Source of the DNA: Planctomycetales bacterium 10988
GTDB taxonomy: Bacteria; Planctomycetota; Planctomycetia; Pirellulales; Pb10988
Assembly (NCBI GenBank): GCA_009664345.1
Contig: CP043547.1
Coordinates: 3,562,709-3,626,708, forward strand
Direction of reading: 5' to 3'
DNA: 64,000 bases
The notes below the pieces were generated by a model. The model was not told the DNA's origin. It did no database searches and saw only the letters and a list, made by a program, of their open reading frames with translations. Made by a program: the position numbers and the translations under genes. This document shows, piece by piece, positions 1-64,000 of the stretch (the stretch's first letter is position 1; each line of letters opens with the position of its first letter).

Positions 1-86
1 AACAACAGCACGCAGGGGATGGTGGCCGCGATCAAATAGGCCATCCATTCCGGAAATCCCCAGTTTTCGATTAAGCTTTCTACCAT
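1..86 (-). CDS. nuoH: NADH-quinone oxidoreductase subunit H, N-terminal fragment
   Basis: The window edge cuts this gene after about 28 codons. The start at 84-86 gives MVESLIENWGFPEWMAY, then a hydrophobic stretch (LIAATIPCVLL) that looks like a first membrane helix. It follows nuoD on the same strand after about 80 bp. NuoH is the quinone-site membrane subunit of complex I and commonly lies downstream of nuoD or nuoG. The identification rests mainly on position and hydrophobicity, since so little of the protein is visible. Confidence 0.55.
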   Translation of the reverse strand, partial: MVESLIENWGFPEWMAYLIAATIPCVLL

Positions 87-168
87 CGAAGTTGTCGCGT
101 CTTTCCAAAGGGTTGAGTCAAAAAGTAGTTTTTGTGTTTAACGCAATGCTGAAATCAATCACCAGCCG

Positions 169-1374
169 CTAGCGGTCGATCTCTCCCATCAGCAAGTCGA
201 GCGAACCGACAATCGCCGGAATGTCCGCGATCAAGCAACCATGTCCGATTTCGCCAATCACCGAAAGATTACTGAAGCAACCGCTGCGGGCACGCGCTCG
301 CAAGGGAACCGCGGTTCCATCGGAAACAATATGAAAACCCATCCAACCGCGGGAGGATTCCGTTTCCAAATACGCCTCGCCAGCGGGAAGCTTATGATTG
401 AAGCGGACCGGGATGCCGTAATCCCCGGCGGTTTGCGAATACTTGTCCATCGCCTGACGAATCAACGAGACCGATTGCACGACTTCCAGCATTCGGACAT
501 AGAAACGATGCCAGCAATCGCCTAGCTGGGCCTCTTTCGGCACCGGCGGGTAATCATAATCGTCGGGATAATGCCCGTCGCGTTCGCAAATGATTTCAAA
601 ATCGTACCCTTCATACATCCGGGTATAGATCGGTTCGCCATCGCGGCGAAGGTCGCAATCGACGCCACTTCCCCGCAAGACTGGCCCGGTGCAACCGTAG
701 CTGATCGCCATTTCTGCCGGCAAAAGTCCGATGCCTGCGGTACGCTTGACGAAAATTTGATTCGTGGTCAGCAGCGTGTGGTATTCTTCGATGTTCGGCT
801 CGAATTGATCGAGGAAGGCCTCGCATTGCTGGAGCCAGCCGGGGGGCAGATCGTGAGTCGCTCCGCCGATGGTGAGATAGCTATAAGTCAAGCGTGCCCC
901 GCAAACCGCTTCGAAGAGGTCGAGGATTTTTTCCCGTTCGCGGAAGGCATAGAGGAAAGGACTGAAAGTTCCCAAGTCGAGGCCGTAAGCCCCCATGCCC
1001 AACAGATGGCTGGCGATCCGATTCAGCTCGACGATCATCACACGGAGATGGCGGCCCTTTTCGGGAATTTCCATCTGCAAAAGTTTTTCGACGGCCAGCG
1101 ACCAGCCGAGATTCATATTCATTCCGGCCAGATAATCCATCCGATCGGTGTAAGGGATGAACTGCCGAGCGGTGAGGTTTTCGCCAATCTTTTCCGCACA
1201 GCGATGCAGATAGCCGATGTGCGGAGTGGTCTCCGAAACGATTTCTCCATCGGTTCGCAGGACCAAACGCAACACGCCGTGCGTGCTTGGATGTTGCGGC
1301 CCCATGTTGACCAACATCTCATCCGTTCGCACATCAAATTCTATCAGTCGCGGATCATCCGCTTGCATCGTCAT
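169..1374 (-). CDS. nuoD: NADH-quinone oxidoreductase subunit D
   Basis: A 401-residue 49-kDa-type subunit of complex I, of normal length for the family. It is a peripheral-arm protein that helps form the quinone pocket. Family hallmarks are MLVNMGPQHPSTHGVLR near the N-terminus, ELNRIASHLL, YEGYDFEIICERDGHYPD and the C-terminal GEIGHGCLIADIPAIVGSLDLL. It sits between nuoC and nuoH, all on the minus strand. nuoE, F and G are not next to it, so the NADH-oxidising module must be elsewhere or absent. The start at 1374 gives MTMQADDPR; the ATG two codons further in is an equally possible start. Confidence 0.96.
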   Translation of the reverse strand: MTMQADDPRLIEFDVRTDEMLVNMGPQHPSTHGVLRLVLRTDGEIVSETTPHIGYLHRCAEKIGENLTARQFIPYTDRMDYLAGMNMNLGWSLAVEKLLQMEIPEKGRHLRVMIVELNRIASHLLGMGAYGLDLGTFSPFLYAFREREKILDLFEAVCGARLTYSYLTIGGATHDLPPGWLQQCEAFLDQFEPNIEEYHTLLTTNQIFVKRTAGIGLLPAEMAISYGCTGPVLRGSGVDCDLRRDGEPIYTRMYEGYDFEIICERDGHYPDDYDYPPVPKEAQLGDCWHRFYVRMLEVVQSVSLIRQAMDKYSQTAGDYGIPVRFNHKLPAGEAYLETESSRGWMGFHIVSDGTAVPLRARARSGCFSNLSVIGEIGHGCLIADIPAIVGSLDLLMGEIDR

Positions 1375-1428
1375 CGGAAATTCCTAGCTTGGCTGAGCTT
1401 CCTCGGTGGAGACCTTTCAGGGGGCTGG

Positions 1429-1998
1429 CTAGCGGTTGCGAATGCCGTGATATTCCAGCGGCATTTCATAATCTTTGCGTAACGGGTGGCCGACCCAATC
1501 TTCCGGGCACAAAATCCGCCGTAGGTGCGGATGCCCAAGAAAGAAGATGCCCATCAAATCGTAAATCTCGCGTTCGTGCCAATCCGCGGTTCGCCAAATC
1601 GAATTCACGCTGGGAACCTCGGGGAGTTGGCCTGCTTGGTCATTTTTCCAACGCGGCAGCATCAATTTCAAAATCAGGCGGCGTTTGGAATGCGTGCTCC
1701 ACAGGTGATAAACCAATTCCAAATGCGGGTCGTATTTGAATCGTTTCGCTTTTTTTGGGTCCGGTTCGAAGTAATCCACCGCGGAAATGTTCGTCAGCAT
1801 ATCCATGTGGAACTCGGGATCGTCGCGTAGAAACCGGCAAACCGAGGCGATACTTTCAGGACGAACTTCAATCCAAGGATCAAGCACTTCGGTGGTGCAA
1901 CCGACGATCTCCTCGGGAAAGGATTTCTCCAAGGCTGGCAAGACGGTGCCTTCTAACCAACTGAGTTCAGGTTGTTCGGAGGATTCGGTTTCAGCCAT
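1429..1998 (-). CDS. nuoC: NADH-quinone oxidoreductase subunit C
   Basis: 30-kDa subunit of complex I (peripheral arm). The C-terminal half carries the family signature [18 protein letters not shown], then [20 protein letters not shown] chose the ATG at 1998 (MAETESSEQ). An in-frame TTG at 2019 would add seven residues but has no better ribosome site. It is a separate gene, not fused to nuoD as in some bacteria; about 54 bp separate the two. nuoA lies immediately upstream, so nuoB is not in its usual place. Confidence 0.95.
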
Positions 1999-2071
1999 GG
2001 TTTGCTTTGTGGGAGCCAAGGAGTTTTTCAGAAGTTTTCAAAAGACAAGGGGAAGATCGTCACGTTTTCGC

Positions 2072-2701
2072 TTAGGAAGAAACGGTCGTCAGCGGCGGTT
2101 CGCGTTCTCGGAGGGCCACCGGAGTTCGGCGAGCAGGTGCCAAACGCCTTTGAGAAGCCGCCGCCCGAACCCAATCGAGATCGCCCCGTTTCCATAGATA
2201 AAAGAAGCCTACCAGCAGAACCGCAAAGAAGACTAACAAGTCAACCATCGCGAGGCCCGCCAGTTCGCTGCCGGTGGATTGAATTTCTTGCTGTAAAGTC
2301 TCCGCTTCAGCCAGCGGGACGGCAGCGGGAACCGGGGCACTCAGCCTTTCATAAAGATGGGCCACCGCTCCATCGGGTTGCACGGTGCCGACGTCGGGAT
2401 TTTCTTGCAAAGGAACATCGGACATCATCTGCACGGCGGTTCCATAAACATTCGCCCAAGGAAAGAAGAACGCGACTTCCACATCGAAGACCAAGAACAA
2501 CAAGGCCACGACATAGAAACGCAAATCAAATTGAAAGTAGCTGCTGCCGATCGTTGGCTCGCCGCATTCGTAGATTTCTTCTTTTTCCGGATTAGGCAGC
2601 GATGGACGAAAAAGCCAACCGACCAGCAGATTGACAAAGACAAAGAGTCCGCCGACCAAGAAGAAAAAGGCTAACGTGCCGACAAAGATGGTAGGTTGCA
2701 T
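2072..2701 (-). CDS. nuoA: NADH-quinone oxidoreductase subunit A with enlarged loop
   Basis: Small membrane subunit of complex I. Helix 1 (FVGTLAFFFLVGGLFVFVNLLVG), the conserved IYECGEP segment, helix 2 (FYVVALLFLVFDVEVAFFFPW) and helix 3 (AMVDLLVFFAVLLVGFFYLW) are all visible. The protein is about 209 residues from the ATG at 2701, whereas NuoA is normally about 120-150. The extra length is a roughly 60-residue segment between helices 2 and 3 (about residues 80-135, Glu/Pro/Ala-rich) and a basic Pro/Arg-rich C-terminal tail. An upstream in-frame TTG at 2728 is less likely. First gene of a nuoA-C-D-H run. Confidence 0.92.
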   Translation of the reverse strand: MQPTIFVGTLAFFFLVGGLFVFVNLLVGWLFRPSLPNPEKEEIYECGEPTIGSSYFQFDLRFYVVALLFLVFDVEVAFFFPWANVYGTAVQMMSDVPLQENPDVGTVQPDGAVAHLYERLSAPVPAAVPLAEAETLQQEIQSTGSELAGLAMVDLLVFFAVLLVGFFYLWKRGDLDWVRAAASQRRLAPARRTPVALREREPPLTTVSS

Positions 2702-2979
2702 CCGTAGCGGGCGAGATCGCCCCTCCAACTAGCAAGAACCTATTGGGGAAAGGTCGGATTCCTCCGGCCCGGCCTCCTCAAACAAAGTAGTCCTGAAACA
2801 GCAAGCATGCCGCCTGGCGAGTCATGCCGCGATTCCTTTTTGACAACGCATCTTCCGAGCGTGTTCACTCGACGTTGAATGAATCGCATTGTATCGAGCG
2901 GAAGGGAAGGTGTTAAGGGTGGTAAAATCGACAGAAGCTTCAAGACCCGAGAATTTTGGCATTCCCTGGTAGTCCCTTG

Positions 2980-3864
2980 TTAACCAGCAAAGCGAACACT
3001 TGGAAACCCACCGACGCCGGGGCGGCAGTGGAAAATTCCCCCAGCCAGCGGTTGTTCGGGGACTTGCGATTCCTGCAAGCCCGCTCTGGCCGAAGTAATA
3101 TAAAGGTCTTCGTATTTCTCTCCGGCAAAACAGCAAGAAGTGACATTCGTGACAGGAAGTTCGATCATGGCCAGTTGTTCGCCAGTGGCCGGATTCCAGC
3201 GAGCCACTCCGCCGCCACGGAAAAGAGCCGTCCACAGCATTCCCTCTTGATCAATGGTCATGCCATCGGGTTTGCCCATCTCTTCGGGAACTTTGATAAT
3301 GGTGCGGCGATTGGAAACGGTGCCGGTCTCCAAATCAAAATCGAGGGCATCGACCTGTCGCGAGCCGGTATCGATATAGTACATCGTTTTGGCATCCGCC
3401 GACCAGGCAAGCCCATTGGAAGTGGTGACGTTTTCAATCACTCGGCGGGCGGGTTTCTCGGTCGATTCCAAGCAGTAAAGGCTGGCATCGCCGGGAGTTC
3501 GGTCATAAGAGAGCGTTCCCCCCCAGAGTCGGCCCAAAGGATCGCATTTGCCATCGTTGAAGCGATTGCGGTCAAGTCCCGCTTCCGGATTGCTGATGGG
3601 GGTTTCTCCGCCAGTTTCAAAATCCAAGCGATAAAAACCGTTGAATGTGCCTAAAATCAAATCGTTTTGCGAAGTCGGGATCGCAAAGCCGACATGGCTA
3701 TTCACTTCGCGAGATTTGTTCTCTTTCGTGACAGGATCGAAGCAATTGACGATGCTATTTTCAATATCGACCCACCACAGACATTGTCGCGGCTCATCCC
3801 AGCAGGGGCCTTCCGCCAAGAGGGCTTTGGCATCGAGGACACATTCGGCAGTCAGCTTTTCCAT
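2980..3864 (-). CDS. SMP-30/gluconolactonase/LRE family protein
   Basis: A predicted cytosolic six-bladed beta-propeller lactonase of about 294 residues, acting on sugar lactones such as gluconolactone (substrate inferred from the family). Typical segments are LLAEGPCWDEPRQCLWWVDIE at the N-terminus (with a likely metal-ligand Glu), RFNDGKCDPLGRLWGGTL, TSNGLAWSADAKTMYYIDT and KPDGMTIDQEGMLWTA; the Asn and Asp in the last two fit the divalent-metal site. The start at 3864 (MEKLTAEC) is preceded by AAAAAGGAAATC, a good ribosome site. The longer open frame to 3984 is not needed. hisG follows upstream on the same strand after 31 bp, so the two may be co-transcribed. Confidence 0.9.
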   Translation of the reverse strand: MEKLTAECVLDAKALLAEGPCWDEPRQCLWWVDIENSIVNCFDPVTKENKSREVNSHVGFAIPTSQNDLILGTFNGFYRLDFETGGETPISNPEAGLDRNRFNDGKCDPLGRLWGGTLSYDRTPGDASLYCLESTEKPARRVIENVTTSNGLAWSADAKTMYYIDTGSRQVDALDFDLETGTVSNRRTIIKVPEEMGKPDGMTIDQEGMLWTALFRGGGVARWNPATGEQLAMIELPVTNVTSCCFAGEKYEDLYITSARAGLQESQVPEQPLAGGIFHCRPGVGGFPSVRFAG

Positions 3865-3895
3865 GCGATTTCCTTTTTGGCTTTGAGGGTTTCGA

Positions 3896-4759
3896 TTAAA
3901 GCCGGCAGTTGTGAATATCCGTTTCGAGGATGGCGGTGGCCCCGAGTTGCTCCAGCTCTTCCATAATGTCTTGGACTTTGCCACGCGGAACCATCACCCG
4001 AACGGCACACCATTCGGGGTCTTCCAGAGGATTCACCGTCGGCGATTGAAAACCGGGGGCAACCTGTTCGGCGTCTTTGAGTTGTTCGCGAGGGATGTTG
4101 TATTCCAGCAATGACCAACCTCGGGCGATCACGACACCTTCGAGCCGTCGCACGATCCGGTCCGCCAGCCCGTTGAGGCGTTTCTGTTGATTCTGAATCA
4201 GGACCGTTTCGTATTTCCCGATCTCTTCGACAATACGTAACTTGTTGGCAGCCAAAGTACTTCCGGTTTCGACTAAGTCCACAATCGCATCTGCGACGCC
4301 GAGTTGAATCATTACTTCGACCGAACCGGAAAGCTCGACCAAGTGGACATTGAGGTCTTGTTTGGCAAAATGTTCCTTGGTGATTTCCGGGAAACTCGTC
4401 GCCACCCGACAGCCATCGAGGGAGTGAATGCTTTCAATCGGTCGATGATCGGGGGCACAGAGGGCCAGCCGGCAACCACCGACTCCGAGAGCCAGCCGCG
4501 TAGTCAGATCAACCCCAGCTTCTGCCACGAGATCGCTACCGGTCACGCCCAGATCAATGGCCCCTTCGGCACAAAGCACCGGGATGTCATCGGTTCGCAA
4601 GAAGACCAAATCCACCGGCATATCTCGGACCTTGGTGAACAAGGCTCGATTCTGACGACGAAAGCTAAGTCCTGCCTGATTCAAGAGATCGGCAACAATC
4701 GGTTCCAGGCGGCCTTTGCTCGGCACGCCGATGCGTAGCGTATCCGTATCTCCACTCAC
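3896..4759 (-). CDS. hisG: ATP phosphoribosyltransferase, long form
   Basis: First enzyme of histidine biosynthesis: it joins ATP and PRPP to form phosphoribosyl-ATP. At 287 residues it is the long (HisG-L) form, with a periplasmic-binding-like catalytic core (LRIGVPSKGRLEPI near the N-terminus, IDLGVTGSDLVAEAGVDL, and the PRPP-loop-like VADAIVDLVETGSTL) and a C-terminal ACT-like regulatory domain (about residues 210-287). That domain is where histidine feedback usually acts, so no HisZ partner is needed. Translation starts at GTG 4759, with GAGGAA five bases ahead. hisE follows upstream on the same strand after 130 bp. Confidence 0.96.
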   Translation of the reverse strand: MSGDTDTLRIGVPSKGRLEPIVADLLNQAGLSFRRQNRALFTKVRDMPVDLVFLRTDDIPVLCAEGAIDLGVTGSDLVAEAGVDLTTRLALGVGGCRLALCAPDHRPIESIHSLDGCRVATSFPEITKEHFAKQDLNVHLVELSGSVEVMIQLGVADAIVDLVETGSTLAANKLRIVEEIGKYETVLIQNQQKRLNGLADRIVRRLEGVVIARGWSLLEYNIPREQLKDAEQVAPGFQSPTVNPLEDPEWCAVRVMVPRGKVQDIMEELEQLGATAILETDIHNCRL

Positions 4760-4889
4760 AAAAATTCCTCAATTCCTATTTACTTGTTTTATTACAAAGA
4801 ACGGATCGCGTTCCGAGATTGCCTTGGGTGGTTGCTTGCATGCTCACAGGGGGAGCCATTTTGAAATTGCTTCTAGGGAGGTTGGCCAG

Positions 4890-5228
4890 CTATTGCGAAG
4901 ATCGAGAGGCCTTTTCTTCATGCCCGCTCATGCCAAAACGGCGAGCCAATTCGGCCTCGACTTCTTCCAGGCGAATCTCTTGTTTCCCCAACAGGACAAA
5001 TAGATGATACAAGAGGTCACAGGATTCATAAAGAAGATGATCCCGCCCGGCCGTGCCTTCCTCGCCGGCAGCCTCGACGACTTCGCCTGCTTCTTCCAGG
5101 ATTTTTTTGCCGATGCGTTCGATTCCGCCATGCATCAAATGACTGGTATAAGAATCCTCCGGCGGGGAATCTTTGCGGGATTCTATCACTTCCATCAATT
5201 GATCAAATACGCGAGCGGAGGAGGACAT
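4890..5228 (-). CDS. hisE: phosphoribosyl-ATP diphosphatase
   Basis: Second step of histidine biosynthesis: hydrolysis of phosphoribosyl-ATP to phosphoribosyl-AMP. The 112-residue single-domain protein belongs to the all-alpha NTP pyrophosphatase (MazG-like) fold. The metal-binding ExxE...ExxxD arrangement is visible as KILEEAGEVVEAA and LLYESCDLLYHLFVLL. It is not fused to HisI. Upstream of hisG on the same strand, so it would be transcribed first. Confidence 0.95.
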   Translation of the reverse strand: MSSSARVFDQLMEVIESRKDSPPEDSYTSHLMHGGIERIGKKILEEAGEVVEAAGEEGTAGRDHLLYESCDLLYHLFVLLGKQEIRLEEVEAELARRFGMSGHEEKASRSSQ

Positions 5229-5354
5229 CGGATCGCCTCAAAGTACTAGAATTCGGTCGAGGTAAAATTCTAATGTACCCAATTGAGGCCAAAGGGGAAT
5301 CGTCCGCTTGATGAAATTCGTGTCAAGTTCACGAGGATAGGACGTGTGTTGTCC

Positions 5355-5813
5355 TCATTCCGACTGTTCCGCCAAGATGATTTCCGTCTGTCGTTGGCGA
5401 GTTTTGGAATTCTTTTCGAGCTGTTGCAAGACCCGATCCGCAGTCACCATGAAGCGGAGCATTCCGCCAGGTGGTTCGAAATCCACTTGATAAATCAGCT
5501 TGGTTTGCTCATCGTCGAGGATTTCAAAAAGGTGCGTTTGCTGCCAGAAACGAAAGGGGCCTTTGAGTTGTTGATCGACGAGGCGGCGATTTTGCTCATA
5601 TTCCAAGAGCTTCGTGCGAACGGATTGCTGCACGCCGAAAACTTGAAAACGAATCTCCATCTCACTCCCTTGCGAAAGCTCCGGCGGGGCCTCGACGAGT
5701 TCGCTATTCACATCTTGTGGGAGCATTCGCAGGATTTGCTTCGGTTGGGTATGCAGTTCAAAGACTTGTTGCACAGGATAAGCGAGAATTTGTTCGTATT
5801 GATATTGGTGCAT
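5355..5813 (-). CDS. SRPBCC (START/Bet v1-like) family protein
   Basis: A 152-residue single-domain protein of the SRPBCC ligand-binding fold. The start YEQILAYPVQQVFELHTQP, the central GPFRFWQQTHLFEI and the late FEPPGGMLRFMVTADRVLQQL follow the family pattern. The same core recurs as the N-terminal domain of the TIGR01777 epimerase at 57280-58743 (GPFQYWDHLHRFEAI, PGGSLGKMLG), so the two domains look paralogous. The ligand is unknown. It is predicted to be cytosolic, with no signal peptide or membrane segment. Confidence 0.8.
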   Translation of the reverse strand: MHQYQYEQILAYPVQQVFELHTQPKQILRMLPQDVNSELVEAPPELSQGSEMEIRFQVFGVQQSVRTKLLEYEQNRRLVDQQLKGPFRFWQQTHLFEILDDEQTKLIYQVDFEPPGGMLRFMVTADRVLQQLEKNSKTRQRQTEIILAEQSE

Positions 5814-6606
5814 CTCGATCTCAAATCACAAAAAAGAAAGCCTCGTTTCGAACTCGGCCCCTTTGGAAACGCAGAAAAATGGCATCAGAAAGGGTTGCTA
5901 GAGTTTATCCTTCAAGAAGAAATCTGGCAAATCTTTGCTCCCCCGGAAGCCGACCGCTCTGCCCAACCGCAAGTGAAAGGAAACCTTCCCAGAACGGAAA
6001 AGAATGAGCGGACCGCCCAATACGTGTGAAAATTTTTTAAAAATTGGGAAAAATTCACCCCGTGTGTCTAAAATTATTCTTAACGAGAGTCGTTTCTTCT
6101 TGAGGTTCTTGATCTGTGTAAACGGTTCAATAGGGAAAACACCTCCAATCTTTAAGAAATGCAAGGTAGTTTTCTCTCCGTATCTCTAGAATCTCATGCA
6201 GGGGTTTGCTAGGTTAGAGTGAAAGGTTTCCATGATCAACATGGAGGCGACCTGCGATGAGAGCGTGTACCCTGTCTGGCTCCATTTCCTCGAACCAGTG
6301 AAGACTTTTACAAACTCTCGGGCTTGCGAAATGTCCCATCCGACAAAACTTTCTAGACAAATCCCTCCAAGTAGGGCTGTCTAGCCGAGGTCGTTTGTTC
6401 GGAGACGCTTAAATTGTTCTACCCACTCTCATCCGGCGGTCGTTCGATCCTGGATTTTTCTTGGTCAAAATCATGTCGAATTTCTAGATAATTGAGATTT
6501 AGGTATTGCTTAGAAAGATACTAGCAATAACGATACTAGAAAGAATGAAGCGGTTGCTTTTCGGGTCCTGGATCTTTTTACGGAAGCAGCAAGTTGGCAA
6601 AACGCA
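5814..6606. other. intergenic region between divergent genes, no gene seen
   Basis: About 790 bp of AT-rich sequence separates the SRPBCC gene from the kinase gene; both promoters must lie here. Short open frames at 5898-6164 and 6004-6189 have no recognisable protein character. A nested hairpin (CTAGACA at 6353-6359 with TGTCTAG at 6378-6384, enclosing CCC/GGG) is the only clear local structure. I see no tRNA or small-RNA signature. Confidence 0.6.
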
Positions 6607-8040
6607 ATGGCGAATAAAACGTCCCCTCCCGATCCTCAGACGTTTGAAGCCCTTCTTCTACGAAGCGGCCTGATCGAAGAAGACCGTTTGCCGACGGTCC
6701 GAAAGCGTATGCGCAAGGACCTTTCCGGCGAAGAACCGAATACCAAACGCATGGCCCAATGGTTGCTCAATGAGGGTTTTATTACCCCTTGGCAAAATGA
6801 AAAGCTGATGCAAGGCCGCCATCGTGGCTTCTTTTTGGGCAACTATAAACTGCTTGGCCACATCTCTAAAGGCGGCATGAGCGAGGTTTATCTCGCCGAG
6901 CAAGTCAATCTCCGTCGCCGGGTCGCGATTAAAATCTTCCCGCCTAGCCTGATTGAAAAGTCTTCTTATCTCGAACGGTTTTATCGCGAATCGCGAACGC
7001 AAGCGGCCCTCGATCACCCGAACATCGTGAAAGCACACGACTTCGGACACGAAGGCAAAATCCATTACCTCGTGATGGAATATATTGACGGTCATGATTT
7101 ACTTCAATTGGTCAAAAAAGAAGGCCCTTTATCGTATCGTCGGGCGACCGAATATATCCTCCAAACGGCGAAAGCCTTGGAATATGCCCACCAACAGGGG
7201 ATGATCCACCGCGATATGAAACCGGCGAACCTGATGCTCGACGGCGGCGGCAAAATCAAACTGCTCGATCTTGGCTTGGCCCGGATTCTGGATGGCGAAG
7301 AAGGCTCGCTGACGCTTAAGCATAATGAAAATACCTTGGGAACCGCTGATTATGTGGCTCCCGAACAAACCATTGATAGCCATCATGTCGACGAACGGGC
7401 GGATATTTATTCGCTAGGCGGCACGTTTTATTTCCTCCTGACCGGGCATCCTCCCTTTCCCGAAGGAACTTCCGTGCAGCGGATGATGATGCATCTCAAG
7501 GAAGAACCCGCCGATATTCGCGAGAAACGCCCTGATTGCCCAGAAAGCTTAACGTCCATCATCAGTAAAATGATGGCGAAGAAGCCGGAAAAGCGGTATC
7601 AAACGGCTGAGGAATTGGCCGAAGTTTTAGAGAATTGGATCGAAGAAGATCGCGAAAAACGGAATACGGATCGCCCTTCCTCCAAAGGGTCCAGCGATGG
7701 CGGAGACTTGGCCTCGCGGTTGGCGTCGGAAATGGCCTTCATGGAACATTCCAACGACGATGATACGCAAAATCAGGTCTTCGAAGGGATCAGTATTACC
7801 ACTTCCGAACCGATTTCGATTGAACAATCTCCTCCTTCGATGTCGCAAATTGCCTTTGCCGGGGTCGATCCAACCAAAGCCGCGATTGAAATTGGCTATT
7901 CGATCGCCATCGGAGCTTGTGCCAGTTTGGCCACTTCCTATTGGTATGGAACGCCGCTTGTCATGGCCCTGGTCTGGGGAATCTGGCTCGGCTTCCTGTT
8001 CTCCGTCGGACGAATCCTGACTTGGATTTTTCTTAAGTAG
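6607..8040 (+). CDS. membrane-anchored Ser/Thr protein kinase
   Basis: A Hanks-type (eukaryotic-like) kinase of 477 residues. Residues 1-75 form a helical domain also found in the kinase at 16395-18113 (LLRSGLIEE..., MAQWLLNEGFITPWQ, GFFLGNYKLL). The kinase core follows: Gly loop near 86-93 (ISKGGMSEVYLAE), catalytic Lys109 in VAIK, HRDMKPAN at 201-208, DLG at 221-223 in place of the usual DFG, and APE at 251-253. After about residue 350 comes a polar linker, then two hydrophobic helices in the last 50 residues that probably anchor it in the membrane. All catalytic residues appear present, so it should be active. No obvious partner gene is adjacent. Confidence 0.95.
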   Translation: MANKTSPPDPQTFEALLLRSGLIEEDRLPTVRKRMRKDLSGEEPNTKRMAQWLLNEGFITPWQNEKLMQGRHRGFFLGNYKLLGHISKGGMSEVYLAEQVNLRRRVAIKIFPPSLIEKSSYLERFYRESRTQAALDHPNIVKAHDFGHEGKIHYLVMEYIDGHDLLQLVKKEGPLSYRRATEYILQTAKALEYAHQQGMIHRDMKPANLMLDGGGKIKLLDLGLARILDGEEGSLTLKHNENTLGTADYVAPEQTIDSHHVDERADIYSLGGTFYFLLTGHPPFPEGTSVQRMMMHLKEEPADIREKRPDCPESLTSIISKMMAKKPEKRYQTAEELAEVLENWIEEDREKRNTDRPSSKGSSDGGDLASRLASEMAFMEHSNDDDTQNQVFEGISITTSEPISIEQSPPSMSQIAFAGVDPTKAAIEIGYSIAIGACASLATSYWYGTPLVMALVWGIWLGFLFSVGRILTWIFLK

Positions 8041-8061
8041 TTCCCAAGAAAAGACTTCTAT

Positions 8062-9393
8062 CTATTCGAAACTGCCCGACAATTTAGGCGGAGGAGATCG
8101 CCACCGCAAGAGGTCATCGACCCATTGGGCGATGTTCAGTAGTTGCTGATCTGTTCCCCGAGCACCAACCAATTGCACGCCCATCGGCAGGCCATTGTCG
8201 GCATAGCCTACTGGAAACGAAACCGTCGGGGTTCCTAAAAAGCTCCAAGGGGAGTTAAACAGAGGACTTCCGGTAGAAGTTAATCCCGATGGTGCCGCAC
8301 TGACCGTGGCCGGAGTGAGGAAGGCATCGACCTGTTTGAAAAGCACTTCCATCAGCGGCAGCAATTCCAAACGATACTTCAAGGCCTCCGCGTAATCGAT
8401 GGCCGGCATGGAAAGGCCCTCTTCCAATAGCTCATGCAAGAGCGGCCCCAGCTCGTCTTCGTGATCGCGGAAATGTTCGTAATGAAATTCGGCGGCCTCG
8501 GTTGCCATGATCCGCCGATGCATTTCGGAAATATCTTGAAAAGAGTTGGGCAGAGCCAAGGAAACGATTTCCGCCCCACGAGATTTGCAGCGATCGACGG
8601 CTGCTCGCAAGACTCGCCCCGCATCCGGGTCGGCATCTTCGACGAACATCTGATCGAGAATCCCCAACCGAGGCGGTTTCGAAAGAGTCGGCAAAGTGTC
8701 TTCTTCGGCCAAGGTTTGCGTGAGCAAAATCAAGTCCGGAACGCAGCGGGCCAAGAACCCCACATGGTCTAGTGAGAAGCTGACCGGAGTCACTCCACGC
8801 CGGGAGTATCGATCAAAGGTCGGCTTGTAACCTGTGACTCCACAATAACTTGCGGGCCTTGTGATCGAGCCGCCGGTTTGCGAACCCAAGGCAGCCGCAC
8901 ACATGCCCGTCGCAACCGCTGCCGCCGATCCGCTGCTGGAACCACCCGGTGTATGGCGGACATTCCACGGATTCCGCGTTGGTGGGGGATCGAAACAGGC
9001 ATATTCCGTGGTCACTGTTTTGCCTAAGAATATCGCTCCAGCAGCACGCAATCTCCCGACGATTTCGGCATCCTGCTGAGGAAGGGATTGGTCGCGGATG
9101 GGACTGCCATTGCAAGTGAGGACCCCTTGCAGATCGAAAATGTCCTTCACTCCGAAAGGAATCCCATGCAGCGGGCCACGAGAAGTACCCTGTTTGAGTT
9201 CTTCTCCTAAAGTGTCCGCTTGGCGAAAGGCCTCGTCTTGGTCGATCCGCACCCAGGCCCGAATGGTTTTTTCCCAGGTTTCGACCTCGGCCAGACATCG
9301 CTCAACAAGCTCGCGGGGCGTGACTTCCCCTTGGGCGATGGCTTGGGACCAAGCGGTTAATGTAAAAAAAGAATCGGTCGCGTAAGATTCCAT
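8062..9393 (-). CDS. amidase signature family hydrolase
   Basis: An amidase of about 443 residues with the Ser-cisSer-Lys triad pattern: Lys in GIPFGVKDIF, the Gly/Ser-rich TPGGSSSGSAAAVATGM, and the nucleophile region ALGSQTGGSITRPAS. It is related to GatA, but gatB and gatC are not adjacent and the C-terminal part differs, so a free-standing amidase acting on a small amide is more likely. The ATG at 9393 is preferred over a GTG at 9405. It ends close to the convergent kinase gene and starts 18 bp after the stop of the ankyrin gene on the same strand. Confidence 0.9.
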   Translation of the reverse strand: MESYATDSFFTLTAWSQAIAQGEVTPRELVERCLAEVETWEKTIRAWVRIDQDEAFRQADTLGEELKQGTSRGPLHGIPFGVKDIFDLQGVLTCNGSPIRDQSLPQQDAEIVGRLRAAGAIFLGKTVTTEYACFDPPPTRNPWNVRHTPGGSSSGSAAAVATGMCAAALGSQTGGSITRPASYCGVTGYKPTFDRYSRRGVTPVSFSLDHVGFLARCVPDLILLTQTLAEEDTLPTLSKPPRLGILDQMFVEDADPDAGRVLRAAVDRCKSRGAEIVSLALPNSFQDISEMHRRIMATEAAEFHYEHFRDHEDELGPLLHELLEEGLSMPAIDYAEALKYRLELLPLMEVLFKQVDAFLTPATVSAAPSGLTSTGSPLFNSPWSFLGTPTVSFPVGYADNGLPMGVQLVGARGTDQQLLNIAQWVDDLLRWRSPPPKLSGSFE

Positions 9394-9411
9394 CGCGCAA
9401 TGCACCCCGCA

Positions 9412-10749
9412 TCAAGGTTGATTTTGATCACCCGATTGCGGAGAAATGCGGCCGCTATAGCTATCCAAGAGGGCAATCAAGCGTTCTGATTGAGCGGAAG
9501 ATTGGGCCATTTCCCACAAGTCGATTCCCTCATCTAAGTCGCGATTGGGATCGGCTCCATGGGCCAGCAACAACTCCGCTACCGAAGGACAGGGTAGCTG
9601 AACCGCATGGAATAAGGAAGCCCCTTCGTTCGGATCGACCCCTTGGGCCAAGATCAATTCAATCAATTCCCGGTGCTGAGCGACGATCTCTTCTCGACTT
9701 TCACCTGGCGGAATTTCCAAAGTCGGGGAATCATCGGCCAGACTTTGTCTTCGCGTGGCGTCCCAGACTTGTTGGCGAATGAAAAGTACGGCATCTTCCA
9801 AGAGCCAATCAGAGAAAGGAGCTTGCTTCACCGCATGCGGATTATCCCGCAACCATTCGCAGGCCCAATCGTACCAACCCATGCAAAGGCAACTATTTAA
9901 GTCAACAAAAGCCCCGGATCGTTGCAAAAGATGAGCAACTTCCAACCCATCGGGATCGCGGGCTTGAGTAGCCCAAATCATCGGCGTATTGCCGGTATCG
10001 TCCGATTTTTCCAGATCGGCTCCGTGAGCAATCAAGAGGCCAGCCACCACGGCATGCCCTTGGCGAGCCGCACAATGTAGTGGCGTCAAGCCATCTTCAT
10101 CCTTCGCATTGACATCCGCCCCGGCATCCAACAGGACTTGGCAAATTTCATGCTGCCCTTGGCAAGCTGCCCAGTGGAGCGGCTGATCGACATGGCCTTG
10201 GCCTTTGGAAGAAAATGAATGGACGCATTCCGGGTCTTGCTCGATAAATTGCTCGACCCAATGCAACCGGCCTTGGGCAATGGCTTCGAAGATGGAAGTC
10301 GGTTCGCGAAAGAGGTCTTCGTCCAATTCCTCTTCCGATTCGGCCTCCATGAGCGAGTCCCAGGCCTCCATCAAGAGGTCATCGAGGGTTTCTTCGCTCA
10401 AGGTCGCTTCTTCAATCTCTTCTTGAAGTTCGAGCTCTTCCTCTTCGACCAAGAACATGAAGTCCGATTCGGCTCCATGCCAATAAGGGAGCGGAGCCTT
10501 CGATTCAAGCAATTCCGAGACCGAACGATCCAGAAAAGGAGCATCAAGCAGGAGTTGGACCCCTTCAGAAAACGGGGTCACCTCGGCCACTTCAGGACGA
10601 CAGCGAATGAAGACAGAGCAGAGAGTGCCTAACCGTGGATGTTGTTTGACGGATAAAATCAAAAGCGACGATTCGGGCCAATCCAGCATGGTGGGAAAAT
10701 GCCACCGTTGACCGGCATGATAACGCCTCGCTTGGGACTCTCTCGGCAT
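9412..10749 (-). CDS. ankyrin repeat protein
   Basis: A cytosolic protein of about 445 residues. The first 150 residues have no recognised fold, but an acidic patch (FLVEEEELELQEEIEEATLSEE) separates them from the ankyrin part. Clear ankyrin repeats follow, for example QPLHWAACQGQHEICQVLLDAGADVN, then DEDGLTPLHCAARQGHAVVAGLLIAHGADL and GNTPMIWATQ; a last pair near the C-terminus contains LFHAVQLPCPSVAELLLAHGADPN. Such repeats bind other proteins; the partner is unknown. I chose the start at 10749 (MPRESQARR) because AGGGAGG lies a few bases ahead; the open frame extends to 10851. Same strand as the amidase, 18 bp apart. Confidence 0.85.
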   Translation of the reverse strand: MPRESQARRYHAGQRWHFPTMLDWPESSLLILSVKQHPRLGTLCSVFIRCRPEVAEVTPFSEGVQLLLDAPFLDRSVSELLESKAPLPYWHGAESDFMFLVEEEELELQEEIEEATLSEETLDDLLMEAWDSLMEAESEEELDEDLFREPTSIFEAIAQGRLHWVEQFIEQDPECVHSFSSKGQGHVDQPLHWAACQGQHEICQVLLDAGADVNAKDEDGLTPLHCAARQGHAVVAGLLIAHGADLEKSDDTGNTPMIWATQARDPDGLEVAHLLQRSGAFVDLNSCLCMGWYDWACEWLRDNPHAVKQAPFSDWLLEDAVLFIRQQVWDATRRQSLADDSPTLEIPPGESREEIVAQHRELIELILAQGVDPNEGASLFHAVQLPCPSVAELLLAHGADPNRDLDEGIDLWEMAQSSAQSERLIALLDSYSGRISPQSGDQNQP

Positions 10750-11186
10750 CGATGCCTCCCTGGGAGCATTGTTAGATAAGCCGGTGGTCAAAACTTTGTA
10801 GATCAAGCTAGGCACCTGAAACAGATACCTCCCGAGCTTACGGTTAACCACCTACTCTAAAATTTGAGTGAAGGGCAAAGCAGATCGCCCGCTCTCCTCT
10901 AAAATCATCGTATGTCCGAAAGCCTTCAAAGCCAAGCAGAAAGTACCCTGCAAAGTTTAAAAAATTCTTCCTTTCTTCAGTGGCTTCGCGGATTTAAGAA
11001 CTTTGTCGAAATAAATCGATCTAGTAGAATCGGTAAAATAAATAAAAGCCGTAAGAGAGTGGGTTATTATTTGTTACCTTTCCTAAAACCCGAAGTCGTA
11101 AAGAAAGGAAAAGCTTGTGTAAACAGCTGTTGAAAGATGGAAGAAAAAGACAAGAAAATAGAGAGAGGTGGCAAGACAGCAAGTTT
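10750..11186. other. intergenic region, no gene supported
   Basis: About 440 AT-rich bases between the ankyrin gene start and the 3' end of the next minus-strand gene. A 73-codon open frame (10912-11133, plus strand) lies here but is basic, lacks a convincing ribosome site and resembles nothing I know. The ankyrin promoter should lie near 10,760-10,850. Confidence 0.5.
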
Positions 11187-11699
11187 TTATTCGGACTTTT
11201 CTTCTTGTAATCGAATCACGACCAAACCGTAAAACCCTTCTTGTAACCCTTCTTTCATCGCATAGGGTTCGACTTTCATTAGAATGGTCTGTTCGGTATC
11301 CACATCAAATTCTATTTCCGAGATGTTTCCGGAACTATCATCTTGTTTAATGAGCTTCCCTTGCTCATCGTAAATAGCTAAGTCAACATCCGTAATACGA
11401 TCATCGTCTCCAATGGCGAAGACTTTGTAATGATTTTCACCTTTGAGAACATAAGGGTGCGTCTTCGAGGAGTCTCGCTGCATCAATCCAATCGTGGTAA
11501 ATAAAATTTGATGGCCTTCATTTTCTGCCAGACTGACGGTGATAGTCGTTCTTTTAAAGACACCCAAGGAGGAGATCGGCTCTGCTGCAAAGAGAGAAAC
11601 AGCATCCCCAGGGAGCCAGCAACAACAGATTCCCAGTAGAAAAGTTTTTGTCAGATGGAGAAGGGAATCGCTTGTTCGAGAAAAGCACAAATCGGTCAT
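11187..11699 (-). CDS. small exported protein of unknown function
   Basis: A 170-residue protein with an N-terminal hydrophobic segment (TFLLGICCCWLPGDAVSLFAAEP) typical of a Sec signal peptide, probably cleaved near AAEP. The mature part is beta-rich, with alternating charged and hydrophobic residues (NHYKVFAIGDDDRITDVDLAIYDEQG). This recalls small periplasmic beta-sandwich domains such as the bacterial pre-peptidase type, but I cannot assign a family. It stands alone between two long intergenic regions. Codon use is AT-rich, like the next 3 kb. Confidence 0.65.
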   Translation of the reverse strand: MTDLCFSRTSDSLLHLTKTFLLGICCCWLPGDAVSLFAAEPISSLGVFKRTTITVSLAENEGHQILFTTIGLMQRDSSKTHPYVLKGENHYKVFAIGDDDRITDVDLAIYDEQGKLIKQDDSSGNISEIEFDVDTEQTILMKVEPYAMKEGLQEGFYGLVVIRLQEEKSE

Positions 11700-12081
11700 A
11701 GCGGGGCCGTAAAGAAAAGAGAAAAACCAGCTACCAGATGAATTCCGTCTGCGTTTGAATTTACGATCCTTCCCCGTTTAACGCAACTCCTTTCCCCGCA
11801 GAACCTCTTGTTTCATTCGGCAGAGAGGGAGAACGCGGTTTCTTGAGCCAAAAAAACTCCTCGATTCTCAGGCCCGAGGATTGTTTCTGCTCTCATTCCT
11901 TGTCAAGATCGTTGGTTGCGACACGATGATCAGAACTTCCCAGGATCGACATGATCCAGCGTTCCCCCCCAATTTCTTTCTAGAGCCAGTGGCCAAACTT
12001 CCAGTTGAACAATGAGAGAATGGTCCCTCTGAATCCTAGAAAATTCGTCCATAAAATCCTCTAAAATTTAAAGGTGAAAAG
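11700..12081. other. intergenic region between divergent genes
   Basis: About 380 bp that must contain the promoters of the small exported protein (minus) and the mutarotase-sulfatase operon (plus). I see no clear operator or RNA structure. AAAGGTG just before 12082 serves as ribosome site. Confidence 0.5.
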
Positions 12082-13248
12082 ATGAAAGTCCGCAACGTTG
12101 TTTCCCTTGCTACCCAGAAATTTTTGCTTCCATTTCTAGCTCTTTTACTGCTGCCGGCAGGGATAGTCATGGCTGAATTGAAACCGGAACCGTTTGGAAA
12201 AACACCCGATGGTGAAGAAGTCGTTCGCTTTACACTGAAAAATAAGAATGGAGTTGTTGCGAAAGTCATTTCGCTGGGGGCGACCTTGCAAGAACTTCAT
12301 TTGCCAGACGCTGAAGGAAAGACAGCGGATGTTGTGTTAGGTTTCGATGATCCGGCAGGTTATTTATCTGACAACAATCAATACTTTGGTTGCACGGTCG
12401 GCCGCGTGGGCAATCGGATTAAAGAAGGAAAGTTTTCTCTCAATGGAGAAGACTATACTTTAGAAACAAACAATGAAACCAATCACCTTCATGGTGGTGG
12501 AGATCGTGCCTTTAGTAAAGTTGTCTGGAAGGCGACTCCTATTGAAAATGAACACGGCACCGGCGTCCGTTTTCAATATACCAGCCCTGATGGGGAAGAA
12601 GGCTATCCTGGAAAGTTAACCGCAACGGTTCGCTATTTTCTCGCTAAGGATCGCAATCAACTTCGCATCGACTACACTGCGAAGACCGATAAAGCCACCC
12701 CAGTGAACTTGACGAATCACTCTTACTTCAATCTTTCCGGTGCAGGTTCTCCTACCGTGTTGGATCATGTTTTAATGTTAAATGCCGATCGCTTCACCCC
12801 TACAGATGACACTTTAATTCCTACTGGTGAAATTAAATCCGTTGAAGGAACTCCGCTTGATTTTCAAAAGGCTACCAAGATCGGCAAGCGCGTTGCACAA
12901 CTCGATGAGACGCCTTATATCGGTTACGATCATAATTTAATTTTAAAAGAAAATGAGAATGAAGATCGATTGAATTTGGTTGCTCGTTTGACAGACCCGG
13001 ACTCGGGCCGCGTGTTGGTTGTAAGAACTTCCGAACCTTCAGTTCAATTTTACTCTGGGAACTTTTTGTTTGGTCAAACCGGGAAAGGCGGAAAATCCTA
13101 TCCGCATCGCAGTGCGATTTGTTTAGAGACGCAACACTATCCGGATTCCGTCAATCATGACAATTTTCCTTCGACGATTTTAGAACCCGGTGAAAAATAT
13201 ACCCATTCAACTATGCTTTTCTTTACAACCAAAAAAGAAAAAGAATAG
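12082..13248 (+). CDS. exported aldose 1-epimerase (galactose mutarotase)
   Basis: Interconverts the anomers of aldoses. The 388-residue protein begins with a signal peptide (FLLPFLALLLLPAGIVMA, cleavage near AEL), so it acts in the periplasm or is secreted. Family motifs: GCTVGRVGNRIKEGKF, NHLHGGGDRAFSKVVW (catalytic His region), LTNHSYFNLSG, FQFYSGNF-like VQFYSGNFL and AICLETQHYPDSVN, whose Glu is the expected base. First gene of a three-gene run; the next starts 39 bp later behind its own AAAGGA. Linkage with two exported sulfatases suggests a role in breaking down sulfated polysaccharide. The substrate cannot be read from sequence. Confidence 0.92.
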   Translation: MKVRNVVSLATQKFLLPFLALLLLPAGIVMAELKPEPFGKTPDGEEVVRFTLKNKNGVVAKVISLGATLQELHLPDAEGKTADVVLGFDDPAGYLSDNNQYFGCTVGRVGNRIKEGKFSLNGEDYTLETNNETNHLHGGGDRAFSKVVWKATPIENEHGTGVRFQYTSPDGEEGYPGKLTATVRYFLAKDRNQLRIDYTAKTDKATPVNLTNHSYFNLSGAGSPTVLDHVLMLNADRFTPTDDTLIPTGEIKSVEGTPLDFQKATKIGKRVAQLDETPYIGYDHNLILKENENEDRLNLVARLTDPDSGRVLVVRTSEPSVQFYSGNFLFGQTGKGGKSYPHRSAICLETQHYPDSVNHDNFPSTILEPGEKYTHSTMLFFTTKKEKE

Positions 13249-13287
13249 CCCAAATTTTATTCGTTTATTGAAATTAAAGGATTCTCT

Positions 13288-14763
13288 ATGAATAAGATCA
13301 AAAGATTCCTCACACTGTTTAGTGCGAGTTTATTGGTTGTTGTAGGTTGTTTATCCTCAACAGACGCGGCAGAAAAATATAATGTTTTGTTTATCGCTGT
13401 GGATGATATGAATAGCGATCTCGGTTGCTACGATATCCCCATGGTGAAATCGCCGCACATTGACAAACTGGCAAAAGAAGGCGTTCGTTTTAATCATGCC
13501 TATTGTCAATATCCGCTTTGTGGACCGAGTCGAACTTCGATCATGACGGGGATGCGACCGGATTCTACAAAGATTGTCAAGAATCGCGACCACTTTCGTG
13601 ACACCGTTCCGGAGATCGTGACGCTTTCTGAACACTTTATGCAAAACGGTTATTTTTCCGCCCGTGTGGGAAAAATCTATCACTATGACAACCCTGGAGA
13701 GATCGGCACGAACGGCTTGGATGATCCTTCTTCTTGGGAAAAAGTGGTGAATCCTAAAGGTCGTGATGTTGATGAAGAAAATTTAATTGTAAACTATACA
13801 CCTCAGCGCGGCATCGGAAGTTCGATCAGTGTGCATGCCGCTGACGGCACTGATGAAGAACAAACCGATGGGATGGTGGCTACGGAAACGATTAAATTAA
13901 TTGAATCTCACAAGGATAAACCGTTCTTTATTGCAACAGGTTTCTTCCGTCCGCATGCTCCTTATGTCGCTCCGAAAAAGTATTTTGATCTTTATCCTTT
14001 TAGTAAAATTCAAATGCCGGAGTTTACACAAGAAGAGCTTGATCAAATCCCATCGGTGGCGATGTCCTTTACAAAACCGCATCCTTATTTAGGGGTCACC
14101 AAGAAACAAGCTCGTAAGGCGAAACAAGCCTATTATGCGGCGATCTCTTTTGTCGATGCTCAGGTCGGCCGCTTGATGGAAACGTTGGAGCGTTTAAATC
14201 TTCGTGATAAAACAATCGTCGTTTTTTGGAGTGATCATGGTTATCATCTTGGGGAACACGGCTTGTGGATGAAACAAAGTACCTTTGAAGAAGCCGCTCG
14301 CGTTCCTTTAATTATTTCTGCACCAGGCATGAGCCAAAATCAAACGTCGGAAGCTTTAGTGGAACTGTTAGATCTTTATCCTACTTTGACAGAGCTTTGT
14401 GGATTAAATATTCCAGAGCATGTGGAAGGGAAAAGTATTCAAACGTTACTCAAGAATCCACAAGAAAAGTGGGGTCACCCGGCGTTTACGATGACCATTC
14501 GACAAAGTGTTGCCGGCCATTCGGTGCGAACCGAGCGTTGGCGTTATATTGAATGGGGTCGCGGAGAGAAAGGGGTTCAACTTTATGATCATCAAGAAGA
14601 CCCTCAAGAACGGAATAATTTGGCCAAGGAACCGGAGTATGCCACGGTTGTGAATGAACTAAAAGCTTTATTGCATGAACATTGGCCCGAAGATACTTTC
14701 TCTCTTAATCTTCCAAAGAACAATAAGAAAAAGAAGAATCAACAAAAGAATTCTAAGTCGTAG
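13288..14763 (+). CDS. exported sulfatase, iduronate-2-sulfatase-like
   Basis: A type I (formylglycine) sulfatase of 491 residues. It carries a Sec signal ending in LLVVVGC; VVGC fits a lipobox, so it may be a lipoprotein anchored at Cys21. Metal ligands appear in FIAVDDMNSD. The modified cysteine is Cys78 in PLCGPSRTS, and SDHGYHLGEHGLW supplies the later Asp/His ligands. The overall pattern matches the iduronate-2-sulfatase/choline-sulfatase branch common in planctomycetes. The Lys-rich tail (NNKKKKNQQKN) is unusual. No sulfatase-maturing enzyme gene lies in the window, so activation depends on one elsewhere. Confidence 0.93.
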   Translation: MNKIKRFLTLFSASLLVVVGCLSSTDAAEKYNVLFIAVDDMNSDLGCYDIPMVKSPHIDKLAKEGVRFNHAYCQYPLCGPSRTSIMTGMRPDSTKIVKNRDHFRDTVPEIVTLSEHFMQNGYFSARVGKIYHYDNPGEIGTNGLDDPSSWEKVVNPKGRDVDEENLIVNYTPQRGIGSSISVHAADGTDEEQTDGMVATETIKLIESHKDKPFFIATGFFRPHAPYVAPKKYFDLYPFSKIQMPEFTQEELDQIPSVAMSFTKPHPYLGVTKKQARKAKQAYYAAISFVDAQVGRLMETLERLNLRDKTIVVFWSDHGYHLGEHGLWMKQSTFEEAARVPLIISAPGMSQNQTSEALVELLDLYPTLTELCGLNIPEHVEGKSIQTLLKNPQEKWGHPAFTMTIRQSVAGHSVRTERWRYIEWGRGEKGVQLYDHQEDPQERNNLAKEPEYATVVNELKALLHEHWPEDTFSLNLPKNNKKKKNQQKNSKS

Positions 14764-14822
14764 TTGATCCTTCTGTTCTAAATCATCTATTCTTAAAGTT
14801 ATAAACAAATAGAGGTTCATAA

Positions 14823-16280
14823 ATGAGAAAACAAACAAAAGCGTTTTTCTCAATAAGTGCTTGTTTGCTTTGTGTCCATTTTTTTGTGATGGAAGTAAAC
14901 ACATTCGCCGCGGAGAAACAACCAAATGTTTTATTGTTGATTTCGGATGATCTCTCGCCGGAGTCGCTTGGGTGTTATGGAAATCCACAATGTAACACTC
15001 CCAATATTGATGGTTTGGCGGAAGCCGGCATGCGGTTTAACAAAGCCTACTGTCAATATCCTGTCTGTGGGCCTTCGCGGGCTGCGATGATGGCCGGGAT
15101 GTATCCACAATCAACGGGTGTTATTTCCAATGGAGCTTCCGATAAATTTACTCAGAACATGGGCGACCGTCCGACGATGTCGCAACTGTTTAAACAGGCC
15201 GGTTATTATTCCGCCAGGGTCAGCAAAATTTATCATATGCGGGTGCCGGGCGATTTAACCAATGGCGTCAGTGGCCCTGATCATGAAGCTTCTTGGACGG
15301 AATATTTTAACTGTCCCGGTCCGGAATGGATGACCGAAGGGGAAGTTCGTCATCTGAGTAATGAAAAGCTGAAGATGGACCCCAATAAACATTATGCGTT
15401 GGGATTCGGCGGGGCTTTTTATGTGGTGAAAGGGAGTAGTGAAGGCGAAGAGCAGCCGGACACCCAAGCGGCAACAAAGGCGATTGAGTTGCTGAAGGCT
15501 CATCAAAAAGACCCGTTCTTCCTCGCGGTCGGGTTCGTGCGACCGCATGTTCCCTTTGTGGCTCCGGCTCCATACTTCGAACCTTATCCCGAAGCGGAGA
15601 TGGAGCTTGCCGAAACAATTGAAGGAGATCAGGACGATATCCCCGTTATCGGTCGTGCGAGGACTTCGCAAAAGATGGGCTTTACCGACCGGCCGGACCT
15701 CAAAAAGGCTTCGCTTTCCGCCTATTATGCTTGCGTTTCTTATATGGATCAGCAGGTTGGCCGGGTGTTGAATGCTCTGGAAGAACTCGGTTTACGAGAG
15801 AACACGATCGTGATTTTCAAAAGCGATCATGGCTATCATCTGGGTGAACACGAAATGTGGCAAAAGATGAGTCTTCATGAAGAATCGGCCCGCATTCCAT
15901 TGATTATTGATGCTCCCGGCAAGAAACCCGGTGTTTCGGAGAGCTTGGTGCAACAAATTGATCTTTATCCCACCGTCGCGACTTTGGCGGGAATGGAGAT
16001 TCCGGAGCATTGCCAAGGAAAAAGCTTGGTGCCGATCTTGGAGAATCCCAAGAAATCCGTGCATCAGTTGGTCTATACCAACCGCAAGAATGGCCATCTG
16101 ATCCGAACGCAGGATTGGGCCTATATGCAATATGATGATGGTTCGAAAGAGCTTTATGATATGAAAAATGATCCGAAGCAATATACGAACCAAGCCGACA
16201 ATCCCGAGTTTGCCGAACAGGTTCAGGTGATGGAGCGAATGCTCAAACGGAAAATTCGTTCGATTACCGGGAAATCGTAA
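14823..16280 (+). CDS. exported sulfatase, second copy
   Basis: A 485-residue paralogue of the preceding sulfatase, in the same operon (59 bp gap, ribosome site GAGGT). N-terminal hydrophobic signal, then LLISDDLSPESLGCYG with metal ligands, the formylglycine site at Cys82 in PVCGPSRAAMM, and KSDHGYHLGEHEMW. The strong similarity in domain order but different loops suggests an old duplication with a different position or linkage specificity. Codon use changes inside the gene: the first ~350 bp are AT-rich like the gene before, the rest is GC-richer like the surrounding chromosome. Confidence 0.92.
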   Translation: MRKQTKAFFSISACLLCVHFFVMEVNTFAAEKQPNVLLLISDDLSPESLGCYGNPQCNTPNIDGLAEAGMRFNKAYCQYPVCGPSRAAMMAGMYPQSTGVISNGASDKFTQNMGDRPTMSQLFKQAGYYSARVSKIYHMRVPGDLTNGVSGPDHEASWTEYFNCPGPEWMTEGEVRHLSNEKLKMDPNKHYALGFGGAFYVVKGSSEGEEQPDTQAATKAIELLKAHQKDPFFLAVGFVRPHVPFVAPAPYFEPYPEAEMELAETIEGDQDDIPVIGRARTSQKMGFTDRPDLKKASLSAYYACVSYMDQQVGRVLNALEELGLRENTIVIFKSDHGYHLGEHEMWQKMSLHEESARIPLIIDAPGKKPGVSESLVQQIDLYPTVATLAGMEIPEHCQGKSLVPILENPKKSVHQLVYTNRKNGHLIRTQDWAYMQYDDGSKELYDMKNDPKQYTNQADNPEFAEQVQVMERMLKRKIRSITGKS

Positions 16281-16315
16281 CTTTATACGATCTAGATAGT
16301 TACCGCGAAAAAAAG

Positions 16316-16357
16316 AAAACTTGAATCCTCGACCAAACCGGCGGGGGTTCAAGTTTT
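16316..16357. terminator. bidirectional intrinsic terminator
   Basis: AAAACTTGAA at 16316-16325 pairs with TTCAAGTTTT at 16348-16357, extended inward by GC and GU pairs, and flanked by A-rich and T-rich runs. It lies between the convergent sulfatase operon and the kinase gene, so it could end transcription from both sides. Confidence 0.8.
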
Positions 16358-16394
16358 TTTGTGCGCTTACACCAGCCAAAGATAAGACTACAGA

Positions 16395-18113
16395 CTAGAT
16401 ATCAAGGATCCGTTCGATGAGAGAACGGGCTTCATGCGGTAGAGACGTGCTGTTTAGCTTCGATTGCAATTCTCGACGGAGATGGTCGGAAAGGTCTCGC
16501 TCCCGGAGGACGCTGGCGACCTTCACGCGAAGTTCCGAAGCGGTAAAGTTTCCGCGGCCTTGCGGTCGAGCGGATTCGGCCCCGATAAGGAGGCTGACCA
16601 AGAAGCGTTCCCGGTCTTCATTGGGATAATCGGCCAAGGCTTCGATCGCAAATTCCGAGGCATACGGGTCCGAAGGGCCTTGGAAGACATGGCCAAGGAT
16701 AATCCGTTGCAGGGATTGTGTCATGGGGACAGCGTCGATCTTGCCCAATCCTGCTATAATTTCCGAAAGGGTCTTTTTGTCGATTTTGCGTTGCGGTGGT
16801 TTCGTGACGTTTTCGATTTCCGCCGCTTTTTGCATTAATCGGACAAGGACGATTCCGACCTTTTCATTGCCCGGAAAACGGCGAACGAGCTCGCCAACCG
16901 CCTCGGGCAGCTCCGGCTTGCTTTCCAGCAAGGCTTGTTCGTATTCGCGATATTTCCAGTGGACGTATTTGAGCTTTTCCTTGCCATTGTCCGAAGTGAC
17001 CGATTCCTCGCCTTCGATAATCGTTGGGCCTTTGGAAAGCTGGTCGATGGTATCTTCCGAGGAATGCAAGAACGTCCCTTGTTCCATCAGCCAAGCACGT
17101 AGGTCTTTCGCGATTTCACCAGCGGATTGATAACGATCTTCCGCCGCTTTTTCCATGGTATGATCGCAGATTTTGACCAGGGCCTCGGGGACATCCGGGC
17201 GGTCATTGGAGATCGGGGGAGGCGGCTCGGTTTGATGTTTCATCAGCCGTAAAGCCATTGAGCCTTCCGAGAACGGAGGATGTCCGGTCAGCAAGAAGTA
17301 CATCGTGCAGCCGAGGCTATAAATATCCGCTCGGGCATCGACGTTGTGGCTATCGACGGCTTGTTCCGGAGAAAGATAATCGGCGGTGCCAAGCATGCTT
17401 TCGTTATGCTTCAGCGTGATCGAGGTCATTTCATCTTCGGTCAGACGCACCATCCCGAAGTCGAGGAGTTTCACCTCGCCTTTAGAGCCGATCATGAGGT
17501 TGCCGGGTTTCATATCCCGGTGGATCAGGCCTTGTTCGTGAGCCGCATACAGACCCATGGAGGCTTGATAAATGTAGGTGGCAGCCGTGTTGTAATCGAG
17601 AGGGCCTTCCTTATCGACAATCTCTTGCAAGGTTCGGCCTTGCATGTATTCCATGACCATGAAATGGAGATTGCCTTCGCTGCCGACATCGAAAACACGG
17701 ACGATATTTGGATGATCGAGCTGCGCGGTCGCCTGGCTTTCCCGATAGAAACGGGCAAGGTAGGAACTGCTTTCAGTAAGCTCTTGATTAAGAACTTTGA
17801 GAGCGACCCGGCGACGCATCAAGAGATGTTCCGCCAGATAAACGCGGCTCATCCCCCCGGTGCCTAGGTGGTCGAGAAGCTTATATTTTCCAATAAAGAA
17901 GCCCTTGGTATACCCTTTGATTAACAAAGAATGTTGCCAAGGGGTCAGCAGATCGGCTTTCATCAAGCATTTTGCAACGATTTCTCCGTCGAGCTGCCGC
18001 CCGGGCATCCGCGCACGCAGCTTCTGCATCAAGTCACCTAAGTGCTGCTTCTTGATGAGGCCACTTTGTCTGAGCCGTTGTTCGTAGGTATCTGCCGTTA
18101 TCGTAGAACTCAT
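16395..18113 (-). CDS. Ser/Thr protein kinase with helical C-terminal region
   Basis: A Hanks-type kinase of 572 residues. Residues 1-75 match the N-terminal domain of the kinase at 6607-8040 (LRQSGLIKKQHLGDL, TPWQHSLLIKGYTKGFFIGKYKLL). Kinase core: GTGGMSRVYLAE near 84-95, Lys106 in VALK, HRDMKPGN at 198-205, an intact DFG at 218-220, and LSPEQ in place of APE. After about residue 370 a long, mainly helical region follows instead of membrane helices. It contains a TTEYE/KYREYEQALLESK-like stretch and short repeats resembling HEAT/armadillo packing. No transmembrane helix, so it is probably cytosolic. All catalytic residues are present. Confidence 0.94.
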   Translation of the reverse strand: MSSTITADTYEQRLRQSGLIKKQHLGDLMQKLRARMPGRQLDGEIVAKCLMKADLLTPWQHSLLIKGYTKGFFIGKYKLLDHLGTGGMSRVYLAEHLLMRRRVALKVLNQELTESSSYLARFYRESQATAQLDHPNIVRVFDVGSEGNLHFMVMEYMQGRTLQEIVDKEGPLDYNTAATYIYQASMGLYAAHEQGLIHRDMKPGNLMIGSKGEVKLLDFGMVRLTEDEMTSITLKHNESMLGTADYLSPEQAVDSHNVDARADIYSLGCTMYFLLTGHPPFSEGSMALRLMKHQTEPPPPISNDRPDVPEALVKICDHTMEKAAEDRYQSAGEIAKDLRAWLMEQGTFLHSSEDTIDQLSKGPTIIEGEESVTSDNGKEKLKYVHWKYREYEQALLESKPELPEAVGELVRRFPGNEKVGIVLVRLMQKAAEIENVTKPPQRKIDKKTLSEIIAGLGKIDAVPMTQSLQRIILGHVFQGPSDPYASEFAIEALADYPNEDRERFLVSLLIGAESARPQGRGNFTASELRVKVASVLRERDLSDHLRRELQSKLNSTSLPHEARSLIERILDI

Positions 18114-18689
18114 GCCGATGACCGGAATAGAGATGAAGGGAACCCGCCGTTCGCCTTAAGATTGGCCAACTCGTTGCCTTGTGCAACTTCTCCCATTGCC
18201 GACGGTCGCCAAGTTAGTTGGAGAGGAGAGTCTTGAATCTGCCGGAATCGTGTTTTCACCAAACTTCCACCCTACCACATTGTACCGGCGTTTCCCGCAA
18301 ATGGATACCGTTTTATTGGGTACAGGTTTCGTTTTCGTGTTAAGGGAGCACTCAACGTCCGCGTACCGCAACTTTCACGTACCAGCGGGGTTTGCTACCG
18401 TGTGGAATCGAGAACCGATCCGCCTCAGAAACCTGGCTGAAGTCGAACGCTAACCGTTTTTACACAAAGGCAATTAGATAGCGTGGTCAAATCATCGGAG
18501 AAATGTCAAGTGTCTGTTTCCACCGAAGAGTAAAAACTAAACTTATCTTACTTCTCTTAGATTAAGTGTCAAGCATTCCTTTATAAGACGCGCGGTTCCT
18601 TGATTAAAAAAAATCATGGGTTGTCGCTCGTTGATGATTACGTAAGCTTCTGTATTACAATGGGTTGTGGGAATAGTAAGGATTTGGCT
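18114..18689. other. intergenic region between divergent genes
   Basis: About 575 bp between the kinase and the ADP-ribosylglycohydrolase gene. Short open frames here (18156-18371, 18181-18453) overlap each other on opposite strands and look random. I see no RNA gene. AAGGA at about 18679 precedes the downstream start. Confidence 0.5.
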
Positions 18690-19652
18690 ATGGAAAGAAG
18701 GATGGAAGAATCCCTCTATAGAGGGGGGATTTATGGGCATTTATTAGGGGATGCCTTCGGGGTGCCGTATGAATTTTTAGACCCGGAGGCCCTTCCCGAG
18801 GAATTGATCTGGCGAGGAAATGGAACGCATCACCAGCCCATCGGTACTTGGAGCGACGATGGAGCGCTGATGCTTTGTCAATTGGATAGTTTGCAAACGC
18901 TGGGGACTTTTGATCTCCAGGATACAGGCAATCGATTCGTTCGCTGGAAAAAGGAAGGATATTGTGCCGCCGGAGGAGAGGTGTTTGATATCGGAATGAC
19001 AACGAATAGGGCCTTATCTGATTTGGAACAGGGAGTCGAACCGATCAAGGCCGGGCTTCGCGGAGAAAGCAGCAATGGGAACGGTTCCTTAATGCGGATT
19101 CTTCCTCTAAGTCTGTGGGCAGCCGAGAAGGACCCGCTTCAGGGCATTTGCTGGAGTCATCAAAGCTCCCAGCTTACCCACGGTCATGTTCGATCGCAGG
19201 TCTGTTGTGCCCTTTATACTTTGATTGTGCGGGGACTTGTCCAAAAAACTCTCCGCGATTCGATCATCGAAGGGGTCTTTGAAAGCCTGCGAAACGCCTA
19301 TCAGGAGTATCCTCAAGAGACGGGGATCGAGCAAGCATTTTTTAAGCCCGAGGGTTTTCTCTCCGCTTTGGACCTTGTCGAGAGTTACGCAAAACGCCAG
19401 GGAAGCGGCTATGTCGTGGATAGTTTTTGGTCAGCCTGGGAGGCCTTCGTCGGAAGTGAATCGTTCGAAGATTGCATCAAGCGGGCGGTTCGCTACGGCA
19501 ATGATACCGACACGACCGCCGCGATTGCGGGAGGATTGGCAGGGATTTACTATCAAGACTCGGGTTTACCGGAGGTCTGGAAAAACGAACTGCGACTCGA
19601 AACCGAGCATGTTGCCATGATCGATTCCTTCGTCGCAGTTTGCTCTTCCTGA
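18690..19652 (+). CDS. ADP-ribosylglycohydrolase family protein
   Basis: Predicted to cleave ADP-ribose from proteins or small molecules (DraG/ARH family); the substrate is not identifiable. It has 320 residues from ATG 18690, chosen because AAGGA lies eight bases upstream; the open frame extends to 18600. The all-alpha fold motifs are visible: GHLLGDAFGVPYEF, the metal-binding GTWSDDGALMLCQL (Ser-Asp-Asp), GNGSLMRILPLSL, SQLTHGHVRSQ, and the second metal site RYGNDTDTTAAIAGGLAG. All metal ligands expected for the family are present. No partner ADP-ribosyltransferase is adjacent. Confidence 0.93.
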   Translation: MERRMEESLYRGGIYGHLLGDAFGVPYEFLDPEALPEELIWRGNGTHHQPIGTWSDDGALMLCQLDSLQTLGTFDLQDTGNRFVRWKKEGYCAAGGEVFDIGMTTNRALSDLEQGVEPIKAGLRGESSNGNGSLMRILPLSLWAAEKDPLQGICWSHQSSQLTHGHVRSQVCCALYTLIVRGLVQKTLRDSIIEGVFESLRNAYQEYPQETGIEQAFFKPEGFLSALDLVESYAKRQGSGYVVDSFWSAWEAFVGSESFEDCIKRAVRYGNDTDTTAAIAGGLAGIYYQDSGLPEVWKNELRLETEHVAMIDSFVAVCSS

Positions 19653-19677
19653 AGATTGTACGTTTCGAACTTTTTGA

Positions 19678-20637
19678 TTAAGAAGCTTTGCGAAGGGGCA
19701 TGCGGATCGAATCGCGATACCATTGGATGGTCTCAGCCAAGCCTTCGCGGAAACTCGTATTGGCGGTGAAATCGAACTCGGCCTTGGCTCGTTGCGTATC
19801 CAAGCAGCGGCGAGGTTGACCGTCAGGCTTGGAGGCATCCCAGCGGATTTCACCTTCAAAGCCGGCCAATTCGCAGACAAGTTCGACCAGATCGCGGATT
19901 TTGATTTCTTGACCTGATCCCAAGTTGACCGGAGCAGGCTTGCTGTATTGATCGGCCCCTTTGAGAATCCCTTCGGCCGCATCGCGAACAAAGAGGAATT
20001 CGCGAGAAGCGGAACCGGTGCCCCAGGCATCAATCCACGGCTTCCCTTGAGCTTGGGCTTCCACAACTTTGCGGATCAAAGCCGGGATGACATGGCTGGT
20101 TTCCAAGTCAAAATTATCGTCCGGGCCGTACAAATTCACCGGCATCAGCGAGATGGCATTCATGCCGTATTGTTGACGATAGCTCTGAGCTTGCACGATA
20201 AGCATCTTTTTCGCCAAGCCATACGGGGCATTGGTCTCTTCTGGGTAGCCGTTCCACAAATCATCTTCTTTAAAAGGAACCGGCGTAAATTTCGGATAAG
20301 AGCAAATTGAGCCGACGACGACGAATTTCTCGACCTCCGCAAGGCGGGCTTGCTCCATCAGTTCAATGCCCATGATGGCATTTTCATAAAAGTAAAGACC
20401 GGGATTGACGCGATTGGCCCCGATCCCCCCGACCACGGCGGCCAAGTGAAGAATCACCTGAGGGCGGACATCGGCCATCAGTTGAGCAATCGCTTGTTTG
20501 TCGCGAAGGTCATATTCGCGGCTGCGAGGGATCATGACTTCCGCAGGTTGATAGGCTTCGAGCTGTCGGCAAACTTCTTGACCGAGAAAACCGGCTCCTC
20601 CGGTGACTACAACGCGTTTTCCTTGAAGCGTTCCCAT
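19678..20637 (-). CDS. fcl: GDP-L-fucose synthase
   Basis: Short-chain dehydrogenase that converts GDP-4-keto-6-deoxymannose to GDP-L-fucose by epimerisation and NADPH reduction. Of typical length (319 residues). Rossmann motif [29 protein letters not shown], the active-site Ser region [10 protein letters not shown], the Tyr-Lys pair in APYGLAKKM, and [14 protein letters not shown], all characteristic of Fcl/WcaG. GGGAAGGGAAG precedes the start. The partner GDP-mannose dehydratase (gmd) is not in this window. Divergent from ugd, so a sugar-nucleotide pair for envelope or exopolysaccharide synthesis. Confidence 0.95.
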
Positions 20638-21101
20638 CGGCTTCCCTTCCCCATCCTTGGAGATGCTGCAATGTTTGATTACGTTTGATTCGAATTTCTG
20701 AGGTGACTGGATGCCAAGAACCCTTTCTCAGTCATCCGGAATGGTGCGGGATTGTAGACCGAGTTGATTTTCAGAGCAAGATCAAACTTTTCACGAATGA
20801 GAAAACATTCCTTCTCTCAGAAAACTCTCTTGCCGACACTATATTACTGCCGAAAAAAATGGCGTTGGGAAATAAGACCGAAAGGGTTAAGATAGCCCCG
20901 CTTGTGTAGTAGAAAAAAGTTGGTTAAAGAGAAAGACGTTTCAACTGTTGTCCCCAGAACGGATTCTAGGGAGAAAAAATAAGGGCCAAAGGGCAATTGA
21001 TTCGTGATTCAGGCGTTTCAAAAGAAACGAATTTTCAGGCGAATAGCCCTTTTGCAAGCACCTACGGCTCTCAGTGATCGCCAAGTAAAGGAAGACCGCC
21101 G
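20638..21101. other. divergent promoter region of fcl and ugd
   Basis: About 460 AT-rich bases separating two sugar-nucleotide genes. No open frame of interest and no strong hairpin. AAAGGAAG just before 21102 is the ugd ribosome site. Confidence 0.5.
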
Positions 21102-22466
21102 ATGAAGATCGCCGTCTTAGGAACCGGATACGTCGGGCTCGTTACCGGAACTTGCCTGTCTTCGCAACGAAATCAAGTCACCTGTATTGATATTGATCCA
21201 AACAAGGTTGCCCAACTGCAAAAAGGGCAGATTCCGATTTATGAACCGGGTCTGAAGGACCTTGTCCTCACCTTTGCTCAGCGTGGGGATTTGCAATTCA
21301 CGACTGATCCGTTGAAACCTTGCCGTGAAGCGGACTTGATTTTCTTGGCCGTCGGCACGCCGGAAGGAGCTGATGGCAAGGCGAATTTGAACTATTTATG
21401 GCAGGCTGCCCAAACGATCGCCCCGGTGCTTTCTCCCAAGACGGTGATTGTCATTAAGTCGACGGTGCCGGTCGGGACCAATCGCCGCTTGCAAGAAAAA
21501 CTCAAAAGCTGGACCGGCCGCACCTGCGAAGTCGCCAGCAATCCCGAATTTTTACGCGAAGGTTCGGCCGTCCAAGACTTCCTTTCCCCCGATCGCGTGG
21601 TGATTGGAGTGCGGTCCGATTTTGCCACCGAACAACTCCGCCGGTTATATCGTCCTTTCTTGCCGACACCGGAAGCCTTCGTCACGATGTCGCCGGAAAG
21701 TGCCGAAACGACGAAGTATGTCGCGAATGCCTTTTTGGCCACCAAGATCAGTTTCATTAACGAAATGTCGCAGTTCTGCGATTCCGTCGAAGCCGATATC
21801 GACGACGTGCGGCACGGGATTTCTTTCGATCCCCGCATTGGCAGCAAGTTCCTCAACCCTGGTGTTGGCTATGGCGGAAGTTGCTTCCCTAAAGATGTCA
21901 AAGCCTTGCGAGCCGCAGCCAGCCAACTCGGCCTAGCGATGCCGATCATGAATGCCGTCGATACGGTCAATGCCCGACAAAAACAGATTTTCCCCCGGAA
22001 AATTCTTACGTATCTAGCTCATGAAGCGAAGAAGAATCCGGTGCAATATGCCTCGCCAACCGTGGCGATTTGGGGTTTGGCTTTCAAGCCGGGAACCGAT
22101 GACATTCGAGAAGCTCCCGCTTTGGTTTTGGCCGATCAACTTCTCGCCCATGGGGTGAAAGTTCGTGTTTTCGATCCTCAAGCGATGGCGAATGTCCGCG
22201 AAATTTACGGTGATCGCCTGCAGTATTGCAAAAATCCCCTCGCAACCGCCGAAGGGGCCAATGCCCTCGCGGTGATGACCGAATGGAAAGAATTCCGCCA
22301 TCCCGATTGGATTCAGCTGAAACAAGCCATGCGAACCCCGGCGATCTTCGATGGCCGCAATCTTTACGCCCGCGAGCTATTGCAAGAACTCGGTTTCATG
22401 CACGTCTCCATTGGTCGCCCGGAAGTTCATCCACAAGACCCTCTCGAACACCGAGCCGCGTCCTGA
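21102..22466 (+). CDS. ugd: UDP-glucose 6-dehydrogenase
   Basis: Oxidises UDP-glucose to UDP-glucuronate with NAD+ in two steps. It has 454 residues. N-terminal Rossmann motif AVLGTGYVGLVTGTCLS, the VGTPEG loop, VIKSTVPVGT, NPEFLREGSAV, and the catalytic cysteine Cys261 in GVGYGGSCFPKDV. The C-terminal domain has LAFKPGTDDIREAPAL. Divergent from fcl, which suggests a shared role in exopolysaccharide precursors. The stop codon abuts a G-rich heptad array. Confidence 0.97.
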   Translation: MKIAVLGTGYVGLVTGTCLSSQRNQVTCIDIDPNKVAQLQKGQIPIYEPGLKDLVLTFAQRGDLQFTTDPLKPCREADLIFLAVGTPEGADGKANLNYLWQAAQTIAPVLSPKTVIVIKSTVPVGTNRRLQEKLKSWTGRTCEVASNPEFLREGSAVQDFLSPDRVVIGVRSDFATEQLRRLYRPFLPTPEAFVTMSPESAETTKYVANAFLATKISFINEMSQFCDSVEADIDDVRHGISFDPRIGSKFLNPGVGYGGSCFPKDVKALRAAASQLGLAMPIMNAVDTVNARQKQIFPRKILTYLAHEAKKNPVQYASPTVAIWGLAFKPGTDDIREAPALVLADQLLAHGVKVRVFDPQAMANVREIYGDRLQYCKNPLATAEGANALAVMTEWKEFRHPDWIQLKQAMRTPAIFDGRNLYARELLQELGFMHVSIGRPEVHPQDPLEHRAAS

Positions 22467-22467
22467 A

Positions 22468-22516
22468 GGGTGGAGGGTGAGGAGTGGAGAATGGGATATG
22501 AAGAGTGAGGGTTGAG
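22468..22516 (+). repeat. G-rich 7-bp periodic array, left arm of locus 1
   Basis: Seven consecutive degenerate heptads. T is followed by G at positions 4 and 5 of every unit (T at 22471, 22478, 22485, 22492, 22499, 22506, 22513); typical units are GAGTGGA and GAGTGAG. It begins two bases after the ugd stop codon. It faces a C-rich heptad array at 22652-22686 across 135 bp. Confidence 0.8.
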
Positions 22517-22547
22517 AAACGTACCTTCACCGAAAACAATTGAAAAC

Positions 22548-22595
22548 AAAAACGTCAGGAAACACATTGTTGGTCTCCTGACGTTTTTGTTTTTT
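22548..22595. terminator. intrinsic terminator
   Basis: AAAAACGTCAGGA at 22548-22560 pairs with TCCTGACGTTTTT at 22576-22588, followed by a T-rich run. A 13-bp stem, flanked by A on one side and T on the other, so it can serve both ugd (plus) and the convergent sulfatase (minus). It lies between the two heptad arrays. Confidence 0.88.
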
Positions 22596-22651
22596 AGCAA
22601 GTAAACTTTATGTAAAGCAGGGGAGTTTCACCTGCGGGCAAGGGTTCACCC

Positions 22652-22686
22652 CAAGTACCGAACACCGAAAACTGAAAACCGAACAC
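22652..22686 (-). repeat. C-rich 7-bp periodic array, right arm of locus 1
   Basis: Five heptads in exact register: CAAGTAC at 22652, then CGAACAC, CGAAAAC, TGAAAAC and CGAACAC starting at 22659, 22666, 22673 and 22680. Read on the minus strand the unit is roughly GTGTTCG. The array ends 16 bp from the stop codon of the convergent sulfatase gene. Confidence 0.8.
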
Positions 22687-22702
22687 AAAAAATAAAATAA
22701 TC

Positions 22703-24439
22703 CTATTTTATTTTTTCCAATTCAACATTCCCTTTCGTGGTGTGTTCTAAAAAGATTTCACGTTCTTCGCCCTCTTGATCCCAAATATCAAGAAGTCCGG
22801 CTCCTTTTTTTAGACGAATGGTAAAGGTCCGCTGATTGTTTTTGATTGGGTAAGATTGAAGTTTGTCTTGCCAACGAATAAACACCTTTCCAGTTTCAGG
22901 AATGTCGTCACTTAAGAGTGTCAGTTGATACTTCCCACCGCGTAGCACTTCCACGGGCCAACCTTCGAAAACGCCTAAATTATATTGACCATCTTGATAA
23001 CGATTGAGGATGGCGACCGGTTCGGCTTTCGCTCCCAAGCCAATATTCTCTGGGGTGAAGTCGCGTGAGGCTTTCATATCCGCGAACCAATCTTCATACG
23101 CTTTGGTAAACTCATGCACTAAGTCAGGATGGGTTTCGGCGAGATTGTTTTTTTCTCCACGGTCTTGGGTTAAATCATAAAGTTCTTGCACTTGCAGAGA
23201 TTTAGTAGAAAATTCTTCATCGGAAAAAGTGTTGGGATGAAGGACCAATTTAAATTGTTGAGAAATGACCGTGGCGTTTTGATAACGATGAGGAGTTAAG
23301 CCGCGATGACATTGTAGAAAAAGTTTACGACTTCTTAACTCTGGCGAAGGCATCCCCTTCCATAAAGAGAGCAAGCTTTTTCCATCAAAAGGAAGTGAAA
23401 CATCAGGAGTTGCCCCGCAGATTTCTAACAAAGTCGGAGCGATATCAATATGAGCCGCGATGGTATCCGTCACTTGCGGTTGTTTGAATTGTTTTTGCCA
23501 CTGAACAAAGCAAGGGACACGAATCCCTCCTTCATAAACGGAAGCTTTTCTTCCCTGTAAACCGCCCGTGTAACGCCGTTGTTGAGGGCCATTATCGGTA
23601 AAGAAAAGGATTAAAGTATTCTCTCGCAGATTTTCCTTTTCTAAAAAATTGAGCATTCTATCAAAGTTGTCGTCAATATTTTCCACCATGGCATAAATAC
23701 GTGCGGTGGTTTCATTAAGCCCGGCTTTTAAATACGGCTCTAAATAACCTTCCGGCGTTTCTAATGGGGTGTGTGGAGTGTTGGTAGGAATATAAACAAA
23801 CCAAGGCTTTTCTTTATTTTTCTTGATAAAGTCTTGTGCCCCTTGAAAAAAGACATCGGTGCAATAACCGTCCGCGTGATATTCTTCTCCATTGTGCCAA
23901 AGTAAAGGGTCTTGATAGGAGTTGGGAACATCGGGGCTTGTGCCGATGGCTCCCGATTTATGAACTAAAGATTCTTCAAAACCTTGATCTTCCGGTCGCA
24001 TCGGATAGTTATCGCCGAGATGCCACTTTCCAAATATTCCGGTTTGATAACCTGCCTGTTTTAAATATTCCGCAATCGTGATTTCTTCACTCGCCATCTT
24101 GGCTCCACCGCGGGAAGTATGAATGACCCCGGTGCGATAAAAGTCTCGACCGGTTAATAAACTTGCCCGCGTCGGAGCACAAACGGGGCAAACATAAAAA
24201 CGTTTCATTTGAATGCCCTCTTTTGCAAATTGATCGAGAGCAGGCGTACGAATGTCAGGATTGTCATGAATGCCGACATCGCCATAGCCTTGGTCGTCGG
24301 TCATAATCAGTAGAATGTTTGGGCGTTCTTGGCCTAATGTTTTTCCTAATAAAAGACTTAACAATGTAAAAAATAGAAAACTGGTTGTAAAAAAATGTTT
24401 ATAGAAAAGCGAAGTATGGAATCGAGAAGTTAACTTCAT
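22703..24439 (-). CDS. exported arylsulfatase
   Basis: A type I sulfatase of 578 residues with a long N-terminal hydrophobic signal (FFTTSFLFFTLLSLLLGKTLG). Metal-binding IMTDDQGYGD, the formylglycine site Cys87 in CPVCAPTRASLLTG, GKWHLGD, and FTDNGPQ follow arylsulfatase A. The last ~120 residues (from about 460) form an extra C-terminal beta domain beyond the usual sulfatase fold, possibly for carbohydrate binding. Codon use is markedly AT-rich compared with neighbours on both sides. Single gene, convergent with ugd. Belongs to a different branch from the sulfatase pair at 13-16 kb. Confidence 0.93.
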   Translation of the reverse strand: MKLTSRFHTSLFYKHFFTTSFLFFTLLSLLLGKTLGQERPNILLIMTDDQGYGDVGIHDNPDIRTPALDQFAKEGIQMKRFYVCPVCAPTRASLLTGRDFYRTGVIHTSRGGAKMASEEITIAEYLKQAGYQTGIFGKWHLGDNYPMRPEDQGFEESLVHKSGAIGTSPDVPNSYQDPLLWHNGEEYHADGYCTDVFFQGAQDFIKKNKEKPWFVYIPTNTPHTPLETPEGYLEPYLKAGLNETTARIYAMVENIDDNFDRMLNFLEKENLRENTLILFFTDNGPQQRRYTGGLQGRKASVYEGGIRVPCFVQWQKQFKQPQVTDTIAAHIDIAPTLLEICGATPDVSLPFDGKSLLSLWKGMPSPELRSRKLFLQCHRGLTPHRYQNATVISQQFKLVLHPNTFSDEEFSTKSLQVQELYDLTQDRGEKNNLAETHPDLVHEFTKAYEDWFADMKASRDFTPENIGLGAKAEPVAILNRYQDGQYNLGVFEGWPVEVLRGGKYQLTLLSDDIPETGKVFIRWQDKLQSYPIKNNQRTFTIRLKKGAGLLDIWDQEGEEREIFLEHTTKGNVELEKIK

Positions 24440-24703
24440 AAGTACACCTTTATTTATTAGGCATGGCTAGGTTTAGGGAAGGCACTTTCAAACAGTCCAA
24501 TCGTAAACCGTGAGGTTTATGCTTGTCTATAAGGCTTGGTTCGATCTTTTGTATAAAATGAATTTCATTAGATTTACCAGCGAATCTTCTGCGGATATTT
24601 CTCTTTTTCCACTCTGCTCGACATCTAGCGAAGGTAGATTAAGATAAGTAGAATTAGATATTTTGTTGCTTTCCCCTGCCATGATTTCTCAAAGAGTTTC
24701 CCT

Positions 24704-26122
24704 ATGCCCATTGCGAACGTGTTAACGAAAGGGCTGCTGCTTGGTTCCCTCCTCCTGTTTTTAGGATGTGCCCAGCCTGTTGAATCCCAATCGACTGCCG
24801 AGGTTTCCGAATCTCCGGCGGATGCTCCCGTGGCCCACATGGCGATGAAGCCGATCGTGGATGAAGAGGCTGTCGTGGTCGATATTCCAGTCGAGGGAAT
24901 CGAGGTCGAGAAGATTTCCCCGGAAAACTCCGAAACAGAACCTCTCTGGACCCCTGAAAACGGGGAGAAAATTGCTTTCTTGGGAGGAACGCTGATCGAG
25001 CGGGCACAGCAATTTGGCTATCTCGAAACCTTGCTGGTGCGGCGATTTCCTGACAAAGACCTTTCGCTCCGCAATCTCGGCTGGAGTGGGGACAATCCGC
25101 AAGGCCATGCCCGCGTCGGTTTTGATAAGCCGGAAACTGGCATTCAGGAAATGCAAGAACATCTCGATTTGGTGAAGCCGGAGGTGGTCTTTGTTTCCTA
25201 TCGCCCGGATGCTGCATTGAGTGAAGAAACCGACGATTTTGAGTCTTTTGAAAAATCTTTGAACGATTTGATCGATCGGCTTGAAAAGCAAGAGGCCGAC
25301 GTGGTGATTTTGAGTCCTCCGCCGGTCGAGCGAGAACGGCTGTTGCAACCTGATCCGCAAGGCACCAACGAGCGCCTGGAAAAAGCGGTCGCTTCCTTGC
25401 AAAAAATTGCCGAAGAACGCGAGTTGCCGTTCGTCGATTTCTTTCATCAGCTCGAAGTCAATCAAAGTTGGCCGGCGGAAAAGCCCCTCATGACGAGCAA
25501 CGGGCTGCATTTGAATGCCGCTGGGTATTGGCAATTGGCCATGATTTTTGAGGAGTCGCTTGGCCTCACCCCGGCGACTTGGGAAGTGGCGATTGACTTA
25601 GAACAACAGAAAGCCACCACTGCCGGGACCGAGCTTTCCGAACTGAAAGAAGCAAAAAGTGGTTTTTCCTTTCAGTTGAAAGATGCTTTCCTGCCTACGC
25701 CGCTGGCTCCTTCGGCCGTTTCCGCGGCGGACGAAAGCCCTCGGCAAGCTCTTCCGGAAGCCTATGCCCGCAAGGTGATTATCGCTGGCTTGCCGGCAGG
25801 GATGTATGCTTTGACGGTCGATGAACAAACTGTCGCCAAGGGAACCGCGGAAGATTGGGCCGGTGGTATCCTGGTGCAAGCCGGGCCGGAGTTCGATCAA
25901 GCCGAAGCCTTGCGTCAGGTGATCGTGAAAAAGGACGAGCTTTTCTTCCATCAATGGCGGCCGCAAAACTGGACCTATCTCTATGGCTTTCGCAAACATG
26001 AACAAGGCCAAAACGCCGCCGAAGTCGAACGGTTCGTGGACCTGGTGAAGGAACAAGAGGCGGAAATCGCCAAGCTCCGCGTGCCGCAAGCCCACCAGTA
26101 TCAATTGCAACGCGTCGAATAA
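24704..26122 (+). CDS. SGNH-hydrolase-like lipoprotein lacking the usual serine
   Basis: A 472-residue exported protein; the signal ends LLLFLGCAQP, a lipobox with Cys near residue 23. From about residue 88 it follows the SGNH/GDSL fold: block I reads AFLGGTLIERAQ, so the GDS nucleophile motif is GGT; block II is LRNLGWSGDN; the late block is TSNGLHLNAAGYW, where the usual Asp of DxxH is Asn but the His remains. The second half has no recognised domain. It lies 78 bp upstream of a PVC-type cytochrome gene in the same direction, an arrangement I recall as common in planctomycetes. It may be a binding protein rather than an esterase. Confidence 0.75.
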   Translation: MPIANVLTKGLLLGSLLLFLGCAQPVESQSTAEVSESPADAPVAHMAMKPIVDEEAVVVDIPVEGIEVEKISPENSETEPLWTPENGEKIAFLGGTLIERAQQFGYLETLLVRRFPDKDLSLRNLGWSGDNPQGHARVGFDKPETGIQEMQEHLDLVKPEVVFVSYRPDAALSEETDDFESFEKSLNDLIDRLEKQEADVVILSPPPVERERLLQPDPQGTNERLEKAVASLQKIAEERELPFVDFFHQLEVNQSWPAEKPLMTSNGLHLNAAGYWQLAMIFEESLGLTPATWEVAIDLEQQKATTAGTELSELKEAKSGFSFQLKDAFLPTPLAPSAVSAADESPRQALPEAYARKVIIAGLPAGMYALTVDEQTVAKGTAEDWAGGILVQAGPEFDQAEALRQVIVKKDELFFHQWRPQNWTYLYGFRKHEQGQNAAEVERFVDLVKEQEAEIAKLRVPQAHQYQLQRVE

Positions 26123-26200
26123 TGATTCTCCCTACTCCCCTCCCGGCATCGTACATTGAACCTATTCTCATCTGCCTGTTGAACTAAAAGTGAGTCCTCG

Positions 26201-29200
26201 ATGAAGTACCCCCGTGATTGTCGTTGGTCGATGGTGGCCGTTTGTTTGTTGCAAGGAATGTTCCTTTCCGCGGCGTTAGCACAACGAGACCTCGAAGCGA
26301 TTCCGTCCACCGACCCTCAGGACGCAGTTGATGCCTTTGAGATTGCCCCCGGTTGGGAGGTGAATCTTTTTGCCGATGAGACGATGTTGAACAAGCCGAC
26401 GCAAATCAACTTTGACGAGGCAGGGCGGCTCTGGATTGCTTGTTCTTCGACCTATCCGCAGATCATTCCTGGCGAAGAAGCCGCCGATCAAATCGTCGTC
26501 GTCGAGGATACCGATGGCGATGGCAAGGCCGACAAACATACGGTTTTCGCGGATAAACTGCTGATTCCGACCGGGATTGTGCCCGACGGACTGTATGCCG
26601 CGTATGTCGCCAACAGCACCGAACTCCTGTACTTCGAAGATACGGATCATGATGGCAAGGCCGACCGGCGGGAGGTGGTGCTTTCCGGTTTCGGCACCGA
26701 AGACACGCACCATCTGATTCACACGTTCCGTTGGGGGCCGATTGGTCGGCTGTATTTCAATCAGTCAGTCTATATTCATAGCCATGTCGAAACGCTCTAT
26801 GGAGTTCGTCGTTTGAATGCCGGCGGGGTTTGGCAATTTGAGCCGAATTCGCAACGCTTGGAGGTTTTTGCTCGGGGCATGTGGAATGCTTGGGGGCATG
26901 TCTTCGATGACTACGGCCAATCGTTTGCGACCGATGGGGCCGGTTCCGAGGGGATTCACTTTGTTTTTCCTGGAGCAACCTTCGATGCAACCGTCAATGA
27001 AGGGCGGCGAATGTATGGCCTGAATACCGGGCATCCGAAATATTGCGGCCTCGAAGTTGTCGGCGGAAGTCACTTGCCCGAGGATTGGCAGGGAAATCTG
27101 GTGACGAATGACTTTCGGGCGAATCGCGTTTGCCGGTTTCGTCTGCGTCCGCAGGGGGCCGGTTTTGCCGCATTGCAGCAAGAAGACCTCATGCGTTCGA
27201 GCCACGTCGCCTTCCGCCCGATCGATGTGCAACAAGGACCGGACGGGGCAATCTATGTCGCGGATTGGTATAGCCCGATCATTCAACATGGCGAAGTCGA
27301 TTTCCGCGATCCGCGTCGGGATAAGATTCGTGGCCGTATTTGGCGGTTGACCTATGCCGATCGCGAGACGGTGAAGAATCCGAACTTGCCTGAGCTTTCG
27401 ACGGCGGACTTGGTGGCACGTCTTTCTTCCGACGAGCCTTGGGAACGAAAGATGGCCAAGCGAGCCTTGGTCGCACGACCACAAGAAGAAGTGAAGTCCG
27501 CCCTGCAAACAGCGTATGAACAATTGGCTTCCATCGAGCAAGTGACGGATCGGCAGAAGTTGGAACTCGCGTGGACCGCGGCCAGCCAACGCTTGTTGAC
27601 CAACGCACAAATCGAAGAGCTGATGGCTTGCAAAGATGGCCGCGTGCGAGCGGCAGCCGTGCGGCTCTTGGGGGATCGTGCCGGGGCCGAACCGGACTTT
27701 GTCCTTCAGCAATTGACTTCCGCCGTGGAAGACCCCTTCGCCCGCGTTCGCCTGGAAGCGGTCCGGGCGTTGGCTTTGATCGAACGTCCCCAATCGTTGG
27801 ACGTTGCTTTAAATGCCCTCGATCATCCGATGGATGAATTTCTCGACTATGCCTTGTGGCTGACCTGCAAGCAGTTGGCCCCGCTGTGGTTGCCGGAGAA
27901 ATCTTCGGAGAGTTGGGAGAAGCCTTCGACCGATCCGGTGCATTTGGAATATGCCCTCTTGGCGATTGCCCAACCGGAATCCGTTGGCCCGATCTTGGCC
28001 TTGCTCGACTCGGGAAAGGTTCCTGCCGAACGCCAAGGGAAGTTGTTGGAAATGGTCGCCGAGGTCGGAAATCCCGAGCAACTTCAACGGGTCTTCGATC
28101 GCTTGATTGATAGCGACGATCAGGAAGCAACCAAGCTCCTGATGGCTGAAGCCTTGCAAACCGCTGCCAAACAACGCAAAGTCAAACCACAACAGAAGCT
28201 GGAAAACCTAAAAACGTTTTTTGGATCGGATCAACCGGAATCACTCCGCGGCGTCGCGATGCAATTGGCCGGTGTTTGGAAGGTGAAGCCTTTGGCCGAA
28301 TCGCTGGAAGAAGTCGCCCTTGATGATTCCGAATCGCTCAGCATTCGCCAAGCCGCCATTGAGGCGATCGCCCAATTCAAAGGGCAGCAGGCAGTGAAGC
28401 TCTTCAAGGAACTGACCAAATCGGAGACCCCTGCCGAGGTCCGGCAAGCCGCGTTGATCGCTTGGACGAAGATGGCTCCGCCCCAGGCCGGGGATGCCGC
28501 GGTCGCTTATTTGCAAGAGGTGAGCCTTGACGAAATCGATCCTTACCCGCTGTTTCAAGCCTTTTTGCAAAGCCAAGGTGGTGCCTTTGCCATCAAGCAA
28601 GCCTTGGAAAAAGCCGCTCGCCAAGAGACTCCGGCGATTTCCCCGGACATCGCCAAGGTCGGGTTGAGGGCGATTCAGGCCTCTGGTCGGCCCTTCGAAG
28701 TGGTGGAACAAGCCATTGTCAAAGCGGGCGGGCTGGAGTCGCTCAAGAAAGATTGGACCCCCGAAGCGATGCAAGAGATCGTGCGGATGGTCGCTGAAAG
28801 CGGCGATCCTCAGCGGGGCGAAGCCATCTATCGCCGGGCGGAACTCAACTGTATGCAATGCCATGCGATCGGCGGTGCCGGGGGCAAAGTCGGTCCTGAC
28901 ATCAGCGGCATCGGTGGCAGTGCCCAAGTCGATTACCTCGTCGAATCGCTCGTCCTGCCCAACAGTAAGATCAAAGAGAATTTTCATTCGGTCGTTGTGC
29001 TGACCGATGAGGGGCAAGTCCTTACCGGGATTCAAGTGCAAAAGGATGATGAAATTCTCACCCTGCGAAATGCCGAAAATAAAGAGATTGAAATCCCCCT
29101 CGATAGTATCGATGAGTCGATGCCCGGTCGTTCGCTGATGCCCGAAGGCCTTGTCGATAAATTGACTGAGCGTGAGATCACCGATCTCGTGGCGTTCTTG

Positions 29201-29689
29201 GCGGCGTTAGGAAAACAAGAAGCCTTCCGCGTCGAGCCGCAACCGTATGTCCGCAGTTGGCAAAAGTTGAAGGCCGATGCCGATGCCAAGTTTGTCCTGC
29301 GTCGTACCCGGCACGCGACCGCCGCTCAAGATCATCCGCAAATGACGTGGCTTAGTACCTTCAGCAAAGTTGATGGAAGTCTGCCGTTGGAGGAACTTGG
29401 TACGTTGGAGCCTCGCCGCGAAACGCCGCCGACATCGTTCGCCCGTTTCTTCTTCGAAACTCAAAACCCCGGAAAAATCGACCTTACTTTGGAAGACCCT
29501 ACCGGCTTGCTTCTCTACTTGGATGGCTATCCGCTTCAACCGCAGGGGGAAAACGTCACCCTCGATTGCGAACCGGGCGTGCATCAAATCACCGTCGAGA
29601 TCAATCAGGCCGAGCGTTCCAGCGACCTGCGAATTCTCTTTCGAGACTCCGCGGAACAACCCGCCGGGGCCAAGTTAATGCCTTATTAA
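26201..29689 (+). CDS. PVC-type heme-binding dehydrogenase with HEAT repeats
   Basis: A 1162-residue exported protein (signal MVAVCLLQGMFLSAALA). Residues about 40-400 are the beta-propeller sugar-dehydrogenase-like domain of the planctomycete family TIGR02604 (AFEIAPGWEVNLFADE, GRLWIACSSTYP, DTDGDGKAD twice). Residues about 400-860 contain HEAT-like helical repeats. Near 884 a c-type heme site follows in LNCMQCHAIGGAGGKVGPD (CxxCH) with LPNSKIKENF and the axial-Met region of TIGR02603. A C-terminal beta domain completes it. Such proteins are thought to oxidise extracytoplasmic sugars or polyols and pass electrons to cytochromes; the substrate here is unknown. DUF1697 follows 10 bp after the stop. 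Confidence 0.93.
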   Translation: MKYPRDCRWSMVAVCLLQGMFLSAALAQRDLEAIPSTDPQDAVDAFEIAPGWEVNLFADETMLNKPTQINFDEAGRLWIACSSTYPQIIPGEEAADQIVVVEDTDGDGKADKHTVFADKLLIPTGIVPDGLYAAYVANSTELLYFEDTDHDGKADRREVVLSGFGTEDTHHLIHTFRWGPIGRLYFNQSVYIHSHVETLYGVRRLNAGGVWQFEPNSQRLEVFARGMWNAWGHVFDDYGQSFATDGAGSEGIHFVFPGATFDATVNEGRRMYGLNTGHPKYCGLEVVGGSHLPEDWQGNLVTNDFRANRVCRFRLRPQGAGFAALQQEDLMRSSHVAFRPIDVQQGPDGAIYVADWYSPIIQHGEVDFRDPRRDKIRGRIWRLTYADRETVKNPNLPELSTADLVARLSSDEPWERKMAKRALVARPQEEVKSALQTAYEQLASIEQVTDRQKLELAWTAASQRLLTNAQIEELMACKDGRVRAAAVRLLGDRAGAEPDFVLQQLTSAVEDPFARVRLEAVRALALIERPQSLDVALNALDHPMDEFLDYALWLTCKQLAPLWLPEKSSESWEKPSTDPVHLEYALLAIAQPESVGPILALLDSGKVPAERQGKLLEMVAEVGNPEQLQRVFDRLIDSDDQEATKLLMAEALQTAAKQRKVKPQQKLENLKTFFGSDQPESLRGVAMQLAGVWKVKPLAESLEEVALDDSESLSIRQAAIEAIAQFKGQQAVKLFKELTKSETPAEVRQAALIAWTKMAPPQAGDAAVAYLQEVSLDEIDPYPLFQAFLQSQGGAFAIKQALEKAARQETPAISPDIAKVGLRAIQASGRPFEVVEQAIVKAGGLESLKKDWTPEAMQEIVRMVAESGDPQRGEAIYRRAELNCMQCHAIGGAGGKVGPDISGIGGSAQVDYLVESLVLPNSKIKENFHSVVVLTDEGQVLTGIQVQKDDEILTLRNAENKEIEIPLDSIDESMPGRSLMPEGLVDKLTEREITDLVAFLAALGKQEAFRVEPQPYVRSWQKLKADADAKFVLRRTRHATAAQDHPQMTWLSTFSKVDGSLPLEELGTLEPRRETPPTSFARFFFETQNPGKIDLTLEDPTGLLLYLDGYPLQPQGENVTLDCEPGVHQITVEINQAERSSDLRILFRDSAEQPAGAKLMPY

Positions 29690-29699
29690 AGGATAACGC

Positions 29700-30206
29700 A
29701 TGCCCAGCTATATTGCCTTGCTGCGAGGAATCAACGTCGGCGGAAAGGGAAAACTGCCAATGGCTGAACTCGCGGAGCTTTGCGAATCTCAAGGTTGTAA
29801 GGACGTGAAGACGTATATTCAAAGCGGGAATGTCGTCTTCACGAGCCGTTCTTCGCCGGCGAACCTTCAGAAGAAACTCGAAAAAGCTTTGGCCGACAAG
29901 ATGGGCAAACCCATCGCGGTCATGGTGCGAACGGCCGCGGAGATGGAATCGATCGCCACCAGCAATCCTTTTCCAACAGCCCCGCTGAACAAGGTAGTTG
30001 TTTTCTTCTTTCAAGAGGAAGCAGCGGCGGAAAGCTTCGCTGAAGTGGAACCGCCGGGCAAAGAAGAGATCGTGCAGCAGGGAAGCGAGGTCTTCATTCA
30101 TTATCCCGATGGCCAAGGAAAATCGAAGCTAAAACTTCCCGCCACCGGAACCGGCCGCAATCTTAATACGGTCAACAAATTAGTGAGCCTCTCTCGGCGC
30201 AAGTAA
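29700..30206 (+). CDS. DUF1697 family protein
   Basis: A 168-residue cytosolic protein of the DUF1697 family. The opening YIALLRGINVGGKGKLPMAEL is diagnostic, followed by VKTYIQSGNVVFTS and the late KLKLPATGTGRNLNTVNKLV. Function is not established for the family; structurally it is an alpha/beta fold with a ferredoxin-like repeat. AAAGGATAACGC precedes the start and the gap to the cytochrome gene is only 10 bp, so it is probably co-transcribed, though no functional link is evident. Confidence 0.93.
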   Translation: MPSYIALLRGINVGGKGKLPMAELAELCESQGCKDVKTYIQSGNVVFTSRSSPANLQKKLEKALADKMGKPIAVMVRTAAEMESIATSNPFPTAPLNKVVVFFFQEEAAAESFAEVEPPGKEEIVQQGSEVFIHYPDGQGKSKLKLPATGTGRNLNTVNKLVSLSRRK

Positions 30207-30342
30207 TCCCTAACGGCCAGCGATCCGGTCTGCGAATTTTCCGCAAATTGTTATTTAGCCCACAGACAAAACGCCCTGGCCAAGAAACAATAGAGAATTC
30301 AAGAGCGGTCTGTTCCGACAATCCCTTCAAGGAGATGATGTA

Positions 30343-31509
30343 ATGGCGAATTCTTCCCAAGCCTCGGCTATGTCCACCGAAGCGGCGGTTCAGCAGCGGT
30401 ACAGCCAAGGAGCCCAGGCCCGGGAGGAAGCCCTGTGCTGTCCGGTTCAATATAATACGGAATATCTGAAGGTAATTCCGCAAGAAATTTTGGAGCGGGA
30501 CTATGGCTGCGGCGATCCTTCCGCTTACCTCCAGCCGGGCGAAACGGTCCTCGATCTCGGTTGCGGAGCGGGGAAGATTTGCTTTATCGCCTCGCAGGTC
30601 GTCGGCAGCTCCGGCCAAGTGATCGGCATCGACTGCAATGCGGAAATGCTCGGCCTCGCCAATCAATATCGCGATGAAGTCGCCGAGCGGATCGGGCACC
30701 GCAATGTCTATTTCAAGACCGGCATCATTCAAGACCTGGCCCTCGACCTGGACCTTCTTGCCGAAGAAATGCAGCAAAACCCAATTAAAAGTCAAAGCGA
30801 TTGGCTGAAGCTGCGTCAAATCGAAGACCAGCTTCGCAAAGAACGCCCTTTGATTCCGAGCAATTCCATCGACTGTGTGGTTTCGAATTGCGTCTTGAAT
30901 TTGGTCCGAAACGAAGATCGCCAACAACTCCTCGGCGAAATTTTTCGGGTACTCAAACCGGGCGGTCGGGTGGTCATCAGCGATATTGTCAGTGACGAAG
31001 AAATTCCCCCGCATTTGCAGGATGACCCGGAACTTTGGTCGGGATGCCTTTCTGGGGCCTATCGCGAAGACCTTTTCCCTCGGGCGTTCGAAGAAGCGGG
31101 CTTCTATGGAATTTCGCTCCTCAATCGACAAGTCGAGCCGTGGCAAACGATTGAGAATATCGAGTTCCGTTCGCTCACCGTGCAGGCGTACAAGCCGGAA
31201 GAAGTCCCCAACTTCGAACGCATGCAAACGGTGATCTATCGCGGTCCGTTCCAGCAGGTGCAAGATGAAGAGGGAAGAGTCTTCCCCCGCGGCGTTCGCA
31301 TGGCCGTCGGCGATGCCACTTTCCGGCGTCTGCAACAACCACCCTATGCGGAATATTTTGAGTTCCTAGAACCAGCCGAACCGTTCGCCGAACAGCATGT
31401 TCAACCCTTTAGCCATCCGTATCCCCGTCCGGCCCAGCTTACCAAGATGGCCAAAGCCCCGCTTCCAATTGCCAACAATTGCTGCGATTCCGATGGCTGC
31501 TGTTGTTAA
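30343..31509 (+). CDS. ArsM-like SAM-dependent methyltransferase
   Basis: Class I methyltransferase of 388 residues with a strong ribosome site (AAGGAGATG). SAM motif I is VLDLGCGAGKICFIASQ (71-87), then GIDCNAEMLGLA and ALKPGGRVVISDIV-like VLKPGGRVVISDIVSDE. Cysteines typical of arsenite methyltransferases are present: ALCCPVQY (Cys32-33), DYGCGDP (Cys56), and Cys in SGCLSGAYRE. The C-terminus is Cys-rich (NNCCDSDGCCC). It ends in a palindrome shared with the convergent MerC-like gene. A role in methylating arsenite or a related metalloid is inferred from the family and neighbour; it could methylate another thiol-linked substrate. Confidence 0.8.
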   Translation: MANSSQASAMSTEAAVQQRYSQGAQAREEALCCPVQYNTEYLKVIPQEILERDYGCGDPSAYLQPGETVLDLGCGAGKICFIASQVVGSSGQVIGIDCNAEMLGLANQYRDEVAERIGHRNVYFKTGIIQDLALDLDLLAEEMQQNPIKSQSDWLKLRQIEDQLRKERPLIPSNSIDCVVSNCVLNLVRNEDRQQLLGEIFRVLKPGGRVVISDIVSDEEIPPHLQDDPELWSGCLSGAYREDLFPRAFEEAGFYGISLLNRQVEPWQTIENIEFRSLTVQAYKPEEVPNFERMQTVIYRGPFQQVQDEEGRVFPRGVRMAVGDATFRRLQQPPYAEYFEFLEPAEPFAEQHVQPFSHPYPRPAQLTKMAKAPLPIANNCCDSDGCCC

Positions 31510-31514
31510 CAACA
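31501..31514. other. shared palindromic gene ends
   Basis: TGTTGTTAACAACA is a perfect 14-bp palindrome. On each strand it encodes the last two residues, Cys-Cys, plus the TAA stop of one of two convergent genes; the stop codons overlap by two bases (31507-31508). Confidence 0.95.
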
Positions 31515-32018
31515 AGCTTCTTCACAACAAGCCGGAGAAGATTCGTCTTTCGCTTGGCAACAACGGCATTCTCGATGATTCCAGAGATGGGCACCGACCA
31601 TGCAAAGACTTCCGGCCACGGTGAGTAGCGGTTCTCCAAAGCTTGGCATTTTTGTCGGATCGAAGCTCAAAGCACCTAGTAAAAGGCAGATGCCCAAACA
31701 TCCCAATAGGAAGACCGTGCGATTTTGATGCTGTCGATAACCGCTCCACCAGCCGATACACCCCACTGGGGCCACCAAGCCGAACAGTCCGACATGTGTC
31801 CAAAAACTCACGGGATTCTCACAGCAATTCACTGGTGGACAGCAAGAAGAAACGGTCTGCTCTGCCCTGGAAATGGAAGCGGTCTCTTGGGCAAACTCTT
31901 GTGGCACGGACAAGAGCGGCAAGACCATCAATAAAAGAGGCAGTCCCAAGCAATGGACCATGCAAAGGCTCGAAGCACAGACCCCAATCGTATCCCAATT
32001 CCACCATTTCGCAGGCAT
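31506..32018 (-). CDS. MerC-domain membrane metal transporter
   Basis: A 170-residue inner-membrane protein with about four hydrophobic helices, related to MerC-family heavy-metal uptake proteins. The signature is WDTIGVCASSLCMVHCLGLPLLLMVLPLL, with Cys19 and His22-Cys23 in the first helix. A cytosolic or periplasmic Cys motif (SSCCPPVNCCE) follows, and the tail is a Cys cluster (CRCCQAKDESSPACCEEACC). AGGAAG lies upstream of the start. Convergent with the ArsM-like gene and sharing its tail. Overlapping Fur-type boxes lie 59-85 bp upstream, so metal control is likely. The ion could be mercury, zinc or another thiophilic metal. Confidence 0.85.
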   Translation of the reverse strand: MPAKWWNWDTIGVCASSLCMVHCLGLPLLLMVLPLLSVPQEFAQETASISRAEQTVSSCCPPVNCCENPVSFWTHVGLFGLVAPVGCIGWWSGYRQHQNRTVFLLGCLGICLLLGALSFDPTKMPSFGEPLLTVAGSLCMVGAHLWNHRECRCCQAKDESSPACCEEACC

Positions 32019-32076
32019 GAGAATCTTCCTTGAAAGCGTATTTAATGAGCAAAGACACGCCTCAGGATACCTCTAA

Positions 32077-32103
32077 TGCAATTTTATTGCAAGTGTAATT
32101 GCA
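32077..32103 (-). promoter_or_regulatory. two overlapping Fur/Zur-type operator boxes
   Basis: TGCAATTTTATTGCA (32077-32091) is an inverted repeat fitting a 7-1-7 Fur-family layout with one mismatch. It overlaps TGCAA...TTGCA (32088-32103), a second inverted repeat. They lie 59-85 bp upstream of the merC-like start. A Fur-family gene lies 3.6 kb away (35704-36162). The match to Fur-family sites is by form; the regulator is inferred. Confidence 0.6.
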
Positions 32104-32121
32104 GTGCATTAATGAAGTTGC

Positions 32122-33237
32122 TCATGAATTCTGTTGCCAGACAGCAAGCGGATGTTCGCGGTTTTCCAGCGGAAAAGTGACCGGCTTTCCTAAGCGAGTA
32201 CTTTCAAAAACGCCGTGAATCATCTCCAGACTAAGGCGACCTTCATAAACATTGGCCAGCGGCTGCCGTTCGTTTTCGATCGCCGCCAACAGGTCCGCAA
32301 TCGCCAAACGGTGACGATCTTTGTAACGTTCATCGGTCAACGGCTCCGGCTTGCCGACCCCGGCGGTACTCACACGTTTCCACTCTTTGCCACTACGACC
32401 CGGTGACCAACCAGGATCATCCAGATAGTGAACCTCCGCCATGGAGCCTTCCAAAATCTCGATGATTCCCCTCGATCCCAGGATTTGCAGGCCATACCGT
32501 GAAGGATTGCCTTGCATCTGCTTGACGGAGTGAAAACTCGCCGTGACACCTCCCGGCATCCCGAAAGAGGCCGATACCGCATCCCCAGCGAGTGGCCCCA
32601 AGCCTTCATTTCCTGGATAAATATCCGCCGCTTCGACCGGCTGACCTTCTTTCGTCATCTGAGCAAAACACCACTTTGGCGCACCGCCCAAAGCCAGGAA
32701 CAAGTCCATCAGGTGCGAGCCTAGCACCCACAGGTCCTCCGCCCCGCCGCGATGATCTTCCTTCCCGCGTGCCCGAAACTCCAGCAATTGCCCAATCTTT
32801 CCGGTGTGAATCATCTCCTGCACGGTCGTTAGCTTAGGGCTATAACGCGTCGGATAAGCCAAAGCGAGCTTCAAATGTTTTTGCTCACACAAATTCACCA
32901 ACGTATCCGTCTGAGCCAACGTCTGACACATCGGCTTTTCCATATAAACATGGCAGCCAAGCTCCAGGGCAGTGCGGGCCATTTCAAAATGCTGATCAAT
33001 CCAGCGGGGGCAAATCGCCACGATCTCCGGCTTGACCTCTTCGATCATCTGCCGGTAATCCACAAACGTCTTCGGTGCCGAAAGCCGCTTCGCTGCCGCC
33101 GCCAACCCCGACCGATCCGCATCGGCGACCGCGACGATTTCACAATTCGGGGCCTTCAAAAATCCCAAATCGAGCGAATGTCCATAATCGCCCCGCCCAG
33201 TGTGCCCAATAATGCCTACACGAAATGTCTTTGCCAT
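32122..33237 (-). CDS. Gfo/Idh/MocA family oxidoreductase
   Basis: A 371-residue NAD(P)-dependent sugar or inositol dehydrogenase-like protein, without a signal peptide. The N-terminal Rossmann fold begins FRVGIIGHTGRGDYGHSL; the family motif EKP is in CHVYMEKPMCQT, and the C-terminal half has FRARGKEDHRGGAEDLWVLGSHLMDLFLALGG with the conserved His region. AGGGAACAG precedes the start. It transcribes towards the merC-like gene; 103 bp separate its stop from that start. The substrate cannot be predicted. Confidence 0.93.
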   Translation of the reverse strand: MAKTFRVGIIGHTGRGDYGHSLDLGFLKAPNCEIVAVADADRSGLAAAAKRLSAPKTFVDYRQMIEEVKPEIVAICPRWIDQHFEMARTALELGCHVYMEKPMCQTLAQTDTLVNLCEQKHLKLALAYPTRYSPKLTTVQEMIHTGKIGQLLEFRARGKEDHRGGAEDLWVLGSHLMDLFLALGGAPKWCFAQMTKEGQPVEAADIYPGNEGLGPLAGDAVSASFGMPGGVTASFHSVKQMQGNPSRYGLQILGSRGIIEILEGSMAEVHYLDDPGWSPGRSGKEWKRVSTAGVGKPEPLTDERYKDRHRLAIADLLAAIENERQPLANVYEGRLSLEMIHGVFESTRLGKPVTFPLENREHPLAVWQQNS

Positions 33238-33410
33238 GATCTGTTCCCTAAATCTGAACCTTCTGTCGGAAAGAAGCTTCTAGCTTGGGGAAAGAACGAG
33301 CAAATCGCAAGATGCACCGCTTATTTCTTCAAACGGATACGAACCATTCGGAATGCTCTATAATCTTAATAATATAAAAAACACTTCCGAAGAGAGCCAA
33401 GGAAAGATCG

Positions 33411-34514
33411 ATGGCCTTTACTGTTCCCGAACAACTTCTTTCGCCAATTCGTGAAAACCCGGATGACGATGCTCCTCGTTTGATTTTAGCCGACTGGCTG
33501 GAAGAACATCCTTATCCGGCGTATTCCGCTTGGGGTGAGTTTATCCGCCTCCAATGCGCTTCCGCCAAGCTAGAAAACCCATCTCCTGAAATACTTCGGC
33601 GAGAGAATGATTTATTAAATGAATTTCAATCAGTGTGGTTTCCTTGTCCGCTTCAAATTCTCGCTCCCTATACCAAACGAACTTTGGAAGAGGCTTCGTT
33701 AGAGATCGCTTCGAGCCGGTGGTTCTCTTTGAAGTTTCAAAGAGGGTTTATTGAAGAATGTTTATTAAAAGCTAAGGGAGAAGCAATCTCAAAGCTTTTT
33801 GAATATGCCGATTACTCTTCGAGCTTGGATTCATTGTTTACACTAAGTTCTCAAACGTGGAGGGCTTGGTGGAAGGTTCCATGTTTAGCAGGAATAAAAC
33901 GTTTATCCTTTCGTCTCTTTTATAATCCGTTTGATGTGCTTAAAACACTGGCAGATATTCCCGAAGCCAGAAGTTTAGAAGCGGTTGATCTAGCAAACGA
34001 ATTACGAACTGAAACGGGGCCTTACTCTGTAGGTTATCAAGTATTTCAAACCATTGCAGATTCACCCTATTTAAACAAACTATCCCTGCTGAGTATCGAT
34101 CCAAGTCTTCTCGCGGATGTTCATTATCGGCTTAAATACATTTTTGACTCGACACTTTTGGATAAAGTAAAATTTTTGCGATTTACTCCTTATCGTTTCT
34201 TTGAAGGTCATCTTTATGACACAGATATAGAATGGATGATGAGGCATCCAAGAAGTGGTTTGATCCAAGGACTCGATGTCAGCGATAACGCATTGACAAA
34301 TAAAGGTGTATTCGCGTTGTGTCAGTCAAAACATTTTAATACCGTTCAGTATCTTGATCTGTCGAGTAATAAATTTGATTCCACGGCGGCGGAAGCATTG
34401 ATTACTTCGCCCAATTTTAGCCACTTAAAGGAACTAAACCTAACCAAGAACCCACTCTCTCCTCAAGCGAAATCAAGCTTGATTCAACGTTTTGGAAAGA
34501 AAGTAAAATTTTAA
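33411..34514 (+). CDS. TIGR02996 leucine-rich-repeat protein, copy 1
   Basis: A 367-residue protein. The first ~45 residues are the planctomycete repeat-companion domain TIGR02996 (LLSPIRENPDDDAPRLILADWLEE, then AWGEFIRLQCA). The remainder has irregular leucine-rich repeats; the clearest are near the C-terminus (LIQGLDVSDNALTNKG, VQYLDLSSNKFDSTAAEAL, LKELNLTKNPLS). No signal peptide. The function of the domain is unknown; LRRs usually mediate protein binding. The next gene is a tandem paralogue. Codon use is AT-rich. Ribosome site AAGGAAAG. Confidence 0.88.
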   Translation: MAFTVPEQLLSPIRENPDDDAPRLILADWLEEHPYPAYSAWGEFIRLQCASAKLENPSPEILRRENDLLNEFQSVWFPCPLQILAPYTKRTLEEASLEIASSRWFSLKFQRGFIEECLLKAKGEAISKLFEYADYSSSLDSLFTLSSQTWRAWWKVPCLAGIKRLSFRLFYNPFDVLKTLADIPEARSLEAVDLANELRTETGPYSVGYQVFQTIADSPYLNKLSLLSIDPSLLADVHYRLKYIFDSTLLDKVKFLRFTPYRFFEGHLYDTDIEWMMRHPRSGLIQGLDVSDNALTNKGVFALCQSKHFNTVQYLDLSSNKFDSTAAEALITSPNFSHLKELNLTKNPLSPQAKSSLIQRFGKKVKF

Positions 34515-34543
34515 CCTCAGCAAAGACTGATAAGTAGCTACCC

Positions 34544-35710
34544 ATGATCGAAGTCCCTGAAGAATTCTTACAACCGATTCGCGAAAACCTGCATGACGAC
34601 GGGCCTCGTTTGATTTTGGCCGACTGGTTGGAAGAACAAACCGATCCCGCACTTTCCGCTTGGGGAGAGTTTATTCGTTTACAATGTGCTACCGCCAAGA
34701 ATCCTTCAAAAGTGATGCAAGTTCGAATTGAAGAACTTTTTTCTCAATACTCCCACCTTTGGTTTCCTGAGGAAGTGTATGGGGAGAAAGTCACTAAAGA
34801 AGACATCATCGCTTCGTTTATCGATTATGATTATGAGTATAGATATTTCCAAGAAGGTGCGATGTTTCCGGAGAGGGAGAGCTTATACGGGATACACACC
34901 TATAGGCCTGATGTATCTATCGATGGGGTGGAACGTGGTTTTCTAACGGAGGGGCTACTTGGAGTTAAATATACTCATCGTGATACAAGCAGGGTGAATT
35001 GGGAAGGCTTTGATCGACCTCTTCAATTTGAAGAAGATGACTGTGATCAATGGTGGAAGGTTCCTATACATGCTGGGATAGAAAAACTATGTATTGGAAA
35101 CGTGAAACAACTTGATGGCATTTTTAAATGGCTCGCGGAACATCCACAATCAAATGGTATTCAATGTATCAAACCACGGAATTTAAAAGCTTCGAGAGAT
35201 GCTGTTGAAAAGTTAGCAACTTCTTCAAACCTTAAAAATCTTGTCGAACTTGAATTCTCTCCCCGGAACGAGAGACAGGCACGAAAGTTCATAAAGCATT
35301 TGTTCGATTCGGGGCTGATCGAGTACAAGCTCACAAGTTTAATCCTGGGAGATATGTCAGGAAATCACTCCTATTCTAGCCATCCCTTTCGACACCTGAA
35401 TTCAATTGTTTCAAACCAACAATGTATTTACCTCAAACATCTTTACCTGCTTGGATTAAAGCTATTCGAATCAGATGTGAAATTAATTGTTGATTCTAAA
35501 CACTTAAAGAACTTGGAGACGTTGGACTTGTCCTACAATGGAATCACTGACCGCGGGGCTGAACTGTTGATTCTGTCTCAAAATCTTTCCAGCCTTCGGG
35601 TGCTGAAGCTTCGAGGAAATTCGATCTCGCAAGAATATCAAGATCGTTTGAAGGAACGGTTTGGAGAAGTGGTTCGTTTGGGAGTGAGGCAAGATCGGTT
35701 TGATCAGTGA
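34544..35710 (+). CDS. TIGR02996 leucine-rich-repeat protein, copy 2
   Basis: A 388-residue tandem paralogue of the previous gene, 29 bp downstream. Its N-terminal TIGR02996 domain is nearly identical (FLQPIRENLHDDGPRLILAD, AWGEFIRLQCATAKNPS). The middle has diverged heavily, keeping only islands such as DQWWKVPIHAGIEKL. The C-terminal LRR pair (LETLDLSYNGITDRGAELLI, LRVLKLRGNSIS) matches copy 1. The last seven bases overlap the 3' end of the convergent Fur-family gene. Confidence 0.88.
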   Translation: MIEVPEEFLQPIRENLHDDGPRLILADWLEEQTDPALSAWGEFIRLQCATAKNPSKVMQVRIEELFSQYSHLWFPEEVYGEKVTKEDIIASFIDYDYEYRYFQEGAMFPERESLYGIHTYRPDVSIDGVERGFLTEGLLGVKYTHRDTSRVNWEGFDRPLQFEEDDCDQWWKVPIHAGIEKLCIGNVKQLDGIFKWLAEHPQSNGIQCIKPRNLKASRDAVEKLATSSNLKNLVELEFSPRNERQARKFIKHLFDSGLIEYKLTSLILGDMSGNHSYSSHPFRHLNSIVSNQQCIYLKHLYLLGLKLFESDVKLIVDSKHLKNLETLDLSYNGITDRGAELLILSQNLSSLRVLKLRGNSISQEYQDRLKERFGEVVRLGVRQDRFDQ

Positions 35711-36162
35711 TCTTTGCATTGAGGGCAGGTGCCTTTGACCAGGATTTCGGAGACTTCGCCCAGGGAAGGGGGGATCTTTTGGTCTTCGGTTTGGAAGACG
35801 AGTTTCACATCGGGCAGACAGGTGACGACTCCGCAGTGTGTGCAGAGGTGGTGAACTTCGCTATCGCCACCAGCGTGTTCTTCGTGCCGACTGCTGAGTT
35901 CAAAGCGAGAGACATGATCGCCGAGTTCCACTCTTTTTAACAGATTCGCCTTTTCGAGTTCGATCAGATTGCGATAGAGGGTCGTGCGGTCGAAGCCAGC
36001 CAAGCTGAGTTCATCGACTAATTCCTTATGGCTTTGGGGTTGGTTGGCCTGATCGAGTTGCTGCATGACCGTTAGGCGAGCGGCAGTGCAACGCAGACCT
36101 GCCTCGCGGAGAATTTGGCGGAGGCGTTCGTTCCGTTCTTGAAGTTGGTCCTGAGAGGACAT
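35704..36162 (-). CDS. Fur-family transcriptional regulator
   Basis: A 152-residue metal- or peroxide-responsive repressor. The winged-helix part has LREAGLRCTAARLTVMQQL and GFDRTTLYRNLIELEKANLLKR (recognition helix). The metal region has EVHHLCTHCG and a second CxxC (GTCPQCKDH), which together form the structural zinc site. Fur, Zur and PerR branches cannot be separated by eye. AAAGGTTCGCC precedes the start. Possible targets include the boxes at 32077-32103. Its 3' end overlaps the LRR gene by seven bases. Confidence 0.92.
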   Translation of the reverse strand: MSSQDQLQERNERLRQILREAGLRCTAARLTVMQQLDQANQPQSHKELVDELSLAGFDRTTLYRNLIELEKANLLKRVELGDHVSRFELSSRHEEHAGGDSEVHHLCTHCGVVTCLPDVKLVFQTEDQKIPPSLGEVSEILVKGTCPQCKDH

Positions 36163-36722
36163 GGCGAACCTTTGTGAAAAAATGTTGCTCTAAGCTTAAC
36201 AATTTATTATATCGCTTCGTAGAGAATGTACCAAGTAGTTTCTCGTGATTCGCAGTTTCGAGGCAAATCTGTTTTCTGTTCCGAGCGACTCCTTCTCTGT
36301 CCGAGGAAAATTCGGAAAATATCGACTATACGGATGGTATTTTGTGAAACTGGTCGGTCTTTTTCCCAATTCTGGTTTTCCGGTGGAGTTCTCCCCTCAG
36401 ATGGGTTGGCCATTGCGCCCGATAAATGAACAATAGATCAAAAAATGGACACTTTTTTCGTGAATGGAGAGATTTTATAAACCAAAGTGAATTTCTCTTT
36501 GTTCAATGGTGGAATTGGTTTTTGAAAAAATAGATTGACGTAAGTGTTTTTTATATTTTGACTTATGTAATTTATGGGAGAGGGATGTTACTTCGGGGTA
36601 GGTAATTATCCTATGAAATCCGATAACTATAAGAAGAAACTAGGTAGACATAGATTCTATCGAGAATCTAAAATGGAATTGTTACGCGGGACCCTTTCTT
36701 TCTAATTAGGGCATCACGTCCA
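36163..36722. other. intergenic region between divergent genes
   Basis: About 560 AT-rich bases. The only structure I see is an imperfect inverted repeat: ACGTAAGT at 36538-36545 and ACTTATGT at 36561-36568, embedded in TTGACG...TTGACT, 155 bp before the kinase start. It could be an operator over a promoter. Open frames at 36207-36436 on both strands look random. Confidence 0.45.
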
Positions 36723-37835
36723 ATGAGCACTACGATGTCGGATCGAACTCCGACGATAACCTATGGCGGAACGTTGGCGATCCGTTGCCCACAAGAGTTG
36801 ATGGATTCCTATCAATCGTTGGTCGAAGATCAGCGGCTGAGCTGGACGAGCCATCATCACATGCTGCGACGTTTAGGTTCAGGCGGCCAAGGTGTTGTTT
36901 TTTTGAGTGAACGCCGGGGAGCGGATAGCTTCACGTTGCCGGTGGCTTTGAAGATCTTTTCGCCACACCATTATTCGGACAGTCGATCTTACGACGAAGA
37001 TATGGTACGCATTGCGAGAATCGGGGCACGTGTGGCTCAGATTCAACAAGACCATTTGCTTGATGTGAATAACTTCATCGAGCGGGATCGCATACGTATC
37101 ATGGAGATGGAATGGATCGATGGGTACGACATGCGGCAGTTGCTAACGCCGCGGATGGTGGAACACGCGCGAGAGCGGGCCACGCCGGAACACTGGAAGT
37201 TTCTGACCCAGGTGATTTTCACTCCGGGGACTTATCAGCCACGGTTGAAGCCAGGCGTTGCGATTCAAATTTTACGCGAAGCTTTGGCAGGGCTAACGGC
37301 CTTGCATCGCGAAGGAATCGTTCATGGCGATCTCAAGCCTTCCAACATCATGCTGAAGCGGACCGGTTCGTTGAAGCTGATTGATATCGGTTCGGCGATC
37401 GAGTTGGATAACATTCCGTCGCGGCGGATGTGTTCGCCAGCTTACGCGGCTCCGGAGGTGTTGGATGACAAGTCGATCGGCCCTCAAAGCGATTTGGCGA
37501 GCTTGGGATATGTCTTGATTGAGATGCTGGCAGGGCGTTCGCCGTTTGCCGGACAAGAGACGTTCCGCAGCTTGCTGGAAGCCAAACGTATGTTGCCGCA
37601 GCGATTGCCAGAGATTTTACCTTCGGATGTTGTCTGTAATGAAATGCTGTTGAACTTGTGTAAGCGTCTGATTGCACCGGATCCATCGGCACGTTTTCCC
37701 AGTGCGGAAGCGGCGAATCTCGATCGCGAAGGAGCGGCGAGCTTCCATCGGCAATTGGTGAAAAGTAACTTGGCCAGCGAATATGACAATGATATTCGTG
37801 TTTGGCTGGAAGGATTGGATAAGACTTTATTCTAA
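36723..37835 (+). CDS. divergent protein kinase-like protein (HGD/DIG motifs)
   Basis: A 370-residue Hanks-type kinase homologue. Gly loop LGSGGQGVVF (51-60) and Lys77 in ALKIF are present. The catalytic loop is HGDLKPSNIML (201-211), with Gly in place of Arg of HRD, and the metal motif is DIG (221-223) in place of DFG; Asp203 and Asp221 remain. An activation-segment motif SPAYAAPEVLDD follows. An insertion of about 35 residues (140-175) lies before the catalytic loop. It lacks the N-terminal domain of the other two kinases and has no membrane helix. It may retain activity, since some kinases naturally lack the HRD Arg. An intrinsic terminator follows. Confidence 0.88.
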   Translation: MSTTMSDRTPTITYGGTLAIRCPQELMDSYQSLVEDQRLSWTSHHHMLRRLGSGGQGVVFLSERRGADSFTLPVALKIFSPHHYSDSRSYDEDMVRIARIGARVAQIQQDHLLDVNNFIERDRIRIMEMEWIDGYDMRQLLTPRMVEHARERATPEHWKFLTQVIFTPGTYQPRLKPGVAIQILREALAGLTALHREGIVHGDLKPSNIMLKRTGSLKLIDIGSAIELDNIPSRRMCSPAYAAPEVLDDKSIGPQSDLASLGYVLIEMLAGRSPFAGQETFRSLLEAKRMLPQRLPEILPSDVVCNEMLLNLCKRLIAPDPSARFPSAEAANLDREGAASFHRQLVKSNLASEYDNDIRVWLEGLDKTLF

Positions 37836-37871
37836 GCTTCCATGCGGCGAACTCAAACGAGCTTAAGAAAG

Positions 37872-37905
37872 AGCCTTCCAAGCGTTGCTTGCGAGGGCTT
37901 TTTTT
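37872..37905 (+). terminator. intrinsic terminator
   Basis: A stem of about 12 pairs with one bulged base: AGCCTTCCAAGC from 37872, then GTT, then GCTTGCGAGGGCT, followed by seven T residues. It lies 37 bp after the kinase stop. Confidence 0.85.
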
Positions 37906-38020
37906 GTTGACAGAAACAAGTAAAAAGAAGCTCAAGAGGAGGCGGGTCGAACCTGAGGCAGAGGGGGAAGGGATCGCTCCTTGTGAAGAGTGTTTCGCTT
38001 AGTCGCCGAGTTCTTTAGCT

Positions 38021-38479
38021 TTAGGATGACGATTCGTTTTGCGAAAGGTTGTCTTGCATCTTTTGCAAGGTACGCATGGTGGTTTCGATTTCATCTTCGG
38101 GAATATCTTGACAGGCGATTTCGAGCATGCGGATGGCTTGGGGAACGAGTTTCTCTTCAAGCTCCCTTCCCGTTGAGGTCAGCCACGCCCGGACAACGCG
38201 GCGATCTTCGGAATCGGGTCGGCGTTCGACGAGACCTTTGCGGGAAAGGCTATCGAGTAATCGCGTTACGGTCGTGGCATCGCGAATGGTTAAATCCGCC
38301 AAGTCACTTGGCCGACGGCCATCTTCTTGCCACAATCGTACCAGGATGGACCATTCCTCTGGTGTCACAGGTTGTTTGACTTGACGAAATTCTTGCCGTA
38401 AATAACCCCGCATCAGATATGCGGTTCGATTTACCCAGAATCCGATCGTGGATTCAAATGCAAAGGCCATGGTTTTCAT
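38021..38479 (-). CDS. MarR-family transcriptional regulator
   Basis: A 152-residue winged-helix regulator. The helix-turn-helix and wing are visible in PVTPEEWSILVRLWQEDGRRPSDLADLTIRD and TVTRLLDSLSRKGLVERRPDSEDRRVVRAWLT, the latter being the diagnostic MarR wing with its DxRxxx Arg. Flanking helices form the dimer interface. Divergent from the SdpI-like gene 255 bp away, which is a plausible target. The ligand is unknown. Confidence 0.94.
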   Translation of the reverse strand: MKTMAFAFESTIGFWVNRTAYLMRGYLRQEFRQVKQPVTPEEWSILVRLWQEDGRRPSDLADLTIRDATTVTRLLDSLSRKGLVERRPDSEDRRVVRAWLTSTGRELEEKLVPQAIRMLEIACQDIPEDEIETTMRTLQKMQDNLSQNESSS

Positions 38480-38647
38480 TTACCCCACTCATTCAATTCG
38501 AGATAGTAGATTTGGTTCATCCCTTTTTAATAGATGTAATTTCCATGTATTTAGTAGTTATACCGTTATTATTGTACTTAGGGAATATTTTCTAAGGCAA
38601 TTTTTGAAATTAATATCAAAAGATCTTTGACCCGGTAATCAGTAGCG

Positions 38648-38703
38648 GACGTTCCCCCTTAAGGGAGGTTCTTCCTTTCCTCCCTCCTTTAGAGGGGGAT
38701 GTT
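38648..38703. repeat. imperfect G/C-rich inverted repeat
   Basis: CCCCCTTAAGGGAGG (from 38654) can fold on itself or pair with the following CCTCCCTCC...GAGGGGGA (38679-38699). It lies between the divergent MarR and SdpI-like genes, about 30 bp before the latter start. It could be a leader hairpin or operator. Confidence 0.5.
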
Positions 38704-38734
38704 ACCTGGGGAAAGTTCACAAGAGGAGTCAACG

Positions 38735-39085
38735 ATGGACCCGATGTCTCAGATGGTTTCGATTTCGCTTGTCTTTGTGGGATTGATCAGTTTTCTGGTC
38801 TCCATCCCGTTATTGATGGGAATGATCAAGCGAAACCGGTGGTATGGTGTGCGGTTTTCGGTGTGCTTTTCTTCGGAAGAGGCTTGGTTGGCAGTCAATC
38901 ACTTTGCGGCCAAGCGGATGATGGTGTGGGCGGTTTTGGTGATGTTTGTCGGGATTGTCGTTTGGTTTATCCCTTTAATGGGGAGGGAGTTTCTGAGAAT
39001 CGTCCTGACACTTTTCCCTTTAACCATCTTGATCCCGGTGACGGAAACTTGGCTCTATTCGCGCAAGTTCGTCCCGAAAGCCTAA
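38735..39085 (+). CDS. SdpI/YhfL-like small membrane protein
   Basis: A 116-residue integral membrane protein with three hydrophobic helices. The family hallmark PLLMGMIKRNRWYGVRFSVCFSSEEAWLAVNHFAAKR follows helix 1 and corresponds to the NxWyGxRxxxxxxSExxWxxxNxxxGR motif of SdpI-type immunity and related proteins (residues shown in two parts: IKRNRWYGVRFS and SSEEAWLAVNHFAAKR). GAGGAG precedes ATG 38735. Divergent from a MarR regulator. Whether it gives immunity to a toxin here is unknown; no sdpC-like gene is present. Confidence 0.8.
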   Translation: MDPMSQMVSISLVFVGLISFLVSIPLLMGMIKRNRWYGVRFSVCFSSEEAWLAVNHFAAKRMMVWAVLVMFVGIVVWFIPLMGREFLRIVLTLFPLTILIPVTETWLYSRKFVPKA

Positions 39086-39128
39086 AAGGTTCAGGCCTAC
39101 TGGCACAGTCGCGCGAAGGTGGTTTCTA

Positions 39129-40094
39129 TTATTGAATGGAAGGGGCTTTGATGCGATCGTTGCCGATGAGCCACCGAATGGACTCATAGAATGCCCCTAA
39201 CGCATCATACCGAGGGCGAAAACCGAGCAGGCGTTCCGCTTTGGCAATACTATAACAAGGACTGCGTTCCAGTAAGCTACGGCTCAGGGCAGCCTCTTCG
39301 CTGGGGAGTTGCTCCAGCCATTCCTCTTGAGGGCAATAGCGGAGTTGGGCCTGTTTATCGAACCAGCCGGCGATTGTTTCCGCATAGTATCGCCAAGTAA
39401 TTGCCGAAGGAGCCGCAATATTAAAGACTTCTCCGCTGGCAACTTTCCAATGTTGGATGGCCAAGAGAAAGGCCTCTGCGACATCGGAGGCATGGACCGG
39501 ATGCAACGTTGATAAGCCTTGGTCAGGGAGAAAAACTTCCCCGCCTTGGGCAAGTCGCTCAAAGACGCTGGTTTGAAAGGTTCCTTGTGGAGTGAGAGGA
39601 ACCCAACCTTCAGCCACAAGATGGCCAGGATGGATAACAGTCACGGGAAGCCCTCGCATCCGGGCTTCATCCATGAGGTACTCTTCCATCTGTAGTTTGT
39701 GTTCTGCTTCATCACACAGAGGCGAACGAGGCGAGTTCTCGGCGACTGGCGGCTGATGGCAACTTCCATACACGGCCGTATGTCCACAGACTAAATATTG
39801 ATGCACTTCCCCCCGCAAGGTCGTGGCGAGCCGTTCGGCACTTCGCACGCGATCGCAAAGCAGATCGACGACGATTTCTGCTTCGACGCCGGCGACGGCC
39901 AAAGCAAAGGTATTCGCCCTTTCCGCTGCCCGGCGATCAATCGCAATCAGGCGAACTTGTTTCCACAAGGCCCGATCTCGCCGCGGAGCATGTCGCCCAC
40001 GATGCATACATACGACTTCATGCCCGGCACGCACTAGTTGCGGAATTAAATAGGTGCCGATTCTTCCCGTTCCTCCGATGACCAGGACTTTCAT
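39129..40094 (-). CDS. NAD-dependent epimerase/dehydratase family protein
   Basis: An extended short-chain dehydrogenase-like protein of 322 residues from ATG 40094, preceded by AAGGA; the open frame runs to 40172. Rossmann motif MKVLVIGGTGRIGTYLIPQL, HRGRHAPRRDR for cofactor contacts, and the VTVIHPGHLVAEGWVP region. The usual active-site YxxxK is not clear: HTAVYGSCHQPP supplies a Tyr but no Lys three residues on, so it may be atypical or a non-catalytic relative. The substrate is unknown. Confidence 0.82.
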   Translation of the reverse strand: MKVLVIGGTGRIGTYLIPQLVRAGHEVVCMHRGRHAPRRDRALWKQVRLIAIDRRAAERANTFALAVAGVEAEIVVDLLCDRVRSAERLATTLRGEVHQYLVCGHTAVYGSCHQPPVAENSPRSPLCDEAEHKLQMEEYLMDEARMRGLPVTVIHPGHLVAEGWVPLTPQGTFQTSVFERLAQGGEVFLPDQGLSTLHPVHASDVAEAFLLAIQHWKVASGEVFNIAAPSAITWRYYAETIAGWFDKQAQLRYCPQEEWLEQLPSEEAALSRSLLERSPCYSIAKAERLLGFRPRYDALGAFYESIRWLIGNDRIKAPSIQ

Positions 40095-40279
40095 CCTTGT
40101 TGTCCTTCCTTGACCCAGATTCGATGAACTTGCGGGGTAGGGGCAACCCGCCGTATAGAGATAGCATTTCATTCCGCCATAACGGGTATTGTAGCGGAGG
40201 GGGAAAATTTCGAGAAGAGAGGTTGTGGCAGGGAAACCCGCCTGGGCGGGGTTTTCATCGATACCAGGGTGACGATTAG

Positions 40280-40310
40280 GGTTCAGGTTTCAGGATTCGG
40301 GTTTCAGGGG
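40280..40310 (+). repeat. G-rich 7-bp periodic array, left arm of locus 2
   Basis: Four heptads in exact register from 40280: GGTTCAG, GTTTCAG, GATTCGG, GTTTCAG, then GGG. TTC recurs every seven bases. It faces the array at 40443-40495 across 132 bp and has nearly the same unit on the opposite strand. Confidence 0.8.
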
Positions 40311-40442
40311 AGATAACAGAACCTCTCTCTTGAAATGGTATCACCAGAAGAAGGACTTCGGTGGGTTTCCGTTCTATCGATTGACGATCCCTTCTTTTTT
40401 CTCCTCAGCCAAAGGCAGACTTACGATCTACAATCTTTTCTA

Positions 40443-40495
40443 CCTGAACCCTGAACCCTGAACCCTGAACCCTGAACCCTGAACCCTGTTTTTCA
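40443..40495 (-). repeat. perfect heptanucleotide tandem repeat, right arm of locus 2
   Basis: Seven exact copies of CCTGAAC (starts at 40443, 40450, 40457, 40464, 40471, 40478, 40485) followed by CCTG. On the minus strand the unit is GTTCAGG, matching the left-arm unit. The only array of the set without any mismatch between units, which suggests recent expansion or frequent slippage. Confidence 0.95.
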
Positions 40496-41054
40496 TGTCA
40501 TTTCGCCGAGTTGGTCCAACTCTGTGACAACCTTCTGTTAAGGTGGTTGATCTTTGCGGGTTATAGGGCCTATCTCGCTTTCAAAGCTCGATTGAAGCAA
40601 ATCTTTATGAAGTTCACAGGTGTTTTCTCCAAAGATCAGCCGCACCCTCAGCCGATTCCTTTTGTATGCCCGCAAAGGCAGTAAGAGGATCGGTGAAACG
40701 ACAATCTAAGAGAAAATCTCAAGGATTTGAAACGCCGGCTTGCTGCTAGGGTCGGTGGCTAGATTTCCATCTGGACGAAAAAAATCGGGCCCCAACCTTC
40801 GAGTTTTTCGAGAAAGACGCAGACTGTTAAGACTGCACACGAGAAACGAAAAAGTCTTAGAGAAGCTCAAGTGAAGGAATCGGGAACGCCGATACGATAG
40901 TTGCCTCGGGTCAAACCAAATGTTCGAGGCATCCATCGAAAAGCCATGTGGAGAGGGTACTTCGGTTTTTCGAAGATAGATGTCATGCCGGGTTGATTGT
41001 AATGGGAGAAGCGCCTTCTTCCGACCACCTACGATCGCAAGCCCGCACGTTCGG

Positions 41055-41072
41055 GGTTAGTGAAAACTAACC
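41055..41072. repeat. perfect palindrome with GAAA loop
   Basis: GGTTAGT and ACTAACC flank GAAA; GU and GC pairs extend the stem by two. No T-run follows, so it is not a standard terminator. It lies about 140 bp upstream of the Cys-rich gene and may be a REP-like dispersed element or part of a leader. Confidence 0.6.
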
Positions 41073-41208
41073 TCCCGCCTGTTTGGAAGAGGAGTTTCAC
41101 GATTGCCTGTGAACGATCGCTAACTCCAGCCTACCGTTATTGTCTCAAGTTTGAGATTTGGGGACGCGCGCTGCCCCTACCCAATGTGTGAGAAGGAGAC
41201 TCCAGTCA

Positions 41209-42117
41209 ATGAAGTGGAACAAAGTGCTTGGAGCGATGTTCCTCAGCATCTGTCTCGCTAGCCAAGGCTATAGCTTTGACTTGCTCGACAAAATGTTGGG
41301 AATGAAGCACAGTGGCTGTGGTTCGTCCTGCTGTGAGCCCGCTTGTTGCGAGCCAGTTTGTGCCGAACCGACTTGTTGTGAACCCGTTTGCTGCGAACCG
41401 ACTTGCTGCGAACCCGTTTGCTGCGAACCGATCTGCTGTGAACCCGCTTGCTGCGAACCAGTTTGTGCCGAACCCGCTTGCTGCGAACCGGCCTGCTGCG
41501 AACCCGTTTGCTGCGAACCGACCTGCTGTGAACCCGTTTGCTGCGAACCTGCTTGCTGTGAGCCGGTCTGCTGCGAACCTGCTTGCTGCGAACCCGTCTG
41601 CTGCGAACCCTGCGGATGTGACACTGGCTGCAAGAAGAAATTGAATCTGTTCGAAGGCCTCAAAGGTCTTTTCTGCAAAAAGAAAAGCTGCTGCGGTTGT
41701 GAAGAACCTGTCTGCTGCGAACCGGCCTGCTGTGAGCCCGTCTGCTGCGAACCTGCTTGCTGTGAGCCGGTCTGCTGCGAACCCGCTTGCTGCGAACCTG
41801 TCTGCTGCGAACCGGAAATGGTCGGTTGCGATCCTTGCGGTTGCGAACCTTCCTGCAAAAAGAAGCTTTCTTTAGGTGACATGCTCGGCAAACTCTTCGG
41901 CAAGAAGAAAAGCTGCTGCACCAGCTGCACGACCTGCGATAGCTGCACCACCTACAGTGCTGCTCCGGTCTACCACGAAGTAGCTCCCGAGCCAGCTCCG
42001 GCTGCTCCTGCTGCTCCGGAAGCTGACGACGATGCCGCTCCCATGCCTCCGAAAGTCGGCATGATGCGAGATCGTTCGGCTTCTTTCCGAGCCGCTGGCT
42101 ACCGTCAAGCTCGCTAA
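41209..42117 (+). CDS. exported cysteine-rich protein with CCEPX pentapeptide repeats
   Basis: A 302-residue protein starting at ATG 41209 (AAGGAG ten bases ahead). It has a Sec signal (VLGAMFLSICLASQGYS), then three copies of a short Leu/Lys linker (FDLLDKMLGMKHSGC; LNLFEGLKGLFCKKKSCC; LSLGDMLGKLFGKKKSCC). These separate two blocks of CCEP-[VATI] pentads: about 19 units at residues 41-135 (two are CAEP) and about 7 at 168-205. The tail is Ala/Pro-rich and cysteine-free. The repeat is visible in DNA as a 15-bp unit. No family recognised. Planctomycete walls are known to hold cystine-rich protein, so a disulfide-linked envelope protein is plausible; metal binding is an alternative. A terminator follows. 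Confidence 0.88.
   Translation: MKWNKVLGAMFLSICLASQGYSFDLLDKMLGMKHSGCGSSCCEPACCEPVCAEPTCCEPVCCEPTCCEPVCCEPICCEPACCEPVCAEPACCEPACCEPVCCEPTCCEPVCCEPACCEPVCCEPACCEPVCCEPCGCDTGCKKKLNLFEGLKGLFCKKKSCCGCEEPVCCEPACCEPVCCEPACCEPVCCEPACCEPVCCEPEMVGCDPCGCEPSCKKKLSLGDMLGKLFGKKKSCCTSCTTCDSCTTYSAAPVYHEVAPEPAPAAPAAPEADDDAAPMPPKVGMMRDRSASFRAAGYRQAR
41329..41612 (+). repeat. 15-bp coding minisatellite, block 1 (CCEPX)
   Basis: About 19 tandem 15-bp units of the form TGC TGC GAA CCN GNN, with mostly synonymous variation (TGT/TGC, CCC/CCG/CCA) and a V/A/T/I choice at position five. Two units read TGT GCC GAA. A second block of about seven units lies at roughly 41713-41815. Confidence 0.9.
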
Positions 42118-42157
42118 GCTTGACTGAAGCGAACAGCTTCAACAGCTAAGAGATAGA

Positions 42158-42200
42158 AATAGACCTGCTTGGACAAGTTCTGGGCAGGTCTATTTTCTTT
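42158..42200 (+). terminator. intrinsic terminator
   Basis: AATAGACCTGC (42158-42168) pairs with GCAGGTCTATT (42184-42194), followed by a T-rich run. It lies 41 bp after the Cys-rich gene and should uncouple it from the next operon. Confidence 0.85.
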
Positions 42201-42615
42201 TTGGTGGATCGTAAATCCGATTCGCTGAGCTGAGAACTTTTCCAACCAGCGAGGAAACTACTCGACCTTTCCGGTTTTTTCGATTATCGTAAAGGTTACC
42301 CTGCATTCAGGTTCCCATCTGATCCACCCAAGCCAGAGGGGAAAACCTGCCAGGCATCCGGAACCCATTTGACGCGGTCCATGTCCGACAAGTTTTCCAA
42401 ACATTCAACAAACCAGAGTGCAAAACCTCGAAGTCTTTGGCTCCCCTCAGAAGAGCAATGGCCAAGCCGTTTTGACCAATGCAGAAGTAGCAATCTCTCG
42501 ATACTTCTTTGAAGAGCATCTATTCAGAGTCTACGAGGGTGCCGACGTCCCGAAGCTCCCATTGCCCTAACTTTACCCATCAGGAAGAGCCCTCACCTGG
42601 TCCGAGGAGAATAGA
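42201..42615. other. leader region of the ATP-grasp operon
   Basis: About 415 bp after the terminator with no credible gene; open frames at 42296-42519 (minus) and 42509-42811 (plus) look like chance. GAGGAG before 42616 is the ribosome site. Confidence 0.5.
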
Positions 42616-45273
42616 ATGTCACCTGAGGAAGCTTCCAAATCGATCCCCGCAGGTGCCGTGCCTCCAGCGGGAGTCGATGCACAGAAAAAAAAGAAGCTTG
42701 GTATCTTTGAGAGCTATCAAGTCGGGACAGGGGGCTATGACGAGATGTTCTCCGCTCCCGGCGTGGTCCGGCCCGCCTATTTGCCTTTTTTCTCCAATGT
42801 CGAGAAATTAGGCTCGGATCGCTTGCGTGCTCGTTGGGAACGTGCTCAACACAATCTGCGAGATATCGGCGTCACGTACACGATTTACAATGACCGGCAA
42901 GAAAATAACCGTCCTTGGGAACTCGATCCGATTCCCTTAATTCTGCACGAGAATGAATGGCGGCATTTAGAAAAAGGGATTCAACAGCGGGCGTTTCTCC
43001 TCAATGCCTTGCTGCACGATCTCTATGGAACGCAGCGAATTCTGCAACAAGCGTTATTGCCGCCGGAGCTGATTTACGCCCATCCGAATTTCCTCCGGGC
43101 TTGCCACAACATCCGTATTCCCGATGATCGCCCGCTTCAGATCTATTCCGTCGATTTAGCCCGGAATCATCAAGGCCAGTGGACCGTCTTTAGCGATCGT
43201 ACCCAAGCCCCGTCCGGAGCAGGATACGCTTTGGAAAACCGGACGATCGTCTCGGACATTCTTTCCGAGGCTTTTCAAGAATGTAAAGTCGAACGCCTGG
43301 CAGCCTATTTCCGTCGTTTGAAGGAAACCCTCTTCCACTTGGCTCGACGCCATCAGGAAAACCCCCGCGTCGTCTTGCTCTCTTCCGGACCCCATAACGA
43401 AACCTATTTCGAACATTTTTATCTTGCTCGCTACCTTGGGTTTACGCTGTCGCAAGGGGCGGACCTGACAGTTCGTGATGGCCAAATTTTCTTGAAAACG
43501 TTGGAAGGCCTGCTGCCGGTCGATGTCATTTTACGTCGGCAAGATGATGATTATTGCGATCCCCTGGAACTCAATCGCTATTCGGTTCTCGGAGTCGCCG
43601 GGCTGACGCAAGCCGTCCGTGAAGGGAATGTTTCAATCGCCAATGCCCTCGGTAGCGGCTGGTGCGAAAGCCCCGCTGTTTTGGCATTTTTGCCGGCAAT
43701 TAGTCGGGCTTTCCTGGGCGAAGAGCTTATCCTTCCCTCGGTGCCGACGTGGTGGTTAGGTGACAAGAAAGCCTTGCAGCATGTCCTTTCCGATTTCGGC
43801 AGGTATGTGATTAAGCCCTCGTTTCCGCATTTTCAACGGCAGAACTTCTTTGTTTCGCAACTTGATTTGAAAGACCGCGAACGCCTCATTCAGCGGATCA
43901 AGGCGAATCCGGCCAGCTACGTCGCCCAGGAGCAACTTCCTCTTTCGACGATGCCGATTTGGAATAGCGGAACTCCGGTCCCTCGAAGAATCTGTTTCCG
44001 AGCCTATGCCACCGGTACCCAACAACGCGAAGGAGAATCGGCGAACTCGACTGGTTACGATCAATACTTTGTCCTCCGAGGCGGTTTGACCCGTGTGACC
44101 AACGGGGCGGATTCGTTGGTTTCCTCCATGCAACAAGGAGGAGGAAGTAAGGACACTTGGATCACCAGCGAGCGACCGCGTCCGCATATTAGCCTTCTTC
44201 CCCCGAACAAACACGATTTGCCCCTGCGACGAAGTGGCATGGCCCTCAGCAGTCGGGTGGCGGACAATATGTTCTGGCTGGGTCGTTATATTGAACGTGT
44301 CGGCGGCTTGACTCGGACCTTGCGATACCTGGCGATGCGATTTAGTTCGGAAGACAACATCAACCTTGCCCCGGAAATTCGCCCGATTCTCTATCACCTT
44401 CGTGAGTTAGGGTATTTGCCAAGCTACGTGCGGCATCCCAATCACAACGAACTGCCGATGCCAGCTCAATGCGAACGGGAACTGCTGCAAATTGTCCATG
44501 GCAATGAACAAGGTCACCTTCGCCGCACCCTCCAACTTGCCCAACAGATTGCCTCGCAAGTCCGCGATACCGTTTCGATCGATGCTTGGCGAATCGCCTA
44601 TCGGCTGACGAGTGATATTCCGGCGCAGCCCACCGGGCCGCACTATCGCTTCGTCGATACCGTTGACATTCTCAACAATCTGATTTTCACCATCGCGGCC
44701 TTTAGTGGAACGAGTACCGAGAGCATGACCCGCGGCCCTGGCTGGGTGTTTTTGGATATCGGCGTGCGGCTTGAACGGGCGTTGCATACTTCGCGGCTGT
44801 TGGCCAACTGCATCGGTGGCAAGACGTTACAAGAAGAAGGCCCCTTGCTGGAAGCCCTCTTGGAAATCGCCGATAGCCGGATGACGTACCGTTCGCGGTA
44901 CCTCAATGCTATGCGACTTGTCCCCGCGATTGACTTGCTGGTGACCGATGAAAGCAACCCTCGTTCGATTGCTTTTCAACTTGTTGAACTCAATTCGCAT
45001 GTGGCCCGACTGCCGCGAGAACGCAACTTGCCCCGACTAGCTCCAGAGGAACGAATCACGCTCGATTTGCAAACCCGCTTTCGCTTGGCGGATGTCGCGA
45101 CGCTTTGCGAATTGAACACTAGTCAACGCTCGACGATTACCCCGATTTCCGGCCAACGTGCCCGATTGGCGGAATTCCTCGATGACATTCCCAAGAAGAT
45201 GGCCGAACTCTCCGACATTCTCAGCCAACGCTACTTCAATCATGCCATCTCCACCCGACACGATTCTTTATGA
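42616..45273 (+). CDS. circularly permuted ATP-grasp and alpha-E fusion protein
   Basis: A 885-residue cytosolic protein fusing two domains that are often separate genes. Residues about 30-490 match the circularly permuted type 2 ATP-grasp family (formerly DUF404/DUF407): GGYDEMFSAPGVVRPAYLPFF, RAFLLNALLHDLYG, AQEQLPLSTMP and an RxxxxxTG-like end. From about 540 (ALSSRVADNMFWLGRYIERV) to 870 it is the all-helical alpha-E domain (formerly DUF403), opening with the family signature. These proteins are predicted amidoligases that form peptide-like bonds using ATP and usually occur with a transglutaminase, as here (next gene). The substrate is unknown. Confidence 0.93.
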   Translation: MSPEEASKSIPAGAVPPAGVDAQKKKKLGIFESYQVGTGGYDEMFSAPGVVRPAYLPFFSNVEKLGSDRLRARWERAQHNLRDIGVTYTIYNDRQENNRPWELDPIPLILHENEWRHLEKGIQQRAFLLNALLHDLYGTQRILQQALLPPELIYAHPNFLRACHNIRIPDDRPLQIYSVDLARNHQGQWTVFSDRTQAPSGAGYALENRTIVSDILSEAFQECKVERLAAYFRRLKETLFHLARRHQENPRVVLLSSGPHNETYFEHFYLARYLGFTLSQGADLTVRDGQIFLKTLEGLLPVDVILRRQDDDYCDPLELNRYSVLGVAGLTQAVREGNVSIANALGSGWCESPAVLAFLPAISRAFLGEELILPSVPTWWLGDKKALQHVLSDFGRYVIKPSFPHFQRQNFFVSQLDLKDRERLIQRIKANPASYVAQEQLPLSTMPIWNSGTPVPRRICFRAYATGTQQREGESANSTGYDQYFVLRGGLTRVTNGADSLVSSMQQGGGSKDTWITSERPRPHISLLPPNKHDLPLRRSGMALSSRVADNMFWLGRYIERVGGLTRTLRYLAMRFSSEDNINLAPEIRPILYHLRELGYLPSYVRHPNHNELPMPAQCERELLQIVHGNEQGHLRRTLQLAQQIASQVRDTVSIDAWRIAYRLTSDIPAQPTGPHYRFVDTVDILNNLIFTIAAFSGTSTESMTRGPGWVFLDIGVRLERALHTSRLLANCIGGKTLQEEGPLLEALLEIADSRMTYRSRYLNAMRLVPAIDLLVTDESNPRSIAFQLVELNSHVARLPRERNLPRLAPEERITLDLQTRFRLADVATLCELNTSQRSTITPISGQRARLAEFLDDIPKKMAELSDILSQRYFNHAISTRHDSL

Positions 45274-45313
45274 GTGGACGGTGGACAGTGGGGTGTGAAG
45301 AGTGAGGATCGGT
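45272..45313 (+). repeat. G-rich 7-bp periodic array, left arm of locus 3
   Basis: Heptads with T-G at positions 4-5: GAGTGGA, CGGTGGA, CAGTGGG, GTGTGAA, GAGTGAG, starting at 45272 with T at 45275, 45282, 45289, 45296, 45303. It begins inside the TGA stop codon of the ATP-grasp gene. The same unit family as the left arm of locus 1; the two share TGAAGAGTGAGG. Confidence 0.8.
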
Positions 45314-45410
45314 GAAATTGGATTGGTAGTGATGACTTTATAAGATGAATAACCAAACGAATTCAATCAATAGAAACGTATAAAAGTTGTGGGGACGGCC
45401 CGGAAAACAA

Positions 45411-45444
45411 AACTCCCCACCGCCCACACACCACCCCCACCCGA
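45411..45444 (-). repeat. C-rich 7-bp periodic array, right arm of locus 3
   Basis: Units such as CCCACCG, CCCACAC and ACCACCC, with A every seven bases (45414, 45421, 45428, 45435) and a final six-base step. On the minus strand the unit is xxGTGGG-like, close to the left arm. It ends seven bases before the transglutaminase ATG and occupies the place of a ribosome-binding site. Confidence 0.7.
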
Positions 45445-45451
45445 GAAAACC

Positions 45452-46420
45452 ATGTTGTACGAAGTTCGCCACATAACGACTTATGAATACAAGGCTTCGG
45501 TCTCGTCGTGTCATAATTTGGCCCATCTGCGGCCCCGCAATATGCCGAACCAGCAGGTTTCTCGCTTCCGGTTGAAGATCACGCCGGAGCCTTCGCGGAA
45601 GCTTTCGCGGCTTGATTATTATGGCAATGAGACCCATTACGCCGCCGTGCAATATCCCCATAGTGAGTTGACCTTCGAAGCCGAAAGCAGGGTGAATGTC
45701 GTCAAACCTGAGATGGCCGATCCGAAAACGACGCCTCCTTGGGAGGATGTCCGCCGCTTGCCGGGTCAGGTGAATCCGATCTATCCGTATGATATCCTTG
45801 ACTTTACGTTTGCTTCGCCGCTCATTACGCTGGAGCCGGAGGCCTTGGAATATGCCAAGCAAACTTTTACTCCCCGGCGGCCTTTGCTTGAAGGCGTAAT
45901 CGAACTCACCTCTCGCATTCACAAAGATTTTCAATATAAGCCGGGAGCGACGACCGTTAGCAGCACGATTAAGGAAATCTTTTCCAAGCGGCTAGGCGTC
46001 TGTCAGGACTTTGCCCATTTGGAAATTGCCTGCCTGCGGAGTTTGGGCCTTCCGGCCAGATATGTCAGTGGTTATCTGCGAACGATTCCGCCTCCGGGGC
46101 AACCTCGCCTTCAAGGGGCGGATGCCTCGCATGCTTGGGTAGCGGTCTTCTGTCCAGGAACCGGCTGGATTGCCATCGATCCGACGAATGATGTCTTGAC
46201 CGCCACGGACCATATCACCGTCGGTTGGGGTCGCGACTATGCTGACGTTGCTCCGGTGACGGGGGCCTTTATCGGCGGAAACTCCAGCATTGTCCGTGTT
46301 GGGGTCGATGTGATTCCTCAAGAAGAGTTGCAAGACGCCGCTTTTCAACAGCAATCGCAGTCAATCCTCGATTCCTCCAATGGCAACATCATTCCCGAGC
46401 CGCCCGACCTGCCCGCATAA
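45452..46420 (+). CDS. transglutaminase-like cysteine protein
   Basis: A 322-residue protein with an N-terminal beta domain of the bacterial transglutaminase-like family (YEVRHITTYEYKASVSSCHNLAHLRPR) and the papain-like core. The triad is visible: Cys184 in LGVCQDFAHLEIACLRSLG, His227 in ADASHAWVAVF, and Asp in GWIAIDPTND. No signal peptide. It may cleave or cross-link the peptide-like product of the preceding ATP-grasp/alpha-E protein, with which it forms a typical pair. The start at 45452 has no Shine-Dalgarno match because a C-rich array sits directly upstream. The open frame extends to 45389, but the extension is that array translated. Confidence 0.93.
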   Translation: MLYEVRHITTYEYKASVSSCHNLAHLRPRNMPNQQVSRFRLKITPEPSRKLSRLDYYGNETHYAAVQYPHSELTFEAESRVNVVKPEMADPKTTPPWEDVRRLPGQVNPIYPYDILDFTFASPLITLEPEALEYAKQTFTPRRPLLEGVIELTSRIHKDFQYKPGATTVSSTIKEIFSKRLGVCQDFAHLEIACLRSLGLPARYVSGYLRTIPPPGQPRLQGADASHAWVAVFCPGTGWIAIDPTNDVLTATDHITVGWGRDYADVAPVTGAFIGGNSSIVRVGVDVIPQEELQDAAFQQQSQSILDSSNGNIIPEPPDLPA

Positions 46421-46427
46421 GGATGGA

Positions 46428-47417
46428 TCAAGCTTTCCGCTGAAAGGCTTCTTCAAGGCATTCCGCTTCGATTCCTTCCGCGTTTAAGTGTTGAATCGCC
46501 TGCTTGGTATCGCCATGGGTAAGGAGAATTCGCTTCGGTGAACAGGCCGCAATCATGGCCTTAAAATCTTTCCAGTCGAAGTGATCGGAAAGAACAAAGC
46601 CTTGCTCTACTTCAGGATAGGGCGAACTTGCTTGATTCTGCATCCATCCGGAAGCCACTGCGATGGAAAGAGGTCCAAGTCCTTTTCGCCAAGATAAATC
46701 CTTCACTTTCGGCGGAACGCAGACCAGGGCCTTCGACCATTTGAAGCGTGGTGGCATCTGTCCAATCGACCAAGTTTGCGGCAGCTTGACGCCGCTTTCT
46801 CGGTAGACCCGATTGGTTTGTTGAATGGTGCGATGGACGACAAACGGTCCTTGGCCCGGGGCGAGGCTTGCTAAAATCCGTTGCGTTTTCCCCGCCGAAT
46901 AACCATAAAGCACGCTCGTCTTTCCTGACTTCTGATTGGTCCGCCACCAAGTATTGATCGCTTGAAAAACTTCCGCAGGTTCTGGCCAATCATAAACAGG
47001 ATCACCGAAAGTACACTCGGTAATCAACACATCACAAGGCACCGCTTCAAAAGGTCGGCAAGTGGGATCGGCTTGCAGTTTACAATCACTTGTCACAACC
47101 CAAGTTTCGCCTTGATATTTTAAACGAACTTGCACGGCCCCGAGCATATGTCCGGAGGGATGGAAAGAAACTTCCACTCCTTCAAAATTTAAAGTTTCTC
47201 CATACGGCAAACTATCAACAGGCGATTGTGTTTTTAAACGGAAGCGGACCAGGGCTTGTCCATCTTCAGAAGTTAAATACGCCCCGCAACCACGTCTGGC
47301 ATGATCGGCATGGGCGTGAGTGATAATCGCCCTCGGTACATTCCTTTTCGGATCAATATAAAAATCACCTCGCTGACAATAAAGCCCCCGAGGTGTTAAC
47401 TGTAGAAGTGATGACAT
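46428..47417 (-). CDS. ligase-associated DNA exonuclease (metallo-beta-lactamase fold)
   Basis: A 329-residue nuclease of the beta-CASP-like MBL family associated with ATP-dependent DNA ligases (TIGR04122-type). Metal motifs: THAHADHARRG (HxHxDH), FHPSGHMLGAVQV, VVTSDCKLQ, LITECTFGDPVYDWP, and the late LSDHFDWKDF and LTHGDT. Normally encoded beside an ATP-dependent ligase and an Lhr-type helicase for DNA repair; neither is in this window. It shares a strand with eboE (37 bp gap). Its N-terminal coding part (about 47040-47417) is AT-rich, the C-terminal part GC-richer. No ribosome site is evident. Confidence 0.9.
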   Translation of the reverse strand: MSSLLQLTPRGLYCQRGDFYIDPKRNVPRAIITHAHADHARRGCGAYLTSEDGQALVRFRLKTQSPVDSLPYGETLNFEGVEVSFHPSGHMLGAVQVRLKYQGETWVVTSDCKLQADPTCRPFEAVPCDVLITECTFGDPVYDWPEPAEVFQAINTWWRTNQKSGKTSVLYGYSAGKTQRILASLAPGQGPFVVHRTIQQTNRVYRESGVKLPQTWSIGQMPPRFKWSKALVCVPPKVKDLSWRKGLGPLSIAVASGWMQNQASSPYPEVEQGFVLSDHFDWKDFKAMIAACSPKRILLTHGDTKQAIQHLNAEGIEAECLEEAFQRKA

Positions 47418-47453
47418 AAATATTTAATGGTATAGACAATAAATAAAAAAGCT

Positions 47454-48617
47454 CTATTGATTTAATAATGTTTGGAGCCAACTTAATTCTTGGGCGATCC
47501 CTTGGGAAAGATGTTCTACTTGGAGCGACTCTGGCAAGACGTTCCAAGCATAGGTTTCTACTTCCACTTGTAAATTTTCTGACTGTTCCGGCATCGTTCG
47601 AAACCAATCGATAATGTCAGGCTGAGTGGTGTTTAAATAATCGAAGGTTGTTAAATAAATCGGGACATGAAAATGCACTCGCCATTCGCTAACGAGACCT
47701 TTGGGGTCTTGCCCTTCAATCGATTGAAAAGCATCAGGAAGATTGTCATAAAATTGCGGGGTCGCATCCGGGTTTTGTTGAATGACCGTTTGGTGTAAAT
47801 AACGAGGCTCTTGAAACTTTCTCAATTGATCAAGAGCGGCAGATCGATCATCACGCGGCAAGTCCGCCAGCCGTAAGCTGACAGCAGAAGAAACCTGAAC
47901 TTTTCCCACGGAAATCCCGGCATTATAGTATTTTTGATAGACTTCCGCTTGCGGTTCGAACATTACTGCGGCATGACAAACATCATGACAAACTCTTAAA
48001 TACCGCAAGATTTTTTCTTCCACTTGGCCGGGGAGTAAATACTCTTGAAAGAACTCGACAATGTCATCACTTCGCTGAAAGACACAACCCGGTTCCGGCT
48101 CTAAACAGAGCGTAATCAAGCGGCCTGTTTCTTTTTCTAATTGTTCGCAAACATCAGCTATTTCTATTAAATAATGAGCGGCCGCTTGTAAGCGGACTTC
48201 TGACACTTTGGGAATGCCCCAAGCAATGGGAAGCGTGGAAATACTTGCGTTCCGCCCAGCGGGTAAAATCTCGTGCAGGATGTTGATTAAATCTTTTGTA
48301 TATCGAAAACGTTCAACTTCATCCCAAGCGGGTAAATAAACTTGATGTTGCACCACTTCTTGATGAAAATCTCCAAACGGAAACCCATTTAAGGTGTAAG
48401 GAATCAAGCCATTTTCACCCAGCCAGTTTCCAAACAGCCCAACCGCTTTCTCTTCAATCAATCTTCGCGCGGTCTGCGCGGAAAGCCACAGCCCGACGCC
48501 CATTGGTTCGCTGGGTTGAAATTGTTCTTTAACAGCAATCGCATACTGAGAAAGGTTCGCTTGCGTTTGCTTTAAATCCGCGCCGGCATGTACGTTGGTG
48601 CAATATCCGAGGAGCAT
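47454..48617 (-). CDS. eboE: EboE-type TIM-barrel metabolite traffic protein
   Basis: A 387-residue protein of the sugar-phosphate-isomerase-like TIM-barrel superfamily, matching EboE: LLGYCTNVHAGADLKQT, VGLWLSAQTARRL, YTLNGFPFGDFHQEVVQHQVYLP, AWDEVERFRYTKDLINILHEILP, LEPEPGCVFQ, CHDVCHAAVMFE. In cyanobacteria and some other bacteria, eboE belongs to the eboA-F cluster linked to export of metabolites such as scytonemin precursors. Here no other ebo gene is adjacent. Its neighbour is a DNA exonuclease. The start codon lies six bases from a 34-bp inverted repeat and no Shine-Dalgarno sequence is visible. Codon use is AT-rich. Confidence 0.85.
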   Translation of the reverse strand: MLLGYCTNVHAGADLKQTQANLSQYAIAVKEQFQPSEPMGVGLWLSAQTARRLIEEKAVGLFGNWLGENGLIPYTLNGFPFGDFHQEVVQHQVYLPAWDEVERFRYTKDLINILHEILPAGRNASISTLPIAWGIPKVSEVRLQAAAHYLIEIADVCEQLEKETGRLITLCLEPEPGCVFQRSDDIVEFFQEYLLPGQVEEKILRYLRVCHDVCHAAVMFEPQAEVYQKYYNAGISVGKVQVSSAVSLRLADLPRDDRSAALDQLRKFQEPRYLHQTVIQQNPDATPQFYDNLPDAFQSIEGQDPKGLVSEWRVHFHVPIYLTTFDYLNTTQPDIIDWFRTMPEQSENLQVEVETYAWNVLPESLQVEHLSQGIAQELSWLQTLLNQ

Positions 48618-48622
48618 GGGTG

Positions 48623-48656
48623 GTGGAGGGGTTAGGGGCCAGGGATTAGGGGTTAG
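48623..48656 (+). repeat. 34-bp inverted repeat with heptads, left arm of locus 4
   Basis: Contains four heptads GGGGTTA, GGGGCCA, GGGATTA, GGGGTTA in exact register, preceded by GTGGA. Its exact reverse complement lies at 48794-48827. It begins six bases upstream of the eboE start codon (minus strand), so it fills the translation-initiation region. Confidence 0.95.
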
Positions 48657-48793
48657 TGCTCTCTTGTATCACTTATTGAATAAATAAGGCAGTGAGCTTG
48701 TAAACTCTATTAACTCCCGATTGATAAGTTTTTGAAACGAACGTTGAAACATCTATTGTACTTTCTCTTTTCTTCGGTGTTAACTCCCAGTCT

Positions 48794-48827
48794 CTAACCC
48801 CTAATCCCTGGCCCCTAACCCCTCCAC
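48794..48827 (-). repeat. 34-bp inverted repeat with heptads, right arm of locus 4
   Basis: Perfect reverse complement of 48623-48656, 137 bp away. It directly adjoins the T-run of the ppdK terminator. The 34-bp arms are identical, unlike the other three loci where the arms only share a rhythm. Confidence 0.95.
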
Positions 48828-48862
48828 AAAAAATGCCCGCTCGGGGTGAACCGGCGGGCATT
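48828..48862 (-). terminator. intrinsic terminator of ppdK
   Basis: On the minus strand AATGCCCGC (48854-48862) pairs with GCGGGCATT (48832-48840) around a 13-base loop, followed by a run of five or six T. It lies 34 bp after the ppdK stop. Confidence 0.88.
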
Positions 48863-48895
48863 GATGTCGTGTTATCTACTCTACTCGTGCTTCAA

Positions 48896-51616
<2,721 letters not shown>

Positions 51617-51974
51617 GGTTTACCTTTCTAATGACCTAATGAACGCGACATTTTCCTAGTGCGGAGACAATTTCCCAAGCGACCTGCTGGACCGATTCTC
51701 TTCGGTGCGATTGTCTTGTCCCCTGACTCTGAGCATGGGAGGCGAGGGAATCCTATTCATTCAGCCGACAAGAAGCCGACCGTGGAGCTAGGGTAGAGCA
51801 ATTCCTCGGAGGGTAACGCTCTTACAAGAGCGAAGCTATCGCTGTAACAATTGATAGCGATTACGAAACTGAGGGCTTGTGTCGTTTATGCTGTTTATGC
51901 AATCCCAACAAGGAAAGGACGCAGGGAGTTTAGCAAACCGATTCTAGGATCGTCAAGGAACGGAAGGTCTTTGG
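51617..51974. other. ppdK leader region
   Basis: About 360 bp. CGCTCTT at 51817-51823 pairs with AAGAGCG at 51826-51832, and ATCGCT at 51838-51843 pairs with AGCGAT at 51855-51860. These two adjacent hairpins lie about 200-240 bp upstream of the ppdK start. They may be a leader element or the 3' end of an upstream transcript. Confidence 0.4.
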
Positions 51975-52385
51975 TTATCTCTTCTTGGGTTTTTGCGAAG
52001 GCGATTTCCCCCGCCAGAAGCTTCCTAGCAACATGCCAAAGAGCAAGAAATAAAGGAGCGAAGTGATTAAGAGCGTCATCCCGAGAATCGCCGGGAAGCT
52101 TTCTTTTATTAAGAAAAGAGAAGGCGGAATCTCACTGCGGGGGACTCTCCGCTCTACCAAAGGTTCTTCATCGCGAGCAACGGCTTCTCGCCACGATTCC
52201 CAAGCGGCTTGTTGCGAAGGTTCCTTTTCCGAGGACAGGACTTGAGCACGAAGGGTCAGCAGAGCCCAGCTCATTCCTCCGAGAACCAGCAGATATCCCA
52301 ACAGGCCGAGCAGCAGAACCCATCGCCAATGCCATATGGTTCGCGGCGGCGCTGGCTGTTCATGATTTTGCAAAGAATTATTCAC
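51975..52385 (-). CDS. small membrane protein of unknown function
   Basis: A 136-residue protein with a Pro-rich N-terminus, a first membrane helix (WVLLLGLLGYLLVLGGMSWALL), a polar loop of about 50 residues (EPSQQAAWESWREAVARDEEP) and a second helix (ILGMTLLITSLLYFLLFGMLLGSFW), ending in a basic tail. No family recognised. The frame opens with GTG at 52385, without a good ribosome site. The two well-formed helices and basic tail suggest a real gene. It lies upstream of ppdK on the same strand but 358 bp away. Confidence 0.6.
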   Translation of the reverse strand: MNNSLQNHEQPAPPRTIWHWRWVLLLGLLGYLLVLGGMSWALLTLRAQVLSSEKEPSQQAAWESWREAVARDEEPLVERRVPRSEIPPSLFLIKESFPAILGMTLLITSLLYFLLFGMLLGSFWRGKSPSQKPKKR

Positions 52386-52922
52386 GAGGAATTCATCGAC
52401 AGGGAACGAAACAAGGAGGGCGAAGGAATGAAATTCTAGTCGTAAACTCAGGTATTCAACCGAGTAGGGAAAAGGCTGAATCCATTATGGAGCTTTGATG
52501 AAATTCCTGACAAGGCCCAAAAATGGCTTGACAATTTTCGCACGGAACCTTCAATTAAGAGATGTATCCCCACACTTTTTGGGGGCACCGAAGCTCTTTG
52601 GAACCTCGTAACTTTCACGCAAGGGCAACGCTAAGGTTACCTTTAGAGGAATCCAACGGAGAATGCTTCTTGGTCTTTTGATTTTCACAGAACTTCCTTG
52701 AGCCAAGAACGTAGATTCCTTCCAAGGGCCTTCCCTCACGCTGAGAAAGTTATTTCTCTAACTACCCAACCGATGCAGGCGGAAGAATTTTTCGTTCCGG
52801 GACCTCCCGATGATGGCTTCTTCATTGCAAATGGAATCCATCCTTCGTTCCCGAACTTTACTGAGCGCAACGAGTGCGCTGTTTCTCGTCGATTGTCAAA
52901 ACGAGATTGATCCTCTTCTAGA
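52386..52922. other. intergenic region, nothing recognised
   Basis: About 540 bp between divergent genes. Open frames at 52551-52987 on both strands overlap one another and show no protein character. No strong hairpin or repeat seen. Confidence 0.5.
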
Positions 52923-53168
52923 ATGGAAATCGAACGCATCATGGTCAGCGGCACATTAGAACTGCAAGAACGTGTTTCCACCGCCATTTCGCGATCCTCG
53001 CATGTCTCCTTGCGTGGGATTCATGTGGAAGCGAATGAAGAAACCACCGGACAAGTGACATTGCGAGGCACGGTGAAATCGTTCTTTCAAAAGCAAATGG
53101 CTCAAGAAGTCACCCGACAGGTCGAAGGGGTCAAACGGATTGAAAATCAATTGTTTGTCCTTGAGTAG
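52923..53168 (+). CDS. BON-domain protein
   Basis: An 81-residue protein that is essentially one BON domain (TLELQERVSTAISRSSHVSLRGIHVEAN, GQVTLRGTVKSFFQKQMAQEVTRQVEGVKRIENQLFV). BON domains bind phospholipid or other envelope components, but this copy has no signal peptide and may be cytosolic. The pattern of conserved Gly, GTVxSxxxKxxA and Vxxxxxxxxxxxx is clear. Confidence 0.85.
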   Translation: MEIERIMVSGTLELQERVSTAISRSSHVSLRGIHVEANEETTGQVTLRGTVKSFFQKQMAQEVTRQVEGVKRIENQLFVLE

Positions 53169-53625
53169 TTCCCGCGAAAATCGCTGGTTTTCTTCAGAAG
53201 ATCGGTTGCGATCCGCAAGAAAAAAACTTCCCACCAAGTCAATAAACTCTCCTTCGGATATTCTATTAATTGCGTAGATGATAAGTCAAATAGAGACTTG
53301 CACAAAGAATTGAAGAAGAAATTCGAAAAAGCAAGGGCCTTCCCCCTGGCTATTTTGCTTCTGTCAGGGTAAATTAGTTCCTTCGATCGTTCTTGATAAG
53401 GAGTGATCTTTCGGGTTCTGCCGATTTTTAGCGGGTCAAACCACCCTCCAGGAATGCCAATACACCAGGCGGTAACCCGAGTTTTAGCATTTATTTACCT
53501 AGAGCGTTTGGGAGAACCGAACCACGCTGAACGCGGTTCCCAGCGAATCTTTCCGCTGATTTCCCGAATGAAATAGTCGTTTCAGCACGCGTTCGTACTC
53601 AGAAACACAGGAAAAGGACGGGCCG
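53169..53625 (+). other. rpsD upstream region with a possible leader hairpin
   Basis: About 455 bp. GGGAGAACCG (53510-53519) can pair with CGGTTCCC (53534-53541) with a two-base bulge, roughly 90 bp before rpsD. S4 represses its own mRNA through leader structures in other bacteria, so an autoregulatory leader is possible but unproven here. Confidence 0.4.
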
Positions 53626-54234
53626 ATGGGTCATTACACCGGTCCCAAGGGAAGAATCAATCGCCGCTTGGGGCAACAAATTTTTGAAAACGGCGGAGCG
53701 AAGCGTTCCCTGGAACGTCGCGATTCTCCTCCAGGGATGCAACAACGTCGCGGAAAGCCTTCTGCGTATGCCTTGGGTTTGCGTGAAAAGCAAAAAGTGA
53801 AATACTTTTACGGTTTGAGTGAACGTCAATTGCGTCGCTTCCTGGCCAATGCCCACCGTCACGGCGGGAACACCGGGGAAGAACTCTTGATGCTCTGCGA
53901 ACGTCGTTTGGATAATGTCGTTCGCCGTTCCGGCATGACGACCTCGCGACCGCAGGCCCGTCAAGGGATCGCCCACGGTCACTTCAATGTCAATGGTCGT
54001 AAGACCGACGTGGCTTCCTATATCGTCCGACCTGGCGATGTCATTCAAGTTCGTGATCGCAAAAACCTGCGAAGCATTTACACGAACATGATGGAAACCA
54101 GCGAAACCCAACCGATTGACTGGTTGGCCCTGGATCAATCGCAATATCAAATCCGCGTCTTGGGACTTCCCGGGCCGGAAGATGTCAGCCTCCCGGTGGA
54201 ACTCGGTATCTTGATCGAATTCCTCTCCCGTTAG
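53626..54234 (+). CDS. rpsD: 30S ribosomal protein S4
   Basis: A 202-residue 16S rRNA-binding protein that nucleates 30S assembly. HYTGPKGRINRRLGQQIFENG at the N-terminus lacks the zinc-binding cysteines of the C+ form. The S4 RNA-binding domain is clear: ERRLDNVVRRSGMTTSRPQARQGIAHGHFNVNGRK, with YIVRPGDVIQVRD. AAAGGACGGG-like ribosome site upstream. It stands alone with its own terminator, outside the usual S13-S11-S4-rpoA cluster. Confidence 0.97.
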   Translation: MGHYTGPKGRINRRLGQQIFENGGAKRSLERRDSPPGMQQRRGKPSAYALGLREKQKVKYFYGLSERQLRRFLANAHRHGGNTGEELLMLCERRLDNVVRRSGMTTSRPQARQGIAHGHFNVNGRKTDVASYIVRPGDVIQVRDRKNLRSIYTNMMETSETQPIDWLALDQSQYQIRVLGLPGPEDVSLPVELGILIEFLSR

Positions 54235-54287
54235 GCTTTGACATGGTGAGGAACTTTTTCTTTGCCAACCATAGAACAAACAAAAAA

Positions 54288-54315
54288 CCCTCGATTTTTA
54301 TCGGGGGATTTTTTT
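54288..54315 (+). terminator. intrinsic terminator after rpsD
   Basis: CCCTCGAT (54288-54295), loop TTTT, ATCGGGGG (54300-54307), then a run of seven T. Confidence 0.85.
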
Positions 54316-54582
54316 GCGCGGATCGGTTTCGCTTGGCATCCGAGGATCGCCCCTCGCTTCCAAACAGCTTTTCCCGTACAACCGATAACGAGAGTCGAAA
54401 GCAAAACCCACTAAAAAGAAGGTTGCTACGAAGATTGCTTCGCGGTTGAACCTTTAACCTTCCTTCAGGTAGTTAGTTTCAAGCCCGACCCAAAACGCTC
54501 TTAGGAAAGTTTTTCTATTCACCTCCTTTATCTGATTGCGGAGGGTTTCGGGCATCGTGTCTTTTATGAAGAGGACTTCAAC

Positions 54583-55467
54583 GTGAGTACGACCCAGCAA
54601 CTCATTCGCGTCGGCCACAGCCCCGATCCCGATGACGCCTTCATGTTTCATGCCTTGGCCAATGACAAAATTCCCACCGGGGATTACCGCTTCACGCATG
54701 AACTGGTTGACATCGAAACTCTCAATCATCGGGCAAAACAAGGAGAATTAGAACTTACCGCTGTGAGTCTTCATGCCTATGCTTTTTTGACGGAGCATTA
54801 TTTGCTCTGCCCGTGCGGGGCAAGTATGGGGGATCAATACGGCCCGATGGTCGTTTCGAAAACCAAGTACGGCTCGGTGCAAGAAGGGATCGATGCGGTC
54901 AAAGAGCAAACGATTGCCGTGCCTGGAACCCTGACGACCGCCTTTTTGTCCTTACGACTTTGTCTTGGAAAAGACTTTGATTATGTCGTTGTTCCCTTTG
55001 ATGAAATCCTCAATGCCGTTGAGGCCGGGGAATATCAAGGGAAAAAGATCGACGCCGGCTTGATCATTCACGAAGGACAATTGACTTACAGCGATCAACA
55101 ATTGTCGCTCGTGGTCGATATGGGCAAATGGTGGTATGAAGAAACCGGCTTGCCGCTCCCCTTGGGGGCGAATGCCATTCGGAAGAATTTAGGAGAGGCG
55201 ACCATTCAAGAAGTCAATCGGTTGCTCAAAGAAAGTATTCAATACGGTTTGGAACATCGCCAAGAGGCCCTCGATTATGCTCTGCAATATGGGCGGGACT
55301 TGGACCGTTCCAAGGCGGATCATTTTGTCGGAATGTATGTCAATGATTGGACCTTGGACTTTGGTCCACGCGGTCGAGAAGCGGTCAGGACGTTGTTAGC
55401 GAAAGGGTACGAGGCGGGTGTCTTGCCCCAGCTCATCGAGCCTGAATTTGTGGAATCCTCGTCGTAG
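54583..55467 (+). CDS. mqnD: 1,4-dihydroxy-6-naphthoate synthase-like protein
   Basis: A 294-residue periplasmic-binding-fold enzyme of the futalosine menaquinone pathway; MqnD converts cyclic de-hypoxanthine futalosine to dihydroxynaphthoate. Hallmarks: IRVGHSPDPDDAFMFHAL, ISLHAYAF-like AVSLHAYAFLTEHY, GTLTTAFLSLRL, DAGLIIHEGQLTY and LPLGANAIRKNLG. The His in IIHEGQ matches the catalytic residue described for MqnD. It starts at GTG 54583 with GAAGAGGAC upstream. No other mqn gene is adjacent. The related MqnA is the main alternative, but the DPDDAFMF and LPLGANAI motifs favour MqnD. Confidence 0.85.
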   Translation: MSTTQQLIRVGHSPDPDDAFMFHALANDKIPTGDYRFTHELVDIETLNHRAKQGELELTAVSLHAYAFLTEHYLLCPCGASMGDQYGPMVVSKTKYGSVQEGIDAVKEQTIAVPGTLTTAFLSLRLCLGKDFDYVVVPFDEILNAVEAGEYQGKKIDAGLIIHEGQLTYSDQQLSLVVDMGKWWYEETGLPLPLGANAIRKNLGEATIQEVNRLLKESIQYGLEHRQEALDYALQYGRDLDRSKADHFVGMYVNDWTLDFGPRGREAVRTLLAKGYEAGVLPQLIEPEFVESSS

Positions 55468-55535
55468 CCAGTGCGATGAGGAGAGGAAGATGCGTGGCAC
55501 TGGCAGTTAAGGAAAAGAGAGCGTATGGCCAGTGC
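55467..55535. repeat. GCCAGTGC short repeats
   Basis: GCCAGTGC starts at 55467 (overlapping the mqnD stop) and again at 55528 inside the first codons of the next gene; GCACTGGC at 55497-55504 is the inverse. The first and third form an eight-pair hairpin. May be part of a dispersed palindromic family. Confidence 0.6.
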
Positions 55536-56055
55536 GACGAATCATCATCTACCCAACTTCAACTTTCGTTTGCCCCTCTCATTAACATTACAGCAACGAT
55601 TTGAAATCTGTCTCGAAAAGACCGAGTCCCGTTTGGAAGAAACCGGGCAACTCGGGCTCTTCGAGCCGCCGGCAATTCCCGATTCCGGGGCGAGTGAAGA
55701 AGAAATCCTCGCCCTGGAGTCGTGTTTGCAACTGTCCCTTCCTGAAGAATATCGCCAATTCTTGAAGTTTCGCCGTTATTTAATCCTAGACGATGGCTTC
55801 CAGATTCATGGTTTGGGGGAAGTCGAAGAAGGGATCGAGTACCCGTGGCTGATCGGCAAAAAGCGGTCGCCCGGGAAGTGCCTGGTCTTCGCCGATTATT
55901 GGGCCTACGGCGATGGCGATTATCTCATGTTCGATCTCACCGAACCTGGCCAGCCGGTCCTTGCTTGCCTGCATGAATATGGATCGATGTTCGCCCGCTA
56001 TGCCCCTTCCTTCTCCTTGGCCCTCTGGCGGATGGTCCATGAACTAGAATTCTAG
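55525..56055 (+). CDS. SMI1/KNR4 family protein
   Basis: A 176-residue protein. The SUKH fold pattern is visible: SGASEEEILALESCLQLSLPEEYRQFLKF (N-terminal helix and the LPxxYxxFL signature), FQIHGLGEVEEG, CLVFADYWAYGDGDYLMFDL and PVLACLHE. Members of this superfamily serve as immunity proteins to contact-dependent or polymorphic toxins in bacteria, but many are of unknown role. No toxin gene is adjacent. AAGGAAAAGAGAG precedes the start. Confidence 0.85.
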   Translation: MASATNHHLPNFNFRLPLSLTLQQRFEICLEKTESRLEETGQLGLFEPPAIPDSGASEEEILALESCLQLSLPEEYRQFLKFRRYLILDDGFQIHGLGEVEEGIEYPWLIGKKRSPGKCLVFADYWAYGDGDYLMFDLTEPGQPVLACLHEYGSMFARYAPSFSLALWRMVHELEF

Positions 56056-56305
56056 ATCAATATGATCTTGTCGATAATCAAATCGATGTCATTTCTGTGG
56101 TTTTCTAGTCAATTCGATTTGTTATTTATTGATGCGTAAGTCATTGTTTGATAATGATTTGCAGTTTATACTTAACCTTCTTTATGTTCTTTGGCATTGC
56201 TTGTGCTTTATTCGTACCTTCGTAAAGCAAACAAAAAAAGCTTACCAAGATACTACTCAGATTCGCTTTCATTCAAATCGTAAAACAACAAAGAAGGTAC
56301 ACCCG

Positions 56306-56725
56306 ATGAACGTTTACAAATCACTTTTGATCGCTGTCGCTGCTGTAGGACTTTTCTCGGTCGATTCGTCCACGACCTATGCTCAACCGCCTCAAGCGAA
56401 ATACTTCAACCCGAATCCTGGCCCGTCCCAGCATTTCGATTGGTTCCTGGGAGTGAATTTGACGCAAGATTACCGCGGAATGCGAATCCGCTACGTCAAA
56501 CCTGGCTCGCCCGCTGCCAAAGCTGGTTTGGAACGCAATGACATCATCTACGCGATCAACAATCGCCAGATTCGCAACGAATATGATTTCGATCAAGCCC
56601 TGCATAACTGCAATGGCTATATGTATTTGCGAGTGATTAACTGGCGAAATAGCCAACCCGTCGGGGTCAGTACCAACTTGGACTTCATCGGTCCCGTCTA
56701 TTACAAAAGCAAATCCAACGAGTAA
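56306..56725 (+). CDS. exported PDZ-domain protein
   Basis: A 139-residue protein from ATG 56306 (AGAAGG nine bases ahead), with a Sec signal (SLLIAVAAVGLFSVDSSTTYA, cleavage near AQP). A single PDZ domain follows: FLGVNLTQDYRGMRIRYVKPGSPAAKAGLERNDIIYAINNRQIRNEYDFDQAL, with the carboxylate-binding loop FLGV. No protease domain. It may bind C-termini of envelope proteins. The open frame extends back to 56129 but the extension lacks protein character. A terminator follows. Confidence 0.88.
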   Translation: MNVYKSLLIAVAAVGLFSVDSSTTYAQPPQAKYFNPNPGPSQHFDWFLGVNLTQDYRGMRIRYVKPGSPAAKAGLERNDIIYAINNRQIRNEYDFDQALHNCNGYMYLRVINWRNSQPVGVSTNLDFIGPVYYKSKSNE

Positions 56726-56740
56726 ACAGAACCGCAACGA

Positions 56741-56780
56741 AAAACGGTCGGTGTTCATCAGGAATGCCGACCGTTTTTTA
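56741..56780. terminator. intrinsic terminator
   Basis: AAAACGGTCGG (56741-56751) pairs with CCGACCGTTTT (56767-56777), followed by T; flanking A and T runs allow use in both directions. It lies between the convergent PDZ and membrane-protein genes. Confidence 0.88.
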
Positions 56781-56799
56781 TTGGGTGATCGATGAGAAT

Positions 56800-57246
56800 T
56801 TACATCTTTTTAAGGCCCGACTCCCAAGCGATCCACAACAGCAATCCGGTGCGAATTGTCCAAGCGATGGTGCGAATCCAGTTGGTAAGGACTAAGGTAA
56901 TATGATCGCTGCTGTCAAATCGTTCTCCCAACCGGCCATGGATGGGAACTTGCAAAGTAAACGTCGAAATCCAAATCACTCCCACCAACGCCAGGCCGAA
57001 CCAGACCCAGCCGATCGAGATTTCTTTGGGTGGATAGAGTAGCATCAACACGGCGGTCCCCAATTCCAAGATCATCAAAGGAGCGACGACCGGGGAAATC
57101 TTGGACTGATGTTGCAGGGCATACGCGGGAAAGAAAGACTCTCCCACACTGGAAAAGAGCGGGTAATGGACGATCTGCACGATCCAGATCACGCCTGTCA
57201 TCAAGGTGGTTGTCAAGAGATTGACAAGAAAGATCAAGCCCGCCAT
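56800..57246 (-). CDS. four-helix membrane protein of unknown function
   Basis: A 148-residue protein with four hydrophobic helices (FLVNLLTTTLMTGVIWIVQIV, APLMILELGTAVLMLLY, WVWFGLALVGVIWISTFTLQV, WIRTIAWTIRTGLLLWIAW). Conserved-looking polar positions (QIVHYPLF, YALQHQSKIS, VPIHGRLG) recall DUF1772-type membrane proteins, but I cannot assign the family. It starts 33 bp after the stop of the TIGR01777 gene on the same strand, so likely in one operon with it. Confidence 0.78.
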   Translation of the reverse strand: MAGLIFLVNLLTTTLMTGVIWIVQIVHYPLFSSVGESFFPAYALQHQSKISPVVAPLMILELGTAVLMLLYPPKEISIGWVWFGLALVGVIWISTFTLQVPIHGRLGERFDSSDHITLVLTNWIRTIAWTIRTGLLLWIAWESGLKKM

Positions 57247-57279
57247 GAAGCCAAAAGCACTTTTTATAGGTGTTTAGGA

Positions 57280-58743
57280 TTAGAACGAAGAGGCCGCTTC
57301 CTTCGTTTCATATTTCGGCTGATGAGTGCCTTCGGTAATATCAAGCGACATCCCTGCAGGCATCTCTTGGCGATATCCTAACACATGCCGCAGGGCCATT
57401 TCCAGCTCTGGATAGCGAAAATCATAATCCGTCTGTTGCAGACGCTGCGGGATCACTCGGGCACTAGCAAGCAACAATTCATCGGCCATTTGCCCCATCG
57501 CGAGCTTCAAGGCAGCCGCCGGAGCCGGGAGCCAATGCGGCCGATTGACCACTTTGGCCAGGGTTTCGGTAAAGACTTGATTCGTGACCGGCTCAGGCGA
57601 AACGAGATTGACCGGACCGGAAAGTTCCTCTGTTAATAGCGAATGATAAATTCCCAAGATTAAATCATCGAGGGTAATCCAGCTCATCCATTGTTTGCCG
57701 GAGCCAACCCGACCGCCCCCGCCGAGTTGAAAGATGGGGAGCATCTGGGCCAAGGCCCCGCCAGCCGCGGAAAGCACAATGCCAAAGCGGGCATTGACCA
57801 CACGAATCCCGGCTTCGCGGGCCGGAGCGGTCGCTTCTTCCCATTCCTGAGCGACTTCGGCCAGGAAATTTTCCCCCTTGCTCGATGCTTCTGTCAGGAC
57901 TTCATCACCGCGATCCCCGTAATACCCCATCGCCGAGGCACAGACGAGGACTTTGGGCGGATTCTCCATCTCGGCCAAGCCTTCGCAAAGAATCTTGGTT
58001 CCCTGCACGCGGCTTTGGCGAATCTTTTTCTTCTTCTCTTCCGTCCAGCGGCCCATGATGCTTTCGCCGGCCAGATGCACCACAGCGTCGAGATTCTCAA
58101 TGGTGCAAGTGTGGAATTTGTCTTCGTTGGGTTGCCAAAGAATATCGCCATTTTCCGGCGTTGGGTTCTTTCGCACAATCCGCCGGACCGTATGTCCTTG
58201 CGTGCGGAGTAGGGCGAGAAGCTGCGAACCGACCAGCCCATGACTTCCCGAAACCGCAATATATTGGTGCTCGGTTTGATAATGGGCTTTCGCTTTGAGA
58301 TCGGAAGCGGTCACGGCATGACGGTATTGAAAGACCTGTTTGAGCTTCTCTTTGATAAACTTTTTGCCGAGCATTTTGCCCAGCGAACCGCCGGGAAGGA
58401 TGAATTCAAGGCGATCTTCAAGCCGGGAGTGGCCATTGTCGATCGCTTCAAAGCGGTGCAAATGATCCCAATATTGAAAGGGACCGGTGAGCTGCACATC
58501 GCGGAATTGTTCGTTTTCGATGTAGTCGAGATGTTCGACTTTCCAAGAAGTGCTGAGTGGCCCGATTTTGGTTTCGAGTTCTACTTGTGCCCCGTCTTTG
58601 ATGCCATTTTGCCGATGCTTGACATGGACAGGTTCCCACGGAGGAGTGAGTCGTTCGAAGGCACCAGGTCGGGCATGCCAAGCAAAAGCCTCTTCGACAG
58701 AGACCGGGAGTTCCGAACGGAAAGTGAATTGTTGCGTTTTCAT
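57280..58743 (-). CDS. TIGR01777 epimerase with N-terminal SRPBCC domain
   Basis: A 487-residue fusion. Residues 1-150 are an SRPBCC ligand-binding domain (FTFRSELPVSVEEAFAWHARPGAFERLTPP), related to the single-domain protein at 5355-5813. Residues 165-470 are a short-chain dehydrogenase of the TIGR01777 family (SGSHGLVGSQLLALLRTQGH, VVHLAGESIMGRWTEEKKKKI, SAMGYYGDRGDEVLTE, VVNARFGIVLSAAGGAL, GSGKQWMSWITLDDLI). It probably acts on a nucleotide-linked or lipid substrate; the function is unestablished. This fusion is a known architecture. Confidence 0.93.
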   Translation of the reverse strand: MKTQQFTFRSELPVSVEEAFAWHARPGAFERLTPPWEPVHVKHRQNGIKDGAQVELETKIGPLSTSWKVEHLDYIENEQFRDVQLTGPFQYWDHLHRFEAIDNGHSRLEDRLEFILPGGSLGKMLGKKFIKEKLKQVFQYRHAVTASDLKAKAHYQTEHQYIAVSGSHGLVGSQLLALLRTQGHTVRRIVRKNPTPENGDILWQPNEDKFHTCTIENLDAVVHLAGESIMGRWTEEKKKKIRQSRVQGTKILCEGLAEMENPPKVLVCASAMGYYGDRGDEVLTEASSKGENFLAEVAQEWEEATAPAREAGIRVVNARFGIVLSAAGGALAQMLPIFQLGGGGRVGSGKQWMSWITLDDLILGIYHSLLTEELSGPVNLVSPEPVTNQVFTETLAKVVNRPHWLPAPAAALKLAMGQMADELLLASARVIPQRLQQTDYDFRYPELEMALRHVLGYRQEMPAGMSLDITEGTHQPKYETKEAASSF

Positions 58744-58998
58744 GAAACTAACCCGAGCTAGCGTTCGAACGGAAAGACGAATCTAGGTGATATCCAATAG
58801 AACCGCGACCGAAGTCGTCTTGCAAACCGTATTTCCAGAAAGAAGGTTGGCAAGAGGGATATCGAGGAAGTCTCACGAAAAATAGGTAGTGGATGAGCAA
58901 AGCCATGACTCATCAACTTTCACCCACTCAGGGGACTACCCGTCAAAAGTCGTTTCATTGCGGAAGGCGAACGAATCGCAATCCGAGGCGTTCTTTCA

Positions 58999-60063
58999 TT
59001 AAGCTTCTTTCAACTCGGCGAGAAGCTCATCATCGACGAAGTTTTCATCGGCCAAGTTGCGAAGTTTGCCCAAGGCCCGTTTTTCCAGTTGGCGAACACG
59101 TTCTTTACTGATGCCGAGTTTCTTTCCCACGGCTCGCAAGGGTTGGCCTTTGAGGTTTTGATTGAGGCCAAAACGAGAGCGGATAATCAATCGTTCGCGG
59201 GGATCAAGTTGGGCAATATTTTGGGTCAGCCACTTTTTCAGGTTGATCCATTGGCCTTCGCGTTCATTTTGCAATTCGCGGTAATCGGCGACATCACTGA
59301 GAATTTCCGCACCGCTGTCGGCCTTTCGACCTTTATCCTTCAGACGATTGAGCCACAAACGGTGGTAAGTGCGGCGAATGGCGTGCGTCGCATAGGTGCT
59401 GAAGCGATAACCACGGGCGTAATCGAACTTCTCCACCGCTCGCAAGAGGGCCATGTTCCCTTCGCTGACCAAATCATCAAAGGAAGCTCCGGCTTCGACA
59501 AAGCGTTTGGCGATCGAAACAACCAGACGTAAGTTACTGCGAATGAGTTCGTTACGTAAATCTTGCGATTCTCGTAAGCAGGTTTCAATCTCCTTCGCAA
59601 CTTCCAATTGCGGCTTTTCATCGTCGACCGATTCCAACAAGCGATGGGCTTCGAACTTCAGATAGTTCATACGACTGAACAAGGCTTGTTCGATTTCTTT
59701 ACTCAACAACTTGGTGCGGTACAGGCTGACCACATAGGAACTACTGGAAGGATGAGGTCGAGAAACCTTCTTTTGAACCGCTTCTTCCTCTTCCGCGGAC
59801 AGCTTTGTTTGAGGAATTTCTTCTTCCAGATGCAGGAGGTCGGCGACGTTCTCTTCCTCGAAGTCCGAATTATAGATGAACTCAATCGGCTCTTCACGAA
59901 ACTTGGCCAAGCAGGCTTTCCACTGAGCAAGGGCTTCTTGTCGGGCTTGTTCGCGTTCGGCCTTCGTTGGCCGTTTGCGAGTGGCCTTAGTGGACCGCGA
60001 TTTCGCCTTGGGTTTGGTTTTGGTCTTCGGTTTACGGGAAACCTTTTGGGCGGTGGCAATCAC
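58999..60063 (-). CDS. RNA polymerase sigma-70 family factor (RpoD/RpoS-like)
   Basis: A 354-residue sigma factor. The first 70 residues are Lys/Arg/Thr-rich. Region 2 is well conserved (NELIRSNLRLVVSIAKRFVEAG, FDDLVSEGNMALLRAVEKFDYARGYRFSTYATHAIRR). Region 4 is typical of group 1/2 factors (LDPRERLIIRSRFGL, AVGKKLGISKERVRQLEKRALGKLRN). Region 3 is shorter than in RpoD, and the domain 1.1 of housekeeping factors is absent. Probably a general-stress or alternative factor. Translation starts at GTG 60063 with AAGGAG six bases ahead. Tandem TTTGAACG repeats occupy its upstream region. Confidence 0.95.
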   Translation of the reverse strand: MIATAQKVSRKPKTKTKPKAKSRSTKATRKRPTKAEREQARQEALAQWKACLAKFREEPIEFIYNSDFEEENVADLLHLEEEIPQTKLSAEEEEAVQKKVSRPHPSSSSYVVSLYRTKLLSKEIEQALFSRMNYLKFEAHRLLESVDDEKPQLEVAKEIETCLRESQDLRNELIRSNLRLVVSIAKRFVEAGASFDDLVSEGNMALLRAVEKFDYARGYRFSTYATHAIRRTYHRLWLNRLKDKGRKADSGAEILSDVADYRELQNEREGQWINLKKWLTQNIAQLDPRERLIIRSRFGLNQNLKGQPLRAVGKKLGISKERVRQLEKRALGKLRNLADENFVDDELLAELKEA

Positions 60064-60550
60064 AGAAGACTCCTTCTCGGGAAACTAATTTCAATGTTGA
60101 TAAATCGTTCAAAACGTTCAAAAGGATTCTAATGCTCAAAATTCAGTCGGACAAGCCTTAAATCGTTCAAAACGTTCAAATAGTCTGGTGTTGACAATTC
60201 GTTTTGGTCGAAGCTTCGAAGATCATCAAGAAAGAACAGCTTTTCAAATTTGTCGGAAAGACTATATTTAATTAGCTTTAGTGAAACTAATCTTTCTCAA
60301 AGTTATCGAAGATCACGGAAAAGAGAGTCTTTCAAATCGTTCAAAGTATTCGAGGGTGACGACTACAAGGCCTCTTGGATCGGAAAAGTATCTCAACAAT
60401 TTGAAAGGTCAAACGGTCGCTAAACGAATTTCAGGAAGATTAGAGCAACTGCCATTCCAAAAAAGAGGTTTTTGTTTTTTTCTTTTGAGGATTTGAGCGT
60501 AAGCTAGAGATGTGGAGTTTATCAGGGCAGGATGAATTCCTGACTGGAGC
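60064..60550. other. divergent promoter region with repeated motifs
   Basis: About 490 AT-rich bases between the sigma factor (minus) and the CarH-like gene (plus). Besides the direct repeats listed separately, AAATCGTTCAAA recurs at about 60334-60345, and CAAATTT and AATTTGAAAGG appear near 60245 and 60393. No gene is seen; the open frame at 60281-60496 is unsupported. Confidence 0.6.
60101..60180 (-). promoter_or_regulatory. 22-bp direct repeats of TTTGAACG half-sites
   Basis: A 22-bp sequence at 60101-60122 is repeated exactly at 60159-60180, 58 bp apart. Each copy holds two CGTTCAAA units nine bases apart (TTTGAACG on the minus strand). They lie 38-59 and 96-117 bp upstream of the sigma-factor start, so they could be binding sites for a regulator that contacts both promoters. 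Confidence 0.7.
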
Positions 60551-61468
60551 ATGGAGAATATCCCGTTGGACGAATTATTAACCCCGAAGCAGGTAGCCCG
60601 AGCGATTGGCGTTAGTGAGTCTTCGCTGAAGCGGTGGTGTGATCAAGGTCGTTTGCCGATGATTCGGACGCCCGGTGGCCATCGCCGTTTGCCCATTAGC
60701 GGCGTCATGGACTTTCTCCGAAATCACGACCGTCCTTTGGTAGAGCCGGAGGTTCTGGGCTTGCCCGCGACCGCCGGGAAAAGCGAACGCACGCTGGAGG
60801 CTAGCCGTCAGGAATTGGAGGCCGGCCTTGTTAATGGAGATGTAAATCGTTGCAGGCAATTGATTTATGATCTTTATCTTGCAAAGTACGAACTTAGCGA
60901 TCTAGCTGATCAACTCCTGGTCCCCGTCTTTCATGAGATCGGTGCAGGCTGGGAATGTGGCGAGATCGATGTCTATCATGAGCGGCGAAGTTGCGAGATT
61001 GTTGTCCGTATCATGCACGATTTACGCTCGGTTCTTGCCGTTCCCACGAAGCCCGCTCCGGTAGCCATGGGGGGCACTCCCGAGGGGGACCCTTATGTTT
61101 TGCCGACGCACTTGATAGAGCTTGTCGCTCGCGAAAATGGCTGGGATGCGACCTCGCTAGGCTCTAATATTCCGCTGACTTCCCTTTGTCGAGCAGTAGA
61201 AGAACATCGCCCACGGGTCTTCTGGGTGAGTGTCTCAGGGGTCGAAGATCCGCAGAAATTCGTAGAAGAGTTTGCCTGTCTATGCGATACTGCGGAACGA
61301 TGTCAAACATCGTTAGTCATTGGAGGAAGGGCACTTACGAAAGAAATTCGCGATCAAATCGGGACGGCGGTCTATTGTGAAAACCTTCGACAGTTCAAAT
61401 CATTCTTGCGTTCTTTGTATCGGCCGTTGTCTGCGAACGCGTCACGATCCTCACAAAGTGCCAATTAA
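60551..61468 (+). CDS. CarH/LitR-like regulator with modified cobalamin domain
   Basis: A 305-residue regulator. Residues 8-58 are a MerR/excisionase-type DNA-binding domain (LLTPKQVARAIGVSESSLKRWCDQGRLPMIRTPGGHRRL). Residues 80-165 correspond to the helical cap of B12-dependent photoreceptors, and 168-290 to the Rossmann B12-binding domain (ENGWDATSLGSNIPL). In CarH the cap motif is W-x9-E-H; here W134-x9-E144-R145. The lower-axial His of ExHxxG is missing, the loop reading GGTPEGDPYVLP. It may sense another ligand, bind B12 differently, or act without it. Divergent from a sigma factor, whose upstream region it may bind. Confidence 0.88.
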   Translation: MENIPLDELLTPKQVARAIGVSESSLKRWCDQGRLPMIRTPGGHRRLPISGVMDFLRNHDRPLVEPEVLGLPATAGKSERTLEASRQELEAGLVNGDVNRCRQLIYDLYLAKYELSDLADQLLVPVFHEIGAGWECGEIDVYHERRSCEIVVRIMHDLRSVLAVPTKPAPVAMGGTPEGDPYVLPTHLIELVARENGWDATSLGSNIPLTSLCRAVEEHRPRVFWVSVSGVEDPQKFVEEFACLCDTAERCQTSLVIGGRALTKEIRDQIGTAVYCENLRQFKSFLRSLYRPLSANASRSSQSAN

Positions 61469-61555
61469 AAGAGGATTCGCCAGGGAAGAAGAAAGAAAAT
61501 CTGATTTCCCCCTGGTTTTTAGGTCGATTGTGGAAGTAGAAGTGTTCGAAAGCTG

Positions 61556-62548
61556 TTAAGCTGCGGGAGATAGCGAAGCTTCCTTCACAAAATCCAAATA
61601 GTTTGGGCGGTCTGATGCCGCCTGATGCCGGAATACGTGTTTTACCTGTCCTGCTTCAAGCAGAAATACCCCTGGCATTTGGAACCCATCCCCAACCAAT
61701 TTTCCGACGCCGTGACCTTCCAACAAGCATGCGCGAAAACCGCGCGACCAAACTGGTCGTCCGAAAAGCTGATTTAGGTTTCCGCTCCCTAATCCAAAAG
61801 AACGATAAAGCCGCTGCTTTGGATCACTAAATCGCGGAATCTCTTCTAAATCGTACTTTTTAAAGAAGGCTTGGGCTTCTTCCTCGGCTCCCATATGGAC
61901 AATCGCTAGCTGGACGCCCGCCGTTTCCAGCTCTGACCGCTGGGTTTGCAGGTCAGCCAAAGCTTGGCGGCAGAAGGTACACCCTGCATGTCGCAAGAAA
62001 ACGACCAGGACCGGCTTGTTGGAAGAGAGTTCCGACAAGGTTTTACCGGTTTGGCTTTGTTGGGTTTGAATCAAATGCTCGCGATCGGCTTCCGCCTGGG
62101 CTAGTTGAACTTCCTCCCGATACCAATAACTTTTGCGGGCGTGAAGTAATATGAGTCCAAAAGGTACCCACCATACCAAATCGTTCAAAATCAACGACCA
62201 CCCAATACTCCAGGGGAAGTCGCCGTTGGCTGCGTAAAAGAGAAAACCAATCGGGTTGAGAACTTTTCCCAACAGGCCAATGAAGACCAACGGCCAATGC
62301 CGGGCTGGGTCAAAGGCGGCAATCGCGTACCCCACTCCAAAGAGCCCGATCATCATTCCAAGCCCTTGCCAGAACTGTAAATAGATCGGCATTTCCATCT
62401 CGGCCAGTTCGAAGAAGAGCCGCGGAAAGCAGAGCATCATGAACCCCCACAGTAGATTATAAGCGGCGGCCAGGGCCAGCACGACTTTCATCCAGCGGGG
62501 AGTGGGAAGCTGAAGAGTTGAATTAGAGAGCGGCAATCCGGGGGGCAT
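61556..62548 (-). CDS. membrane and peroxiredoxin-like (AhpC/TSA) fusion protein
   Basis: A 330-residue protein. Residues 20-137 hold four membrane helices (VVLALAAAYNLLWGFMMLCF, GLGMMIGLFGVGYAIAAF, WPLVFIGLLGKVLNPIGFLFY, LILNDLVWWVPFGLILLHA). Residues 175-320 form a thioredoxin-fold domain of the AhpC/TSA-like (PRXL2/SelL) type with redox pair C190-T-F-C193 in LRHAGCTFCRQAL and the FGLGSGNLNQLF segment. In SelL-type relatives this is a CxxC or UxxU motif. The domain faces the cytosol if the C-terminus is inside. Possibly a membrane-tethered thiol oxidoreductase; the electron donor is unknown. M20 is an alternative start. Confidence 0.87.
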   Translation of the reverse strand: MPPGLPLSNSTLQLPTPRWMKVVLALAAAYNLLWGFMMLCFPRLFFELAEMEMPIYLQFWQGLGMMIGLFGVGYAIAAFDPARHWPLVFIGLLGKVLNPIGFLFYAANGDFPWSIGWSLILNDLVWWVPFGLILLHARKSYWYREEVQLAQAEADREHLIQTQQSQTGKTLSELSSNKPVLVVFLRHAGCTFCRQALADLQTQRSELETAGVQLAIVHMGAEEEAQAFFKKYDLEEIPRFSDPKQRLYRSFGLGSGNLNQLFGRPVWSRGFRACLLEGHGVGKLVGDGFQMPGVFLLEAGQVKHVFRHQAASDRPNYLDFVKEASLSPAA

Positions 62549-62811
62549 GCAACCAAGTACCTTTGGGAAAATGGGGGATTTTTGGAGTCAAGAGGTGGAA
62601 GAAAGTACTTTCAACCTGCTATTCCTTTATAGCTCGTTTCGCTTATTTTCCAAGCTATTCCGCACGATGGAGCCTGCTGAACATCCGATTCTCCAGGAAA
62701 AACGGGAACCCTCCGACTACTCAAAAGTAGAGGAGCTTCAATAATGCCCACGGAATCACCACCTCTCAATGCAAACTATGCCAGGGATAAAGAGCCAGGG
62801 TCAATAACAGC

Positions 62812-64000
62812 ATGGCGGAACAGCAACTCGACAAAATGGAAGTCTCCCCCATTCTTCTCACGGGAGCAAGCGGCTATGTGGGAGGTCGCCTTGTGCGGGT
62901 TTTGCAAGAAGGGGGCTATCCGGTCCGCTGTATGACACGCCGACCGGAGTATCTTGCCCCGCGACTTCCGGATGGGTTGGAAGTGGTGCAAGGGGATGTG
63001 TTGGATGCGGATTCTCTCACGGAAGCCCTGGAAGGAATCAAGACGGCCTACTATCTTATCCACTCGATGGGCGGGAAAGATTCCTTTGAAGAACAAGACC
63101 GCAAGGCGGCGAGCAATTTTGCCCAGGCCGCTCGCGAGGCTGGCGTCCGCCGTATTATTTACCTTGGCGGATTGGGCGATCCGGAGAAGGATCTTTCTCC
63201 CCATCTGCGAAGTCGCCAAGAGGTGGGGAAGATTCTCCGCGAATCCGGTGTGCAAGTGATTGAGTTTCGGGCTTCGATTGTGTTGGGTTCCGGGAGTCTC
63301 TCTTATGAAATGATTCGGGCTTTGGTCGAGCGTCTTCCGGTGATGATCACGCCTCGTTGGGTCAATGAGTTGGCTCAACCGATCGCGATCGAAGATTTGC
63401 TCTCTTATTTATCGGCTGCATTGACGAAAAAGATCGAAGGTTCGCAAGTCTACGAAATCGGGGGGCCTGATCAAGTTTCTTACGAAGACTTGATGAAGGT
63501 CTACGCCCGACAACGAAAATTACATCGCTTGATGGTACCGGTCCCGTTTCTGACTCCGCGGCTTTCCAGCTTGTGGCTGACCATTGTAACGCCGCTCTAT
63601 GCAGGAGTCGGCAGGGAATTGATTAACAGCATTCGCAACCCGACGGTTGTTCAAGATGATCAGGCACTGCGAGATTTTTCGGTTCAGCCACGCGGCGTCC
63701 CGGAGGCGATCGCGCGAGCCTTGAGCAACGAAGATCAAGCGATTGCGGAGACAAGATGGTCGGATGCGCTTGCGAACGGGACCGGGAATGCCAGTTGGTC
63801 CGGCTTCCGCTTTGGCAATCGATTGATTGATTCTCGCATTATCCAAGTTCCGGCCACCGCCGAAGAGGCCTTTACGCCCATTCGAAAGATCGGTGGTGCT
63901 TCCGGCTGGTATTATGGAGAGTGGCTGTGGGCGGTTCGCGGTTGGCTTGATCTGCTCTTTGGAGGCGTCGGAATGCGTCGTGGACGCCGAGACCCGGATC
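62812..64000 (+). CDS. SDR-family NAD(P)-binding protein with DUF2867-like tail, 3' end missing
   Basis: The frame stays open to the window edge (at least 396 codons). It begins MAEQQLDKMEVSPILLTGASGYVGG at ATG 62812; a TAA lies in frame at 62788. Rossmann motif LLTGASGYVGGRLVRVLQEGG, then TAYYLIHSMGG, GVRRIIYLGGLGDP, SRQEVGKILRESGVQVIEFRASIVLGSGSLSYEMIRALVERLPVM; this is the ubiquinone/NAD-dependent atypical SDR pattern. The later part (AEEAFTPIRKIGGASGWYYGEWLWAVRGWLD) is the start of a DUF2867-like domain. Product and substrate unknown. It was not completed because the sequence ends. Confidence 0.85.
   Translation, partial: MAEQQLDKMEVSPILLTGASGYVGGRLVRVLQEGGYPVRCMTRRPEYLAPRLPDGLEVVQGDVLDADSLTEALEGIKTAYYLIHSMGGKDSFEEQDRKAASNFAQAAREAGVRRIIYLGGLGDPEKDLSPHLRSRQEVGKILRESGVQVIEFRASIVLGSGSLSYEMIRALVERLPVMITPRWVNELAQPIAIEDLLSYLSAALTKKIEGSQVYEIGGPDQVSYEDLMKVYARQRKLHRLMVPVPFLTPRLSSLWLTIVTPLYAGVGRELINSIRNPTVVQDDQALRDFSVQPRGVPEAIARALSNEDQAIAETRWSDALANGTGNASWSGFRFGNRLIDSRIIQVPATAEEAFTPIRKIGGASGWYYGEWLWAVRGWLDLLFGGVGMRRGRRDPD

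Follow-up and report, generated by a model that had tools for sequence, protein, structure and literature searches.

Planctomycete cell walls have been described as disulfide-bonded protein sacculi (PMC2754498) that resist boiling in SDS (PMC3422733), and wall preparations from planctomycetes contain Cys-rich YTV proteins (PMC8567305). What keeps this SDS-resistant envelope together is a long-standing question, and the candidates named for it are mainly the YTV proteins. Very high Cys contents are known from the hair keratin-associated proteins (KRTAPs), with about 20-50% Cys in the HS-KRTAP subfamilies (PMC2528016). KRTAPs are intracellular matrix proteins that carry no signal peptide. One study describes them as mammal-specific (PMC12101200). 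Here we describe a family of capped, Cys-rich proteins of the Pirellulales, apparently exported, that provides a concrete second candidate besides YTV.

The window, a 64,000-nucleotide stretch of the genome of Planctomycetales bacterium 10988, contains a complete reading frame for such a protein (Table 1), present and translated as an earlier sequence-only reading had given it. The gene is single copy in its own genome; a second match there (L002) was rejected as an unrelated ORF of pentapeptide-repeat/MORN-like appearance. The protein contains 68 Cys residues (22.5% overall). As had been reported, the translation shows two Cys blocks and an acidic Ala/Pro tail, and a last Cys cluster sits between linker 2 and the tail. 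The earlier count of about 26 CCEPX units stands at 26 only if two CAEPx units are included with the 24 CCEPx units; these are split 19 + 7 between the blocks. The measured Cys fractions of 0.39 (block 1) and 0.40 (block 2) agree with the two in five residues noted before. The variable position x is V in 11 units, A in 9, T in 3, and I, E and C in one each. Autocorrelation of the Cys positions has its peaks at 5 and 10 residues, with 49 Cys pairs at distance 5 and only 3 at distance 2. When the mature protein was shuffled 20,000 times, CCEP occurred on average 0.27 times and at most 3 times. Two of three previously proposed Leu/Lys linkers are true Lys-flanked linkers, whereas the third is the similar segment at the N-terminus that forms the N-terminal cap.

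Table 1 Features of the Cys-repeat gene and its flanks (window coordinates).
Feature	Position	Strand	Basis or remark
Conserved leader: strong Shine-Dalgarno AAGGAGAC, spacer, ATG start	41192..41211	+	Family comparison
Complete CDS	41209..42117	+	302 aa + stop; ORF listing, translation
Signal-peptide-like N-terminus MKWNKVLGAMFLSICLASQGYS, no lipobox	41209..41274	+	Hydropathy scan, model helix, family pattern
N-terminal cap FDLLDKMLGMK, short amphipathic helix	41275..41307	+	45/46 members by pattern; helix 22-29
Cys block 1, 19 C(C/A)EPx units	41329..41613	+	Repeat count, tandem-repeat scan
Linker 1, CKKKLNLFEGLKGLFCKKKSCCGC	41629..41700	+	Lys-flanked, Leu/basic
Cys block 2, 7 CCEPx units	41713..41817	+	Repeat count, tandem-repeat scan
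Linker 2, CKKKLSLGDMLGKLFGKKKSCC	41854..41919	+	Lys-flanked
Ala/Pro/acidic tail with C-terminal cap AAPMPPK...DRSAS...R	41953..42114	+	C-cap in 44/46 members
Intrinsic-terminator-like hairpin, 18 pairs, then T tract	42156..42196	+	Terminator scan

The signal peptide of the sequence-only reading is borne out, by sequence and hydropathy, as a signal-like N-terminus. This segment has a hydrophobic core and a model helix at residues 2-17, its pattern is kept in the family, and it is probably a signal of the Sec type. Lipoprotein anchoring was considered and rejected: the family motif LCSQ has no small residue before the Cys, and in the window protein Ala replaces that Cys. The AlphaFold model is uninformative overall (pLDDT 49.9) and confident only for two N-terminal helices.

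The feature that defines the family is its conserved caps and not CCEPx. Among the 46 members read (208-340 aa; Cys 13-28%, median 21%), mean pairwise identity is 0.53 over the first 36 residues and 0.46 over the last 36. The N-terminal consensus is MKW...GALVVSVGLCSQSFGFELLDRMLG, the N-terminal cap is conserved as SQSFGFELLDRMLG, and the N-cap, typically SQSFGF[ED]LLDRMLG, is recognized by pattern in all members but one. The C-terminal consensus reads AAPMPPAPxxDPSAS...RRVVQAS..VR (also RRVxQAS), and within the C-cap the Asp and Ala columns are 100% conserved (invariant alignment columns D288 and A291). The window protein carries both caps in a variant form (FDLLDKMLG; AAPMPPK...DRSAS). By contrast, the repeat motif varies between genera and includes CCEP, CCEK/CCEE, CCEAP, CGAP, CDPGCGVE and CAAP, among others. 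Leu/basic linkers, as recognized by a loose pattern, number one to three in each of 44/44 members. Retention of the caps while the repeats turn over is the pattern expected if Cys density, and not the exact sequence, is selected; CCEPx would then be one local form of a rule under which Cys density and the ends are kept.

The main new result is this family, of which the sequence-only reading, with too narrow a scope, had captured one ORF. A scan of a genome collection recovered full-length relatives from Rhodopirellula, Aporhodopirellula, Neorhodopirellula and Pirellulales metagenome-assembled genomes (MAGs), and the planctomycete origin proposed for the DNA is supported by its placement in the same order as the Rhodopirellula and Neorhodopirellula loci. 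Homologues are not confined to one strain: a profile built from eight members (E ≤ 1e-6) matched 211/297 Pirellulales genomes, 159/206 of the high-quality genomes and 100/122 genera, leaving ~30% of the genomes with no match. When 20 of the negatives were re-tested with a wider profile at E ≤ 0.01, 14 matched, some of them as full members with both caps, and 6 again gave no match. The family is thus nearly order-wide, but not universal, in the Pirellulales. In a phylum-wide draw, 17/292 genomes matched, 11 from the same order (own genome included) and six from one family (f21) of the same class. The six f21 relatives are shorter. They carry Cys repeats, and AGLF follows their signal segment; the C-cap is absent from the frames read. 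Among the genomes searched, with limited sampling within the phylum, the caps occur only in planctomycetes.

By TRF, the array itself is a tandem repeat at the DNA level (periods 15 and 30 nt), and a GSQQ-type antisense frame (41268-41951, minus strand) is open across it, as antisense frames often are across the family. These features would fit an array that is a low-complexity DNA expansion, or an antisense frame that is the true gene. Pairs of the 24 CCEP units have on average 1.64 differences, every one of them at a third codon position and none at the first or second, which shows coding constraint. However, the antisense frame has the same third positions, the changes are synonymous in both frames and carry no strand information, and this variation was dropped as proof of strand. 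The plus strand was instead assigned because the plus-strand caps, start and AAGGAG leader are conserved and a terminator is present, at the 3´ end of the plus-strand gene. Both caps lie outside the array, and they, the start, the leader and the signal-like segment persist order-wide although the repeat motifs differ. Here the open antisense stretch is nested in the sense gene and spans only ~75% of it. On the strength of family conservation, the antisense ORF was rejected as the real gene and an array artefact is effectively excluded, and we give this alternative as a whole a negligible probability.

In Pfam, the window protein matches only keratin-associated models, Keratin_B2_2 (PF13885; 97 bits against a cut-off of 27 bits, 5.7e-28) and Keratin_B2 (PF01500; 46.6 bits against 28.7 bits, 4.7e-12). 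Since few relatives match these models (6/44 and 2/44, respectively), the match reflects the composition of the CCEP-type members. The window protein shares with the high- and ultrahigh-sulfur KRTAPs of hair CCxPx-like pentapeptides, high Cys and a proposed disulfide matrix role. Unlike the mammalian KRTAPs, it is bacterial, begins with a signal-like segment and has distinct caps at both ends as well as basic Leu linkers; outside the repeats no kinship with KRTAPs was seen. We thus conclude that the likeness is convergence on a CCxPx design and not kinship, the design of hair having evolved independently in planctomycetes. The YTV wall proteins (PF07639) are similarly of exported type, repetitive, Cys-bearing, planctomycete-specific and encoded in the same genomes. 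However, Cys makes up 7% of the YTV ORF read, at about one residue per repeat, compared to 22.5% of the window protein, the genes are unlinked, and Pfam finds no YTV domain in the window protein or its 44 relatives. The chlamydiae, whose peptidoglycan is atypical and whose phylum is related through the PVC group, have OmcB and OmcA as cysteine-rich, disulfide-linked envelope proteins. We know of no CCEPx-type pentapeptide repeats in either; the analogy is one of function only, and the relatives have no Pfam match to such families. The animal protein CREMP, which has Cys-rich repeats and belongs to the eggshell membrane, a proteinaceous sheet outside the cell, can also be likened to the window protein (PMC3068167). 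Searches gave no credible NCBIfam model, no match among PDB sequences and, for the repeat strings, nothing relevant in the open literature searched. The suggestion of a new class holds in that no Pfam, NCBIfam or PDB family describes capped Cys-repeat proteins. The Pirellulales family, with no curated model, appears to be new, although members may be mentioned as "hypothetical protein" or in proteome lists.

An SD-like motif lies within 18 nt of the start in 44/44 family genes. The extended leader, AAAGGAGACGTTGCTCGATG (e.g., window 41192-41211 and L047:6986-7003), is kept order-wide and goes well beyond a plain ribosome-binding site, reaching 18-20 nt upstream of the start; its exact consensus occurs only once per locus in each of 34 loci. 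The strength and conservation of this leader suggest that expression is high or regulated. GGAG-CTC pairing is possible in the leaders of some members. Leader RNA folding was no better than that of shuffles, and Rfam gave no applicable family for the 5´ leader; a mir-2756 match (25.4 bits, cut-off 61 bits) was dismissed as chance.

Because the upstream neighbor, an epimerase gene, is on the opposite strand and a terminator follows the CDS, the gene is read as a single-gene unit. Directly downstream (42616-46420, plus strand) are a gene for a circularly permuted ATP-grasp/Alpha-E fusion and then a transglutaminase-like gene. An operon with these genes was rejected, as the terminator lies between and they are not recurrent neighbors in other genomes. 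Across families of the order, the family gene is often found beside an opposite-strand cupin-like gene and BamB/PQQ-propeller genes. Several loci (L003/L004/L007/L010 about 1-4400, L048, L062, L069) have two conserved, paired genes for BamB/PQQ-like propellers together with a small cupin-like protein, which contains an ACPCG.ARRA motif and has no Pfam match; on the other side there is often a 388-aa gene, also with no Pfam match. In the window genome the cupin gene is ~1.16 Mb from the CCEPx gene. The window gene is therefore an independent unit, and the cupin/BamB/PQQ context was set aside as inherited synteny and not a functional clue. No recognized wall gene is among the conserved neighbors.

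The genome also encodes VKOR and DsbA domains fused in one 472-aa ORF. YTV is represented by 21 domain matches across two ORFs, and the 811-aa YTV frame that was read contains 58 Cys, mostly in YTVC-type repeats. All of the 42 order genomes tested for YTV contained it, whether or not they matched the Cys-repeat family strongly, and the Cys-repeat protein is thus an additional component and not a YTV substitute. In a search with a single Pfam family of this genome, judged 95.6% complete, Mur_ligase_M matched only FolC and a degenerate MurE-like ORF (identities by reading the sequences), so that the genome seems to lack canonical Mur ligases. The P-loop region of the MurE-like ORF (G000:C1 about 1022711-1023274; L144) reads GRQGKRS, compared to the usual G-x-N-G-K-T. 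The VKOR-DsbA fusion, YTV and the apparent lack of canonical Mur ligases lend indirect support to a disulfide-linked envelope.

From anatomy, conservation and genomic company, we infer that the protein is fairly probably an exported envelope matrix protein that is oxidized by VKOR-DsbA and cross-linked by disulfides, with caps and linkers that dock it. The single-gene product would be exported by Sec and its signal peptide cleaved. Its Cys blocks would be flexible, Pro-broken matrix segments that form disulfides, by analogy with the CCxPx repeats of hair KRTAPs, and the VKOR-DsbA fusion would oxidize them outside the cytoplasm. The blocks could then cross-link mutually, through inter- and intramolecular disulfides, and probably also to YTV or other wall proteins that contain Cys. 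The specific binding parts that position the protein may be its two conserved ends, the helix at the N-terminus and the C-terminal cap, and the basic amphipathic linkers. An envelope role fits the reports of disulfide-bonded, SDS-resistant sacculi with YTV (PMC2754498, PMC3422733, PMC8567305). Against it we count the order genomes with no match, in contrast to YTV, which all 42 genomes tested contain, the lack of a wall-gene neighbor, the low pLDDT of the model and the single-family scope of the Mur search. Routine tryptic proteomics could easily miss the protein, whose Cys blocks lack Lys and Arg and may be hard to solubilize.

The sequence-only reading had also raised a thiol metal sponge. 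Such an exported sponge, or a periplasmic protein akin to metallothioneins, would protect the cell by binding soft metals (Zn, Cu, Cd, Hg) through CC pairs with Glu. Metallothioneins have CxC-rich Cys arrays and are usually small and cytosolic. The very high Cys content with adjacent Glu would suit such a role, but at 302 aa with a signal-like N-terminus the window protein differs from them, has no Pfam metallothionein match, and rarely shows the metallothionein-typical CxC spacing. The signal-like N-terminus would also direct it to a compartment with VKOR-DsbA, where thiols tend to oxidation. No metal resistance, transport or handling gene is recognizable among the conserved neighbors, and the nearly order-wide spread is unlike that of an accessory resistance trait. 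The suggestion has found no positive support, and we regard it as improbable.

Some Pirellulales, such as R. baltica, are sessile, budding and equipped with a holdfast substance (PMC2754498), and the protein could instead be a secreted component of an extracellular matrix, holdfast or stalk/fimbria, a disulfide-cured glue for the sessile stage. A repetitive, Cys-rich protein with a signal-like N-terminus and basic amphipathic linkers is compatible with this role, as is a family that is not universal in the order. However, genes for an export system, a pilus or polysaccharides were not recognized in the conserved neighborhoods, and neither Pfam nor NCBIfam recognized a C-terminal sorting domain; we consider this role unlikely.

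Returning to the envelope matrix protein, a more speculative extension, which we hold only tentatively, is a two-component disulfide wall that parallels hair, with long YTV proteins as the regular fibers, the capped Cys-repeat proteins as an ultrahigh-sulfur matrix, and VKOR-DsbA as the curing enzyme, in which Cys density and caps are selected while the motif drifts, and in which the Pirellulales may lack canonical peptidoglycan ligases, as the window genome seems to.

Other short, Cys-rich, exported-looking planctomycete proteins (L012:5004-5435, L013:4833-5366, L014:4818-5381, L123, L128 and L131) carry CCEP, CCAPEP or CGCAAP repeats between ends unlike those of the family, which suggests that planctomycetes have several independent or distantly related Cys-repeat families.

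What the first reader, a model, noticed from the sequence alone, without database searches (positions are those of the whole stretch)
48617..48862. Locus 4: perfect 34-bp inverted repeat between ppdK terminator and eboE start
Arms at 48623-48656 and 48794-48827 are exact reverse complements containing four heptads each. One adjoins the ppdK terminator, the other lies six bases from the eboE start codon. Perfect identity at 34 bp points to recent copying, conversion or inversion of one arm. In mRNA the arms could form a 34-bp stem that would hide the eboE start region.
Basis: partly seen in the sequence, partly recalled or inferred. Interest (0 to 1): 0.7.

Follow-up and report, generated by a model that had tools for sequence, protein, structure and literature searches.

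The report
Paired heptad repeats bracketing eboE upstream region
The perfect 34-base mirror-image pair in front of eboE is real, but it is one of many pairs of short seven-base repeats that face each other across the gaps between genes in this bacterium, and the same repeat words turn up in many unrelated bacteria for reasons nobody knows; nothing found here points to a DNA switch.

Summary
The inverted repeat is confirmed: 34/34 nt, 48623-48656 and 48794-48827, 137-nt spacer. It is the longest perfect inverted repeat (span <=600 nt) in a 2-Mb sample of its genome. It is not a one-off. Each arm is an array of four G-rich heptads (GGGGTTA-GGGGCCA-GGGATTA-GGGGTTA-G). The same arm recurs exactly at a third site and in variants at about 14 more loci, while the spacer is unique. 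A 2-Mb sample holds 74 heptad arrays, 73 of them intergenic. All 24 neighbouring pairs are convergent, with the G-strand running away from the nearest ORF. The arm motif occurs in at least 118 stretches across many phyla, with 25 convergent partners against 1 divergent and arrays often supplying the stop codon of the gene. This geometry was described for Xanthomonas GGGAATC repeats (Rehm 2015), so the locus belongs to a known, unexplained class. Most likely it arose by heptad growth plus copying of arms between sites and between partners. An invertible switch has no support, though reads were unavailable. A strong hairpin is predicted, but it can form only in RNA that reads through the ppdK terminator. 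The cross-phylum spread of the same heptad words is the interesting part.

The parts
48623..48656 (+). left arm: GTGGA + four heptads GGGGTTA GGGGCCA GGGATTA GGGGTTA + G; C-rich strand is sense, 5 nt before the eboE ATG
48794..48827 (-). right arm: the same 34 nt on the minus strand; G-rich strand is sense, directly after the ppdK terminator
48657..48793 (.). 137-nt unique spacer, single copy in the genome
48755..48783 (-). sigma-70-like promoter match (TTAACA-17-TACAAT, 10 of 12) reading towards eboE, inside the spacer; consensus match only
48828..48862 (-). ppdK terminator hairpin and U-tract, upstream of the G-rich arm in the mRNA direction
   Evidence: sequence; stem in the fold (the consensus scan did not list it)
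47454..48617 (-). eboE (TIM_EboE, NF035939); model reaches residue 3, so the start codon is native
48896..51616 (-). ppdK (pyruvate phosphate dikinase, TIGR01828)
40278..40308 (+). sister locus in the window: left array AGGGTTCAGGTTTCAGG... of a convergent pair
40443..40488 (-). sister locus: right array (GGGTTCA)6, 134 nt from its partner
45274..45308 (+). degenerate heptad array GTGGACGGTGGACAGTGGGG... starting directly after the stop codon of the 42616-45273 gene
22657..22697 (-). heptad array of type GTGTTCGGTTTTCAG

Best explanation
The 34-bp inverted repeat is a convergent pair of G-rich heptad arrays, one member of a genome-wide class of short (mostly four-unit) heptad arrays that sit at ORF edges with the G-rich strand pointing away from the gene. 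SHOWN: the arms are repeats found elsewhere, the spacer is unique, neighbouring arrays are only ever convergent, and arrays of this type lie mostly flush with start or stop codons and, in other genomes, often supply the stop codon. INFERRED: arrays are born and copied as units of about 30 nt, change length by single heptads (slippage), and are homogenised with the partner across the spacer (template switching or conversion between inverted copies), which gives the perfect 34 bp here. They persist at gene borders because that is where they do no harm. Any hairpin or quadruplex effect on eboE is secondary and would act only on RNA that reads through the ppdK terminator.
For: A third exact 30-32-nt copy lies at 5840428-5840459 with unrelated surroundings, and variants lie at about 14 further loci. 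The spacer matches nothing else. In a 2-Mb sample: 74 arrays, 1 in a gene; 24 of 24 neighbouring pairs convergent, spacers 93-199 nt; nearer to the ORF on the 5' side in 62 of 74; 31 of 74 arrays lie between convergent genes, which make up 91 of 887 intergenic regions, and 6 of 74 between divergent genes (206 of 887). Detection control: 1 or 0 hits at 10-12 bits in reversed sequence. Partner arms are more alike than permuted arms. Two dispersed copies of an A/B-type element differ by 7-nt indels in their arrays. All perfect inverted repeats of 18 nt or more with loops over 30 nt in the sample are heptad pairs. Public genomes: at least 118 stretches in many phyla, convergent 25 against divergent 1 of 100, array letter x (G or T) uniform within an array in 114 of 133, stop codon inside or within 15 nt before the array in 48 of 79. 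Native C-termini confirmed for GltA, ThiC, MnmA, a methylmalonyl-CoA mutase and Dpp5.
Against: No copying intermediate or close relative with an empty site was available: the nearest held genomes share only the order, and EboE there is 32-55% identical with no adjacent PPDK in the stretch held. The copying enzyme is unknown; no Y1 (REP-type) transposase. A purely neutral account does not explain why the same heptad words and order appear in many phyla, or why divergent pairs are nearly absent. The fixed heptad order rests partly on a search pattern that I chose.
Confidence: 0.62

Rival explanations
1. Terminal inverted repeats of a MITE-like mobile element: arm-spacer-arm moves as one piece.
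For: True of at least some A/B-type members: the 4197262 and 4242710 elements are reverse-complement copies over 231 bp including an outer hairpin (84%), and a second spacer family has four members. Convergent pairs with similar spacers and avoidance of divergent promoters fit.
Against: For the window's type C the spacers are not shared and the arms often meet coding sequence directly at both ends, leaving no old intergenic DNA. No Y1 transposase. No target-site duplication was established.
Confidence: 0.17
2. A selected RNA element: in read-through RNA the arms form a long stem next to the eboE start and block its translation, so that eboE is insulated from ppdK transcription.
For: Strong predicted stem (z -10.6). 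The terminator precedes the G arm and a promoter-like match lies in the spacer, so only read-through RNA carries both arms.
Against: Many pairs lie between convergent genes, where no start codon can be hidden. The AUG itself lies 5 nt outside the stem. Array length and words vary freely.
Confidence: 0.12
3. Multi-frame stop cassette: period 7 with one stop codon per unit ends translation in all three frames at gene borders.
For: In public genomes stops fall at the 1st, 2nd or 3rd heptad TAG (13, 8 and 14 genes), as expected if the array sits in random frame and supplies the stop.
Against: The third unit here (GGGGCCA) lacks a stop on both strands; on the ppdK side the array leaves one frame open. 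A/B-type G-strands carry no stop codons. Xanthomonas GGGAATC has none on either strand.
Confidence: 0.06
4. Invertible DNA switch: the 137 bp flips between the arms.
For: Perfect 34-bp inverted repeat around a promoter-like match.
Against: No recombinase domain in the neighbouring ORFs scanned; arms belong to a dispersed family around unrelated spacers. Reads not available.
Confidence: 0.03

Closest known systems
GGGAATC / GGGGA(C/T)T heptad repeats of Xanthomonas and Nostoc (Rehm et al. 2015, PMC4692102)
   Different: Other words (GGGGTTA, GGGGCCA, GGGATTA; also GGGTTCA and GTGTTCG types), fixed word order copied between loci, a 34-bp perfect pair, very different host lineages
TAACTGA direct repeats of Beggiatoaceae, Cyanobacteria and Bacteroidetes (MacGregor 2015, PMC4679880)
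   Same: Heptads a few nucleotides before start codons; patchy spread over distant phyla
   Different: Different word, single-strand direct repeats with almost no inverted partners reported
Four-unit GGGACCG heptad element of Geobacter metallireducens (PMC2700814)
   Same: About 49 dispersed copies of four tandem heptads
   Different: Also found within genes; not described as convergent pairs in the passages read
REPINs / REP sequences mobilised by RAYT transposases (PMC3116915 found, not read; features from own knowledge)
   Same: Dispersed convergent pairs of short repeats with a spacer
   Different: No Y1 transposase in the genome; arms are heptad arrays, not small palindromes

Membership tests
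G-rich heptad repeat class of Rehm et al. 2015 | tandem heptads, about four units, G-runs able to form a quadruplex | tested here: met
   arm = G4-N3-G4-N3-G3-N3-G4 read directly; formation itself not tested
G-rich heptad repeat class of Rehm et al. 2015 | intergenic, close to the ORF on the 5' side of the G strand whatever the ORF orientation | tested here: met
   73 of 74 intergenic, 62 of 74 nearer to the 5' ORF; type C mostly flush with codons
G-rich heptad repeat class of Rehm et al. 2015 | convergent inverted pairs | tested here: met
   24 of 24 pairs; 25 against 1 in public genomes
G-rich heptad repeat class of Rehm et al. 2015 | unit GGGAATC or GGGGA(C/T)T | tested here: not met
   units here are GGGGTTA, GGGGCCA, GGGATTA; so same kind, different variant
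REPIN / RAYT | Y1 REP-associated transposase in the genome | tested here: not met
   PF01797 absent, (5 of 14 control genomes ring)
MITE | copies share terminal repeats and interior | tested here: not met
   for this locus the spacer is unique; met for some A/B-type elements
MITE | target-site duplication | tested here: inconclusive
   no clear duplication seen at element borders by eye; no empty site available
Invertible switch | both orientations in reads | not testable with these tools
   no reads
Invertible switch | recombinase gene nearby | tested here: not met
   no recombinase domain in the 17 neighbouring ORFs scanned; others in the window were not scanned
Integron attC site | integron integrase (TIGR02249) above cut-off | tested here: not met
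   only sub-threshold tyrosine recombinases

The most novel reading that the evidence does not exclude
A single, so far unnamed process operating across bacterial phyla writes or copies the same heptad words (GKGGTTA-GKGGNNA-GKGATTA) at gene borders, always with the G-strand leaving the gene and always in convergent pairs, either by a shared enzyme or by a horizontally spreading element that consists of the array alone.
Probability: 0.3. Interest if true: 0.8.

Novelty: new variant of a known kind. Interest (0 to 1): 0.5.

Why it matters
The locus itself is one instance, but following it shows that a repeat class known mainly from Xanthomonas, Nostoc and Beggiatoaceae is far wider, uses the same words in unrelated phyla, obeys a strict orientation rule relative to genes, and often provides the stop codon of the gene beside it. 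That makes the origin of bacterial heptad repeats, which Rehm et al. (2015) left open, testable by comparing strains.

Tried and rejected
Mean GC skew at intergenic edges gave only a weak signal. RAYT/REPIN: no Y1 transposase. Integron attC: no integrase over the cut-off. Orthologous empty site: EboE relatives share only the order, PPDK was not found beside EboE in the stretches held, no arms seen. Rfam: only sub-threshold matches; MIR2118 at 26 bits against a gathering score of 85 merely reflects the long hairpin. The spacers of 4197262 and 4242710 looked like a local inversion at first, but the outer hairpin is reversed too, so the whole element was copied in the other orientation. Quadruplex formation as the conserved property is unlikely, because most arrays in other phyla are GTGGTTA-like without G-triplets. 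The literature searches found nothing.

Full report
OBSERVATION. The arms 48623-48656 and 48794-48827 are exact reverse complements of 34 nt, with a 137-nt spacer. Weaker similarity extends to 43 nt at 91%. The left arm ends 5 nt from the eboE start codon; the right arm follows the U-tract of the ppdK terminator. Gene identities hold: EboE (NF035939, 424 bits) and PPDK (TIGR01828, 1267 bits), both on the minus strand. Reading the mRNA: ppdK stop, terminator, G-rich arm, spacer, C-rich arm, eboE AUG. In a 2-Mb sample of the same genome this is the longest perfect inverted repeat with span up to 600 nt, and every other one of 18 nt or more with a loop above 30 nt is also a pair of heptad arrays.

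NOT AN ISOLATED FEATURE. The 25-mer core occurs exactly at a third site (5840434-5840458) and with 2-3 mismatches at four more. A search with the whole intergenic region matched the arms at many loci, while no other stretch matched across the spacer beyond chance-level fragments. Seventeen arm-bearing loci of this type (type C), this one included, were read with their genes: the G-rich strand mostly begins 0-14 nt after a stop codon or before a start codon on the other strand, and often the whole intergenic region is arm-spacer-arm. The window's right arm, about 70 nt from the ppdK stop behind the terminator, is an exception. The third exact copy shares about 30-32 nt with this locus and nothing outside, so the array alone was copied.

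THE WIDER FAMILY. Period-7 arrays are enriched in this genome (24 in 800 kb against 0 in a Markov control; periods 4, 5, 8, 10, 11 show 0-2). Two profile models of the heptad cores found 74 arrays in 2 Mb after merging; the reversed-sequence control gave 1 or 0 hits at 10-12 bits. Of the 74, 73 lie outside called genes. All 24 neighbouring pairs are convergent, none tandem or divergent, with spacers of 93-199 nt, median 112. In 62 of 74 the ORF on the 5' side of the G strand is the nearer one. Arrays are over-represented between convergent genes (31 of 74, against 91 of 887 intergenic regions) and rare between divergent genes (6, against 206 of 887). Genes were called with a simple script, so edges are approximate.

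TWO MODES. The A/B types (GGGTTCA, GTGTTCG) usually sit inside a larger composite: a terminator-like hairpin, a linker like TGAACACCAGGGNAACGGATCG, the heptads, a linker like ACTTGGGGTGAA, a spacer with AAAAAGTGCTTTTT-like palindromes, and the mirror image. Some copies moved as a whole: elements at 4197262 and 4242710 are reverse-complement copies over 231 bp at 84% identity, differing by 7-nt indels in the arrays, and a second spacer family has four members. Type C, the window's type, has unshared spacers and mostly meets coding sequence directly.

PARTNER SIMILARITY. Arms of a pair are more alike than arms of different pairs (mean score 20.3 against 14.8, 0 of 5000 permutations; A/B only 3 of 5000). 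This fits copying between partners or birth as a pair. It does not require inversion.

OTHER ORGANISMS. Among 246 genomes of the same order, the A/B core occurs in 17 and the type C core in 39; some genomes rich in G-rich period-7 sequence also ring with the reversed control, so those counts are rough. Of 100 arrays with full flanks, 25 have an inverted copy downstream and 1 upstream; with a generic heptad test, 24 and 1 of 93. The variable base x is uniform within the array in 114 of 133. In 48 of 79 cases the stop codon of the upstream ORF lies within the array or within 15 nt before it. In-array stops fall on the first, second or third TAG in similar numbers (13, 8, 14). Six of these proteins were scanned; GltA, ThiC, MnmA, a methylmalonyl-CoA mutase and Dpp5 reach the end or nearly the end of the family model, so these are native gene ends (the sixth had no model, and one query had a mistyped first residue, without effect on its C-terminus).

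MECHANISM. Best supported: heptad arrays arise at gene borders, vary by whole heptads, are copied as short units between loci, and are homogenised between partners. Shown are the copies, the orientation rule and the placement; the copying process is inferred. The hairpin is strong in prediction (z -10.6), but the ppdK terminator lies before the G arm and a promoter-like match lies in the spacer, so normal transcripts would carry one arm at most. The switch idea has no support beyond the repeat itself.

KNOWN KIND. Rehm et al. 2015 (PMC4692102) describe the same geometry in Xanthomonas and Nostoc with other words: four units, within 50 bp of ORFs, overlap with stop codons, convergent pairs (Xanthomonas), avoidance of divergent genes, no known function. 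MacGregor 2015 (PMC4679880) describes TAACTGA heptads before start codons in Beggiatoaceae, with repeats also in Cyanobacteria and Bacteroidetes. The window locus is a variant of this class, with different words and an unusually perfect pair.

HOST. The genome carries 13 SBP_bac_10 (PF07596) matches, absent from 14 control genomes. From my own knowledge this family is typical of Planctomycetota; that assignment is an inference.

Noticed in passing
window 40278-40308 and 40443-40488: Second convergent heptad pair in the window, (GGGTTCA)n type, 134 nt apart, with a terminator-like hairpin and CCAGGG linker outside the left arm.
   Followed up: yes
window 45274-45308: Degenerate heptads GTGGACGGTGGACAGTGG start directly after the stop codon of the circularly permuted ATP-grasp gene 42616-45273.
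   Followed up: partly
G000:C1 sample 2.0-2.4 and 3.2-4.8 Mb; also inside many heptad-pair spacers: Dispersed palindrome AAAAAGYRCTTTT: 93 copies in 2 Mb against 2 in the reversed sequence; function unknown.
   Followed up: partly
G000:C1:3690063-3692164 (outside the window): 30 regularly spaced copies of GTCTCCGCGGTTAACCCACCGCGGCCCC about 73 nt apart, apparently a CRISPR array.
   Followed up: no
G000:C1:4370120, 4393859, 4395213, 4480263-4480385: Heptad-pair elements sharing a spacer of about 125 nt at 70-81% identity, one in the opposite orientation: a small dispersed element family.
   Followed up: partly
window 41158-42117: ORF with strong matches to keratin high-sulfur B2 models (PF13885, E 1e-28), probably a low-complexity repeat or a wrong-frame artefact; an ORF overlaps on the other strand.
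   Followed up: no
G000:C1:3843628-3843812: Heptad array of 23 GGGTTCA units, far longer than the usual four, with a normal short partner.
   Followed up: no
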